A stretch of 64,000 nt of DNA. Origin: Druceiella hillmani. Its lineage: Eukaryota; Arthropoda; Insecta; Lepidoptera; Hepialidae. Below, one piece after another: positions 1-64,000 of the stretch (position 1 is its first letter; each line of letters begins with the position of its first letter). The stretch lies in contig JAYKKI010000133.1 of assembly GCA_039881145.1 (NCBI GenBank), forward strand, positions 2,746,501 through 2,810,500, given 5' to 3'. The translations under genes were made by a program, and so were the position numbers. The notes beneath the pieces are model-generated. The model was not told where the DNA came from. It searched no databases and worked only from the letters and a program-made list of their open reading frames with translations.

Positions 1-501
1 CTTATCACTATTGTCAATAATATCGAAACAAAGCGTTTCGTTTAATCTTTGAAAAGGTTTCTTTCTACACGATGACAGGTTTATTGATTTTTTTTATTTC
101 TTATATCTACAGACTCGTACAAAAATTACCAAATAAGGTTCGTTACATTTTTCACTCTACGTTACAGATCTTCACTGATTCAAATAATAATTTTATTTCA
201 GACGTAAAAATATACTCCTTAAAATTTATTTTCACTTTCATTAAATTATTTTCACTTCTTTAATTAATAACGCATATTGCACATTGCGTGGAGTACAGAT
301 ACGTTTTAAAATGCCTTCTGTGCCGTTCAAAGTGATATGTAATTAAATAAACTTTTCCTATAAAAATTGTGATTCCAATTAATAATTTAAAAGTTATAAA
401 TTGCATAAGTTAAAACATATCGCTTGAAAATTTTATTTCGCCTCCTTTAAACTATTTTCACTCCTTTAAATAATAACGCATGTTGTACCTACGCAAAGTG
501 T

Positions 502-564
<63 letters not shown>

Positions 565-3500
565 ATATGAGAAGGCCTTCAATGCATATTGTGGAATACA
601 AATCACGGCTATGTAAAGGTGGTTTCCTCATTAATTACTGAACATATTTAGTTTTGGTTTCCATTATTGGTCAGATTTATTCATGAGGACGATTATGGAC
701 AATTTATGGATAATTTATAAAAATTACTTAACCTGTGTCAATGAATGTTGATGAACGCGGAAAAAGTATACGTCAGAGAAGTATTTTTAAATTTTTAAAA
801 ATAACATCATGTAGTAAACATTATTCTGCTCTTAAATTGGAAAGGCACATGGGTATATAGTATATGAAGTCCATGGTAAATATCCTGTAAAAAAAGATGT
901 ATTCTTTTTCAACTCAATTTTCTAGAATCTATTGTACAAAACTTTCTCAATTACCAAATTAAAATTTTAAGTTGATTTTCCTCACCTTATATTAATAAAT
1001 TTTCCGATATTTACCCTAGTTTTATGATAAATAATTTAAAAATTCTGAGAATGTTTTAAGTACGTAAAATCCTACTCGCGGCCATACACGCATTTACACG
1101 AGAAGCGTCAAAGCGTAAAAAATGATTGCCTAATATAAGATGTCGAGGCCGACCTGTAGTGTTAGGTGTAATGAAGAGAAGATTTCGTTTTCAGAATTCC
1201 GTAAAAATAAAATTCATCCCTAGAATTACTTATATTTCGATTTAATCAAATGTAGGATAGAACAAGGAATCAAAGGTTATAGAAGCGGTAATATGTATGT
1301 ATGTGTACCACTAACTTCCATTTCAGTTACGTCTGTCTTCAAATAAACCTTGGATTTAACTCCACTTTTCTTCCTTTCTGATATATTTGAGAAATTAAGA
1401 ACTTAATTAAGACAAGCAAAAACTCATGTTGACAAATTTCACACTATGGTAGCGTTGTTAACATGCACTTACAAAAATGTTACAGCTGTTCGCCTAACGG
1501 CCACGCGCCAAGTAATTTAGATTGGAAGCAAATCGAACTTTATTTCAAAGAGGTTCACACACAATTTTTTTATATTTCTTGAAATAATGACCTTAGTTGA
1601 GTTAATACTTGACCATTAAATCGTCAAAATGTCTATTACTAGCGATCCATCCAGCATGGCACAGATAGGCAAGAATTTTTCTCGCATTAACATATCCCGT
1701 GTAAGTCCGTGCGTATCATTTTGCATACTTAAAACACCGATATATTTGTTTTAACTATTAGTTAAAGAGCCACTGTTTACAAGGGAAATTTAATCTATAT
1801 AAGTTGAGAAATATCACTATAAAATTTAATTTGATGAGAATTAAGACTATTTTGTCACAGAAAGCTCTAGGGAATTGAGTTAAAAAATTATCGTTTCTTA
1901 AAATTTAGACGTATATTATGAATTCTATGTAATATATACATGTATGCTGTCACTGAGTTCAATGTAGAATATTTTGAGGAGAACAATAATGCCATGAATT
2001 GTTTCCATATATCCCTAAAAATTTAGGTGCGTTACCCACAAACGCTTTTCCCCAACCTCGTTGATATTTGATATGAACCTTTCTCGTGAAATATTTTTTC
2101 CATTGGTGGAAACCAAAATAAATTCGTTTTGTAGTTACTGATAAAATAGCGCAAAAATGAACAGATGCACGTAGAGTGGAATTTCGTTTCATACGTGTAT
2201 TGCCATTACAGACGGTCCCTTCAATATGTTGCTAGTATATTTATTTTTTTGGCAATGTATTAGCGACTATTTATATGCATATGACTTACCAACATCTACC
2301 TATCCCAATAGTATAAAGAAAAAAAAACGGAAATTTCAATATAAAATACGAGTTTGGTTTCGATATTCTACCTGTTGGGAATGTAGTATTCTTGTAGATT
2401 TGTGCATTTCAAGTGCAACGATGACGGAAAATATATATAATACTCGCAAACCATAGCAAACGTAAAACTTTAAACGTTATAGAGACAGGAATAAACTATT
2501 TTGGAAAATCTAGTAAATAGTGGAAATGCAATATGTGGTCAGATCCAAAATTATTTATTTGTAAATTACATTTTGTAGATGATATACTTTGTGTCTTTCA
2601 TTATTTTCCTATAAACTTCATTATTATACTAAATTTTATCTAAGTATATAATCCAGTTATCGACCGACTCAATGAATGACTAATCCCTTACGAAATCTAC
2701 AGAACAATTACAGTTCTAGAAAGACTGAATTTCTTTGTTCATAAATTTTGTTTTGCGATAAAAAATGACGATATATAACCTAAGAAAATTAATCCAGCGG
2801 CGATTGAGGATAGTAAAAACTATTGACACACAAACAACATCCCTAGTTCCTCCAATAAGCGGAGCCTGTGGTGGAGTAACGGAGTGGCCGATGATCCTGG
2901 CTTCACTTTCATTAGTGATAACATAAAATGTATGGCCGTATTTTTATTTCTTGACCTAGGCCTAGACAGTATAACAGATTTTTTGAAAATGTTATGCCAA
3001 CATAGCTCATAATTTTAATTATCATATTAGATACTTTTTAACGACAGAATTAGCATAATTTATGTATGCTTAAAAAACACTGTTTCATCTCGATGCTTTT
3101 TTCTTTATTAGTAATAAAGATTTATTATTCAAATCTCAACAGATAGAACTACGCGTATATCAAAATTTAATTACTCCGATATCTACTACTAACTTAAACC
3201 GGAGTACTCTACCGATACGTCACCAGATAATGAGGCCATTGCAAGTCAAAGGCGTAATTTCGAACGATAAATTTTAAAATTGTTTTTAGAAGAACATTAT
3301 AATATTTGATGTTATTATAATAATTTTTTATTCCGGCAGATTAATTAAACAACATTTTTAATATAAACCTGAAACATATAGATACTTATTTCAATTTAAT
3401 TTATCTATTTAAAAAAAAACTTTTTTTTATTTGTGCAGAGGATAAATATCGTGATACTAGCTATTTCTAAAAAAAATAAAGGAAATTGTGTTTAAATTGT

Positions 3501-4290
3501 AAGATTACAATATACTATCAACACTTCAATAAATTTTAAAAAATGTACAGTAAAAAAAATTATTTAACATTATCTATCCGAATTAATCACATTTTTTATT
3601 TAGACATTGTACATAATTTTATTTTCTTATTTTTTGTTTTTCAAATCAAAATATCATTTTTATCCTTTATATTCATTAAAAAATATATTTGTATATGATT
3701 ATAAAATGCTCACATTCATTAAAAGACCCAAAGGAAGAAATAATTAGGAATTTTGTAATTGTAATAACAATTAATTTTGTAAATATAAATGTAATGTAAA
3801 TTTGTAAATATAAATGTGATAAGAGAAACATTTAGTAATTTTGTAAATGTAATACTTCGAACAAGATACCTTTGATTGTCACACTTTATAAAATTTAGCT
3901 CGTATTATTTAGAAATTAACTAATCAACAATAATAAAATTAAATACATTTACTTTAACAATATATGAATGAGGTAGTAATGATCCTCCCTCGTGTAATTT
4001 TTTATTAATTTTTAATCACATTTTTTTATCTGTATGGATTGGCTTATTTGATAAAACTAAATAATCAATGCACGTTTTATATGTATAATTGTTTAAATAT
4101 GTTCTGAGTAACATAAATTACACAGGATCTGAATATAAATTTACCAGCAATATAAATTTATACAGGATCTGAATTCGAACATTTAATAATACTTCTTTCG
4201 ATGTAGAAATGTTAAAGGTATTGCAATTTTTATTGATATTTTATTCATAACAATGCCAATTCTCTAATAATTTGCGGTTAAGATTCAGTA
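1..4290. other. AT-rich non-coding stretch
   Basis: I see no gene here. The short open frames (for example 72-263, 1959-2192 minus and 2226-2456) have no recognisable motif, are AT-driven in composition and are not supported by splice-site context. Apart from the TA microsatellite near 503-566 there are only small local direct repeats: two similar units around 3775-3825, and a duplicated segment of about 35 bp at about 4118-4175 containing CAGGATCTGAAT twice. Confidence 0.6.
503..566. repeat. (TA)n microsatellite
   Basis: Almost uninterrupted AT dinucleotide run with one G interruption near its 3' end. Eleven similar tracts occur across the window. Confidence 0.97.
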
Positions 4291-4301
4291 AAATTAAATT
4301 T

Positions 4302-4470
4302 ACTAAAAGAATCAGATGTGAGCGTTAACAGTAATAACAATTGAATTCCTAGTTTTGACTCCATCTCAAATACTTGTTTTAGTGAAACTAAATACTGCGA
4401 TCTGGCCATACTTCTATATTTACCAAAACGATCTTCTAAGGCATCAGTTTGCATTCTTTCGCGTATTTCG
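4302..4470 (-). pseudogene. P-element/THAP-type transposase C-terminal remnant
   Basis: Read on the minus strand, an open frame of about 55 codons (from about 4470 down to 4302) contains the string QTDALEDRFGKYRSMA followed by SQYLVSLKQVFEMESKL. I recognise the pattern D-x-L-E-x-R-F-G-x-Y-R-x-x-x-(G)-x-x-Y-x-V-S-x-x-Q-x-x-E-x-E-x-K-L from the C-terminal part of P-element/THAP9-like transposases in animals. Further upstream on the same strand (to about 4620) other frames give NAWPDYITGT, consistent with a frameshifted continuation. There is no start, no catalytic core and no terminal repeats in view, so this is a short 3' relic of a DNA transposon. Family assignment is from memory of the motif. 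Confidence 0.7.
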
Positions 4471-4479
4471 AATTAAAAT

Positions 4480-5950
4480 TTAATTCATTGCCCTTATATT
4501 CAGTTAATCGTAGAAAAGCATGAGTATATTGACTAAATGCTTTATGTATTTCTTTCATTCATTGATTATATTTTAAACTGTCCCAGTAATGTAATCAGGC
4601 CAAGCATTGCGTTGAAAACTTATGGTTTTCTTCGTTGTTGAAATAAAAATTGTAACTAATTTGTTCCTCTTTGAACCGAAGTTATATTTTTAACAAATAC
4701 TTTGAAGAGTTTTAGGATGACGCATATATAAGAAAGTAGAACTGTGCAGGTAACGATAAGTATGATATGACGTGAAATAAAATATTATAGACTGTAATAA
4801 TTTAAAAACTATGTAGAGTTCCATAGTCTATCTTTTTTGGGGTAAATAAAATTATTTCTTCACACAAAAAATTTACTTTTTTACATTTGACATCATTATA
4901 TAAGTTTATAAAAACGCAATTAAACATATCAAAAATATTAGAAAAAGTATTATCAAATTCTTTTTCTTAGAATTTTAATTTTTTAAAATATCGAGTACTG
5001 AGAAAATTCATTTAATATTACGAATCTTTTTTGGAAATCTTCGTTGTAATTTTTTTATCATTTTTTTTTCAAAGTTTGGTGAAACTGACATTTTAATGAC
5101 TTTAGACAAAGATATTATAACATATATTACTACATCATATTTCCTCACAGCAATCCAATACTCACTCGCCTCGTAGTTACATAAGCATTTTAGAAATTCA
5201 TAAAAACAGTCAAACATATTTTTTCATCATATTCGTTTTATCACTTAATACTTTCCCTTAGAACTAATTCCTATGTTTTATATCGAATATGTATACATTT
5301 TTGTTCCTTACTTGCTCTACAATGTCCCAGTGTACTTCAAAACCTAGTACAGTTTGAAAACAGTTGGCACAGTGCTGATAAATAAACGAGGTTTTTGTAA
5401 ATTTGTAACAACATTTTTGCCAGTATTTTCATCAAAAATTTCTGCAATATTACATTTTTTGTAAAACGTAGCTTGCATACTTTTAATAAAGTTAAAACAT
5501 ATCATTATTTTCGCGATACACGTAAACAGCCATTAAAATAATTTTAACATAAGTTTTAGTTCCTCATTTTAGCTTCAATTTTTTATTTTATGCAACAGGA
5601 AACTATAGGCTTGTTATGGCTGACATAATTCGTTCTACGATTCGGTATATAACACTTATTAACATTTTAAAACTTTAAAATAAACTAAATATAAAAAGGG
5701 GAGAAACAAAACTGCCAGATAACTGACGCTATCTCAATATTTGTTATTAGTTTTAATATGTGCCACTCGCAGCGTTGATTTACCAAAAATTTGTCTTGGT
5801 TGTTCATTAGTTAGCTGTTATGTGTTAAAATTACAAAAGGATCTTGTGTTCGTGAAGAAGAAATATTTACATGTACAAGTCTTGAATGGAAAAATGTAAT
5901 TAGATCAGTGGAAATGTGGCAGTAAAATTAATGGAAAACGGTCAGTAGTA
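4480..5950. other. AT-rich non-coding stretch
   Basis: No gene recognised. The minus-strand frame at 5008-5217 has no motif. The last 100 bases may belong to the 5' part of the following transposon, but I cannot place a boundary. Confidence 0.5.
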
Positions 5951-5959
5951 TAAGCATAG

Positions 5960-6912
5960 GGAGTGTTTTTATTTAAATTGAGAACTCGGAATTCAGAGAA
6001 TATTTGCTTTGAAATATCCTCAACGAGTCTCAGTAGGCAATTGAAGGTTTTGAGAGAGATATTGTACCAGCTCCGTTTGGAATATATGCAAAAGGTAGAG
6101 AAAATCTTATTAACAATGAAACATCTCATTTCGCAAAACACCTACTGGAATTTAGAGAAAGTTCTCTTGGTTTAATTTTTGGCGGTACTCACATAGCGCA
6201 TGATAAAAATAGGAACAATATTTACTAAAGAAAATCTTACAATAGACAGAAGAAAACACCATTCTGTAAACAATTTACCATTTTTATAACAAATGGCTAT
6301 GTAATAGTAGATATAAGAGGTTCCTACAATGGAACAATGATTGATGCAACAATTATGAAAAGTATATTAGAAGAACCTAATGAATTAAGAACGCTTCTAC
6401 AACCAGGTGAAATATGCATTGTTAATAGCGTTTTCCGTGACGTGGTTGATTATTAAAAGATCAAGGTTACCAAGTATTTATGCCGGCTTTGAAAGGTAAA
6501 AGAGCACAGTTAATAGTAAACAGTAGCAGAGGCAAATGCATTACGATTTATAAGTAAAGTACATTGAGCTGTTGAAATTGTACATTACGCTATTAGCAAA
6601 AAACAATATTTCTTACATAATGTTCTGGACAAAAAACTTTCACCTGTGGCAAAATCATTGTGCGCAATAGCTGAATTTTTAAATAACACATTTGATAAAA
6701 GATCGAACTCTAAAATTGAACTTGCCAACATTATTATTGTCTTTGCAAAGGAGCGTCAAAATCAACAGAATACATTGCAAAAATTGGTAGAAAATGATAA
6801 ATTAATTCGACGTAGAAAACCTTACCTAAAATTATCTTTAACTTGTCTAATGAATTTTCCAGAAATGAGTGAAACTGATTTTATAACATTATTTACTGGT
6901 ACTTATCAATAA
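5960..6912 (+). pseudogene. ISL2EU/Harbinger-like DDE transposase pseudogene
   Basis: Joining three reading frames gives a nearly continuous DDE transposase of the ISL2EU (PIF/Harbinger-related) type. The frames carry, in order: FLFKLRTRNSENI and SLSRQLKVLREIL (N-terminal region, 5963-6090); LIFGGTHIAH, where the usual DGT of the first catalytic Asp reads GGT (about 6170-6205); KPF-like KQFTIFITNGYVIVDIRGSYNGT (6275-6340, another frame); ICIVNSVFRDVVDY, where the usual VDRGFRD reads VNSVFRD, so the second Asp is Asn (about 6410-6455); GYQVFMPALKGKRAQL (6468-6520); ANALRFISKVH-stop-AVEIVH, which keeps the catalytic-region Glu (about 6535-6590); then CAIAEFLNNTF and the terminal FPEMSETDFITLFTGTYQ ending at 6912. 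Two of the three acidic residues are lost, there are at least two in-frame stops (after VDY; inside KVH-AVE) and several frameshifts. The element is dead. An N-terminal THAP domain, common in this family, is not visible. Confidence 0.88.
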
Positions 6913-7031
6913 ATTGTCAAATGCAGTATGTTATCTTGCTGAAATAATGTCTGATAACGAATTATCTTGATTTCTTAAAAGATATCAAAAATAGTATAAA
7001 AGTGGATAACCCAACAAAATCAGGCTATCAT

Positions 7032-7420
7032 ATGAAATTAATTTATAAAATTGTTTGCTACAGTATAGTTATTGCTATATACGTCAGCTAAGGTACACAT
7101 ATGAAATTAATTTATAAATTTTTTTGCTGTAGTATTGTTACTGCTATATACGTCAGCTAAGGTACACATATGAAATTAATTTATAAAATTGTTTGCTGCA
7201 GTATAGTTATTGCTATATACGTCAGCTAAGGTACACATATGAAATTAATTTATAAATTTTTTTGCTGTAGTATTGTTACTGCTATATACGTCAGCTAAGG
7301 TACACATATGAAATTAATTTATAAAAATGTTTGCTGCAGTATAGTTACTGTTATATACGTCAGCTGTGGTACATATGTGAAATTAATTTATAAAAATTTA
7401 TGCTGCAGTATATTTACCGA
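7032..7420. repeat. 69-bp tandem array, about 5.6 copies, ABAB pattern
   Basis: ATGAAATTAATTTATAAA recurs at 7032, 7101, 7170, 7239, 7308 and (as GTGAAATTAA) 7377, exactly 69 bases apart each time. Copies 2 and 4 appear identical over the unit, and copies 1 and 3 differ from each other by one base but from 2 and 4 at several positions. The array therefore has a 138-bp higher-order unit. Copy 5 is more diverged and copy 6 is truncated. The array starts about 120 bases after the end of the transposase relic, so it may be its 3' subterminal region. Confidence 0.95.
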
Positions 7421-7429
7421 ATTTTACTA

Positions 7430-7985
7430 ACCTATAGATTTGCTTTCTATGCTTTCTATACCTATGCAACTCTAGATGTGGCCTTGTTCTATCACGGCGC
7501 GTAAGCACGGCGCAGCCCATCGTGGTTGCCTGACCCACTTGGTTAAGTTTAAAAAGAAAGCATAGATTTAAAAATAAACACAACACTTATGCGTCATAAA
7601 TTCAGACTCTGCAATTATTTTTAGCAATTTCTCAAACGAATATCCTTTTATAATTAAATTTAGTCAAAACATCGTTTCGTAATTGTTGACTTGAAAATTT
7701 TATAAAAATGAACTCTGACCGCGAAAAAATGCCACATAAATCACATTTAAGCTTGTATGATAATTGAATTAATTAAAATGAAATGTTTTACGCCGTAGTT
7801 CAAGGTCGCCAAGATGAGACTTATTTCGCACGCGATGTTTGTATTTCGGGTATTGACAAACCATTTATTTACTGGGTATTGATATTTATGTCAGAAATTA
7901 CCACAGGTTATATGCTATAATATGTTTCTGATTTAATCTAAATATATATATATATATTGTTTTCTAGAAGTATTTTCGAAACATG
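7430..7985. other. Non-coding stretch with a GC-richer island
   Basis: Bases about 7470-7545 are clearly GC-richer than their surroundings. On the minus strand they lie in an open frame of 62 codons that I cannot assign. A short (TA)n run is at 7941-7957. Nothing else is recognisable. Confidence 0.4.
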
Positions 7986-7990
7986 ATGCA

Positions 7991-8073
7991 TTTGAAGGAA
8001 TTGTCTTCCATTCCATAAACTTTGCATATCTCATTCAAATTTTATGGAATGGAAAACAATCGTCATTTCAAAA
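7991..8073. repeat. Long imperfect hairpin (about 35-nt arms)
   Basis: The left arm (from TTTGAAGGAATTGT through TTCCATTCCATAAACTTTG) pairs with the right arm (from CAAATTTTATGGAATGGAA to ACGATTGT-type and CATTTCAAA), leaving a loop of about 11 bases. Mismatches and one bulge are scattered, so the fold resembles a microRNA precursor or a tiny foldback transposon. I cannot tell which from sequence alone. Confidence 0.75.
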
Positions 8074-8074
8074 A

Positions 8075-10195
8075 AGTGATTGCAAGATAACCGATAAGTA
8101 ATAAAATGCATTAATGTCATATTATTTATTTGTCTGTTATATATTTATTTATATACGTATCATATAGTAACCATTAAATAAATGTGGATACAATTTTCAG
8201 AATATGTAAATTAACATTTAGTAATATTAAGTCTTTTCTTCATCGCAATCGTTTCACGTAATCTAAAGATATGGGAATTAGTATTTATTAAAATTAATTT
8301 TATTACGTTGGTACAATTACAAAAAATGCCTAGCTACTCGATGCGTAGTATAATGTACAGCATATAGTTTAGTGAATAAATATGTAACACAGTACACTTC
8401 ACAAAGTGTATACTGGTATATATAGTTGGCTACGTGTATTTTAAGCTGCAAAATGAAGTTTTCGACCTATTTTTTTTTTTATAAATTGGCGAAAACAGCG
8501 TGGTTAGAAATTAAGTGTGGAGTAATTCGTGAGGGGTGAAAAATACTCGAATAAGAAACTAGATTGCTGGTAAATGCAGAAGGGCAAGTATTGTTATTGG
8601 TCCTCATTGCCACATAATTTTCTTCCATACTGTAGGTATATGATTGAAAATTACTTTGTTCATCAATTTACTTATTATTTGAATCTATTGTCAGTATTTT
8701 TAATATATTTACTTTTGTGGGTTTAATATTAAAGAGGAATAGTTCTGTTGTACGTACTTTATTGTCTGCATTTATAATAAAATTTTAGAAATAGGCTATT
8801 TCCACATCAAAAGTACTTACGAAAAAATGAGTTAAAAGAGTGTCATAGAAGTAATAGAAAATAAAATCGTTATTTTTGAATTTTTTTCTGTTTGCTCATC
8901 AAGCAATTGATTTATTTACGCATAACGGTAAAAGAACTAAAAATATTTCTGTTGGATTTGGGGATAATTGCTGTTTCTGAGTTTTGGCAATGGCTATATT
9001 ATAAGGCTATGTCTCCTTGTAAACGACCAATTAAAACGAAGATAGGGTAGTTGTATATTTCAAAATAAAGATTACTTCAAAAAAAAGTATACCTTTGTTA
9101 TTGTCATAAAACATAATATTTTGTACGTTAATCTTGCAATTAACTTAATAATATTTTATGAAGTTTCGTAAGAAAGTAGTCTCGAACATGGCTCTCGGCT
9201 GGTCAATAGTATTTCTATAATTTTTAAAATTTTATAGTCGATTTACATTTATTTTCTTTTATTTTAAAATAATATTACAGTGGATGGGGTTAATTAATAA
9301 TTAATTCTTTTTCACATTATTTACAACTTTTTACACTTGAGGTTAAGGTTATCAATATGATCGATGACGATTTCTAATATAATAGTAAGCTTTTAATTAA
9401 AGAAAAATTATATACGTTTACCCGATACAAAAAGATCATTCAAACAATATTACTAATATCTAGCCTAGATATTTGTTTAGATATTGAAAAAGAAATATTT
9501 TTTGACACCGTCCTTATAGTGACAAAGATTTTCTATGGATTTCAAAGTGAATATAATTTGAAACAAAATATATGCCTAACGTAGGGCATCGTATTTCGGT
9601 TTGTTAACACCCGAAGGTACTTAGTAGCGTACAGTCTGTATCCTTATATTTGTAGACGTGGTAATTAAGCTGCGTAGCATTGCACAATTTTTTTTATCTA
9701 AAATTGAGGCAAACACATTTAATTTTATTGTTTATGGAATAATTTCTTAAACATCTTATTTGTCAAATATTTTACATCAAAAATTCAGCTCATATATTTT
9801 TTAAGTGCTAATATTCTTTTTTAATTATTAAAACATTCTATTAAAATATTAGAAGAGAAAAAAAAACGTCCGTAAGAGAAATATAACATAAAACCAACTC
9901 TCCGTTTAGTGATGTCCAACAAATTGTCCATTACAAAAATTTATTTAAAATATCTTACTTTAAAAAAGTTTACATAATAAATTGACTCTTCCTTGCTTTA
10001 TATTGCTTAACAATATTAGAAACAAGAAAAAGGAAACCCAATCTTTAAAAAGTATCTTCGAAAATAATAAAAAAAAAGAAACACGAAAGAAACAAAAAAG
10101 AGAAAATAAAACGGAATAAAGTAGTGACAAACAAACCACATTGGGCTTGTAAAGCTTATAAGCAAGCATACATATTTTTCTTCTAATTATATATA
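8075..10195. other. AT-rich non-coding stretch
   Basis: No gene or repeat recognised. The minus-strand open frame at 9960-10169 is a low-complexity translation (Phe, Leu, Ser, Lys) of an AT/purine-rich tract. Confidence 0.6.
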
Positions 10196-10200
10196 TGATC

Positions 10201-10307
10201 TATTTAAATGAATTTGAGGCAGTCCGATTTTAGGAATGCTTACAAGATATTATACCTTGTATAATATCTTGTAAGCAATGAAATGCAAGGTGTATTTCAT
10301 TTAAATA
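10201..10307. repeat. Nested foldback with a perfect 17-bp inner stem
   Basis: The inner arms 10238-10254 (GCTTACAAGATATTATA) and 10260-10276 are exact reverse complements separated by 5 bases. Outer arms 10201-10212 (TATTTAAATGAA) and 10296-10307 are also exact reverse complements. The 107-bp unit is symmetrical and looks like a very small foldback element or an extruding palindrome. Confidence 0.85.
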
Positions 10308-10309
10308 CC

Positions 10310-10935
10310 AAACCAAAATTATGTTATGATTTAATATAATTTCGTAGCAGTAATTACTAATACCATTAATTTGATTCGATTCTTTTTTTAGTTGTCATAT
10401 AAATGAAAAAATAATAAACATTTAATTCTTAATTTGAGTCCCTACTAAGGAAACAAAAAGCCACTTGCGTAAAATTTAAACTCGCCATAAATTTTGTTCA
10501 TAGAGGTCACTGATCATGGATATCACACACAGCTTCGTAATTGCAACAGAATTCCATGAGATTATTCGGATACAGAACCCTCAAAATATTACTCGCTTTG
10601 TCTTTAAAAGCAAAAATGTCATTCCTAATTAATTTGATGTTGGACAAATTACATGAGAATGGAATTATTGATGAAACAAAATTTTCTTTAAGGAAGGTGT
10701 AAAATCTCATTTAAGCAGAACCTAGAAGAAGGTTCAGATTTTATTTTTGTTTGAGTAGTTAGAAATAAAGAGAACAGAAATTTGAATAGGGTGATAAAGA
10801 AAATAACTGAATTTAAATATCAGAATAATTCTAATTTGATGAATTAGGAAGAAAGCACAGAAGAAAATGTAAATCTGTGTATATTTGATTCATAATGTCG
10901 AATAATTTCATAAAAAAGTATGATAAAATTCGACA
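10310..10935. other. Non-coding stretch
   Basis: Nothing recognisable. The minus-strand frame at 10507-10710 has no motif I know. Confidence 0.5.
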
Positions 10936-10939
10936 TCGA

Positions 10940-11165
10940 TTATCCACCATATTTCACTTCTTCACTTATGTTATCATTATCTGCATAAGCTGGAAGACGT
11001 GAACTGCCGAACAGAGGTCTCCCTATAAATTCCCACAAAGGTCGATCCACTGTCGCTTGCATCCAACGGCTTACCGCGACCTTTATCAGATCATTTGTCC
11101 ATAGTCCCATTTTGCCTTTTCCGGTACCTGGTTGCCATTTTAGAACTCGACAACCATTTAATGAT
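10940..11165 (-). pseudogene. RTE-like non-LTR retrotransposon C-terminal tail
   Basis: On the minus strand an open frame of about 75 codons runs from about 11165 to a TAA at 10942-10940. It reads RVLKWQPGTGKGK, then GLWTNDLIKVAVSRWMQ, then ATVDRPLWEFIGRPLF. This matches the tail common to RTE/BovB-type LINE polyproteins of insects, where a V-L-x-W-x-P-x-x-G-x-R-x-x-G-x-P-x-x-R-W-x-D-D motif is followed by KVAG-x-x-W-x-x-x-A-x-D-R-x-x-W. Here the usual R-W-x-D-D is replaced by LWTND, and the usual EAYVQQW ending is lost. No reverse transcriptase core is present, as expected for a fragment. Family assignment is from memory. Confidence 0.65.
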
Positions 11166-11205
11166 AAGATCGGTAGAAAAATTGTGTCCTACCGATCTCA
11201 TTATT
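11160..11205. repeat. Hairpin, 17-nt arms
   Basis: AATGATAAGATCGGTAG (11160-11176) pairs with 11189-11205 with two mismatches around a 12-base spacer. It abuts the upstream (5') side of the LINE tail fragment. Confidence 0.8.
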
Positions 11206-11209
11206 ACTT

Positions 11210-12295
11210 ATCATATTTTATAGATATATGTTATTGTTGATTTTGCAGCAAACTATGGGAAAGAATATGCTCGGGGACATAGTCCTTTCTATAATATTTT
11301 TGAGTGAATTTAATCATTTCATTTTGAAAAAAGTACTTTCTATTACAAAATATTGTGAGTTGAATTTATTTCTTTGTATAAACATGGACAATAACCTCAT
11401 TTTATTTCATGTTCTAAAAGTAAACCATCGAAATTTAAATAAAGTTTTATACTTTATTCTAAATATTTAACCAACTTCAAATAATATTTGAAGTTGGAAT
11501 GTACTCATTTGAGTCTGTCTCATTTGTGTGTGAGTGTGCATGTACGTAAGAGAGGAGGAAGGCATCTACTTGACACCGATTTAAAAAAATCTCTAGTCGT
11601 AGCAATATTTTACGAATTTATTTCTTTTCCGAAAGAATATTGTACTCCAAAATTTCCAATTCTATACCTTTCAATACGCTTCTCATTCGAAGTAATTTGA
11701 AGTCGGTTCAATTTTTCTGTAAAAAAGTCTAAATTTAAAAATTTTTATTTTTTTAATTTTTGGTGCCTATAATATTCTATGTGTACTAAGAATGTAATGA
11801 ACTTACTATAAGTTCAATATCAATAACATCTCAATTGACACACATACACGCATACGTAGGGACATATTAAACTTTCGTATACTCGTCTCAGACCGAAAGT
11901 TGATCTCGTCTGTATTATTGTAATTATATACTAGTATTGCTAATTTTTGTTTTAAATAACTAGTTATAATTTAATAAAAAAACTGGAAAAAATATTAGCA
12001 CTTTAATTTCATTTGGTAGAAACAGTCTTTGAAATCAGCCTCTTAAAAATAACTTAATTTTTGGTATTTTCAGTTAAATAACCAAATTAACCTTTTTTTG
12101 AGTTAACTCAAAAAATAAACTATGAAATATAGTAAAGGGATAAAAGCATAAAAACGTATTAATCTCTAATACTTTCATCAGTGTAACAATCGACACATAC
12201 CATAATTGTATGCTCGAGGCAAAAATATTTTCTGTATTTCATGCAATTGTATCGTATTTTTCGGTTATCCTTTAAATAGAAGAATGAAAAAAGAC
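11210..12295. other. Non-coding stretch with a short palindrome
   Basis: A perfect 12-bp inverted repeat with a 3-base loop lies at 11471-11497 (CCAACTTCAAAT arms). At about 11693-11712 the related string TTTGAAGTCGGTTCAA occurs, so 11471-11712 could be a small element with related ends. The frames at 11228-11470 and 11488-11700 lie across this area and show no motif. Nothing else is recognisable. Confidence 0.4.
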
Positions 12296-12299
12296 TTGC

Positions 12300-12740
12300 T
12301 AGATGATTAACAGAAGATGAAGATTATCAAGTTTACATACTTCTAACATCCTTTTTCTCAGTGTTCTTGGCAAACTAGGAATTAATGCCCGTATTTTTAC
12401 GTGGGGCATAATGGGATCACGTGAAAGAATCTCCGGAAACTTAGGAAAAACTAATTTCCAAATCTCCCCTGAATCTTTTGTATTTCTTGCTTTTATCTTT
12501 ATGCCAGGAATCTGTATAACAATACTTTGACACCTTGTTCTAACAACAGAAGATGGACTATTTTTTCCATCTACCAGTTTTATTTTTACCAACACAATGG
12601 TTTGCGGATATATTCGAAACCTCTTCAAGTTCGTCTAACGAATCTTTTGCACTTTTAAAGCGTTCTCTGCCTCACTGTCACTACTCTCATCATAATTTGA
12701 ACCACAATCTTTATATTCCGATAGCGCCCTTAACATGAAT
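12300..12740 (-). pseudogene. piggyBac transposase N-terminal remnant
   Basis: Reading the minus strand from about 12740, successive frames give YKDCGSNYDESSDSEAEN (the acidic N-terminal region typical of piggyBac proteins), then VGKNKTGRWKK, then SVVRTRCQSIVIQIPGIK followed by ARNTKDSGEIWKLVF. The order G-K-(D/N)-K-x-x-x-W-x-K, then R-(T/S)-x-x-x-N/S-I-V, then P-G-x-K-x-x-A-(K/R) and finally E-x-W-x-L-x-F is that of the piggyBac N-terminal domain. The frame then continues as SRDPIM and TLRKRML-x-x-CKLDNLHLL. That weakly resembles a more C-terminal piggyBac segment and suggests an internal deletion of roughly 80-100 residues. The DDD catalytic core is absent. Frameshifts and a stop separate the acidic region from the rest. 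The copy is unrelated in position to the longer piggyBac at 41.8-44 kb. Confidence 0.72.
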
Positions 12741-12744
12741 ATCC

Positions 12745-14910
12745 CTCATTATGACAAAAATAACTAAAAACAAATAAAAATTGTTCCAAAATAATGTTAT
12801 TTATTATACACCACATACTACTAAAATCATTTAATACATTTCATTGGGTTATACTTCAAGAAATAGAAAATAGTAACCCACCTAAAATATTAACAAATAT
12901 ACTTACGTCGGTCTCACGGACCAGTAATAGTAAAAAAGTGACACACATCCAATCGGTACCAGCGTTTGCTCCGCACTAAACAATGGCAAACAACAAATTC
13001 AAAGCTACTAAAAAACCGCAAAGTCACAGTTCTGATATTTTTGACAAAACAAAGAATTATTGATTTGTTGGACGAAGAGTCCATCACGAAGGTTAATCGC
13101 AGAATATGTTATTATTTGTACTTGTAAATATTTACTTACTTATCTATTTCGTACTAATATATTCTCATATCATGGATTTATTTATGCCCGCGTTTACGTA
13201 CTTATCTACCTAGTTACTAAGACCTTAGTACCTCCGTGTCTTTGTATATACTTATCTATATATTTACTTGGTTATTTTCTTGGTTAAGTTAAGACAAGTG
13301 AAATGACTTCCAACTCGATGATTTTGCTCCGCATCAGTGAAGAGTTCCTGTCCCCAAATTCCGGCTCCACCATTATATCCTAATTTTGCTAAAGAACAGA
13401 TTTATCCATCTTTTAGTCATGTAAAAATTTGGAAGATTTTATCAATTTGGGTAATATATTAGACCTATATTACCCAATCTTGGTCACGGCAATTATGCTG
13501 TTCGTTATTAGGAAATTAAATGGTGTACCTTCAATGTTCACATTCAAATTATAACCAACTTTTAATGATACTACACTGGGGTCAAGAAATAAAAAAGCAT
13601 CATCCCGATTGGTGAATATACGCTGGAGACAAGAGTTGACATACAAAAAACAGACTGTACTACTTCAGCATCAAGCTAAGTAGTTAGAATCTGGAATTCA
13701 ATGATGCGTCTCTGCTTGAGACCCAAAAGACTAATTTAAAAACATCACATTCTTTAGGCTCAAAATTTAAATTGGATGTACCCCTTGTTTTAAACTTGAT
13801 TTTGGGCCATTGTTCGAAATAAATTGCATACACAATTAATACTCCAATGAAAATTTGATGGTGTACAAATCTGTAATTACACTATTAATTTCTACAAATT
13901 TGTCATTTGAACTTTATTGCAAATTACCTCTGAGAAAATTTTTTAATTGAAAAAAGAATTCACCACCTATCTATAAATACTCAAAATTATATTTCAGATA
14001 TATTTTAGTAATTAGACAAATCATTACAAAAACAATGAGCTCTGATGATAAGTGAACAATAGTTAGTGTCGAAATCTTCTTCTGATTTTTTTTATATGTT
14101 AATACAAATATTTGCCATTTATTTCAAGTTTTCCAATCGAAAACGAAGCGGTTAATTTTACTTCAGTACCAATTATAGTTTAATGTCTTACTAATCTAAA
14201 ATAAACATCGTTAATTTTGCAAAAAAGTTATACTGATGCGCCTTCAGGCAGGCAGTGCTTTAGGGATTACGTGTAACAGGCGTTGCGTGAGATCCGTTCA
14301 TTCCCATGGTAACAGGCTATAAATATTTGTTAATATTAGCTCGTCTCTCTGTGTTTACCTTAGGGATTTATATGATTTGAAATAAAATTGCTTGCAAAAA
14401 AAGGTGAATACTTCATAAAATAATATATATTTATAACTTTTCTTGTTTCTGCTACAAAGGTGGAATATTACAAATTTATCTTCATAGATGGCCAATTTCA
14501 ATTCAATTCTGGTCAATTTCACTACAGGATTTTCACTCTTAAAACTGTTTCGTCCTCTGGGTATGAAGTAAATATACTGTTTAGGTACATCCTATCTCTG
14601 AGTCAATTTGGTTCTGCATTTTATTTCAACAAATTTTTGATCATATTCAGAATATAACTTTCTTTCTTAAAAATATTTTTTTACGTTCAATTAGGAAAAT
14701 ACTGTAGATGAACAAAGTCTAAAATTTCTTACTTATTAGTAGTGAAGTTGTGTATTATTAATACCAAAAAATACAAGTACTTTGTGTACAATTTAAATAA
14801 ATGGATCAAAAGAGGAAGTTAGATGGTCTTCCGCATGTTTATATTCCGTGTGTTTATTAAAGTTTGAAATAAACGAAATAGTTTGTATGCATTTGTGTTT
14901 TCCTTAATTT
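12745..14910. other. Non-coding stretch
   Basis: No gene recognised. A short hairpin with 11-bp perfect arms (TTGGGTAATAT) lies at 13447-13477. The frames at 12794-12979, 13060-13287 and 14460-14657 have no recognisable content. Confidence 0.5.
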
Positions 14911-14915
14911 ACTAA

Positions 14916-16627
14916 TGTATACTAATATTATAAAGAGAAAAGATTTGTATTTTTGTAGGTAATGAATTGGCTCAAAAACTACTGGACCAATTTCAAAAAT
15001 TCTTTCACCATTAGAATGCTACATTATCGCTATATTATCTACAGGAAAAAAATAGGAATTCTTACTAAAACTACAATAATGTAACCCAAGGTGTAAAAAA
15101 ATTGCCATAAAATATCTTTCATCGCATGCGCTGCGAAAACTATTGACGATAGACTAGAAACATTTTGTACAATATTAAAAAACATATCAATATCTCCAAA
15201 AAAATATCATCATAGTATATGTCTAACTATTGTAATTATGTCACTATTACTACTTATTAACATTTTAAAAGTTAATAGAAATTCTGACAAGTCTCAAGTA
15301 TATAATTTCTTATGCAAGACTGTTTCAATACCTATAAATTACCTTTTAGTGTATTCACATTGGACATTTCATTCCTAAGATATTACGAATTTAAAATATC
15401 ACCGCCGCCGGTATAGCACGGAGTGGTCGGCACCAAAGTGCGGGAGAGGTGCGTGCACATCTATAAAATAGGTAGTCATGTAGCTATCTATTGAAACACT
15501 CAATTTGCGCATGAATATGAAAGCACATTTAAGTAATAACGATGGCAATTTTTTATATATAAATATAACTATGGTAATTTTTCATAAAAAATACTTAAAC
15601 TTGGCAACAGAAAATTACCATCTCCCATTACAAATAGCCTCCAAGTATTATTGGATAATGAATTGGCTCAAATTGTTCACAGTCTAGAAATACTGGTAGA
15701 AACAATCTTTCCCAACATCGAAAATCTTATAGAAAGAAATTTCAATTGCCTTTGTTCGAGGGCAATAGTGTCTTCGAGAAACGAATCAGTAAATGAAATA
15801 AACAAAATGATTATCGAAAAAGTACCCGGTGATTTTAAATGTTACAAATCTATTGACACCGTGTGCAACATCGAAGATACAGTGCAGTACACACCCACAA
15901 TAATTTTTAAATTCTCTCAATCCTGGGGAACAAAATAAATCCCAGGGACAAACTTTTTCAATGGTTGGCATCGATCTAAGAGTCTAAGAGTGCTTTTCTC
16001 ATGGCCAATTATATGTTGCAGTTTCTCGAGTAGGATCTCCTGAATATCAATATGTTTTATTGCTAACTACAAATACCACTGTTAACATAGTGTATAGTGA
16101 AGCATTAAGGTAAAAATGGAAAATTAAAAAAAACTTTTAAAATTAAAAAACCTTAAAATAAAAGATGTTAATAAAAAAACACACATAAAAATAAAATATA
16201 TAAAACACAGAAATATATATCATTCTAAACATCTTTATCAAAAAATATTTAAGTGAAATGTTTTTAAAAATATCCCGTTCATGTCTTTTGATCTGTTTCA
16301 AAAACCTTCATCTAGAAGACATTAACGGGTTACCAATTTTATTTTGTAAATAATATTTTTAGGACAACTTATTGTTAGGATTCTGTACCTCAAAAGGAAA
16401 AACAGAACCATTATAGGATCACTTTGCTGTTCTTCTGTCTGTCTGCCTAGGTAATCTTTTTTTTCGTTGACCTAGAATCAATTTTTGATAGCCAGAGATA
16501 CCCTATTACAAAATACCCCTATTACCAAGTCCCGTACCCAAAGGGAGCCAGAGAGACCCTATTACGTTTATCCCAAAATGTTTAAAAAATAAATGTCTAC
16601 CCGTGCGAAGCCGGGACAGGCCGCTAA
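14916..16627 (+). mobile_element. Decayed Helitron
   Basis: The left end TATACTAATATTATAAAGAG, followed by a stretch reading GGCTCAAAAACTACTGGACC, is the 5' sequence I remember from many insect Helitrons; the expected initial TC reads TG here. The right end has the GC-rich hairpin CCCGTGCGAAGCCGGG (16600-16615) followed within 11 bases by CTAA at 16624-16627, fitting the CTRR terminus and subterminal hairpin rule. Helicase coding remnants lie between. Bases 16375-16460 (a GTACCTCAAAAGGAAAAAC core followed by TCTGTCTGTCTG) resemble another widespread insect interspersed repeat, possibly nested. About 1.7 kb in total, well below the length of an autonomous Helitron. Confidence 0.8.
15600..16113 (+). 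pseudogene. Helitron RepHel helicase C-terminal pseudogene
   Basis: The first block (about 15600-15936) encodes FPNIENLIERNFNCLCSRA followed by IVSSRNESVNEINKMII, then PGDFKCYKSIDTV. This corresponds to the Pif1-like helicase region W-L-C-x-R-A-I-L-x-x-x-N-x-x-V-x-x-I-N and the following S-x-D-(T/S) strand. The second block (15946-16113) encodes GQTFSMVGIDLR, then ECFSHGQLYVAVSRVGSP and NIVYSEALR before TAA at 16111. This is the helicase motif V/VI end: GQT, then the S-H-G-Q-L-Y-V-A-x-S-R-V arginine-finger region. The stretch that normally joins these blocks (containing the P-x-L-C-N-G-T-R motif and the I-N-K-A-Q-G part) is missing, about 80 residues. An in-frame TAG-type stop lies in the GIDLRV-stop-ECF segment and frames differ between blocks. 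The Rep nuclease and helicase motifs I-IV are absent. Confidence 0.88.
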
Positions 16628-16719
16628 ACATTTATATGATTATAAAAAGCATAATTTTCCAAACAAACAGTGAAAACAAACATCCACCGCGTGACTGATT
16701 ACGCATTTAATAAAAAACT

Positions 16720-16721
<2 letters not shown>

Positions 16722-16766
<45 letters not shown>

Positions 16767-16785
16767 TTATATATATACATATATG
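16722..16785. repeat. (TA)n microsatellite
   Basis: TA run with TTTA interruptions. It lies just outside the left arm of the 2.4-kb inverted repeat. Confidence 0.97.
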
Positions 16786-16836
16786 CCTAATTTTACATGC
16801 AAAAGTTCATGTTGTTGATCTTTGACTCTTTTTCTA

Positions 16837-17965
16837 TTTCGTGAATATTATTTCTATAAATGCGTTGCGTGTTTAAAATAAATAAGAACTAAACAAATAT
16901 ATATCATTATTATTTATGATTAACATATACATAACTATTAAAAATTATATATATGCTAATAATTCTGAAATAAATTTCCGGGCATATATTCTGGAGAAAA
17001 ACCAGATATATAAACTAAAGTAGCTAGCTCATCTCACAACGGAGGGCATGGCAGATGTTTTATAGCAAGAAGTATAACAAAATAAAACCCACATCAGGGC
17101 ACATATGTTACTTCTGTGTTGTTACGGTAAATGTCACTTGTGTGTTTACTTTTATTTAACACTGCAATTTTATGTGATGTACTTGTTTTATGAATTAATT
17201 TGAATAAGAACTATTTTAAATTGGTATATATGTAAACCAGATTATATTTGATACTACAAAATGGGGTGGTTACATTTTTCTTTTTAATTAGCTTAATAGC
17301 AATATTATGTTGCCGTCTGAGGTTGCCTGCAACTGCATCCCGATTACCTTCAAAATATCAATAATACAAATTTACTTGCATATATTTCAAATGGGTATGA
17401 TTGTACTTAAGCCCTCGTTGAAATTTTTATTAGCTTTTTTTTTATATTATCTACAATTAGAAATAACACTGAAATAAAGAACAAAAAACTTTTGATTAGG
17501 TTTAAATATTTTATAAAAAATATGCCGAAAAGAATGCGACTATTTAGTTATATTTGTAAACTGCGTTTAACTAGAACAAAGTTTGTGGCTTTGTGATTTT
17601 GCCACGCATCATATACGAAATTTTTGAAAATGTTCCACAATGGAAAATACTATTTCGGATTATCAGTTTATGAAGATATAATGAAATTATATGGTTGCAC
17701 GAGGCATCAATATAAAGATAACCAATAAATAGCTAATTTTTTTCCAGAAATAGCTAATTTTTTAGCGGGAAAAATGTAAACAAAACTCAAGCGAAAGTGC
17801 CACAAATGCATATAAGCTAAAGCCTGAAATTTAAATTGATTTAAATCTCATCAAAAGTACTGAAAAAACTTTACAAGATTATCTAGCTTCTAGGAAAGTA
17901 TTGTTTGATATTTCAACCTTTAAATGTTTGCATTTTACAAAATGTGCTTGCCCGAAACAGAGGAA
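16837..17965 (+). repeat. Left arm of large inverted repeat
   Basis: This arm is the inverted counterpart of 18215-19235. Matching landmarks include GGGCATATATTCTGGAGAA, CTTCTGTGTTGTTACGGTA, AACCAGATTATATTTGA, AGCAATATTATGTTG, TATATTATCTACAATTA, CACGCATCATATACG, ACGAGGCATCAAT and AAAGTATTGTTTGAT, all in the same order on the opposite strand of the right arm. By eye identity is about 70-80%. The left arm has about 95 extra bases after 16880. Its outer end stops near a TA microsatellite, as does that of the right arm. Confidence 0.93.
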
Positions 17966-18210
17966 TATGCCATCAAATGGGTAACTTTTTCTCACGAACC
18001 ATACAACTGGAAGAGAAATGAGAATAAGAATTACAGACGTGGCTACAATAAGAAACAGAAAAATCTGAAAGAAGCATAAACGAGTCTCACACGAGCCAGC
18101 AACGAATTCTCAACTACCACTAGTACTCTCGTTAATGCCTCCTCCTCTTCAACTCCAGAGTTTATTGCCTACGAAGGTAGAGAACATTTTCACGCAGGAG
18201 AAAGGAAGAA
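17640..18210 (+). pseudogene. Remnant of an uncharacterised Cys-motif arthropod protein
   Basis: The plus strand reads, with frame changes: SVYEDIMKLYG then TRHQ (about 17665-17712); IANFLAGK (17750-17778); then LQDYLASRKVLFDIS followed by FKCLHFTKCACPKQRNMP (about 17870-17966), a stop, FLTNHTTGREMRIRITD and VATIRNRK (17980-18062). The layout LFDI(S/A)-x-C-K-C-x-x-F-x-x-C-x-C-x-K-x-x-K-V-P, then F-L-x-(D)-Q-(R)-T-x-R-x-M-x-I, recalls a large family of uncharacterised proteins annotated in many arthropods, often multicopy. I know no function for it. Here it is broken by stops and shifts. The 5' two-thirds also occurs inverted in the right arm, where the frame 18812-18507 (minus) is part of it. 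It could be a transposon-encoded protein or a captured gene fragment. Recognition is from memory and moderate. Confidence 0.5.
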
Positions 18211-18214
18211 AAAA
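17966..18214. other. Unique spacer of the large inverted repeat
   Basis: About 250 bases with no counterpart in either arm. They hold the 3' part of the Cys-motif protein remnant. Another frame here is Ser/Thr-rich. Confidence 0.7.
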
Positions 18215-19235
18215 ACACATTTCATAAAATCCAGACATTTGAAACATCAAACAATACTTTGACAGAAGCAAGGAAATCTTGTTATTTTTTTCGGTATTTG
18301 AGGTGAGATTGTATATTTGTAGCATATGGTTACAACGCTTTCGTTTGGGTTGCTTTTATTTTTCCCGTAACGAAATCAGCTATTTTTGGAAAAAGCATCA
18401 AACCTTTTAATTGATGCCTCGTCCCTTCGTATAATTTGATTATTTCTTCATAAATTGATAAAGTATTTTCCGTAAAGTAACTGGTATCAATAAATATAGG
18501 ATATTTTCAGGCACTCCGTATACGATGCGTGGCAAAATTACTATGACAAAACTTTGTTCTAATTAGACGCAGTTTAAAAGTACGACTCCACAGTCCCTTT
18601 GATATTCGCATAATTTTAGGACAATATTCGTACCTAATCATAAATTGTTTGTTTACTATTTCGATGTTGTAATTAATTGTAGATAATATAAAAACACGTA
18701 ATATAAATCTCAATGTGGGCTTAAGTATACCTGTTTCAAAAACACGCGAGTAAATTTGAATGATTGACCTTTTGAAGCTAATCGGGTTGCAGTTACAATA
18801 AACCGATTGCAATAATATTTTAAATACGTCATGCCAACTTCAAACGACAACATAATATTGCTATCAAACTAAGAGAAGAGAAAAATTTTCTCACCCTATT
18901 TCATAGTTTGAAATATAATCTGGTTTAAATATATACTAATTTAAAATATAGTTCTTAATCAAATTAATTGACAAAACAAGCACTTCACAAGTTATTTGCA
19001 GTTTTAAAGAGAACTAAACACAAAAGTGACGGATCTACCGTAACAACACAGAAGTGACATATCTGCCTTTGATATGCGCGTTATTTTGTTATATTTCTTA
19101 CCTTAAAAATACCTACCATGCCCTGCGCTGTGAGATGTTATAGTTACTTGGCTAACTATATCTGCCTTTTCTTCAGAATATATACCCGAAAACTTATTTT
19201 ACATGCAAGGCGTTTATAGAAATTTTATTCATGAA
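18215..19235 (-). repeat. Right arm of large inverted repeat
   Basis: Inverted copy of 16837-17965. Read on the minus strand it has the same order of landmarks and the same protein remnant (IIKLYEGTRHQ-type, LMLFPKIADFVTGKIKA, KVLFDVS). The Cys codons of the CxC motif are not preserved. LFPKIADFVTGK is better conserved here than in the left arm, so this copy is useful for reconstructing the ancestral order. Confidence 0.93.
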
Positions 19236-19261
19236 ATATATATACACACATATATAATATT

Positions 19262-19263
<2 letters not shown>

Positions 19264-19333
<70 letters not shown>
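19264..19333. repeat. (TA)n microsatellite
   Basis: Pure TA run forming the outer boundary of the large inverted repeat and directly preceding module A copy 1. Confidence 0.98.
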
Positions 19334-19334
<1 letters not shown>

Positions 19335-19337
<3 letters not shown>

Positions 19338-19765
19338 GCAAAATAAAATTTTGGATAAAATTATTTTGTTAAATATAACGAAAAAATCTTGACTCACTGA
19401 GCTTGAAGCATACAAAACCTTTCCAATTTTTTAAATTGTGATCGCCAAGTTATAATCATGCGAAGCTATATGCTTTACGCGTTGGACTTAATTAAAAGTT
19501 TGCTTGAACGTTGGCCGTATTTAAGTGAACGTAGAAAAGTTTGAACCACGTACACCGGAAACAATGGAATTACCGCTGAAGATTAATTTACAATATGTTT
19601 ACTTGTTCGAGATTTTCAAATAACTCGTTTCATAACATTCCGACGAAAAGTTGAACATGGACTTAGCGATTAATCAAAGGCGGTGAAAGTTTATAACCTT
19701 TTTACCGCGTTTTACAAGTAAAGGTGTTGTGGTACAAGAGGTTGCCGAGCGGAAATTTGTTTTAG
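19335..19765 (+). repeat. Module A, copy 1 (partial)
   Basis: Closely similar to the first 430 bases of the A modules at 33.0 and 37.5 kb. Shared strings include AAAATAAAATTTTGGAT, GCGTTGGACTTAATTAAAAG, GCGATTAATCAAAGGCGGTG and GAAATTTGTTTTAGGTA, in order. It is bounded by TA microsatellites on both sides (19264-19333 and 19773-19798). The rest of module A is not recognisable downstream. Confidence 0.9.
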
Positions 19766-19772
19766 GTATTAT

Positions 19773-19798
19773 TTATATATATATATATATATATATAC
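19773..19798. repeat. (TA)n microsatellite
   Basis: Short TA run at the truncation point of module A copy 1. Confidence 0.95.
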
Positions 19799-19799
19799 A

Positions 19800-20540
19800 A
19801 ATATTGACATATTTTTTGGTCATGTGAATAGATTATCTAGTAATTTTTTTACAGGCCTACAAATGTCGCACATACCTTAAAAAGTTGAAATATACATCAT
19901 AATTTTCCAGAAATTTTCTAACCAGATATTTATCCCGGTAAATATCTGGTATCTCAGTTCACCTAAAATAATTACTTGATTTGTTTTAATATATTTTTAA
20001 ACATTTTTAAATGTCCAAAACTATCTTGTGCAAAGTTTTAAAATAGTTTTGAAACTTTTATAACTTCCTCTTTCAAATGACATCCCACATGATACATAAT
20101 ACGCAAAAAAAACCGTTATTTTGTTCGCCTCCTCTTAAATTTATATATAAATAATTAATTGATTATTGAGTCTGGTAAATGTACTTTATCGCTATGCCAA
20201 ATTTAAAGTTTCTAAATGAAACCATTTCTGAGAAAGTAAACGTTGCCCACTGGTAGACGGACATACGAACGGACACTTGATTAATGTTAAGGTTTTTATT
20301 TTATATGCTTAAAAGTATTAATGGGCAAGGTTGGATGCCGTTTTCAGGGATAAATTTGGTCGGACTGACAAAATCACCAAGTTGTGACTTATCCTATCAA
20401 AATTAGTCCCAAAGTAGAAAGTGGTAGCTTTAATTTGATGTTGATTTGCTCTTTGTACTCGATATGACCTCGTCACACTCCAAGGTGTGATACCGGAGTC
20501 GGCTACTGTTTTGTTATATGTATAATTCTGTTCTTTAATT
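19800..20540. other. Non-coding stretch
   Basis: No gene. Bases about 20100-20290 (TTTTGTTCGCCTCC, then GACGGACATACGAACGGACA) have the look of a widespread insect interspersed repeat of the kind also glimpsed at 16375-16460, but I cannot name it. Confidence 0.35.
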
Positions 20541-20545
20541 ATTAA

Positions 20546-20613
20546 GTTTTAGTTAAGATTGATGCCATATCACTCATGCGTGATATGGCCTCTGTCTCAA
20601 GCTTAACTAAAAC
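20546..20613. repeat. Two-tier foldback hairpin
   Basis: Outer arms GTTTTAGTTAAG (20546-20557) and 20602-20613 are exact reverse complements. Inner arms GCCATATCAC (20564-20573) and GTGATATGGC (20580-20589) are also exact, with a 6-base loop. Two short palindromic strings of the type AATGACGTGTCATT follow at about 20620 and 20852. Confidence 0.85.
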
Positions 20614-20844
20614 AGTTAAGAATGACGTGTCATTCTCTAGAAAATTGGATTGATCGACCGAGCTAATTTTGTATCTGTATCTAGTCAATGATTACAACAA
20701 AACTAGCCGTTTCATTAACTTGATCAATTAAGCGTTTTCTGCAGTCGCTGTTTGTCATGACTTGTAAAATACGTGAACCTTCCAGATACATCTTTCAATT
20801 AATACGAAATATTTTGCAATAATTTATTGTTAGAAATATCTTAC

Positions 20845-21065
20845 TTATACGAATGACGTGTCATTCGCAAACGTCAAGAGCCTACTATCCTATCCTCGCA
20901 GTAGCAATCGACAGTCCATTTGTATATATTAAGGACAAGAAATGATATCGGAAAGGTCCCCATACAAAAAACACCTTTCCACCGAGTGCGAATCTGATAG
21001 ACTATTCTTTATTTTGGGTTTGATAAATCGATTTACAGGTATAATTTGATATAGTTTATTTGATT
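20845..21065 (+). repeat. Module C, copy 1 (diverged)
   Basis: Shares with 34.5-34.8 kb and the minus strand of 53.0-53.4 kb the ordered landmarks GTGTCATT, CGCAAACGT, a CTACTAT/GCTGTTGT block, CGCAGTAGCAA (GCGTCGTAGCAA elsewhere) and GATAAATCGATTT. It lies about 1.54 kb after the start of A copy 1, nearly the same spacing as A to C in copy 2 (1.55 kb). More diverged than the other two C copies. Confidence 0.55.
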
Positions 21066-21069
21066 TTTT

Positions 21070-21578
21070 TTGCAACAGAAACCAAGTCTAACAAAATAAT
21101 TTAATCAAATGTTTGTTAAGTCAGAAAATAAAACGCCATAATGTTCTATTTCAAATATGTAGTGATATTCTGAATAACTGAAATCAGAATTTCGTAATCT
21201 GAGAGTAATTAGGCTACAATCACTATAAATTATTTTTTAATCTCTTGTCAGTATTATGAATTCCAAGTTTCCTTCAAAGCGGTTTCACATTTTGTACAAA
21301 CCAGTTCCAAATCATATAAAGTGACTTGCAAATTCCAACTTATCGTTATGATGTGGGATATGTAGCAATGAAGTCAAAAATTTTAATATTACTACCCAAG
21401 GAAATTACAGGAAAACCGAAAATTTAAAAAAAATTGTATTCATAACTTCGCAAAAAAGGCTTCAAATAAAATAAAAAAAGCTTGGATTTTGTACCTTTCA
21501 ACAATTTATTTAGACGTTTTATCTACTGCTTTTACAGAGTTACAAATTAGAAAGTGAAATTAAAATAATTCCAGCTTA
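21070..21578. other. Non-coding stretch
   Basis: Nothing recognisable between module C copy 1 and the first foldback element. Confidence 0.5.
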
Positions 21579-21643
21579 ATTTTGTTCACAATTAAATGAA
21601 AAGACGTGATGTAGTATTATTTTTAATTTTTTTAAGTTCTTTA

Positions 21644-21684
21644 CCACGATCTAGGTTTCGTTATATTACAACATCTTCAGCCGA
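21644..21684 (-). ncRNA. Hammerhead-ribozyme-like core, M1 left arm
   Basis: Minus strand: CTGAAGA, then a stem GTTGT/ATAAC with a 3-base loop, GAAA, CCTAGA, TC, GTGG. Helix II and all core bases are kept. Helix I (TCGG against GTGG) and helix III (CC against GA) are damaged, so activity is doubtful. Confidence 0.45.
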
Positions 21685-21706
21685 TGGCCGATCTTTTGCT
21701 AATAGC

Positions 21707-21744
21707 CCACCTGAAGATGTAAAACAACGAAACCTAGGTTGTGG
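21707..21744 (+). ncRNA. Hammerhead-ribozyme-like core, M1 right arm
   Basis: CCAC, CTGAAGA, shortened helix II (three bases lost relative to the consensus), GAAA, CCTAGG, TT, GTGG. Core bases and helix I are intact; GTT is still a permissible cleavage triplet. The short helix II may impair folding. Confidence 0.45.
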
Positions 21745-21844
21745 TAAAGAACTTAAAGGAAGTAGAAATATTACTACATTACGTAGTTTCATTTAATTGT
21801 GAATAGTGAGTTTCTACAAAATTAACGCCAAATATATTCAATAT

Positions 21845-22895
21845 AATTTTGTTCTCAAAACATTTCAGAAATTGTTTTCCTTACAAACTATTGATTGTAT
21901 ATTAAAGTGCAAAAGATTGTCTTTAATTTTGTATATATCAATAATTTTAAAATAATTTTTGAGGATTTATTCGTTTTTTAACTAAATTTTTTTAATTTAA
22001 ATGCTCATATTTTAAAAAATAATTGTCTGATTCCTCAGAACATTTTCACATGTCTAATATTAAAAAAACTAAAGAATCATAATAATTTGTCCAAAATTTT
22101 TTTAGACCGAGAGAAGCAAAAAAAATAGGGAAAGAAAATTACAAAATTTATGTACGAAAATATTTTTTTGTTTCAAAAGGTTTTTCAATTTGGAAAATTC
22201 TTGAGAAATGTGCAAAAAAGAGTGGCATTGTATCTATACTAGAAAGCCATGGAACAAATTTTAATTTTTTAGTATAATTTTTTTTAATTTGGAAGCCTTT
22301 TTTATTACGTACGAAATTTATCAGTTTCACTGTACCTAGTAACAAACGTTCACTTCCTCCGTTACTTTTATATTTTTCAACTCAAATTAATCGAATTTAA
22401 ACCAAGTAACATAGTTATAATATTGATATAACTACTGATATTTTGCACTTAGATCTAGTATTATTCACTTACAACATCACCGTTAACTCCAATTTTATAG
22501 TTGTTATAAATAATTATAGCAGATAATTTTTGACATAAAATGAATCAATGTTACTATTAACGAATAATGAAAACCATCCAATAAATCCAGCTTATATAAA
22601 CACAACTTGTTTAATAGCATGTATTATAATACTACATTTTAAAGTGTCAATGAATTGAAATCATTCTGTATTTTTCATTTTATTACAAATTTAACTTCAT
22701 TCCTTTTAGTATTGAAAAAAAAACGGAAATGATAAATTGAAAAGGAAAAGAATGCCGCATTATAAGTAATTAAATATAAAATTATATGTAATCCGAAGTT
22801 AAATATATTAAAAGTATTAAACCTTAACTCTGAATTGGAAACTTTTATATTTTAACCAAATAACGTTATTTCTTACGACTGTTAAGAAAAGACTA
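21845..22895. other. Non-coding stretch
   Basis: AT-rich, no gene or repeat recognised. The minus-strand frame at 22148-22345 has no motif. Confidence 0.5.
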
Positions 22896-22969
22896 ATTGG
22901 CCGCTGACCGAGCGGATCCGGACTCATATCTGAACGGCTGTGAGAGATTGCTACCGTGATAATAAGTCC

Positions 22970-22972
<3 letters not shown>
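22896..22972 (+). repeat. tRNA-derived SINE head or tRNA pseudogene
   Basis: TGACCGAGCGGATCC followed by GGACTCATATCTG, an ACGGCTGTGAGAG variable-arm-like part and GATTGCTACCGTG resembles a type II (Leu/Ser-like) tRNA. The A box corresponds to GACCGAGCGG and the B box to GAGAGATTGCTACC (canonical GGTTCGAATCC-type), degraded. It is followed directly by a TA microsatellite, as SINE tails often are. The acceptor and T stems do not close well, so it is not a functional tRNA. Confidence 0.45.

Positions 22973-23037
<65 letters not shown>
22973..23037. repeat. (TA)n microsatellite
   Basis: Pure TA run between the tRNA-like head and the CCTAA-rich tract. Confidence 0.98.
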
Positions 23038-23042
<5 letters not shown>

Positions 23043-23061
23043 CAATTATGTACATAAATAA

Positions 23062-23216
23062 ATAACCTAACCTAACTTAACCTAACATAACAATACCTAA
23101 TATAATCTAACCCAACATAACTTAACCTGCTCTGACCTGATCTGACATAACCTAGCCTAACTTAACTTGACCTAACCTAACATAACCTAATCTAATCTAA
23201 TCCAATTTGACTTAAC
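23062..23216. repeat. Degenerate CCTAA (TTAGG-complement) tract
   Basis: About 155 bases made of pentamers CCTAA, CTTAA, CATAA, TCTAA and CTGAC in register-shifted succession. I count eight exact CCTAA units. This is the C-rich strand of the insect telomere motif, strongly mutated. Confidence 0.8.
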
Positions 23217-24112
23217 CTTGTTTGTGCTTCGCATACTGCTTTTCTAATTAAAAGCACCTGAACTAATGAGATTGAGCAAAAGTCTCTTAGCCGATTCGAC
23301 TTGTCACTAGTCTCATTGCTCGGGTATATCACATAATGCCTTATTAATCAATTGCCCCATAACAAATTTACAAATTAAATGTTAAAACGTCGTTTTTAAA
23401 TCGTAGTATATCATATAATCTCTGGAATAATTTATGTACAATTTGTTTCGTTTCACGTCAACAGTCTACAAGCGAAAGTTATCCGTACATAGGATTCGAC
23501 CAATATGCGGCTCGTGGGATTGTATAAGTATCGGAGATTATTTGATTAACGTTACTTGGAGTCAATTTAATTTCATCAAAATTATGAAAGTGTTTCTTTA
23601 ATAACCAAAGTGTTATAGGGAAAAATGATAAGTATGAACCATATCGCAGTTTATGAATGTGCATTTATGTACACTAGTAGATACGTATGTATTTAGGTAG
23701 TTTTCTAGCCTTCTCAAAGGCTTGTCAAATAGTAATAACTTAAATAAAGCACTTTCAAATAGTAACAACTTATCCCATCCAAACCGTATAAATTAAGGGT
23801 TCTCCTAACCTTTCCCACTTACTGATTATACAAAAAACATATGATATAATAAAAATTACGCCCCGATTTTTCGGCAAACTTTGGTATCATCTGGTAAATC
23901 TGTGCTATCATAATTCTGACTTAATTTTTAAGTAGATTACTTTGTACAATAAAAGATAAATTTGTTTGGTTATAACTTTTCAGATTGTGAAAACATATTA
24001 CAAAAGTAAGAAATAAAATTATTTGCCTGTAAAAAATTAAGAGGGTAATTAGCTAATTAGAGTATAATCTCATGTACTTATATTCTCAATTAATTTTATA
24101 ATTGAACAATAC

Positions 24113-24157
24113 ATGCACGCACGCCGGCACGCGTACTCGCACGCACGCACGCAGACG
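24113..24157. repeat. (GCAC)n-like simple repeat
   Basis: Degenerate ACGC/GCAC tetramer run, the most GC-rich short tract in the neighbourhood. Confidence 0.9.
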
Positions 24158-24159
24158 AC

Positions 24160-24213
24160 AGACATATTCACGCATACACACATATGTATGTGTGCGTATG
24201 CGTGAATATGTCT
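24160..24213. repeat. 54-bp near-perfect palindrome
   Basis: AGACATATTCACGCATA with its continuation CACACATA is followed without a real loop by TATGTGTG, CG and TATGCGTGAATATGTCT. The arms match except for a two-base insertion. It immediately follows the GCAC repeat. Confidence 0.9.
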
Positions 24214-26360
24214 GTAGTGTATGCGACTATTTATAAACTATATGAACTTTCAAGGTGATCTTGGATTACGTGCCCAAGTATCAGAATTAATGAATATATA
24301 TTAAAGCCACTTCGAAATTCAAAATCTTGGTACATTAACCAGAAAATTAACAAGTGTCCATTAAATTCTCAATGTTACAAAACTTCTAACAATATGATAG
24401 AAATAACATCAATAGCTGTGCGCATTGGTTTATATTACTAATTTCATTTTTTTTGTTTTTATCACATACTTATACCAAACAACTCTAATATTCTAATAAT
24501 GAACAACAAATTTAAAATGCATTATTGACTTCTTTCCCGTGTCCGCAATAGTCAGAACTGTTTACACACTGTTGTATAAACAGTTGCTACATACCGAGTG
24601 TTGTCAAATATTTTGTTTGTACTCACATACCATACATATGTATACTGTATGATAATATGAATTTTTTTTCTTATTTTAATTTGTAAATTAAACAAAACTT
24701 TAAAATTGTTTATCTTTATTTTGTTGAATTACTTACATTATACATTCTGAAATACTTACAAACGAGATTGAAAAATTATTTTTTATATTAAATTTTAAAA
24801 ATGCTAAATCATGGAGAGGAAATACAAGGATTAATACATTTTATATGTACTCGTCCTTATATTTTGTTTTTATATAAACATATATCTTGTATACATAGCT
24901 GCTCATCTAAGTTAAAAATCTGTTAAGGTAAAATGTCGTTTATTATAAAATATTAAAAAATACTGTATAAAATGCCACGGATATTTATATAAAATATTCC
25001 ACAATCCATGAACATGCGCTGATCGAGTTAATTACTTCTGGGGACAAGTCGATGAAAAAATACTTTTTATTGCAAGGTTAAAAATTTTATATTTAAAGCA
25101 ATTAGTAAAAGAATTAAAAAAAGAATATAATTAAAATTAACAATATTCTTAAATAAATAAAAGCCTTACATTTTTATATATTTGCTTATGGCCCCTAGCT
25201 CATTTACCGATATTACTAATTAAATCAGGTCACTGATTTGTAGCGATAAATTTCACTCGCTTAACACAATTTTTCCATCAAAAATAAAAGCCACAGCATA
25301 TTTCATTTATGCTTTATCATCCGGCGCCCTGTTACATAATTATGGTGAACAGTTTTATTTATTGCCCCCTAGTGATAGCTTTATGGACTTTGAAGTAACA
25401 TTAAATACTACGTACCAGATTTATTGTAATAAAAACCATGAGGCAATTTTATGATAACTACGGAGACGTGATGAAAGTCGACAAAAATCAGATCGAGAGG
25501 GTTTAAGGCTTGCAAATATAACCTGATAGGCCTTGAAAAGGAAAACGCAATTGCTGTGATGATAATAGCTTAAAATCTATGAGTTGTCTGATTCAAGCGT
25601 AAGAGCGCAAAATACATTAAGAAAACTTAAATCGACTGCACAAAACACCTCCATGCAAATGACGAAGTATATAATCTTTTAAAATTATAATTCAAAAACG
25701 GCTTTATATGTAAAAAATATGTAGATGAACTCTAAAATGCACTAAAACTCCCTATAAAACCAAAAAGCTATCAGAAAGTAAATATAATATTCACAATTGA
25801 ACAAAAACTTAAATGTGTCAATTGATACAAATTGTGATGAAGAAGTTAATAACTCCATAAGAAGTTTCGTCAATTTCATTGCATACATACAATTTTTAAA
25901 TTGATTTCATTTCTATAAATTTGAACGAAAAATATATTACAATTATTTATTTTTTTGAAAAGATCTTTAATAGCCACTTCATTCACATAAAACTTTATTC
26001 GTGATTGAATTTAATACTCCGGACGAGGTATTTAGGAATACAAATTCTACAATAAATATGCAAAGCCGGCAAAGCTATTCCATAAAAATTTGCCTTCTTT
26101 GATCATCAGATTGTATAACAATCTGATAACCAATGGTATTTTTCTGGAAGGGATCCACATGGGAAACGAGAAATAAATTCTTTATGGTTATCTTCTTTCC
26201 AAAGCCTAACGATTCTCAAGTTCAACACCAACACCAATCCATGATCTGAATGTTTTTTTCCAAAAAATATGTTATACTCTGTTTATGAAATTATATCGGT
26301 ACAATTTACGTTAAGTTATTGAAAGCTAGTGATACACTTGTTGTAGATCTGTAAGTAATT

Positions 26361-26682
26361 ATTGGGTTGGTAGAAAAGTAAATAAAGTTTTTTGAGAGTT
26401 TCCATCTTTTTTAAAAAACAAAAAACTACATAGAGTACCATAATGCAAAGTGTTGGAAATCGTCATTATTTACCGGAACATGGAAGTGACACGAAATCAT
26501 CATAAAAATGCGATTTTGATCAAGCCTAACCTCATATTAACTGGCAGCAGAACTCAGTTGCAGTCACGTGCTGGTATTAAAACATTTGCATCAAATGAGT
26601 AAGTTAGGGATATGGACACCACATAACCTGACCAATGCACAGTTAGACCAACGTACCAGTATATACATACACACACACACAC

Positions 26683-26770
<88 letters not shown>

Positions 26771-27260
26771 GTCAATATTCTTTTTGTAAGATGAATCTAA
26801 CACTAGCTTGACCAATTGCTAACTAGAGAGGAAAAGTGGATTTTGTAAGTAAACTATACGCGTAAGCTGCAATGGACAATCTCTTTCGAAAACCCGATAC
26901 CGATTCCAAAAAGTGAACTTCATCAATAGAACGTTTTATTATGTGTATTTTTTATTGGGATGTACTACCACAAAAGACCAAGACAGACTCAATAATAGAC
27001 TGCAATCCATTTGACCGACTTCGCACAAGAATACAAAATAAATCTAAAGAACACTGAAAAGTTCATTTACGCCCGACTTGGCTAATATCGCCCCCAGAAG
27101 CTACTGGATATTCATTAGAAGATTCTATCAAATTCGTCATATTTCTCAGACTTTGCGTCAGCAGATTTTTATTTATTTCAGTCTTTAAATAATCAAATTT
27201 AAGATAAAGAGATATTTAGATTTAGAGCTGATATTTTTACAAGAAGAGAATTGAGTCATT
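26361..27260 (+). pseudogene. mariner transposase pseudogene split by a TA expansion
   Basis: The left end TATTGGGTTGGTAGAAAAGT matches the terminal repeat of mori/irritans-type mariners. Coding remnants in order: LVLKHLHQMSKLGIW followed by TPHNLT (helix-turn-helix linker with the W-V-P-H-x-L motif, about 26572-26640); an AC/TA microsatellite at 26660-26768 interrupting the frame; REEKWIL-stop-VNYTRKLQW (about 26824-26880), where the first catalytic Asp of G-D-E-K-W reads Glu; IPIPKSELHQ and NVLLCVFF, with YWD, the second Asp, in a neighbouring frame (about 26960); and SDFASADFYLFQSLNN (about 27150-27195), corresponding to the PDLAPSD block that holds the third Asp. The N-terminal 100 or so codons are largely deleted. 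Stops and frame changes make it inactive. I could not find the 3' terminal repeat. Length of the region, about 0.9 kb, is somewhat short of the usual 1.3 kb. Confidence 0.85.
26660..26768. repeat. (AC)n(TA)n compound microsatellite
   Basis: AC run followed by two TA runs, inside the mariner coding remnant. Long Tyr-Ile frames on both strands here are translations of this repeat. Confidence 0.97.
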
Positions 27261-27264
27261 AAAG

Positions 27265-27600
27265 CATCATTATGCACACAAAAGATTATGTTTGCATGAT
27301 GATGCAGTTTGCATGATTGCTTAATCATAAAAAAATCGATTGATCTACACGTATTAGTTTAGACTATTAACACAATCAGCCATGTAAATTTTTTTCTTCA
27401 AATAATAACTTGAAGTAATCAGGTGTTTATTAAACTTGTGATTACTTCGAGTTTTATGGTAAAATATAATAAATTAAATATTATAGATAAACAACAAATA
27501 TTGTTGTATTTACAAGAATTGTAGCCGAGCTCATTTATTATACGAGATACAAGCAGACCTTACTGCTTTGCTTATCTCTTTAAACGTATATAATACAAAC
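27265..27600. other. Non-coding stretch
   Basis: Nothing recognisable apart from two local repeats of TTTGCATGAT at about 27290-27320. Confidence 0.4.
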
Positions 27601-27608
27601 GTAGGAAA

Positions 27609-27892
27609 ATAAATTTTGGAATCTTAATACAACTTTTACGTAAATCAATATTTCATGAATTTTTGCTTGATAATTAAAGTATAGAAAGCAAATTTATAAA
27701 ACTAATTATTGAATGGAATATATTTATGTAATATAAATCTAATTATTGAATGGAATATATTTATGTAATAAATTTAGGAATCTTAATACAACTTTTACCT
27801 AAATAAATATTTCATGAATTTTTGCTTGATAGTTAAAGTATAGAATGCAAATTTATAAATCTAATTATTGAATGGAATATATTTATGTGATA
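27609..27892. repeat. 159-bp direct duplication with internal 37-bp duplication
   Basis: ATCTTAATACAACTTTTAC occurs at 27621 and 27780, 159 bases apart, and the following 100 bases match with a few changes. The segment TAATTATTGAATGGAATATA occurs at 27703, 27740 and 27862. The first unit therefore contains an extra 37-bp duplication. Confidence 0.93.
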
Positions 27893-28243
27893 TCAGTCAA
27901 TAGAACGGAAAATTTCTAAAGATGAAATTAATTAAATAATTTCATCCGATAAATAAATGGTAGGGTGACATATAAACATAAATATTGATAGTAAGCATTT
28001 GAATATTATTTTTGTAAATGTTTTAATTACATTAAAAATTTTGTTTCAATTTGGTTCAATGATTTAATTTTTTATAGCATTCCTATAATGTGTACCCGTT
28101 ATTGTATAAAGCCAAGATAGTTTATTTAATTGTATAATCTCTAGAATCGGCAAAATGAAGAATATTATCAAAAGCAAATCCCTAATAAATATAACGTGAA
28201 TATTGAATAAAGTGTGTCTAACAATACGTATTATTATTTTTTA

Positions 28244-28244
<1 letters not shown>

Positions 28245-28287
<43 letters not shown>

Positions 28288-28297
28288 ATATATATAA
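28245..28297. repeat. (TA)n microsatellite
   Basis: TA run with a TGTA interruption. Confidence 0.97.
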
Positions 28298-28592
28298 CAT
28301 AATTATTTTACATCTTGTATGAATTAGTTTATATTTATCATTGTAATATTTCTCGCAAATGTCGTAATTATCTTGAAAACAGCTTATACCAAATTGAATA
28401 AGTATATCGTGTGAACATGGAAGGGTCATATCAATTGTTTCATATGTTCAAAGTCTTATAGTTTGGAGTGAAGTTGCCGTATTTATCAAATTATTGACAG
28501 ATTTTTTATGTCAATATATTGACGGAATTTCCGGAAAAAAAATGCAGACGATTGGAGATAATAAATTTATAACTTTGTTTACAACAAAATAT

Positions 28593-28594
<2 letters not shown>

Positions 28595-28647
<53 letters not shown>
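28595..28647. repeat. (TA)n microsatellite
   Basis: Pure TA run followed by ACATAGACATATAC-type degenerate repeat. Confidence 0.97.
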
Positions 28648-28650
<3 letters not shown>

Positions 28651-30574
28651 GACATATACATATACCATACCCACATTGTGACGCTTTTCCACAAATGAAC
28701 ATTTATTTTACTCACAATTCATAATTATTATCCGAGTATAGAGACTAGCTTAATTTTATTTCCGTAGTCATGAGCTTAATGTAAAGAAACACTATAGTGT
28801 TATCGTAATCCTAATTTCTGTTAAACGCGAATAGCGAAAGTTTAAAATAAACAATCTATACAAAACAGATAAACATACGATTGTACATTAATAAAACTTA
28901 TGATCATATCGCTTTTTTCTTTTTGATTTACTTTTTTTTTCAAACTATTATCACATAACCTTCTAATCCATAGTATATACAATAAATTTTCCTCATAAAT
29001 ATTTATATTTCTTTGACTTCATTGAAATATTTTAACGATTTAATGATATGTACATAGAAGAAAAAATTTGGATGTGAGATTAAATATTTTACTGATACGC
29101 CCAGGAGAGCTCATGGTTTTAAAAATTCGTGACAACGCAGGCTACAGGATATGGGAAAAAGCAATACGATGACTTTTCAAGCGTTACCATAAAAATTAAA
29201 TGCTTAAAATAGTATAACATGATCATGTAATGTGATCACATAATTTGATGCGAAATGTCATACAGATTTTGAAACCTGCCAAAGCTAATGTTGCAAGGCA
29301 GGATTTTGTAATAACTCTGATTCAAATACATAAAAAATTAAAAGTGAGCAAAAGCGCCTCGTTTTTCCTTAACGCTTTCCTTAGATGCAACGAGTAACAA
29401 TATTTCCTGAACCAATGCTGATGTTGTTTTATTTGTTCGGTTTGGTATTTATTATTGAATTATCTATGGACGATATCTGAATTAATTATAAAAAGTGGTA
29501 AAAAAGATAGATTTTAAAAACTTATCCGATGGTGCACACTACCTGTTATACGTGATGTAAAGTTTTGGCCCATATTTTAAAATTTATGGAATGTTACATC
29601 ATGGAAATTGTATTACGAATTAATTGACATCTACGAGTATGTGCAAAATTTCATTAAATAAATCTAAAACTGTAGAAACTGTAGACGAACTCGAGAGGAT
29701 TAGTTGTATAAAATGAATAGTAAAAATTATACGCAAAAATGCTTGACATGCTTTTTTATTTTCAATAATATTTAAAAATTAATTAAATCTAATATCTCAG
29801 AAAATAATGTAATATATAATTTGGTGTATATCGTGCTGTGGCAAAAATTATATGGACAGCAGTCATCTACTGTAGAATCGTATTAGCGCAGATTCGTTAA
29901 TTTATAAACGTACCTTAGCATCTAGGGTGGAGTTATTCCATCTGTCATGACGAAATTATTTCAAAAAAGGAGGTTGTGTACTCATTTCACAAACGAGAAA
30001 ATATTTTTATCTAATTGTATATTTAGGGATGCTTCTGTTGTAACGTAGTGCTTTTGATGTTGAATACCAAAACATTAATATGCACATGTACCAAAATTAG
30101 AAAGAAAATCTTTTGCATCTAAACTTGCTTTGGAAATAACAGCGGCCCATTTTATGATATGTAGTTGAGTTTGTAAAAAGATCATAGAAAATTCAAAGCA
30201 GTAACTTACATCAACTGCAAAAGTAACTCTACATTTTAAAATGTATTCTTACGTGGTTAAAATTTATATTAGGCAATATATGATGAGAAATAACATTTTT
30301 AAATATTTACGTTATGAAAAATTAAATGTTATAAGGAATTTAAAAGAAATACTATTTTCCCTTAAACGGTTATGAGTGCCTAAATATGTACGTAACTCTC
30401 GTAGTTCAAGTTTTACTCATACTTGAGACCTTTTTAGATACTCTAATAATAAAACCTACTCCGCTCCCCTACAATAAACTCGTTAACACAAGCAGTGGGA
30501 AAACCCACACAGACTCGGCTTCCACTGTTGTGTTTGAAACATATAAATGCTGTTGGATGTTCCTAAGAGTTATT

Positions 30575-30660
30575 CTTTGCTAATATCCCACCTGAAAATG
30601 TTGAAATCCAACGAAACCTAGGTCGTGGTTAATAATATATCACGTATTTTCATTTATTTG
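30575..30660 (+). mobile_element. Half-copy M4 of the foldback element (right arm only)
   Basis: Only the right-arm sequence is present: TTTGCTAATATCCCACCTGA, CAACGAAACCTAGGTCGTGG and, more diverged, ATCACGTATTTTCATTTA. No left arm precedes it, so it cannot form the long hairpin. Confidence 0.85.
30588..30628 (+). ncRNA. Hammerhead-ribozyme-like core, M4
   Basis: CCAC, CTGAAAA, helix II GTTG/CAAC with a 5-base loop plus one bulged base, GAAA, CCTAGG, TC, GTGG, 41 nt in all. Helices I and III are intact, but the conserved G of CTGANGA is A here, which should abolish catalysis. Confidence 0.5.
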
Positions 30661-31975
30661 TCTAGAATTATTTCATTTAACTTGCATTAACAAGTTCAAA
30701 AGGTATGGATGCTTTACTTTATGCCCACGATCCTTTATGTCTATCCCTATTTGAATGTGGTTGGCTTTTTTTTTAATATATACATAAACATACATTGCAT
30801 TTCACTTATAAACATAAACATACATTGCATTTCTATCAAAACTATTTACAAACGGTACAATTATTTGTAACGTGTTAATGTATCGGCTAAGTAAATCTTT
30901 TACGGATATGATCATGTTTAATTATATTTTGCTTTGAATTACTAAATATGTTTTGCTTTCCATTACTAAGCACTCTATCTAGAAAATATATTATTCATGA
31001 ATAATTATAATATTTATACAAATATCCTAGATGTAACCTGACAGTGACACGGAGTATGCAATACATGAAATACACACGCATGATCTAATTATTATTTTTC
31101 TACTCTTTTTATGTAAAAGTCTTAAAATATTCTCGTATTAACTGGCCATTTTAATTGTAAAACGTAAAACGATTATTAAACATTACGAGTGACATTCTCA
31201 TTCCCAAAGCTCTCAATCATTTCTTTCAATCTACTTATTTATAATCTAATCCTATGAATTCGTGGATTTTTTTGAGGTAAGGAAAGAGACTTCCATTCCA
31301 CTCCATTGCTAAATAGAGCTAAATAAAATATTAAGGTCTGTCGGAAACTTGATAAGCTTTTTAATAAATTACAACTTTTAAAGCCGCTTTGCCAGGGCGT
31401 TGCTGCAGAGGTTACGAAACAATTGGAGAACGTACAAGTTCAACGCACACTCTTGGTCAATGAATGGCCAAAATTATTTTTTGTTTTTTCTTTTACAACC
31501 GTAATAAATTTTTAATTAAAGAATTGAGATAAAGTAAATGCCGAATGTAAACATTCTTCTTAAAACCTGGGTGGAAAAGTTGCCATGTTTTTTATCGGCC
31601 ATAATTATTGAAGACAATAAATAGATTTACGTGAAATGTGTTGCTATATTAAGTATTTCTATTGTAAATTTTACACAACAGTTTTCCTACATGTGGTATT
31701 CTTATGTTTTGAAATTTATAACTTCTAATATGTAATAGGCCTTATGATTTTTATGAAATAATTTATATTTTAAATTAAATTATGACGTATCGATTGGCTC
31801 CGAGATGGTGCATTTTCACTTTCGAGTTTCCATTAGCAATCGATAACAGCTTAAAACTTTAGTATATTTAAATGTTAGAATAAACAAATTTTAATAGACC
31901 TAGAGTAGAGGTTTGACTACACCTTGGCTTACTGCAATCAGCACAAAATTATGGCAATAAAAAATTTTAAGGCCA
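30640..31975. other. Non-coding stretch
   Basis: A 22-base string ACATAAACATACATTGCATT(TC) is directly repeated at 30782 and 30812. Bases about 31382-31470 are GC-richer than the surroundings without an assignable frame. Otherwise nothing recognisable. Confidence 0.4.
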
Positions 31976-31979
31976 ATCG

Positions 31980-32318
31980 TCTTTTTTTTAAAATATTGAT
32001 CCTACGAATAATTTATGTAGACAAATGTAATTATTTTCAGAAAAATTAATAAGTTGGAATTTTCTTGTAAAACAATTATTACTAAGAATTTTTTTTAACT
32101 TCGAAAAAGAAATTAATCCCGTCTTTTAATTTATATGATGTATTTCATATCATTAATTTAATCCCGCCTATTTCAAGTCTTGTCTCTGCACTAGTAATTT
32201 TAGTGTAAACAATCTGACATACATTTTATATCATATTTTGGTGTTCACATTTTCTAATGTTGATGTATAATTAATTTTATAATTATTATTTCAGCCACCT
32301 ATTTTTCTACACTATTGA
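31980..32318 (+). repeat. Segment X, copy 1 (flank duplicated with the mariner)
   Basis: This non-mariner flank matches 49660-49975 in order and orientation (landmarks GAATTTTTTTT, TTCATATCATTAATT, GACATACATTTTA, TGTATAATTAATTT, CAGCCAC). Together with the mariner fragment that follows it forms a unit of about 0.95 kb present twice. Confidence 0.88.
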
Positions 32319-32321
32319 AAT

Positions 32322-32890
32322 ATTAGGCTGGCAATTTATAAGTCTGCCACTTTTTTCGAGGGATTTCTGGAATGTTGCGGAAGCTTCTAGAATGTTCCTT
32401 GTAGGGTATATAAAGAATGCGGCATTCAAACTTCTGTTCAGTTTGCAATTTAGTTATCGGCGAGTTAAGAATAAATGAAAAATGGAAGTATTTCGAAGTA
32501 AACTTAGAGAACTCTTTCTTCATGAATGTCGTTTAAGGTGAAAAATCAGCGAATCATCACGCAATACATACACAACGAAGGGAGAAGGTATTCCCTCTTC
32601 CAATACAACCAAGCACTGGTTTTAAAGATTCAAAAAAGGAAATTTTGATCTGTCCGATAAACCTCATTCAAAAGACTCCCAACAATTGATTTAAAAGCCT
32701 TATTGAAACCTATCCCAAATTAAGTTAGCGTTATTTTGCAGAGATCCTTTCATGATCTTATACCACAATGGGACAATAATTTCATGCTTTGAGAAAGAAG
32801 TGGAAATATTCCATTTGTCTACCACATGACTGACACTAAAGGAGAGCTAGTGTGTGCTTGGTGCACATAAATTGCAAAGAAATTTAGAGG
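32322..32890 (+). pseudogene. Truncated mariner transposase, copy 1
   Basis: A degraded terminal repeat (TTAGGCTGGCAATTTATAAG) at about 32323 is followed by an ATG at 32482 with MEVFRSKLRELFLHECRLR, then NTYTTKGEGIPSSNTTKHWF and RFKKGNFDLSDKPHSKD. This is the HTH DNA-binding half of a mariner transposase: the W-F-x-R-F-x-x-G-(N/D)-F-D-L-x-D-x-P-(R)-S string is diagnostic. A later block reads FHALRKKWKYSICLPHD, matching the K-W-V-P-H-x-L linker. Three or more stops interrupt it. The DD34D catalytic half is missing. A small hairpin with 12-base arms (CAAGATTGTGGC, 32896-32924) follows. Confidence 0.85.
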
Positions 32891-32989
32891 AAAAACAAGA
32901 TTGTGGCTTTATGCCACGATCTTGTCGTGCGTGCAATTTCCTGTTGTGTATCTTGTTGTGTGTGTAATAAAAAAAGAAGAAAAATGTAA

Positions 32990-34100
32990 CAAATGCACTA
33001 AAATTAATACGCATAATCATTGTTAGTTTTTAATTTCCAACTAATATAGCGAAAACAAAATTTTGGATAAATTATTTTGTGACATGTAACGAGTCAGTCA
33101 AGAGAGAGTAAGCTCGAATATATAAAAAAAACTTTACAATTTCTTAAATTGTCGGAATGTTAAGAATGCCAACTATCAAATCAGGATCGTGCAAAGCTAC
33201 AAAGTTTAAGCGTTGGACTTAATTAAAAGTTTGCTTGAACCTTGATCATGTTTAAATAAACTTAGAAGTTCGAACGATATATACTGGAAGTAATAGCATT
33301 AACGCTTAAGATTACTTCACAACATGTTTGCTTGCTCAACATTTTAAGGAAACTCGTTTCATTACATGCCACCCAAAAGTTGAAGACTGTCTTCGCGATT
33401 AATCAAAGGCGGTGAAAATTTATAACGGTAAAAAGGTGTTGTGTTACAAAAGGTTGCCCGAGCAGAAATTTGTTTTAGCATAATTTTAAACGGATACCGA
33501 TTGAAATTACCTAGGGCTATTTATCTCCTTCTAAATTCAATACATGATAATATATACCGTATAAACCTAGGTATAATACGATGTAATTAATAATATAATA
33601 CAAAGCAAACACATGGCATCGGAAAAGTTGATAATTTATAATTTTATACCTTGGGTAGCGGGGGTTTTCATTTATAATTTCGTTTATACAAATTAGTTTA
33701 TATTCGAGTATTTGAGTATCGTGGGGTTTACAGATGCGTGACACATTTCAATGCAATAAAAATAGGAATTGTGCACAGTATCAGATAGTACGTCATCTGA
33801 AATAAACACACTGAACACAATTTATATTCAAGTATTAACCATAGCACGATAATTAATTATAAATTGAGTTGTAATTATAATGTCCATGTTATTTTAAACG
33901 GGCTATTTACTTTTTTTCCCTCTTGCCTACGTCGAAAATCGTCAACCTCGTTCAAAAATGAGTTCAGTGTTAAGTGGATCCTGTCATCAGCTGCTAGTTC
34001 TGTCAAAAATGCATCGCCGTCATTTGTTTGGAAAAGACTTATCAAGAAAATGCAAATGAGCCCAAACTTATTAAAACTACTTTCATCGTTATGAACCACT
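32990..34100 (+). repeat. Module A, copy 2 (full length)
   Basis: About 1.1 kb colinear with 37485-38720 and with the minus strand of 53860-54960. Shared landmarks in order: AAATTTTGGATAAAT, GCGTTGGACTTAATTAAAAG, GCGATTAATCAAAGGCGGTG, CGGATACCGATT, AAAAGTTGATAATTTA, a TTCGAGTATTTGAGTATCG-type block, and finally a block that reads on the minus strand as FNKFGLICIFLISLFQTNDG (34105-33875). The corresponding minus-strand block in copy 3 reads FVEFGLILLILTSPLFTKHD, so that stretch may once have been coding. Confidence 0.92.
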
Positions 34101-34104
34101 GTCA

Positions 34105-34525
34105 ATACCTTTATTTAGATGATCTCTGAAGTTTGTCGTCAATTGGTTATTTGTACATACATGAATAAAAATACACATGAGTGGGACAGTCCCTATTGGG
34201 AAGCCCCTTTTTTGGGTTCATTAAAAATAGGGGAGTGTTTAATTGTAATTATATATTACTACAGAAAACAAAAGATATAGGGCATAATAACTCAATGTTG
34301 TATGTTTACAAAGTAATAAAATAATGTTTTATTTAAATTTTAATACGTCAATTTTATCAACTATAAGCTTATACCGTTTCGACATTGAATATTTAACAAG
34401 ATAAATGTCAATAAACTATTTTTATTTTGGACGCTATGTTCAAAACAAACTCAAAATCATCACGGATGATTAGAAAATTATGTCGGAACATTTTTCTTGT
34501 AGTATCCCTTTGATAAACATTCACA
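34105..34525 (+). repeat. A-C linker of compound repeat, copy 2
   Basis: Weakly but colinearly similar to the reverse complement of 53380-53860 (landmarks TCAATGTTGTATGTTTA, AACAAGATAAATGTCAATAA, TTTTATTTTGG, AACATTTTTCTTG). No gene. Confidence 0.65.
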
Positions 34526-34529
34526 TCGT

Positions 34530-34810
34530 TCAAGGAATAAGAAAGATTTTCCCACAATTAATTATCCGGGGTTTCTCTTTACAGGTAAGTGAGGTGTCAT
34601 TTGCAAACGTGAAAAGGCTGCTGTTGTGTCCTTGCGTCGTAGCAAGCCTCGGGTTATTTATAAATACCAGGAAAAAGAACGTAAAAATGTCAATGAACCA
34701 TACGATTCACAAAGCGTCAATCTAATAAATTTAATTTCGTTTCGATAAATTGATTTTCAGATACTATATAAAATATTTCTTTTCACATTTTAGTGGTCAC
34801 ATTTAATAAG
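34530..34810 (+). repeat. Module C, copy 2
   Basis: Matches the reverse complement of 53045-53375 with landmarks AATTAATTATC, TACAGGTAA, TGCAAACGTGAAAAGGCTG, TTGCGTCGTAGCAA, TCGGGT(T/C)ATTTATA and CGATAAATTGATTTTCAGAT. The plus-strand open frame 34480-34725 lies over it, but the other copies do not keep that frame open, so I do not treat it as coding. Confidence 0.9.
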
Positions 34811-34814
34811 ATCT

Positions 34815-35915
34815 TTAATTAAGATAGGAAATAGGTTTTAATAAGTCAATTGTAATCATTGTATAACTGATAACCATCCTGTAGATCAACATAAAGATTT
34901 TATACATGGACATAGAGAAAAAAGAATGTATCATTTTATCTCATATATTCTGTTGTTTATAAATGAATGATGAAGATGCACTTTTACAGTTTAAGAAGCG
35001 GTCTCTTTAGTCATCGTGTATTTATTGCATGATTTTTGAGTTATTCAGATATTTGGAAAATTATATTCTGAAAAAAAATTAAATGCTAATAACTCGTTGC
35101 TTTGAAGATTTGAGATACGAGATATTATTAGATCCCTCGAAAATTCCTGCAAACTTTTTGCGACCCAAGGTGATTAATGACGTATCTCTGGAGGAGGTGT
35201 GAGAAAACTTGTATTATGGTGGACATAATTTTACTCCGAATTTGAAGCATTTCTATAGGATATAAAGTTTAGATAAAATATATAAAAATAACATTCCAAT
35301 ATATGATGAATATTTAAAGTAATTAATGGGTTATTCTAAATTTTTAAAGCATTCTGTTTATATGTGGTTGAATATTTTATACCATAAATCACGTTATAAT
35401 TTTTGAATTCTGATAACCATTATTTAATCTATAAATTATTCCCAATGTTTACGATTGTTTTCATACGTACATATTTTTCTAAGTGATACTTTTGATGAAC
35501 AGCGTGGACGAGAGAAATTTTAAGCGTTTATTGCAAAAAAAATAATTTAAAAATACATCATGTGTTTTTAAATTCGTACTTCACTAAATTTGTATTTGAC
35601 AGCATACATGGTAACTTTGAAAAAATATTTTAATTTTTCAAATTACCCTTAAAATTAATTTCCGGAATTAATACTTAACTTTCATTTCTCAGGGATTTGG
35701 TGGCACAGTTGTATCACTACATCCTACCTCCACGCTAAATACAAAATCTCTTCCTTGACTTATTTCTGGGCAAATAGCGCTTAACATACGAAAGTACAAT
35801 CCCGAAACACTAAAAATAGTTTAACACTGAAATTCTGATTTCGAAAAGTTGTTTTCCTTCAATATCACTCATGAAAAAGGATGATATTTTACAAATAACT
35901 TATCGAGGTACAGAG
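34815..35915. other. C-B linker of compound repeat, copy 2
   Basis: About 1.1 kb between modules C and B with no gene and no similarity I could confirm elsewhere in the window. Confidence 0.4.
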
Positions 35916-35919
35916 GTAT

Positions 35920-36720
35920 ATCAAATGAGAACAAACTCAATAGATTTTCTGTTAATTATAGAAATGATCCCTTGATAATTTTCAGCTTCTATGACTAAAT
36001 CCTCCACATTATAGTATGTAATCAAAAAACTCATTGAGATAGTTCAATCAAATATAAACCCGATTGGTTTATTGTCAAAATCAAGAAATTCACATGACCA
36101 CTTCCTTCCTCCATCGTTCATCATCAGATCCTCTAAGTTACAAGATGTAACCAAAGAATACACAGAGATATGTCAGCGAGCTCAAACTTTATTTTTGTAC
36201 TGTTAGTAATTGAGAAATTCCGATGACTATCTCCCCCTCCGTTATTATAGAAGCACGATGATATCCTTTTATTGTAATCAGAATTGCATATTTTAGCATA
36301 GTTTCAAATCGATTCAGATTAGAAGTAGATAAAAATTTATTTGCCACACTTATTTACGTACAAATAATAGTTCCATGCCAGTAATAAATAAAAGCGTGAC
36401 AAAAATACACAACTACTTTTGATGGAATATACCACTTTTTTATTTAAATTAAATAGAACAAAGCGTAACTAACTATCGGAAAAGGTTCATTTTTGATTTT
36501 TCTCAATTGTTAATACAAACCTAGAAAGCCAATACATATTCTACTTTTAAAAATTATTTGGTCGCAAAATAAATAAGATTAAATTTTAAAATTAACTTGA
36601 CGTTGAAAGTTAACTAGCATAAATGAAGTAATGTCAATATAATTAAACAAACGCTTTACTTAAGTTCGCAACAGAACATGAAGTCAATTTACTTCAATGG
36701 ATATAATATATCCAACTGAA
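35920..36720 (+). repeat. Module B, copy 2 (three internal tandem units)
   Basis: Starts with three diverged tandem units of about 113-126 bases (at about 35936, 36046 and 36172), each carrying an AACTC-type start, GATTGGTTTACTGTTAGTAA-type core (variants), AAATTC and a CCTCC(A/G)TC block. It then continues with AAAAATACAC, CTTTTTTATTTAAATTAAAT, TTGAAAGTTAAC(T/C)AG and ACTTCAATGGAT. Same order as at 40600-41640 and on the minus strand of 51130-51720 plus 48775-48960. Confidence 0.88.
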
Positions 36721-36724
36721 GCAT

Positions 36725-37480
36725 TTTAAACATTATTCTAAATATTTGAGGACATATCAATGCGCCCTCCAAGACGAGCTAAGACAAAAAAGGCACTATA
36801 GTACTTTTTCGGATTCGCCGTGTTTTGAACACCCCTCATTTGGTCTGAATAATATTTGGTATCCCAATGTCATTTAAATTTTCTATTTTAAATTTTATGA
36901 ATATACAAACTTGAATAATTTTGTCAGTCACTCAGTCATCTTCTCAATCACCACTTAATTATTATTATTAAAACTTCGATGTCTCAGAAAGCTAGAGTTT
37001 GTTTGTGGACTGATATTAGCGTAAAAATTATGTTAAAATATAAAAAAATCCGTAACTTTCCTGCCACCGCTACAAAGGGTTAAAAATTTGTTAGTTCGTT
37101 TTGTTCTGGCATGAGTTATCGGAAATAAAAATAATAGTTTTGATATTTACGTAACAAATGTAAACTTTGGGAATAACTGACATCACTGATTTATTTTATT
37201 TACTGTCTAACAAATAACAAAATAGACGTGCGTTCAATAACTACACCAATAATATAACAAAGTTGTTTTTGAATATTAAATTAAATTTTGATCAAATTTA
37301 TATTTATTTACACAAATTGTAAAATTTTAATAAATATTTGTTTCTTAAATGAAGAAAGAAATTACCGCCAATTTGTAATTTAGAATTGTTTGCAGTGACA
37401 TAAATTACAACGAAGTTTAGAGATAAGAACAAGAATGGAGCATACAGGTAATCAATAAAAAATCGGAAGAAAAGAATTAC
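36725..37480. other. Non-coding stretch
   Basis: No gene or repeat recognised between B copy 2 and A copy 3. Confidence 0.4.
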
Positions 37481-37484
37481 ACAC

Positions 37485-38880
37485 CCACTACAATAAATAT
37501 TCGTAAACGTTATTAGTTTTAAATTCCCACTAATATAGCCAAAATAAAATTTTGGATGAATATATTTTGTTAAATATAACGATAAAATCCCAACACAGTG
37601 AGCTTAAAGACATACAAAAACTTTGCAATTTCTTAAATTCTCAAAATGTTAACAATAATAATCACAAAGTTATGATCATGCAAACTATAAGCTTTACGCG
37701 TTGCACTTAATTAAAAGTTCACTTGAACGTTGGTCGTATTTAAGAAAACGTAGAAAAGTTCGAACTATGAAGGAAGCCTGAACCGGAAGCAATGGAATTA
37801 CCGCTTAAGATTAATTTACAATATGTTTCCTTGTTCAACATTTTCAAATAACTCGTTTCATAACGTTCCGACGAAAAGTTGAACATGGACTTAGCGATTA
37901 ATCAAAGGCGGTGAAAGTTTATAACCTTTTTACCCCGTTTTACAAGTAAAGGTGTTGTGTTACCAGAGGTTGCCGAGCAGAAATTTGTTTTAGGTACAAT
38001 TTAAATCGGATACCGATTCAAATTACCTGTATCTATTTATCTCTCTATAAATAAAATACACGGTAATATATAGTATACACATATAAAAATTATACAGTAT
38101 TATAAATAGTATAATAAAATATATGCGTCTCGTAACGAAAAAGTTGATAATTTAAAATTGAATACTATAGGGGAAGGAGTTTTTTCTTTCTTATTTTTTT
38201 TATGCAGATTAGTTAGAATTCAAGTATTTAGGTGTCGCTATATTTACAGATCTCTGAAGCAATTCACTGGAACAAGAACCTGAATACTGCACAGTAAGTA
38301 CAGTATATAATTTGGAACAAGAGAATATAATGCATATTTAAGTATAAATTATATCGTGTAAGTGATTATATAATGAAATTGCGTTATAAATATAATCTCT
38401 GCCTTCTTTCAATCCGCCGTTGAATTTGTTGCTTTCTTGCTTTAGTAAAAATAGTTCAAAAAATTAGTTTATTTCTCACCACTAAAGAGTGTCTTGTGAT
38501 TAAATGGTTCACTAGACAAAAAATCTCAAAGTCGATGAAACTAACCTTCTTGAAACTATATTTCTTCTACCCTGCAAGTGATGACAAGAGTTCCTGTTAT
38601 CACTTGCCAGTTTCATCAGCAAACCCTGGTCGTGTTTTGTGAATAGAGGACTCGTCAAAATTAGTAAAATAAGCCCGAACTCGACGAAACTATTCCTTGC
38701 CATTGCCGAGAACTATCACTATCTATATTTAGAGGTCCATTTACAAGTTCCGACTTATTTACATATTTACAATAAAAAAAAGTTAATACTATTATGTATA
38801 ATGAAAATTGTTAAATGTGTGTCCGAGTTACCGCTTAAAATATATGAAAAAAATATATGCGCATGGACTTGAGGACCCCT
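37485..38880 (+). repeat. Module A, copy 3 plus part of the A-C linker
   Basis: Full-length A similar to copies 2 and 4, followed by linker sequence (GTGTCCGAGTTACCGCTTAA, ATATATGCGCATGGACTT) that matches the reverse complement of the linker of copy 4 (CTCCGAGTTACCACATCACA, ATGCATGCGCGTCGA). The match ends near 38880, where unrelated sequence begins. Confidence 0.9.
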
Positions 38881-38911
38881 TGTTTTCTAGGAGTTAGTTA
38901 AATATAGATGA

Positions 38912-39398
38912 TCCTACAATTTTAATTGTGTATATGACGATGATGCTAATTTTTCTCCCGCTTCTGACGGAAACACAACTTATGTAGCCAGAAAGGAATC
39001 TTACAGTAGATCAAGCTCAAGTTCATTGTCATCTTCGTCTTCTTCAAACTTTTCTCCATTTTCTTCTTCGACCAAATTATCTATTTCATCTACAAATTGC
39101 ACTGCACCTAATTCACCGAATAATCAAGCCACTATTGGAAGTAATATGAGTTAAAATAAATTGGAACTTGATAATTGCTAATTTATTTTCGTTTATGGAA
39201 GCTAATAATCCTATTATAAATGATTTTTCAGATGATTCGAATAACCAAAGTGCTCTGATCGTAAATAATATTGACAAAGATATTCCACCAGTTGTTGATA
39301 ATTATGGAAAAATCAAAGAAAAGGAAACGGAACCGAAAGGAATATCGCTGTGGCTTAAAATGGTTCCTGATAAAAACATGTTTCGAGCTAAAAATTAA
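38912..39398 (+). other. Candidate two-exon coding remnant, Ser-rich and acidic
   Basis: An open frame 38912-39154 encodes DDDANFSPASDGNTTYVARK followed by a Ser-rich tract and PNSPNNQATIG. A GTAATATGAG at 39141 and TTTTTCAG ending at 39230 would remove a 90-base intron. The splice joins in frame to a second open stretch ending at 39398 that reads NNQSALIVNNIDKDIPPVVD followed by KIKEKETEPKGISLWLKMVP. Upstream there is no clear start, and downstream the frame is lost, though QSLLGHHILDASEYLVLYLK appears in another frame (about 39480-39545). It replaces module C in copy 3 of the compound repeat. I cannot name the family. It could be a transposon protein N-terminus. The intron is inferred only from the GT-AG signals and frame. 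Confidence 0.3.
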
Positions 39399-39549
39399 AG
39401 AAAGGTTTCAGGGCTTAACTTCTAAAATCAATGAGACAAGTTGCCTGTTTAAAAAATCAGTGATGAATTGAGAGAATAACTTTTCAGTCACTATTGGGGC
39501 ATCACATCCTTGATGCCAGCGAATATTTGGTTTTGTACTTAAAAAGATA

Positions 39550-40595
39550 CACTTAATTGATTAAAGCCTTTGATTGCTTATTCTAGATTTTCCTGAAAAT
39601 AACCTGCTTATTTTGTTTGTAATATTCTTTCTAGTTATCAAAGAATTATGTTTAAATTTTATTTATGATTTTCTTATATGCCAACTGTTAAACGTAAACT
39701 TTGAGTACTCATACATCAATAACTTTAAACGTCCATGCTCAACAATAAAAATGTTTGTATAACGCCACTTTTATTTTTAAGATGCTAATAGTGATGGACT
39801 CCGAATATACGTTTAAAAGGTGCCCATCTATCTAGTTGCCGATCACGTCAATGCTATATAACATCACTTAAACGCTGAGCTTGGTTGGCAGCATTGAATG
39901 AGCAAATTAACAATTTTGAAAAGGATCGTTATGAAGATAATTTTTTTTGCGGAAAAACCTTTTCCCCTAAACTTATAGTTAAGCACACATAGGGAGATAA
40001 ATAATTATATTGTTCAACACAATTAACCACACCAAATTTTTTTAATTCTTGAAATGTTTGTCCTATCTTCACCTAATTCTCAATACCCATGCGAGGGATC
40101 CTTTTAATGACAAGCGAGGAAGTTATAAATTTGTAAAGGTTTCAACGGAAAAATATTTGAAAGTTTTGCAAGAAATTCATCGTATGTTTTTCTGAATTCA
40201 TTCTTAATTTGTGTATTGAGTTTTCATTTCATAACTAACACGGTAACCGTCAAAGATTTTTTTTATTTCTTTTTTGATTTTTTTATTATAATTTGGACAC
40301 CATATTCTCTGCATGGGAATGGTATGGAGCTAAATAAAAAAAAATATTTAGACTACTGAGAAAATCGCCTGTTGTTGACAAACATATTTGTCAAGGAATT
40401 CTAAAAAGAATTTAAAAAGTGAAATATATACTCCCGGTATAAAAAATTGTCTTTCTTCTATAATAGTCATTAACATGACCGACATTTTACAAAATATTCT
40501 GCATTAATTGCTGTAATTCAGAAAAAACAACAAGTAATATTTTCATTAAATAATAAAACTTGCGGTTTAAAAAAAAATAATAAACGAGCTCGTGT
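39550..40595. other. Non-coding stretch
   Basis: Nothing recognisable. Probably part of the insertion that replaced module C and its linker in copy 3. Confidence 0.4.
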
Positions 40596-40599
40596 GACC

Positions 40600-41640
40600 G
40601 AGACCTTATTCAGGCACATCAAGTGAAACCAAACTCGATGGATTTTCAGTTAATAATAGAAATATTCTCATGACCGCTTTCCTCTTCCAACACTACATTC
40701 TCCTATTTATAATATGTAATAAGAGCCTCATTGAAACAAATAAATCAGAGCTAAATCCAATTGGTTTACTGTTAGTAAATGACAAATTTGCATTAACGCT
40801 TCCGTCCACCGTCCTCCATCGTATTAAAACATATAATCAAAGGATTCATCAAGAATTCTGCCTAACGACTAACAGTACACTAATCGAGCCCAAATTCTAC
40901 TGGTGTACTGTTAGTCATTAGGAAATTCCGACGACCACCTTACTCCTCATCATTACACTAGTACATAAAAGCGTGTTAAAAATACACGGTTCCTTTTATC
41001 TTAAATATTCCCCTTTCTCATTTAAATTCTATCGAACAAGGCATACCAGCTGAACCCTAAAAACGGTGAACATTACTTCATATTGGTGTTCATATTGTTT
41101 AATATTATTTATATTGACCAACTGGAAAAACTATAGTTTTTAAAATACGTGTAGTGATTCTAAAGACAGATATAAATACTGAAAATTGAAAAAATAGTTA
41201 ATATTTTAAAATGAAAAGAACGCAATTCATTACGTACCTCTTGCTTCATAACATATGTCAGCTTAGTCTGCGCTTTACTGAGTTTTATTTTCAATTAGGA
41301 AAAGTAAAAACAAATCAAAGAGGAAACTATTCACAGGAGTTTCAAAAAGTTGTTAATGCAAGTTGTTTATACATGCTCGTTTTAATTTTTTCTAAAATAT
41401 TAATATTAGCTTTAAAAAGCAACGTATATTTTACATCTAAAAAGTTTCTAGTGACAATAAATTTCAAGTCACTTCTATAATTTATTTGATATTGAAAGTT
41501 AACCAGTCTAAATCAAGAATTGGGTAGAAAAATATCTATTTAAAAACAAAAATTGAATTTTCTGAAGTTTCGCACAGAACAATGAATTAGTTAACTTCAA
41601 TGCATTACATTCTACTGAAACTTTTTCAATCATTTTTGTA
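40600..41640 (+). repeat. Module B, copy 3 (three internal tandem units)
   Basis: Tandem units start at about 40616, 40738 and 40881, followed by AAAGCGTGTTAAAAATACAC, TCGAACAAGGCATACCAGCT, ATATTGAAAGTTAACCAGTC and ACTTCAATGCATTACATTCT. Within the third unit, 40861-40880 and 40903-40922 are inverted repeats matching at 19 of 20 positions around a 22-base loop. Confidence 0.88.
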
Positions 41641-41822
41641 ACTTTACATACGCCAGATTATTGACCATTTTTGCTACTTGTTCTTTTTTATCTTATGAAC
41701 GGAAGTATAGAGTATACATTTAGAATAACTTCAAATATTGTAATATCATTGGAAACCATTTCTGGTTTAGACCCGTAACTACAGCGGTTAAAATTAATCC
41801 AAGATTAAAGTTTATACTCGCA

Positions 41823-44345
41823 TTAACCCATTCCTTCCCGCTGTCCTATTTTTAGGATCCTATATTAGTTTTTTTTCACCAAACATAATTATTATAATAA
41901 ATATATTTTTTGGTAGTAAAATATGTTCACATCATTTTAATATACTTTTTTTTAAATTGAACCATTTTGTTGCGTTAAAAAGAGCACAAATTTTTATTTA
42001 TATTTAAAAAAAATAAATACTTAGCTCAAAGTACATAAAACAATTCTGAGACCTATACTTAATACATAGTAACATAAACAGGATACAAAACATATTTTGG
42101 AAACAATTTATGTGATTTCGAAATGAATCGCACTGTAAATATGTGTTTATTATTTGGCGCCAAAACATGATCAATTCTGTGCACGAGCAAGTTCAAACTT
42201 GTCAATAACATTAGTTGATAAGTTTACATCGAACACAGTACATCTCGTGACATGGCTGTGATTTTACATAAATAATTGTGTGTGAATTATTGACAAAAGT
42301 AACAAAATATATTTTGTTTTTGTAGCAAATGGTAAACCTATTTATTATTTGATAAGTATTTTATATATTTTTATACTTTCACAGATCATGAACCCAGTGA
42401 AAAGAAATATGAAAAGGCGTTGAATGTGTCCGAAATCGTTGAATATCTTCAAGATATCGAATATTTTAGTGATGAGGATATGGACGATATTGAAATTGCT
42501 ATATTGCCTCCAGACGAAGTGTTTAAATGAATGATATGGAAGAGGGTCCTGATGACGATATGGAAGGTTTTCCGATTTCAGATGTGGCCGGTCAAGTGGA
42601 ATTTTCATATACTATTGATAACGTCGAGGATGGTCGTTCTGTATAAGTCGCAACTCGAAGTAAGACGGTAACTTGGCGTAAGTGTGACCCAGTTTATTCC
42701 AAAATATAAAGTGAGCCGGACACCGCTAAACAATGTTAAAAAAACATGATTACGCAGTTGGAAGAAAAGTCAGGAGAGAGATATTTGAAAAATTCTTATC
42801 TGACGAGATTTTACAGCATATTGTGAAAGAAAAAGTTACCTATGCCAATAATTATAAAAATAATTTAATCTTCAATCTAACCATGTAGGAGTTATTTTTC
42901 TCTTCGTATCACCACTTGCCTTAAAGCAATTTTATTGGTCTAGGAATGAATACGTACACCTTCCACTTCTTTAAAAAGCAATGTCAAGAAATCGTTTTGA
43001 TAAAATAAAATGTTTTGTATTTCAATGCCAACTCGAGAATTCATAACGCTGATAAAGCCATATATTCGGCTATATGTATACGCCCATTTGTCTCTATATA
43101 TATTCGCCCATTTATCGCTAAAGCTAATGAATCATTTCGAAAGTTTTGGATATTTGAAACCAATTTAGCTGTTGATGAAATGATGGTAAAATAATTTAGT
43201 CATCATGGGATAAAACAATTTATAAAAGCAAACAAGTCAGTTTCGGATGCAAGTTTTGGGCTCTATGTCGAGTCAGCGGTTTATGTTATAATTTTTCACT
43301 ATATATAGGCTAGGATACTCAAATATCGGATAACGGTGATTTAACCTTAAGAGAAGAAAAAAGTTGCTTGATGTGTGTACGGATCCCAGCACGCATGTGA
43401 TATATTTCGACAACTTTTTCAGCTGCATGCAATTATTGTTTGATTTGAAATGTCAAGGGTGTAGAGCTATGGGCACAGTGAGGAAATATAGGACTAAAAG
43501 ATGCCCCGTCATGCCCAAAACAAGAAATAAAAAAAAGGAGCGAGTTTATTCCGATCATTGTTTTGATAAATACAATGAAATATTATGTGTGAAATGACAT
43601 GACAACAATGTAGTATGTCTTTTAACTAATTTCGATATTGCTTAACCTTTTGTGAAAATTAATAGATATACAAAGACAGAAAAGGCCAAAGTGACCGTAA
43701 ATCTACAAGACGTATAAATAATTATTACAAATATAAGGGAGGAGTTGATAAACATGACCACCAACCAGGTAAATAAAGATGAAACTATCCCTTTGCTAAA
43801 TTTTAGGCGAAGGGTTTGCTTATCTTCGATGAAAAAATCAGAAGGGGGGGGCGCAAGTAAACCTACTCCGGAGTCTTCCGAAGTTCTTTCACAACCAGTC
43901 AGATTTGATAATTTGGGTTACTATATGATGAAGAGAGACAAAACAGAGGTGTTGCCAAGGACAAGATTGTAAAAAAACCTTTAACTTTTTATGAAAAATG
44001 CTATAAAAAACTTTGCAGTTTTTGTTTCATACCATATCACAGGAAATAAGTTTATTTACATCTACTTACTTTTCTACTTCTTATTTTTTAAAATGTTTAT
44101 GAGGATGATTTGAAAATAAACTTGATTTCCTTATAATTCTGATCTTTTTTAATTTCTGACATATGTTCCCACTCTCATATTTACAGGACAGGCTGTTACA
44201 GCAAGTAGTGATATATATAATATTAAATGATCCTATTAATTTGATATTTTATTAGTTCAATAAAAATAATTATTTAAATGACGGTTTTATATTTTTTTCA
44301 AAAATCGTAACCTAAGTGGGTGATATAAAGTTTCAAAATGTATTT
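41823..44345 (+). mobile_element. piggyBac element (decayed)
   Basis: The 5' end is visible: target-site-like TTAA at 41823-41826 followed by CCCATTCC and CGCTGTCCTATTTTTAGGAT, the type of terminal sequence found in PGBD-like piggyBac elements. The transposase pseudogene follows. The 3' end is not certain; a degraded match (CCTAAGTGGGTGA) near 44322 is only suggestive, so the right boundary is approximate. Confidence 0.7.
42372..43970 (+). pseudogene. piggyBac transposase pseudogene
   Basis: In order, across frames: an acidic N-terminal segment KKYEKALNVSEIVEYLQDIE followed by YFSDEDMDDIEIAILPPDE (42400-42528); KAMSRNRFDKIKCF (about 42975-43020); VDEMMV followed by HHGIKQFIKANK (43171-43233); FGCKFWALCRVSG (about 43240-43275); DPSTHVIYFDNFFS, then GCRAMGTVRKYRTKRCP and KKKERVYSDHCFDKYNEILC (43383-43597); YYKYKGGVDKHD (43723-43758); LLNFRRRVCLSSMKK and VRFDNLGYYMMKRDKTE (43790-43950). 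The three catalytic Asp codons all survive: VDE at 43174, FDN at 43409 and GVD at 43747. The spacing of the first pair (about 78 codons) equals that of the founding moth element. Many stops and frameshifts occur, and about 70 residues are missing between GGVDKHD and LLNFRR, so the protein is dead. The C-terminal Cys-rich domain is not recognised. Confidence 0.9.
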
Positions 44346-44349
44346 AACG

Positions 44350-47300
44350 GAAAAACATAAATATAAATAAATACAAGTTTTAGAATTTTCTAGAAATAAT
44401 TCTATAGATAAGTTTAATGGCGTTTTAAAATGCGTAATGTAGTAAAACTGCTAAAAATTCTACTTGTTCAGAAGAAACAATTCTCATATAATACACGCAA
44501 CAACTATTCCTATTCCTTAATGAATACTATGCATGTGGAATTTTTTTGAAAATCAGAAACTTCGTAATAGTAATGTAAATTAGATGATTAAATAAACGTA
44601 TTACATTTGTTTGTAAATTAACCTCTAAGGAGTTACAAAGAGTTAAAAAATTGTAAGAGAGTAAAATAATTAAACGATTCTATAAACTTGAAACCTCATA
44701 AAAATTTTTCTCATAATAAGCTTGGAAAGGTAAATCCTAACTAAAAACTAACAATACAAATATAACAAAAATATTGGCATATATGAATATTTTATTCGTT
44801 GTCACTAAATGGCGCTACATACATTTTAAATCGCTTTATAGTTTATTTCACCGTGACCCGAATAAATCATAATGAATGCACCCTCGACTTATGCATATTT
44901 TTACAAATTTGTCATGTTTTTTATATTGATTTTATTGTTTATAGACATTTGTTTTACGATATTGGGCCATATGGTTTGCATTTCGAATTTGGTTTCATTT
45001 TATTTGAGTATATTTTAATGTTAAATTATTTTGATTTGACTTACGATATATTTATTTTTAGCAAATTCCCTCTCAGGTGAAGATAATGTTGATCGACAAT
45101 TCTGATATACAAAACTCTCAATGACAAAATGCTTACCGCCGATCCCAACTCGTTACAACTGACAAGGCATTAAGCAACTCATCTTGTCCTCTTTCTCCTT
45201 ACTTTCTGTGCATATCTATCATATTATCTTATATTTAATAATGGGATTACAGATGAAAAAATAAATTTACTACGATTCCAGGGTTTCCGATTTTTTGTTT
45301 TTGATTTCCGATTTTAATTATTTCAATTTCGATTTTCATTTATTTCAATTCAACTTGCAATATTGTACATTTTCAACAAATGGCTTTTGAAGCTATAAAT
45401 ATTTAACTTTAAAAAGGTAAGTCGAATCGTTGTTTACGGAATTTTCTATATTTCGTATTTTGTATATCGGTCTTTTTTTTATATTCGGCACATAAAAAAT
45501 GTCAATGTGCGTTAATAATATTGAAAAATTTTCAATTTTGTCACAAATAACTAAAATTAATTTTTAGTTATGTCACATGATAGTGGAAGTAACCACTGCA
45601 GTACATCATACCAGCATAGCGTTGCAGTCAATATCATTGAAGCTTCAAAGTGGAGAGATTATATTATTTATTCTCAACAGTAAGAATAAATAATTTTATT
45701 TGTGAACTGTAGCGGAAAAGTAACTCATTTATGTATCTACAACATTAGATTTTGTGTCTGCCCTTCACAACGGATTTCTCAAATTATTATTTTCCTTACC
45801 TATATATTAATAAAAAAGTAAAATTGACTGATTGATTGATTGATTGAATGGTATACCAACAATGGGCTTCAACCATTGATTGTAAATGTCTCATGCGACA
45901 TAATTAGGTATAAATTGAAATCGAAAACACTTCAATTACTAAGACTATTTATAGAACTCAGTAACATAATAATCATACCTAGTTATGGAGTAGTAATATT
46001 TTCAGATAGTTACGTTTTAAATTGTAATAGTAACACAATATTGTGATTCAACCTTTATTAAGCAAGAAATGTTGAGTTTGACAGTCCATTAACTGTAGAT
46101 AAGTTCATTATCAAAACTTTAGTAAAATAGATTCACCATTTAAATAAAGTGTTTCTTTTTTTAAATAATAATTTTTTTTTATAGAATTAAACATACGTGT
46201 TAAGTACAAGTTAAATTCGCTCTACCCGAGGTAATATACATATTTTGGCATATAAAAATACTTACGGGTAACTATAAGCTATATATATGAGTATGGAACC
46301 CATTATTTGTTCAAAAATATTAACATATTATTTTTAAATGTCTTTTAATATCTCAAAAATTAATGCCTGTAAAATAAAATTATCGCTATATATTTCCGGT
46401 TAAACTTTGGTAAAAGTCTAGTATATTGTTTGTTAATATTTTCGAAAACACCTCTAAGACTTTCTTAGATGGAATTCTTGAAGAAGTCGTTTTGAAATTC
46501 ATATAACTTTGTCTTTTTTTCCATGTCCTAAATAATACGTGAAATAAAGTCGATTATATTATTTGCCCCTCAAAATATACCGTTTAAATTTTTTTCATTT
46601 TAGACTATTGAAAATATGCGTATTTATATATTATATCGCTAATATGCTCTGTTATTTGGCCCAAGTGCTGATTTATATATCAAACGGTTTTTGGGAAAAA
46701 AATTGTAAATACTTTTAACAAAGTTCCGAAAATGTCTCAAACTAAGTTCTAAAAGAATAGGTTTGTCATCTCGTAATGGTCTCTATTTTATTACACACTA
46801 TAAAACAAACCCAAAATCAAATTAAATATACCATTATCCACTTTTAAAATTCCCATATCTAACGGTTTCGAAAAATACGACTGTCGCAAGGACAGTCAAC
46901 TGTGTCTGAGTTCTTACTTTGAGGTACGAAATCCAAAAAAAGTAAAAAAAGGATGGATATTAACTGCGAACAAGTCATTACACAGATTTTAATAAGATGT
47001 GGGTATTAAATTTGGTCATCTAACGATTCTATCGGATAATTTTTATATATTATATATTATGAGATCAATGTGCTTATATTAAATGCTACAACTTATGTAG
47101 AACGCGACCAAGCTTTTGATTTTCATTTCTACTGAATGATTTTATAAGATATAAACGATGTACTAATTGAGCAAGAAACATTTTATAAATTATATTATTA
47201 TACAAATTTCTATATTCACATATTTTTTAAAATTCACCATATTATTTTCCTCTAATTCCAACACCCTAGGCTTTTACCATTCTTTGAATTATTTTACAAC

Positions 47301-48770
47301 TTTTTATGGTCGTCTTGTCAAGTTTTCTTAATTCAACAAGAAATTTAATCTAAATGTTTTATTCATATATTTTCCATTAAACTTTTCTGAACATATTTTT
47401 GTGAAGTTGAAAAATACGTACGATTCTATCTGACAAAACATCTTAATATTCCGTTACTTCTTTTACTACCCCACCCTTTCTCACAGAAAATATTCACTTC
47501 TTTTTGTTGTATCATTCAGAATTTTCTGTCTATTTTGCTTTGTGACTAGTATTAGTAACACCGTACATAAAAAACATTCCTGCAACCTTAATATTTTCCT
47601 GTATACATTATTTAGATGAAATAAATATATCCGATTTTCCGAGAACTGGTTTGTAATTTATCAGTACGTCTATGCTGTTGAAAAAACAAAGATTTGATAG
47701 AATATGCAAATGTCTGTTGGGAAATAAGCAAACAAATATGGGACGTGTAATTCATGTTTTCTACTTTGGGTACAAGGCTTATAATTTAGAAGGCTTAGAC
47801 TCGTATTGCGTAAAGTCTGGAACTTTCGGCGTGTTTTATCAATTCATTCTGTATACACGTCTTTAGTGATAAATGTGTTAGAAGCCAACTCATTTATTAG
47901 AGCCCACATTATATCAAGCGAAGCTTGATAATTGAACGTTTTAATTTTCCCATAGTTATTTTTCATTTCTACTTCTTATTGACTTTGTCCTAGATAAGTT
48001 ACGTCATAACTTATTGCAGCTTGGAGGAAAGTTGATTTGATTTCAGAATACATCTCTCTCATTCGGTTATATTGAGCAGACTATCTCTTATATCGTCTCC
48101 TTATTCATACCTTATAAAGTTCCTCATTCGAATAGTTAACATTTTTATTGCAATATCCTCAAAAAATTATAATAAGTAATTATATTAAAATTTCTCACTT
48201 TTTTATAGTATTTAATGGCCAGTCACCTAATTTTGTTTGTATCAAAGTATATCTCACTTTAAATAAGTAAAAATATGATTTTTAATAAGTTTAAATGTTT
48301 AATGCCATTTAATATTAAGACTATTATCGTTATGGTCACTAAACAATTCTTTGCGGAGATAACTAATCTTTACCAAATATCAGTCTTTAATACGACATAT
48401 GATATACGAAATTATCACAATATATTAAAATTTCCATTCCAAAAAATCTAAAGTTCCTTAACTAAGAAAACATCAATCCAAGGATTTTACTAGATAGAAC
48501 TAATGCTCCTTTGCTAAAACAAGTAAAATTGGTCGATCATAAAAAATTGGTCAGTGATATAATTATTGAAATTTGCATTTTAAAAAACCTTAACAGTGAA
48601 AATTAAACTTGGTATATTCAATAAATCTTTGAATAAAATTATATTGGGCTACCAAATTTCATCCAAGCCGATATTATGAGCATTCAAAAATAGGGCGAAT
48701 CGTTTCGAAGAATGGTACTAGAGTGCATTGCTCCTCCTAGCTCATCTTGGGGAAAGTAATAACATGGCGA
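44350..48770. other. Long AT-rich stretch without recognisable genes
   Basis: About 4.4 kb with no gene. A GATT tetranucleotide run lies at 45824-45847. Frames at 44799-45080, 45840-46046 and 47672-47866 have no motif. Bases 45130-45190 are GC-richer but unassigned. Confidence 0.55.
45824..45847. repeat. (GATT)n tetranucleotide repeat
   Basis: Six successive GATT/GACT units starting in GACTGATTGATTGATTGATT. Confidence 0.9.
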
Positions 48771-48774
48771 AAGA

Positions 48775-48960
48775 TATTGAGAATATTATTTGAAACGCTT
48801 CAGTTGAATGTAATGCATAAAAATAAATTGATTTCTTGTTTTGTTTAAAACTTCAGTAAAATAAGGTTTTTTAAAATGATATTTTGTTTACATAGATTAG
48901 ATTGGTTAACTTTTAATATCGAGATAATTATTAAAGTGACTTGTTATTTTCTAACTATCC
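48775..48960 (-). repeat. Module B, copy 4, distal part
   Basis: On the minus strand this matches the end of module B (landmarks GTGACTT region, AAGTTAACCAATCTA, CATTACATTCAACTGAAGC). The rest of this B copy lies at 51130-51720, so the intervening block is an insertion. Confidence 0.82.
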
Positions 48961-48964
48961 TTTT

Positions 48965-49620
48965 TTCAACCGATTTCTGGAATGTTATAAACATTTCTTG
49001 AATATTTCTTATAGGGTATATAAAGAGTGCGGTATTCGAACTTCTGTTCAGTTTGCAGTTGAGTAATTGGTGAGTAAAGAAAAAATTAAAAATGAAAGAA
49101 GTAAATTTAGGGGACTCTTTCTTAATGAAAATTGTTTAGGACAAAAAACCAGTGAAGGATCATACAATATATACACAACGACAAGTGAAGATGGCATATA
49201 ATATATTCACTCTCTTACGACACAGCCAAGCAGAGGTTTAAAAAAATTCAAAAAAGAGAATCTTTACCTGTGCGATAAATCTTATCCAAAGAGACTCCTT
49301 ACGACTGATTTAGAAAAATTTAAAAGCCTTATTGAAACAAATCGCAGATTTAGTTCGCGTTGTTTGGCAGAATTATTTTCATGCTCTTATGTTTCAACGA
49401 AAGAAGAAGACATGTTTTGAAAGAAAAGTGGAAATATTCCGTTTGGCTACCACATGAGTTAATACAATTTCAACTTCAGAGGAGATCTAATGTGTGCTTG
49501 GAGCCACTGGATTCCCTTCATACAAACGAGACTTAAATATCTGGTTATATGAGATGAAAGTGCTTAGCTTAATGGAATTTTTAACGCTAGTGACTAGGGG
49601 CTGTAGGAAAACTATAACAA
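48965..49620 (+). pseudogene. Truncated mariner transposase, copy 2
   Basis: Similar to 32340-32890 along its length (GGGTATATAAAGAGTGCGG, AACTTCTGTTCAGTTTGCAG, the R-F/KKFKKENL-type string, and then WKYSVWLPHELIQFQLQRRS followed by NVCLEPLDS, clearer than in copy 1). The W-L-P-H-E-L motif is intact here. The terminal repeat is missing at its left end, so the copy begins inside the element at the junction with module B. The catalytic half is not recognisable. Confidence 0.83.
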
Positions 49621-49659
49621 TTTTGATGGTCAGTTGTATCTTTATGTGAAAAGCATTGA

Positions 49660-49975
49660 AATATTTTATGTAGATAAATGTGATTATTTCAGAAAAGCAA
49701 ATAAGTTAAGATTTTCTTGAAAAACAATTATTGCCAAGAATTTTTTTTTAATTTCGAAAAAAAATCCCATCTTCTAATTTATAACATGAATTTCATATCA
49801 TTAATTCAATTCCGCCTCTTTTAAGTTTTGTCCCCAAACTTATTATTTTAGTTTTAAAAATCTGGCATACATTTTACATCGTCCTTTGGTATTCATATTT
49901 TTTAATGTTTATGTATAATTAATTTCGTAATCAATATTGCAGCCACATATTGGCGGATAGTGTTAAAATATTAGG
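49660..49975 (+). repeat. Segment X, copy 2
   Basis: Direct repeat of 31980-32318, placed between the two mariner fragments. It shows that mariner plus flank were copied as a unit rather than by two independent transpositions. Confidence 0.88.
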
Positions 49976-50705
49976 TTTGTAACTCATAAGCTCGTCACTT
50001 TTTTCGACCGATTTTTGGAATTTATAGCAGCTTCTAAAACATTTCTTTTAGAGTATACAAACATTGCCGCATTTGAACTTCCGTTCAGTTTGAAGTCAAG
50101 TAATTGACGAGTAAAGAATAAATTAAAAGGAAGTATTTCGAAGTGAACTTGGAGGGCTCTTTCTTCATGAATATCAGTTAGGCCGAAAAATCAGCAAAGT
50201 GTCGCGCAATAAATACACAATGATGGGTGAACGCATGGCCTCTAACGATACAGCCAAGCACTAGTTTCAAACATTCAAAGAAGGGAATTTTAACCTATCA
50301 GGAAAACTTCATTCACTTCCTACAATTGATTCAAAAACTTTAAAGGCCTTATTGAAACAGGCCCCAGATTAAGTTCACGTTGTTTGGTGGAGCTATTTTC
50401 ATGCTCATATATGGCAATGTAAAAATAATTTCATGCTTCGAGAAAGAAGTGGAAATATTCCATTTCGATACTATATGAGCTAACACCTTTTTTACTTCAG
50501 AGAAAAACTTATATGCGCTTGGAACTACTGAGTTCCCGTCATGCCAATAGTAGGCTAAAGTATTTGTATATAGAAGATGAAAATTGAAAAAGTGTACCTA
50601 GACCAAAATATAAAATTGGAGAAAAGATACTTTTGATTGCATGGTGGGGTATAAATGGAATTGAATTATTCATTTTTAATTCTTTAAACCACCGTCACCG
50701 CTAAG
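49976..50705 (+). pseudogene. Truncated mariner transposase, copy 3
   Basis: Terminal-repeat-like ATTAGGTTTGTAACTCATAA at about 49968, then the same HTH region as the other two copies. It also keeps part of the catalytic half: SRHANSRLKYLYIEDEN (about 50538-50582), equivalent to the R-H-x-N-x-R-F-L-x-R-I-V-T-G-D-E-K-W block with the first Asp present, and KILLIAWWGINGIELF (about 50625-50670), where the second catalytic Asp of W-W-D is Gly. Several stops. Ends before the third Asp. Confidence 0.85.
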
Positions 50706-50810
50706 CTTTTTAAAATCAAAACAAAATTAATTTGTTATATGACAATCTACCATAAGTAACCAAATAAAGCGTAAACATTACTTTCATTTAGATGTGGTAT
50801 GCTACCTCAT

Positions 50811-50826
50811 AATATATATATATATA

Positions 50827-50869
<43 letters not shown>
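50811..50869. repeat. (TA)n microsatellite
   Basis: TA run with a CTA interruption, just downstream of the third mariner fragment. The Tyr-Ile part of the frame 50794-51021 is its translation. Confidence 0.97.
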
Positions 50870-50871
<2 letters not shown>

Positions 50872-51129
50872 CATTATAGAAAATGTAAAAATGAAAGTCA
50901 TATCATAACCGAACTTCACCAGTTTTTTCACACAAAGACAAAAGATTACTACAAGCACGGAACTTTGGCTCTGCCTACACGTAGGCGACAAGTGTTAGAT
51001 ACCGACGATATATCGATATAATTAACGTTTGATTTTATTGACTACATATAAAAAGTTGAAAAGTTATTGTACAGAGATGGTAGGTTTACAAATTGCTAAC
51101 TTGTAATATTAGGTTAGCATGACTAAACA

Positions 51130-51720
51130 CTTTTTAGAAGTAATACATAAATTGCTTTTGAGGTTTGTATTAATACTCGCAAAAAAATTAAAAGGAGCGT
51201 AAACAAAAAGAAAAGAAACTTGCCTAAACTAAACAGATTTTCGAAATTCTCGTGAAATAGTTTTCGTGTCATATTTTTTTACACTCTGTTCGAATTAATT
51301 TAATTAAAAAAACTGGCATATTTCACTTAAAATGTGTATTTTTAACGAGCTTATAGTAACAAGATTCACCAGCATATAACTATGTAAGAAAACAAATTTA
51401 GGAAGTAAATTTTTACACACTTCTAATCTTCGTATTTATTTAAGTTTGTTTTAAAGTTTGTAAGTTTGTGCAATTCTGATGACATTAAAATAGTATTACC
51501 GTATTTATATAATGATGGAAAGGGAGATAGTCTTTGCAACTTCTCAATGACTAACAGTTAACCGACAGAGTTTGTGTTCGTTTGATTTATCTCAATGAGT
51601 CTATTAGTTACATATTGTTAATTTTGAACCAATCAGGTTTAAGAATTATTGACTTGTCTGAATAAGGTTTTTGTTTATGTATTATAATCAGGAGAGCCCA
51701 GTTATTGAGAGAGACGTGTC
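51130..51720 (-). repeat. Module B, copy 4, proximal part
   Basis: Minus strand carries the B landmarks in order: AACCTTATTCAGACAAGTC, AACCTGATTGGTTC, ACTCATTGAGATAAATCAAA, TAACTGTTAGTCATTGAGAA, CTCGTTAAAAATACACATTT, TTAATACAAACCTCAAAAGC. The remaining end of this B lies at 48775-48960. Confidence 0.85.
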
Positions 51721-51721
51721 T

Positions 51722-52430
51722 ATGGAAATACACAATGATTACCAAAAAATCCTCGATTAAAATAATTGTGATTTAGAGAATTACATTTTTTAAATAAAAT
51801 ATTTTGTAAAATGTCATAAATATGTGAAAGATATATATAAAAAATTGGCATTTTCTTAAAATCGGCGTTATGTTTTAAATTCTTCATAGCATTTCGTAGG
51901 AAATCCATTTATCTGCCAAAAGCAATTTTCTCAGAAATCAAATGTGAAAATTGTACATTTCGCATGAAGATAGAATATTATAGCCTCGTTATAGATATCA
52001 AGTACGAAAGTTTAATCTTGTTTCTGGGTGTTAATTTCTCGGTTAAAATGGGAGATTTGAAAAAAATATTTCAAGTTTACCGTCTAGGTTGCTAAGCAAA
52101 ATTTATTGAAGCGCAAATTTAACAAAATATATTAGAATTAGGATTTGGAAATTAGGTAGAGATTGAACAAAACATTTTCGTAATTGGAAAATTCTAGTGC
52201 GATGAATTGCCATAAGGAAAATAACTGTTTATTTTCTTATAACTGCAAAATCATTGATTTAGTGAAAGAAGTTTTGCGACGGAAAATATTCATCGCAAAA
52301 ACAATTTTGGCCTTAAACTTTTTTAAATTGTTAACCATTAAGATAATATATTATTTTTCACAATCACCTTTCAGACGGTTATGGAACCCCGGAGTAAAAT
52401 ATTTCACGGTTGTAAAATTTAGTTAGGAAA
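51722..52430. other. Probable C-B linker of compound repeat, copy 4
   Basis: No gene. Position corresponds to the linker at 34815-35915, but I could not see convincing similarity. Confidence 0.35.
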
Positions 52431-52496
52431 GGTTTTGTTCACAATTAAATAAAACTACGTGATGTAGTATTATTTCTACTTTCTTTAAGTTCTTTA

Positions 52497-52537
52497 CCAC
52501 GATCTGGATTTCGTTGTATTACAACATCTTCAGGCGG
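52497..52537 (-). ncRNA. Hammerhead-ribozyme-like core, M2 left arm
   Basis: Minus strand, 41 nt: CCGC, CTGAAGA, perfect 5-bp helix II (GTTGT/ACAAC, loop AAT), GAAA, helix III TC/GA with a CA loop, cleavage triplet ATC, GTGG. Helix I pairs with one G-U. All invariant core bases (CTGANGA, GAAA, UH) are present. Relative to the consensus CC/GG, helix III here is TC/GA, a change of both sides of one pair that keeps pairing. Confidence 0.68.
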
Positions 52538-52584
52538 GCTATTGGCAAAGATTACTAATAGCCTACCTGATCTTTGCTAATAGC

Positions 52585-52625
52585 TCACCTGAAGATATTG
52601 TAATGCAACGAAACCTAGGTCGTGG
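52585..52625 (+). ncRNA. Hammerhead-ribozyme-like core, M2 right arm
   Basis: 41 nt: TCAC, CTGAAGA, helix II ATTGT/GCAAC (one mismatch, one G-U), GAAA, CCTAGG, TC, GTGG. All invariant bases present; predicted cleavage after C 52621. Helix III is two pairs plus the A-U pair with a 2-base loop, or an intermolecular duplex through the self-complementary CCTAGG. Confidence 0.68.
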
Positions 52626-52929
52626 TAAAGAACTTAAACAAAATAGAATTAACACTACATCACGTAGTTTTATTTAATGTGAATAATGTATTTTTACAAA
52701 ATTAACGCCAAGTATATTCAAAAGTTTCGTTATTAATTAAGTCTGTTTCGGTACATATTAAACCCTTTATTTAAAAAAAGTCACTTGAAAATGAACATTC
52801 GGTTTTATTTAATTCCTAATAATTTTCAATATGTTTTCATTAGGCTTACAAAATAACATGTTTGGAAAATGAAATACACACAAAAATTATCATATAAGGT
52901 TTTTATCTATTTTTTAATTGTAATATTTT

Positions 52930-53040
52930 CTATTAGCCAACCTGAAGATGTTGTAATACAACGAAACCTTGATCGTGGTAAAGAACTTAAAGTAAGTCGA
53001 AATAATACTACATCACATAGTTTCTTTTAATAGTGAAAAA
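52930..53040 (+). mobile_element. Half-copy M5 of the foldback element (right arm only)
   Basis: Contains the right-arm landmarks TTGTAATACAACGAAACCTT, GATCGTGGTAAAGAACTTAA, ACTACATCACATAGTTTCTT. No matching left arm precedes it. Lies about 210 bases after M2. Confidence 0.88.
52938..52978 (+). ncRNA. Hammerhead-ribozyme-like core, M5
   Basis: CAAC, CTGAAGA, perfect helix II GTTGT/ACAAC with AAT loop, GAAA, CCTTGA, TC, GTGG. Core and helix II are perfect. Helix III and one pair of helix I are weakened by substitutions. Confidence 0.6.
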
Positions 53041-53044
53041 TTCA

Positions 53045-53375
53045 TTTACCTAAACCTCTGTCGTATGTTCCTTGACAACCATATAAATATCGCCAATAAA
53101 AGGTGAAAGAACTATAGTACTTCATGTCATATCTGAAAATCAATTTATCGAAACAAAGCGAAACGAATATACATTAGATCAACGCTTGGTTAAAAGGTAT
53201 ACATTCTAGCGTTTCATTTTGACGTTCTCTTTACCCTGTACATATAAATGACCCGACGGTTGCTACGACGCAATGATACAACAGCCTTTTCACGTTTGTG
53301 AATGAAAGGTCATTTACCTGTAAGAAATATTTCAGATAATTAATTATCGGAAAATATTTCTCTTTTCATGAAATA
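53045..53375 (-). repeat. Module C, copy 4
   Basis: Reverse complement of module C copy 2 at 34530-34810, with high similarity in GCAAACGTGAAAAGGCTG-type, GCGTCGTAGCAA and CGATAAATTGATTTTCAGAT strings. Confidence 0.9.
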
Positions 53376-53379
53376 TGAA

Positions 53380-53855
53380 AAGGCACCACAAGGAAAATTG
53401 TTCTACACCACTTTGGAATCATGCAGGGTGTTTCGAATTTATTTTGATCATAAAATACAAATGGCTTATTGATATACGTCTTATATATTTGAAGTCATAA
53501 CTATAATAGCTGTATAAGAAAAAATCGAGGTATCTTGTTAAAAAAATACTTTTACTAGTTTTTAAACATACGACATTGAACTATTCCACGAAATGTTTTT
53601 TATTTCCTTTATTGAATTACACACAATTATAATTTTACGATCGTATATTTTAAGCAACTAAAATTGAGGAGTTTTTGAATTCGACGCGCATGCATTTGTT
53701 TTTCACGTATGTGATGTGGTAACTCGGAGATGCCTTTTCATTATCTTTTTTTATTTTATAAGAAATAATCAGGGAAGTCCAATATAAATATAGTCATAAC
53801 CTCAAATCGGACTTCGGAGATAGTATAAATAAAGTTATTCATAATACTTAGAAAA
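53380..53855 (-). repeat. A-C linker of compound repeat, copy 4
   Basis: Colinear on the minus strand with 34105-34525 and, for its part nearest module A, with 38720-38880. Confidence 0.65.
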
Positions 53856-53859
53856 GAAA

Positions 53860-54960
53860 AGTAATCTCATTGAGTTTGGGCTCGTTTGAATTATTTTAAC
53901 GAGTGTTTTAGTCATAAACGACGACCCGGATTTGTTGGTAGAACTGGCATATAACAGCGGTAACTCCTTAATAATGGAGGATAGGTTCATCTAATTTAAA
54001 CTCTTTTGACTTTTCTAATGAATCCTTTAGTCACAAGTAATGATGAAACTGGCAGGTGATGATTGGAATTCCTCATTGGTGAGGAATAAATATCTTAATG
54101 TTAACAAGAAAGTAACAAAGTAAATAGGTGATTTCAAATGACGCAGATATTATAATTAGAATGCAATTTTATTTCACAGTTAATTAGAGGGACAAGATTT
54201 ATGATTGGATATGAAATATGTCTGCTGTCTTTCTTTCAGATGCTATACTGTCTGTTACTTTGCATTATGGATATCCTTGTTCCATTGAAATTATTCAGGG
54301 ATGACTTCAAATACTCGAATGCTAACTAATTTGTATAAAGGATTAAGAAATGGAAAATTTCTACCCCTCTTAGTATTAAATATTAAATTATCAACTCTTT
54401 AATGTCAGGTGTTCACGTTGTATAATACTATTGATTATACCGTATTGTATTTATGTTTATACAGAATACATTGCCATGTATTAAATTTATAAGGAGCTAA
54501 ATAGCCCTAAGTCATTTCGTGAATTTATTAAAAGTGAGCCAAAATAATTTTTCGTTCGAGCAACTATGGTAACACAAAATATATCTTATAGTATACGTTA
54601 AACATATAATTAACATTTTCTACCTGAATTGACGAATTATTTGAAAATGTTAAACAAGGAAACGTATTGTAGACTGATCTTCAGCGGTAATTGCATTACC
54701 TCGGATATATATCGTCCACACTTTTCCACATTTACTAAAATAGAATCAATATTCAAAGAAACTTTTAATTAAATTCAACGCGTAAAGTTTTATACGATTA
54801 TAACTTAATTGTTGTCATTAACTTAGTAGTTTATAAAACTAGAAGTTTTTGCATCTCTTTAAGCTTATAGTCTCAAAATTTCTACATTATATCTAACCAA
54901 ATAATTTCCTCATAAAATTTTATTTTCACAATATAATCTGTAAAAAAACTATAATATATA
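53860..54960 (-). repeat. Module A, copy 4 (full length)
   Basis: Minus-strand copy of module A. Landmarks: AAAATAAAATTTTATGAGGA, ACGCGTTGAATTTAATTAAA, GCAATTACCGCTGAAGATCA, GTTTAACATTTTCAAATAA, and the block GAGTTTGGGCTCG, CGAGTGTTTTAGTC, AGAACTGGCA near 53875-53955 that equals the end block of copies 2 and 3. Order and total length agree with copies 2 and 3. Confidence 0.9.
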
Positions 54961-54964
54961 CAAA

Positions 54965-57235
54965 ACTATAATAGTCTGTAAATTATACGTATAAGAATAT
55001 GTTTTTCTTATTATATTATCACGTTCATTATATATTATGCAAAAATATGTAGCATTTATTATAAGTAAACTTATACCCATACACACTTTTTAAATTAAAA
55101 GAAAGAATTACGTATTTGTATGTTTTATAAAAGTAAATTTAAACAGAAAAATTTGCTGTTACTTTAATTAACTGTTACTTTGACTTAAATGAATGGATTA
55201 CTTCAGAATAATACAATTTTTTTTCATTGTTTTGAATTAATTTTCATTTGCATTTTTTTTCATCACTTATCAAAATAGATGTATAAAAATGAGACTAGTG
55301 AAAATGAGCTTGACATCACACAAACAGAATATAATTTTTTAAAACTGGTATTTTTCGGAATATAAAAAAAATCAAGTAATTCACCAATGGACAACCATGG
55401 GACCGCAAAAACTTAAATGCAATTTGTAATCATAAAACATAAGAGTCAAAAGCTATTGTCATAAAAGCAAAATTATATTTTTAATAAATAAAGAATGGGT
55501 AAGGAATTAACCTTAACAATTGCTTACATTAATTAAAAATAAACTGTAAAGTGACGTTGACAAAGAAAAATAAACTGTAAAGTGACGTTGAGTTTGTTTC
55601 TCTATGTATATTTCAGGGTAGTTTTACATTCTTGAAACACTTGGGCATACGAATATATATACTTTAACCTGACTTTATAAATACCTTCGTGATTTACTCA
55701 TTCCCAGTAATTATTTTCAATTGCTGTCCTTCGACATTGACTTCTTGTGCGTCAATATTGAATTCTGATATTATAACAGAACCATACGAAATCCAAAAAT
55801 ATTTTTATTGGAATAAATTTCTTTTTTTTAATAGCACACAGTTATTATATAAGAAATTAATGACTGTGAAATTATTTAATTTGACATTCCTGAAATAATC
55901 ATAAATTTTACCCTATTTACTCTAAATAATATCTAATAAATATGAATATATTTATGTGCAATTTGACTAAACTATAAAGTAATATTTTGTTGTTTTTTTT
56001 GTAATAGACTGTTAAGAAGTAAATCCTATTTTTTAAAATTTCGGTGAAATGAGGAAAAAAGGTCTTCCCCCTATAAAAAAAGATAGGAGTACGTTAAAAT
56101 AATTTGGACACATAACGTGAAATTATCCCTAAAAACTAATTTTTAATGTGAAGTGGCTCTTAAAAGACACGTGGATTGCTAAATTAGACAAATGGCCTAA
56201 TAAAGTTTCGAGGAATATATCGGTCTCAAAGGCAAGAGCAAAAGCGAGAAGGTGGTGTAGTGAAATTTAACACAATCGGTTCGCCAACTAGGAAGACAAT
56301 GCTTGTTTTTCATTTCAGTATTGAAAATTTTCAATTTTGTGTCTGTGTTGTAAAAACACGTAATTTGCTGATATCGAATTTACCTTCTGTTCTTTTGAAT
56401 GTAATTTTATTTCAAACCATACAAATCTTTGAGGCAAACACGGACGGTCGGGTTAACATTATGAAATATTTACCAGTTAAATATTTACAGGTTAAATGTT
56501 AATATCAGAATGAACAGTTATCCCGAAGCTTAAAACCTGTCTGGCACTGGCCTTTTAATATACAATTTTTGAAAATTAAGCTTATCATGGATTAGCTCAG
56601 ATATTCCTTGATAAAGCTAAGGTAAATTTAACCGCTTGGTTTTTGATGGAAAACTTGAATGAGATCTTGTTATATTTATATTAATGTTTAAAACCAAAAG
56701 AAGATGTTAGGATTACTTAGGATAACAGGTTGGTTTAATCTACGAATTAATAAATTTGCAGGTGGGAAAATGGTTAACCCATTTTGATCCAATTCTATTG
56801 CTGCTAGCGGGTAAAGATAAGTTTGGAGTGTCTTTCTATGAAATGCTATTCCTTTTCAATTACTCACTTATCACTCATTAATAATAATTTGTCTGATTAT
56901 ATATATGTACTAAAAATTTAATTTATATTTCAGGATAGAGCTTTTACCAGAGCGGTAATATCTCATCTGTCTGATAAAAGCTGATGAATATTATACATAA
57001 GTTGATGAATATTTTTAGTCAAGCCATTTCCTCGGTGCTAATTGTCATAAAAAGCCAAATGGAAAATTTATTCGTCTAATTGTAAGTATACATAAAATAA
57101 CTTAATTCCCATTTCCGAACATAACTTTGAGATATGAGAGAGTGATGAATTAAGTTTTCAATTAAGGAATTTTCTAGAAAATCCTTGGACATATAAAAAT
57201 AATTTGATAATTGTTTAGAAATGATTCGTCTAATT
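54965..57235. other. AT-rich non-coding stretch
   Basis: No gene. A 26-base segment (AAAAATAAACTGTAAAGTGA...GTTGA) is directly duplicated at 55535-55560 and 55566-55591. Frames at 55689-55898 and 56260-56502 have no motif. Confidence 0.5.
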
Positions 57236-57237
<2 letters not shown>

Positions 57238-57303
<66 letters not shown>

Positions 57304-57320
57304 GCATGTATATGTATATA
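57238..57320. repeat. (AC)n(TA)n compound microsatellite
   Basis: AC run (about 57238-57271) followed by TA-rich run. The Cys-Val and Tyr-Ile frames on both strands are translations of it. Confidence 0.97.
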
Positions 57321-57324
57321 AATT

Positions 57325-59315
57325 TGATTCATATATCGGTTATCGGTTGAAACTTTTTTTAATTCCAACCTCTTCGAAAAAAAAATTTCTTTTTTCCAGG
57401 AATTATTATCATCTACCAATTCCATTTTATTTATTAATTTTTTTAAGGGTAATATGCTTTTGCTTTTCTTAAAATTTTTACATTTCTTTGCATTTGCCTT
57501 TCAAAATCTGCTAATTAAATTAAAATAAAGCTATGTCAACATAGTTTATAACATATCTATTAATATTGTCTATTATATAGAGCAATTTATCTTATTGTGT
57601 TGATTCGGTGATTTCACTGTAAGATATAATGCTAAAATTTTTTTCTATTGTATTATTTGTATTACTTACAAATAATATTTTTAAAAATTCAAAGGTGTTA
57701 AAATTGTTTGCAAGACATAAAAATTATTTTAAACATGCAGAAGATCCAACAATTCACTGAGAATATTTTAACGTATTATGAGCAAAGTTTAATCAAATGA
57801 AATTAATTTAAATTTCACAAACATTTTATAAAACTTATTTGTATGCCATTTTCTCATTTAGAAGTAAAACGTTAATAATAAGTGGTAGAATTGGAATCAT
57901 CCGCTCTGCAAAGTAACTTAAAGCTCATTACGCACAATCGATTAGCCATTTAGCGATTATGCCTGGCAGATGTGCAATAATGTTTTAATGCAGCATGCAA
58001 TACCGAATGAGAATATTGAAAGTTATGATGGCTACAGAGATTTCCCCTGCTTAATGATGAAAATCTTGTTTATATGGATGTTATCAGATATCGTGCAATG
58101 TAAAGAGTTTATATTTAAGTCAGAGTTAGTAGTATAGTCTTGCCTAATGTTTTCCGAAATTGACTTCCTTATTAGGGTAAAAGTAAATTTTTTAACGATA
58201 TTATAAGTATAAGATGTTCATAGTTATTAACTTTTGTAATTTCTAGGATTTCATACCTCAAAATAAAAAAAACAAAATTCTTAAATGTTCACTTGCTTGT
58301 TCGTCCAGTACGTAATTAAATTTGTGAAACATATCAACTAACTTTTTTTTTGTTTGCAAGGTTTTTACAGAAAAACTTGAAATTTGGTATAAAAACTATA
58401 ATATACTAATGCAAATATGTATGAATAGCTAATATTTAAAAACGTTTTTCTTGTTAAGTTTATAGTTGGAAAACTATATATTCATATTTTTTTAAGTAGT
58501 TTCTAAAGAGTGTTCGAATGGATTAATATTTTTTTTCATAATTTTAGCAGCATATATCTGAAATTGGAGCAAGATATGTTAAAAAATATGATAAAATAAA
58601 TATTATTTTTTCCAAAAATAATGAATCCAAAATTATAAAATTAAATAGGCATTACCAAAAGCTTCCTGAAATCAGTAAGAATATAATTAAGCCTGTAAAA
58701 ACTATTCGGCAATATATTTAGGTTGTAATATATAATGTAGTTTGATTATTTCTTACGAGTTTAGAAAATTGTTCACACCTTTAAATTTTTTAACACACTT
58801 AAATACTTACGAAAGTTTTGTAGTGGGAATGCAATTCGTATTTAATATGTTTTTGAGTATTTATTTTGACATTGTGTATATCACCTAGTATAATTTATGT
58901 TACAACATGGTCTGCACTTCGTAAATATTTGACCAGGAAAGTAGAATACATGTATTGATTGACAAATAAAGGTAGTTTTATTGTTAAATATTACAATACA
59001 GCGTTTTCAGCAAAATTTTTTGTACTTTTTTTAAAAACCTTAAAAAAGGGAAGAAAAGGCAACAAAGGAATCTCTTTGCTATTTACTTTGTGATGAGGAC
59101 TCTATAAAACATCCTACTTTCACGCTATTTGAAAATTATATAGAATTCTGTGTTTATGGACCATAATAAATTATTAAAGAGGGAATTTACTTTCTGGAAT
59201 CAAGAATACGGATTCTCTAGTTGTTGTCTTATTAAATATTAATATATCAAATAATACAGACCGCCACGTACTAAAATTTCACGCGGGTTAAAATACTCAT
59301 TTTAAAAGACCATAT
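57325..59315. other. AT-rich non-coding stretch
   Basis: Nothing recognisable in 2 kb. Confidence 0.5.
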
Positions 59316-59319
59316 CTAC

Positions 59320-59830
59320 TCAATGTTACCCGATTAAACCCATCCTAACCTAATATAATCCAATCACATGTAACGAAACCTAACACGATTTTATCCGACT
59401 ACCTCAACTTAACAAAAATATAATCTAATCTGTCCCAGCTCAGCTAAGCTCATTTAAACCAAACTAATTAAATATACCAAATTTAACTTTACATAACTCG
59501 ACCTTACTTAACCTTATGGAACAAACATAAACTAATTCAACATGTCCCAACTTAATCCATAATAACATAATCTAATATAACTCAACCTAACTGAAGGTGA
59601 TGTAACTAGAATGGGTTATCATTTTCAACTAATCTAATATGATGCAATCTAATTTAAGTTAACCCAATATAACCCTAAGTAACCGAATATATTCCAATAC
59701 AACCCAATGTAACCCAACCTAACTGAACATAGCCCAACTTAGTGCAACTTATTCCGACGTAACTCAATCTAACCTAACCCACCCTAACCGAATATAATTT
59801 TTCCTAACCTCATATGACGCAACTGTCATT
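59320..59830. repeat. Long degenerate CCTAA-type tract
   Basis: About 510 bases in which AACCTAA, AACCCAA, TAATCTAA, TAACTTAA and similar penta- to hexamers follow each other, interrupted by a few non-repeat stretches (for example around 59597-59625). Exact CCTAA units occur repeatedly. It ends 25 bases before foldback element M3. Confidence 0.8.
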
Positions 59831-59912
59831 TCATTATAAAAAAACATCTTTTTTTGACAATTAAATGAAACTACGTGATGTAGTATTATTTCTACATTCT
59901 TTAAGTTCTTTA

Positions 59913-59950
59913 CCACGAACTAGGTTTCCTTATATTACATCTTCAGGTGG
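59913..59950 (-). ncRNA. Hammerhead-ribozyme-like core, M3 left arm
   Basis: Minus strand: CCAC, CTGAAGA, shortened and unpaired helix II, GAAA, CCTAGT, TC, GTGG. Core and helix I are kept; helix II looks non-functional. Confidence 0.4.
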
Positions 59951-59986
59951 GCTATTTGCAAAGATTTTGCTAATAGACTTGACTTG

Positions 59987-60026
59987 CCACCTGAAGATGT
60001 GGTAATACAACGAAACCTAGGTGTGG
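59987..60026 (+). ncRNA. Hammerhead-ribozyme-like core, M3 right arm
   Basis: CCAC, CTGAAGA, helix II GTGGT/ACAAC with mismatch, GAAA, CCTAGG, T, GTGG. One base of the cleavage site (the H of UH) is deleted, so cleavage should be lost. Confidence 0.4.
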
Positions 60027-60124
60027 TAAAGAACATAAAGAAAGTAGAAATAATATTACATCACGTTGTTTCATTTAATTGTCAATAATGAATTTCTACA
60101 AAATTACTGCCAAATATATTCATG

Positions 60125-63100
60125 ATCTTTTTTCAAAAATAATACAGTTCCACCAGAGAAAGTGGCACTTGGAATTGTGGAACAATCCCTATCCTTTCTT
60201 GTCCATGTTCCTGCTCCGAATTCATGTATCACCTTCCTGAATTCAATTCAAAATAACTTTTATCTTAGCTTAAATAACGTTTGCATCACAAAAGTAAAAA
60301 TGCCTTGAAATTTTGAACTCATTGCTTAATTGTTAATAAGGAATTTCAAAATATTTAGGAAATTATTGATAAAATGTACTTAAAATTGTAACCTGTACTT
60401 CATATATTATTTCAGGTCAATTTTTTTTTTGTATAATTTTAGTTGTTTTAAGTAACGCTGGGGTAAACCAGCAAACAACTAATTAAACATCGAACAAATA
60501 AAAATGACCTTAATAAAATATTCGAAAGGGACAGACCGTCAAATTAAACCAAATTCCTCATTTGAATTCTGCAATTCGAATGATGGAAATGATTTATATA
60601 AGTCATTAAAATGGGAAAGAGCCAGTTTAGCACAAAAATATTTTGACAATTCTTCTGATTAGACATGGAAAAACGTACACTGAAAACGATGTATTTCTAG
60701 AAATGTATTGCTTCTCGTGATTATTCATTGAAATAAACATTAATTTGAACAAAAAATACTGACGAGAATTTTCTTCAGTTTATATAGAAATGTTAAGTGA
60801 AAATTTAGTTGACAGTTAAAAATTTCCAAAAATCGGAATAGCGACATAAATTTAAGACAGTAAAATATTTTTTTTAAAACCAATTTTTTTTTCGTAATTT
60901 AATATTTGTGTTAATTTCTATTTTTACCTTTTTTAATTACATTAAGTCATGTTATTTTGTTTTCCTTGTGCTTTTGTATATGTTAAATGTGTATTGATAT
61001 GTGTATGTAAATTTCAAGACGTATTTTGTGAATTTTTTTTTCAAATCAATGATTTTATAATGCGTAATTGCGAAATGCAATATATTTTTTTTGAAACGTC
61101 CTTTTTAATGTATGTCTTTTTTATGTCGTATCAAAATAATTGTCAAAATTTGATTAGTCCTAAACTGTATCTATGCCTCAAAATATGTTTTTAGTGATTT
61201 TCCTGAATATTTAACTACTTCCAAACGTTGTTAAATTAACCGCATGAGCTCGCGTGAGTCATAAAAAATACGGAAAGGAAATAAGTTTGAAAAATGGCGA
61301 TAATGGTTAAACTTTTAGAAAAATCAATATAACTGGTTCAAACTCTCTAACATTAGTTGAAGAAGTAAGGGGTAGCTATTATTTTAATACCGTTGTTCCA
61401 TAAATATTATGACTCCGTGCCACAGAATTTGACGATTTAATGAAAAGATGATTTTAGAAATTGTGTTTAACTTTAAAAATAATGTCATCACTTTGATTTT
61501 TTTATCACAATATTAATAAAAACATATATTTTAAAATTCCTGAACAGCAGGTGCGTGAAGCTGTTTTTTGATGGGAAATCTATATTCCCTAATTCCGGTC
61601 CTATTTATACAACCACTATTGTTTTTTAATAGGATAATATGTACTAGTCTATGAAATAAAAAGAAAACAAAAAACTGTTAGGAAATAAAAAAGTCATATC
61701 ATGAAATGAAAATATGAAAAAAAAATGCTGACAATTTTTTTTAGCTTATTGCCAGTATTGAGAAAAAAAGTCAATGACAAAATTACTGACAACAACAAAT
61801 ATGTACAAGTTCAAAAAAGTTAAATAAAAAAATTAATTAAAAAAAATGAAAGCCAAACACTGAAACAAAATTCTAATAATAATATTATTTTATAAACACA
61901 TACAAAACGTAAACAGATATATGAAACTCCTCCTGTGATTAGAAAAACCCTAAATTTCAAGAGGTGATTTGATATACAACGAAAGTAATTTGCGGAGAAC
62001 CTATTAAAATTATTTAACAATAGAATAAAATGAGCCAGTCGCCTAACTACAGTAAAAAATGTTTTATTAAGTCGCTAGTATATATTAAATATATCGCTCC
62101 ACATTTAATATCGGAATGTTATTGCATGTCATAATCGACACTAATAATATATTCTCATTGGAGAAAAATCGTTATTAAAACTTATTAAATATTGAGAATG
62201 TGAAATAATAAATATGTAAAATAATTAAAGATAGCAAAAATATATCAAAGCAATAAACTTAAACGACCAAGATTACAAACATTACACTTAGTATTGAAAC
62301 TAAAAATTCACACGACTTGAGCAAATGTTATAATCGAATAGCAAATATTCTTGAGATTTAACCAGATCAGAGAGTACGCTCCTTTATTGCGACCAAAGTA
62401 ATTTTGTCTCTTAATGTTTAGTTACGATCAATCGTAAGTCATATTAATGCTGTAATAAGCCAGTTACATTCCAATCGATAATAGGAATGGAATGTAAATG
62501 GCTATGTTGGCATATGCTGAATTTAAGGAACACACTTTACCAAATAATGTTTTATTAAGTATGAAAATTATCTAAAGTATCATACAGTACATTCAACTAA
62601 TATTATTTGCGGAGGTAGCAATATCTTCATTAAAATTAACAAAATATCATGCAAAAGAAAAATACGGAACCCGTGATATTCAAATTACAATTGTGATATT
62701 TTATACACGAAAACACAGATTCACATTAAATGTAGTTTATTGACAGCCTAAATATAATATCTATGCCGATAGAATGACATTTAGTCTGAAAAATTAAGTG
62801 GTCGTTTCATAATCGGCGTTTATTTCAAAGCAAAACATACCCACTGGGGTTCAAGGCACATGATTCCTAAATATCATTAATTATGCAATGGTGATTCAAG
62901 TTAAAGAGATGAATTCATTACCACTTGAAAACCAATGTGATTGTACACTGATTCCGTTAAAGTTTCAGTTTTGACATTTTTCTTTAGTCAAAAACATTCC
63001 ATCAAATTACATAAAAATAGAACAACCTCTTAGCTAAAAAATGGATAACTCTAAGATATATTTGATAAACAGTTATAATTTACCTGTTATATAGTAATAC

Positions 63101-64000
63101 GTATCACGAACAAAATTTGTCACTGAACAATAAACATGCAGGCTGGGACTATTTGAACTATTTCTTAGAAAATAATATTAAGCTCTATTACCATTAGAAT
63201 GATCGTACCATTTAGAATGATCGATAAATCAGAAAAAAGGAAAATTTTCCATGCAACAATCATATAAGCAGTTATAAGGAGAAAAATAAGAGATTTAAAC
63301 GTTTTAAAATAAAGCAAGGATCTAATAGCTAAGAAGCAGAACCTAAAAAGGAATGGCACCAGAAAAAAATTAAATGAAAATACTTTCCTTAATAAAGGTA
63401 GGAAACTAATATAATAGAATTAGAAAATGAAAAAGATCTAAATATTGCAAAACACCAATTCCTGAAAAAAATTTGGTGCATATAATAGAATTTAATATTT
63501 TCTTTAAAAAGTTATGAAATATTTAAACGATCAAAAGCTAATTGAATCTATCAAAAATCTTTAGCCGCAAAAAATAAAAAAATATGTGAGCAAATTAAGA
63601 AATCTAGTGCATTATAAAATTAAAGCTCTTCAGTTAAAAAACCTTCTCATATCTCTTAAATTGATTATAACTTTACTCAAGGAGATGAAAGAGAAGGGTT
63701 CTTAATTAGAAATAAAAAAATCACGATCTTTGGAATTGTTTATATCAGTATAATAAAGCCAAATCACTTTAAACTATTAATAGGTTTAAATAAAATTTTA
63801 ATTTTGTAGTAAATAACCTGTCAAACACGAGTAAATTTTGTACTACAAGGTTTCCGAACACATTAAAGCATTTAAAAACATTGAAATATATATAATATTT
63901 ATATTAAATTATTTGCAAAATTTTAATTTATTCGAACATAAATACGTAAAGTACGAAATATCTAGTAGTTCCCATATCTTTCGCAGATATTCGTTTCGAA
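60125..64000. other. AT-rich non-coding stretch
   Basis: No gene or mobile element recognised in 3.9 kb. A hairpin with 14-base arms (GCCAGTTACATTCC at 62459-62472 and 62489-62502, one mismatch) is the only clear structure. Frames at 60949-61194, 61820-62020 and 63165-63359 are low-complexity (Phe, Cys, Leu) and unassigned. Confidence 0.5.

Follow-up and report, generated by a model that had tools for sequence, protein, structure and literature searches.

The window analysed here, a stretch of 64,000 nt from the moth Druceiella hillmani (contig JAYKKI010000133.1, positions 2,746,501 to 2,810,500), contains a two-armed inverted repeat, M52, whose arms each carry a 41-nt motif resembling a hammerhead ribozyme (Table 1). 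Eight such arms lie at five places in the window: two each in M52, M21 and M59, and one each in H52 and H30. A sequence-only reading of the same DNA had described M52 as a foldback transposon with twin hammerheads, one on each strand and in each arm. Both motifs are present in that arrangement, all the invariant core bases are found in both, and the bases given as the first after each predicted cut, 52622 (+) and 52500 (-), are correct. The paired helix II that had been claimed for both is complete in the minus-strand motif; in the plus-strand motif the core-adjacent pair is an A-C mismatch, so that only the minus-strand motif fits the full descriptor. The statement that the combination recurs in five copies was too strong. 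The eight arms do lie at five places and the core is intact in six of the eight, but the whole motif, even with U10 allowed, is found in only one, the left arm of M52. In the right motif of M59, C17 has been lost. Elsewhere, the window contains a transposase fragment at 43340-43594 (+; Pfam DDE_Tnp_1_7, E 1.4e-7), which we take to be of piggyBac type, and degenerate TAACC/CCTAA arrays at 23063-23200 and 59326-59828, presumably comparable to insect telomere-type repeats. A tandem array with a 69-bp unit (about 5.6 copies, 90% matches) occupies 6960-7485, and two members of a dispersed repeat family, at 32110-32829 and 49758-50478, are about 78-79% alike over some 700 bp, with an additional partial copy at 48960-49526.

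Table 1. Positions of the hammerhead-bearing arms and associated features in the window (PLE, Penelope-like element)
Feature	Position	Strand	Description
M52, left arm	52440-52552	-	antisense PLE end, from CACAATT to GCAAAGAT
Hammerhead motif, M52 left arm	52497-52537	-	complete with U10 allowed; predicted cut 52501/52500
M52, central filler TACTAATAGCCTACCTG	52553-52569		9 nt are an exact copy from the arm's own 5' region
M52, right arm	52570-52683	+	sense PLE end, from ATCTTTGC to GTGAA
Hammerhead motif, M52 right arm	52585-52625	+	core intact; A-C mismatch at 10.1-11.1; predicted cut 52621/52622
M52, tail of 37 nt	52684-52720	+	at the right end only
H52, single decayed arm	52923-53037	+	hammerhead at 52938-52978; one mismatch each in helix I and helix III
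M21, second two-armed copy	21588-21843		11-nt target duplication TAATTTTGTTC at 21577-21587 and 21844-21854
M59, third two-armed copy	59855-60122		9-nt repeat ATCTTTTTT at 59846-59854 and 60125-60133
H30, remnant of a parent PLE 3' end	30500-30662	+	G8 replaced by A

The identity of the arm emerged from the host assembly (2.59 Gb in 181 contigs). A search for GIY-YIG endonucleases gave two matches, L049, where the domain (Pfam E 2.5e-8) is flanked by two inverted arms, and L048, which has no arm. With the 121-aa frame of L049 as query, the best 150 of 6151 first-look candidates were scored; the arm was present at 29 of the 30 PLE endonuclease loci that were fetched (L059 is the exception), mostly about 600 nt beyond the endonuclease and in the same orientation. 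An unmodified 864-aa frame at one of the loci contains both a reverse transcriptase domain (RVT_1, 3.8e-14) and a GIY-YIG domain (4.3e-4), the latter at 21.0 bits and thus slightly below the Pfam cut-off of 22.6. This frame has 86 relatives, the majority unnamed and some with generic names alone. The named ones belong to insects (butterfly, moth, beetles, damselfly and dragonfly) and include proteins of Parnassius, Phthorimaea, Anthonomus, Diabrotica, Coccinella, Aquatica, Ischnura and Ladona; one partial protein labelled bacterial (MAG) is also among the relatives. Judged by homology and domain order, the arm forms one end of an abundant PLE that has reverse transcriptase (RT) and GIY-YIG domains, and M52 consists of two such ends joined head to head. 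Several features by which PLEs are recognised were found here: RT and GIY-YIG in one ORF, pLTR-like ends with an optional tail of 30-40 nt, short target duplications and, on inspection, AT-rich flanks. In H30, the stretch before ATTCTTTGC matches the sequence that lies upstream of the arms in the PLE loci; its segment 30574-30662 is an arm with an internal deletion, in which TAATAATATATCACG directly follows GTGGT.

The head-to-head arrangement is not peculiar to the small copies. Among the best 150 of the 6151 candidates, all 25 PLE pairs less than 10 kb apart are head to head, none tandem and none tail to tail. Three dimers (L081-L083), fetched whole, have arms of unequal length that are 99.2-99.7% identical over 1.3-2.35 kb, and in each of them the match runs through the tail in only one of the two arms. 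The mini copies have the geometry of these large dimers, shortened to ATCTTTGC. A separate PLE lineage on contig C73 (L051 and L052) has an endonuclease about 18% different from the abundant one, and its hammerhead looks weaker because the tailed arms carry C-U in place of G-C at 10.1-11.1.

The anatomy of the mini copies was studied in a sample of 42, chosen for similarity to M52 (two-armed, uncut). A genome search with M52 yielded 3657 first-look candidates, from which the best 40 places, the window's own included, were taken; the sample consists of the 39 remaining places, fetched with their flanks, together with M52, M21 and M59. Target duplications of at least 8 nt (8-15 nt, mode 12) border 29 of the 41 measurable copies, compared with 4.8% among 1640 mismatched flank pairs; for M52 no clear duplication was seen, the longest match being 5 nt. 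The tail of about 37 nt is found at one end in 38 copies, at both ends in four and at neither end in none. In the left arm of M52, CACAATT would be the inner start of reverse transcription and GCAAAGAT would correspond to the RNA 5' end. With one mismatch allowed, ATCTTTGC is reached by both arms in 38 of the 42 copies, by one arm in three and by neither in one (M21). The 38 central fillers measure 8-29 nt and comprise 37 distinct sequences, and 27 of them hold at least 8 nt of the arm, in sense (13) or antisense (14) orientation, a proportion that falls to 1.7% in shuffled fillers. In four centres (L027, L020, L033 and L044) the filler reaches past the first 20 nt of the arm or appears composite, which suggests repeated template jumps. 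Left and right arms diverge by 0.078 within a copy and by 0.084 between copies (permutation p 1e-4), although this effect is small, since the right arms of different copies are even closer to one another (0.075; left arms 0.091). At two diagnostic sites, 7 of 10 and 8 of 14 copies that carry the minor variant show it in both arms. The centre therefore seems hardly to be inherited, and the arms of a copy tend to come from like templates; taken together, the copy-specific centres and the like templates make each copy look like an event of its own.

The 84 arms of this sample give a consensus in which the hammerhead is complete, extra U10 included: CCAC CUGAAGA U GUUGU AAU ACAAC GAAA C CUAG G UC GUGG. 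It comprises a helix I of 4 bp, a helix II of 5 bp and a helix III made of an A-U and a C-G pair closed by a palindromic CUAG loop. The scored core consisted of C3 U4 G5 A6 N7 G8 A9, G12 A13 A14 A15.1 and U16.1 H17, and a full motif also had at least 3 bp in helix I, at least 4 bp in helix II and both pairs of helix III. On this basis 61 of the 84 mini arms have an intact core, 49 retain the adjacent pairs as well and 38 show the full motif. Among arms at PLE loci, the core is present in 36/40 and the full motif in 33/40 (32/36 and 29/36 once four repeats are discounted). The core bases are less variable than the outer arm (2.4% vs 4.5%, p 0.002), which is partly a composition effect, but the direction is the same for A/T (1.2 vs 2.0%) and G/C (4.5 vs 7.3%) considered separately; the stems change as quickly as the outer arm (5.4% vs 4.5%, p 0.14). 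Run over one strand of 644 Mb of Markov sequence, the full descriptor gave 28 matches, which corresponds to about 0.006 expected matches per window on both strands. A pure chance match is ruled out by this rate together with the arm at 29 of 30 PLE loci and the intact PLE arms. Pattern scans of viral and genome contig collections and a phage search returned no match.

The extra U between A9 and helix II, on which the sequence-only reading was silent, is present in each M52 motif. A published filter that asks for formed core-adjacent pairs and no insertion in the core (PMC3088659, in the available text) would reject the consensus as written: the adjacent pairs are formed, but U10 is inserted. 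In a viroid hammerhead that has an A at the position of U10, exchange of this A for U raises trans-cleavage 3-4-fold according to the accessible part of the report (PMC3705267), so that the extra U is compatible with activity. The Rfam covariance models, proposed earlier as a check of the motifs, gave no match above threshold wherever they were run, an outcome that the sequence-only reading had named as refuting, and support for the hammerhead consequently does not come from Rfam. Over the entire window nothing reached the gathering score, and the segment 52400-53060 (661 nt) gave 13 matches with E up to 10, none of them a hammerhead. For the plus-strand arm of M52 alone, Hammerhead_1 was the sole match (11.4 bits, E 3, cut-off 34), and the minus-strand arm alone and H52 alone gave no hammerhead match. 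The best RF00163 score in any sequence run was 16.6 bits, for a PLE arm (E 0.058, 61 nt, cut-off 34). MicroRNA models matched the full hairpin, all below cut-off, which we think reflects the hairpin shape. Covariation is slight: the eight window arms contain one double change (equalled in 198/500 shuffles), their percentage paired and covariation score were equalled in 21/500 shuffles, a result that kinship alone can produce, and the 84 arms contain only two pair-keeping double changes.

Fold predictions agree with the earlier proposal that the long hairpin would compete with ribozyme folding. In the M52 transcript, whose full hairpin is very stable in prediction, enforcing a hammerhead costs 57-60 kcal/mol, and a transcript of M52 is therefore predicted to form the long hairpin and no active ribozyme. 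A source RNA with a single arm would escape this hairpin, but its predicted best fold is still not a hammerhead, as is the case for all eight window arms folded singly (gap 4-13.5 kcal/mol). In the hammerhead satellite of cave crickets, as far as the available text goes, the hammerhead was the first-choice fold in 33/198 sequences and 146/198 were able to fold so (PMC2837043). Taken together, the motifs are likely to be real PLE hammerheads, incomplete in most of the window copies, and we treat them as putative ribozymes.

Evidence of another kind came from the ends of insertions. The genome was searched with a foldback pattern in which both arms reach GTGG with 3-33 nt between them. This pattern gave 101 foldbacks reaching the predicted cleavage site, and the reversed pattern gave none. 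Among the 50 listed of these 101, mechanical scoring placed both arms exactly at the cut in 18, one arm in 14 and neither in 18; three of the 18 with both arms at the cut were set aside by eye (uncut arm, T for C17), leaving 15. The 100 arm ends of the 50 listed foldbacks fall at offset 0 in 50 cases, at +1 in three, at +2 in 10 and at +3 in eight, and from +4 to +12 the mean is 2.3 per position. By eye, about 40 of the 100 ends remain at the cut, and those set aside include three near-identical loci on contig C19. The GTGG pattern is blind to ends short of the bond, and the 33-nt spacer limit favours short extensions while hardly favouring offset 0 over offset 1. The accumulation of ends at the scissile bond is possibly a record of hammerhead cleavage of template RNAs in vivo. 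M52 itself falls into the uncut class, because both its arms span the cleavage site and its templates would accordingly have been left whole. The suggestion that the hammerhead is of the Penelope kind is supported by these insertion ends at the predicted cut, together with the complete consensus and the arm at 29 of 30 PLE endonuclease loci.

These observations can be brought together in a scheme of insertion. With reasonable confidence, M52 can be regarded as a Penelope-like mini-insertion with hammerhead-bearing ends head to head, which likely arose when both target strands primed cDNA synthesis on short element RNAs. The element protein would open an AT-rich site with a stagger of about 12 nt, and each target 3' end would then prime a cDNA inside the RNA, one starting at the tail's outer end and its partner about 37 nt further in. 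Each cDNA would extend as far as the 5' end of its RNA. For 38 of the 42 copies, M52 among them, this end would be ATCTTTGC, probably the transcription start; in the other class it would be the base just past the hammerhead cut, the source RNA having been cleaved after the UC of CCTAGGTC. One cDNA end would often fold back and copy up to about 20 nt of itself, after which the two cDNA ends would be joined and the filler left behind. Such a protein activity has a precedent in PAc of Anolis carolinensis, which, in the portions of the report available, cleaves both strands of the target and extends them in vitro, prefers AT-rich DNA and initiates reverse transcription within the RNA at a pair of adjacent sites delimiting the tail (PMC11167929). 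The more specific proposal, to which we give a little better than an even chance, is that the foldback centre marks the template 5' end in two classes (transcript start and hammerhead bond), that the hammerhead cuts in germ cells and that cut and uncut RNAs both serve as templates. Under this two-class model, capped 5' ends should lie at ATCTTTGC and those with a 5'-hydroxyl at GTGGTAAAG. The hairpin arrangement would thus stem from the mode of element insertion. The sequence-only reading had called a hairpin with one ribozyme per strand unusual; the arrangement is real, but it follows from head-to-head PLE ends, which have already been published for Penelope (PMC3846280, as far as the accessible text goes).

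Other origins of the hairpins were weighed against this scheme. The foldback class given in the sequence-only reading would make M52 an ordinary DNA transposon of the MITE type, moved as DNA by a transposase, with an accidental likeness to a hammerhead. Long inverted arms, the very stable predicted hairpin and the DDE transposase fragment elsewhere in the window would suit it. It is nonetheless refuted by the arm at L049 and at 29 of 30 PLE loci, that is, by an arm that is the end of an RT/GIY-YIG element, so that M52 consists of paired Penelope-like ends and we give a MITE almost no credence. The inverted repeats also lack what defines a transposase-moved MITE, a duplication of fixed length: target duplications vary in length, the tail is one-sided, and the centres differ in nearly all copies, yet the arms share source variants. 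Old foldback lineages whose arms are homogenised may also account for the pattern, since the likeness between the arms of a copy is small and the right arms of different copies are closer (0.075). A second mode of synthesis, in which one cDNA folds back and is copied into the second arm, has been proposed, on an antisense template, for the head-to-head Penelope repeats of Adineta vaga (PMC3846280, in the text available). The arm copies in 27 of the 38 fillers speak for self-priming and indicate that fold-back probably occurs at cDNA ends, in either orientation, and the unequal long arms of the large dimers also fit. The simple form of this explanation is opposed by the restart of the second arm at ATCTTTGC after the filler in 38 of the 42 mini copies and by different variants in the two arms of some copies, part of which may be later mutation (the background transversion rate in the arms is 1.3% overall and 1.6% at G/C sites). 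As the origin of the second arm, self-priming thus appears unlikely.

The remaining alternative accepts the PLE end but denies it ribozyme activity, the ends at the cut site being stops of the reverse transcriptase or re-joining at a weak spot. Rfam scores below threshold, weak covariation and poor predicted folding all agree with an inactive motif, as does the anole PLE, for which the available part of the report describes no reads at the presumed cut (PMC11167929). On the other hand, half of the 100 ends in the 50 listed foldbacks lie at the predicted scissile bond by mechanical scoring (about 40 by eye), whereas blockage by either helix III or helix I should put the ends at another base, and the core bases vary less than the outer arm, in part through composition. 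We consider an inactive motif improbable, and continue with the reading in which PLE ends carrying putative ribozymes are inserted by two-sided priming.

Comparison with known systems places the element close to the Penelope of Adineta vaga, which, in the accessible text, likewise combines RT and GIY-YIG, has inverted pLTRs, most frequently arranged head to head, a tail of 31 bp at one of these pLTRs, target duplications of 8, 9 and 10 bp and palindromes at the inverted junction (PMC3846280). The differences are that copy numbers are described there as very low, whereas first-look counts here run to thousands; that many copies here consist of two bare ends; and that antisense self-priming is favoured there, whereas the filler and end data here favour two separate cDNAs (PMC3846280, same text). 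The word hammerhead is absent from that text. PAc, a Poseidon element, resembles the present one, in the available portions of its report, in the internal starts of reverse transcription at two adjacent tail-bounding sites, the cutting and extension of both strands in vitro, the AT-rich targets and a PLE hammerhead, whose cleavage is dispensable for insertion in vitro (PMC11167929). Its genomic copies are described as tandem repeats, and no reads ending at the hammerhead cut were found for it (PMC11167929), whereas here none of the 25 close pairs is tandem and some insertions appear to end at the cut. The minimal type I hammerheads of PLEs and Terminons share, in the excerpts available, the CUGANGA/GAAA core, the very short helix III and the position in the pLTR, but here there is an extra U between A9 and G10.1 (PMC6155905; PMC7761336; PMC7229834). 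Metazoan retrozymes, too, are short non-coding elements with a type I hammerhead, but are described in the accessible text as direct tandem repeats with circular RNAs, whereas the inverted pairs here would derive from linear RNA ends (PMC7229834). A retrozyme was rejected as a candidate, as all 42 copies, selected with a two-armed query, have inverted arms and none of the 25 close PLE pairs is tandem. In LINE-1 twin priming, an inversion arises when each strand of the target primes a cDNA, which is an occasional event at the 5' end. Here, in contrast, priming on two strands seems to be a common outcome. A survey of literature on foldbacks and inverted PLE repeats, made up mostly of papers outside subscription, yielded no description of the mechanism proposed here; the novelty would lie in the two proposed classes of template ends and in the evidence for two-sided priming.

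If foldback centres are template 5' ends, the same reading accounts for the existence of hairpins that carry one hammerhead on each strand, and insertions in the genome can be used to test how Penelope elements join DNA. Counts of genomic insertions would then measure cleavage without experiment and, if this is true, the genome would be a readable record of ribozyme action.
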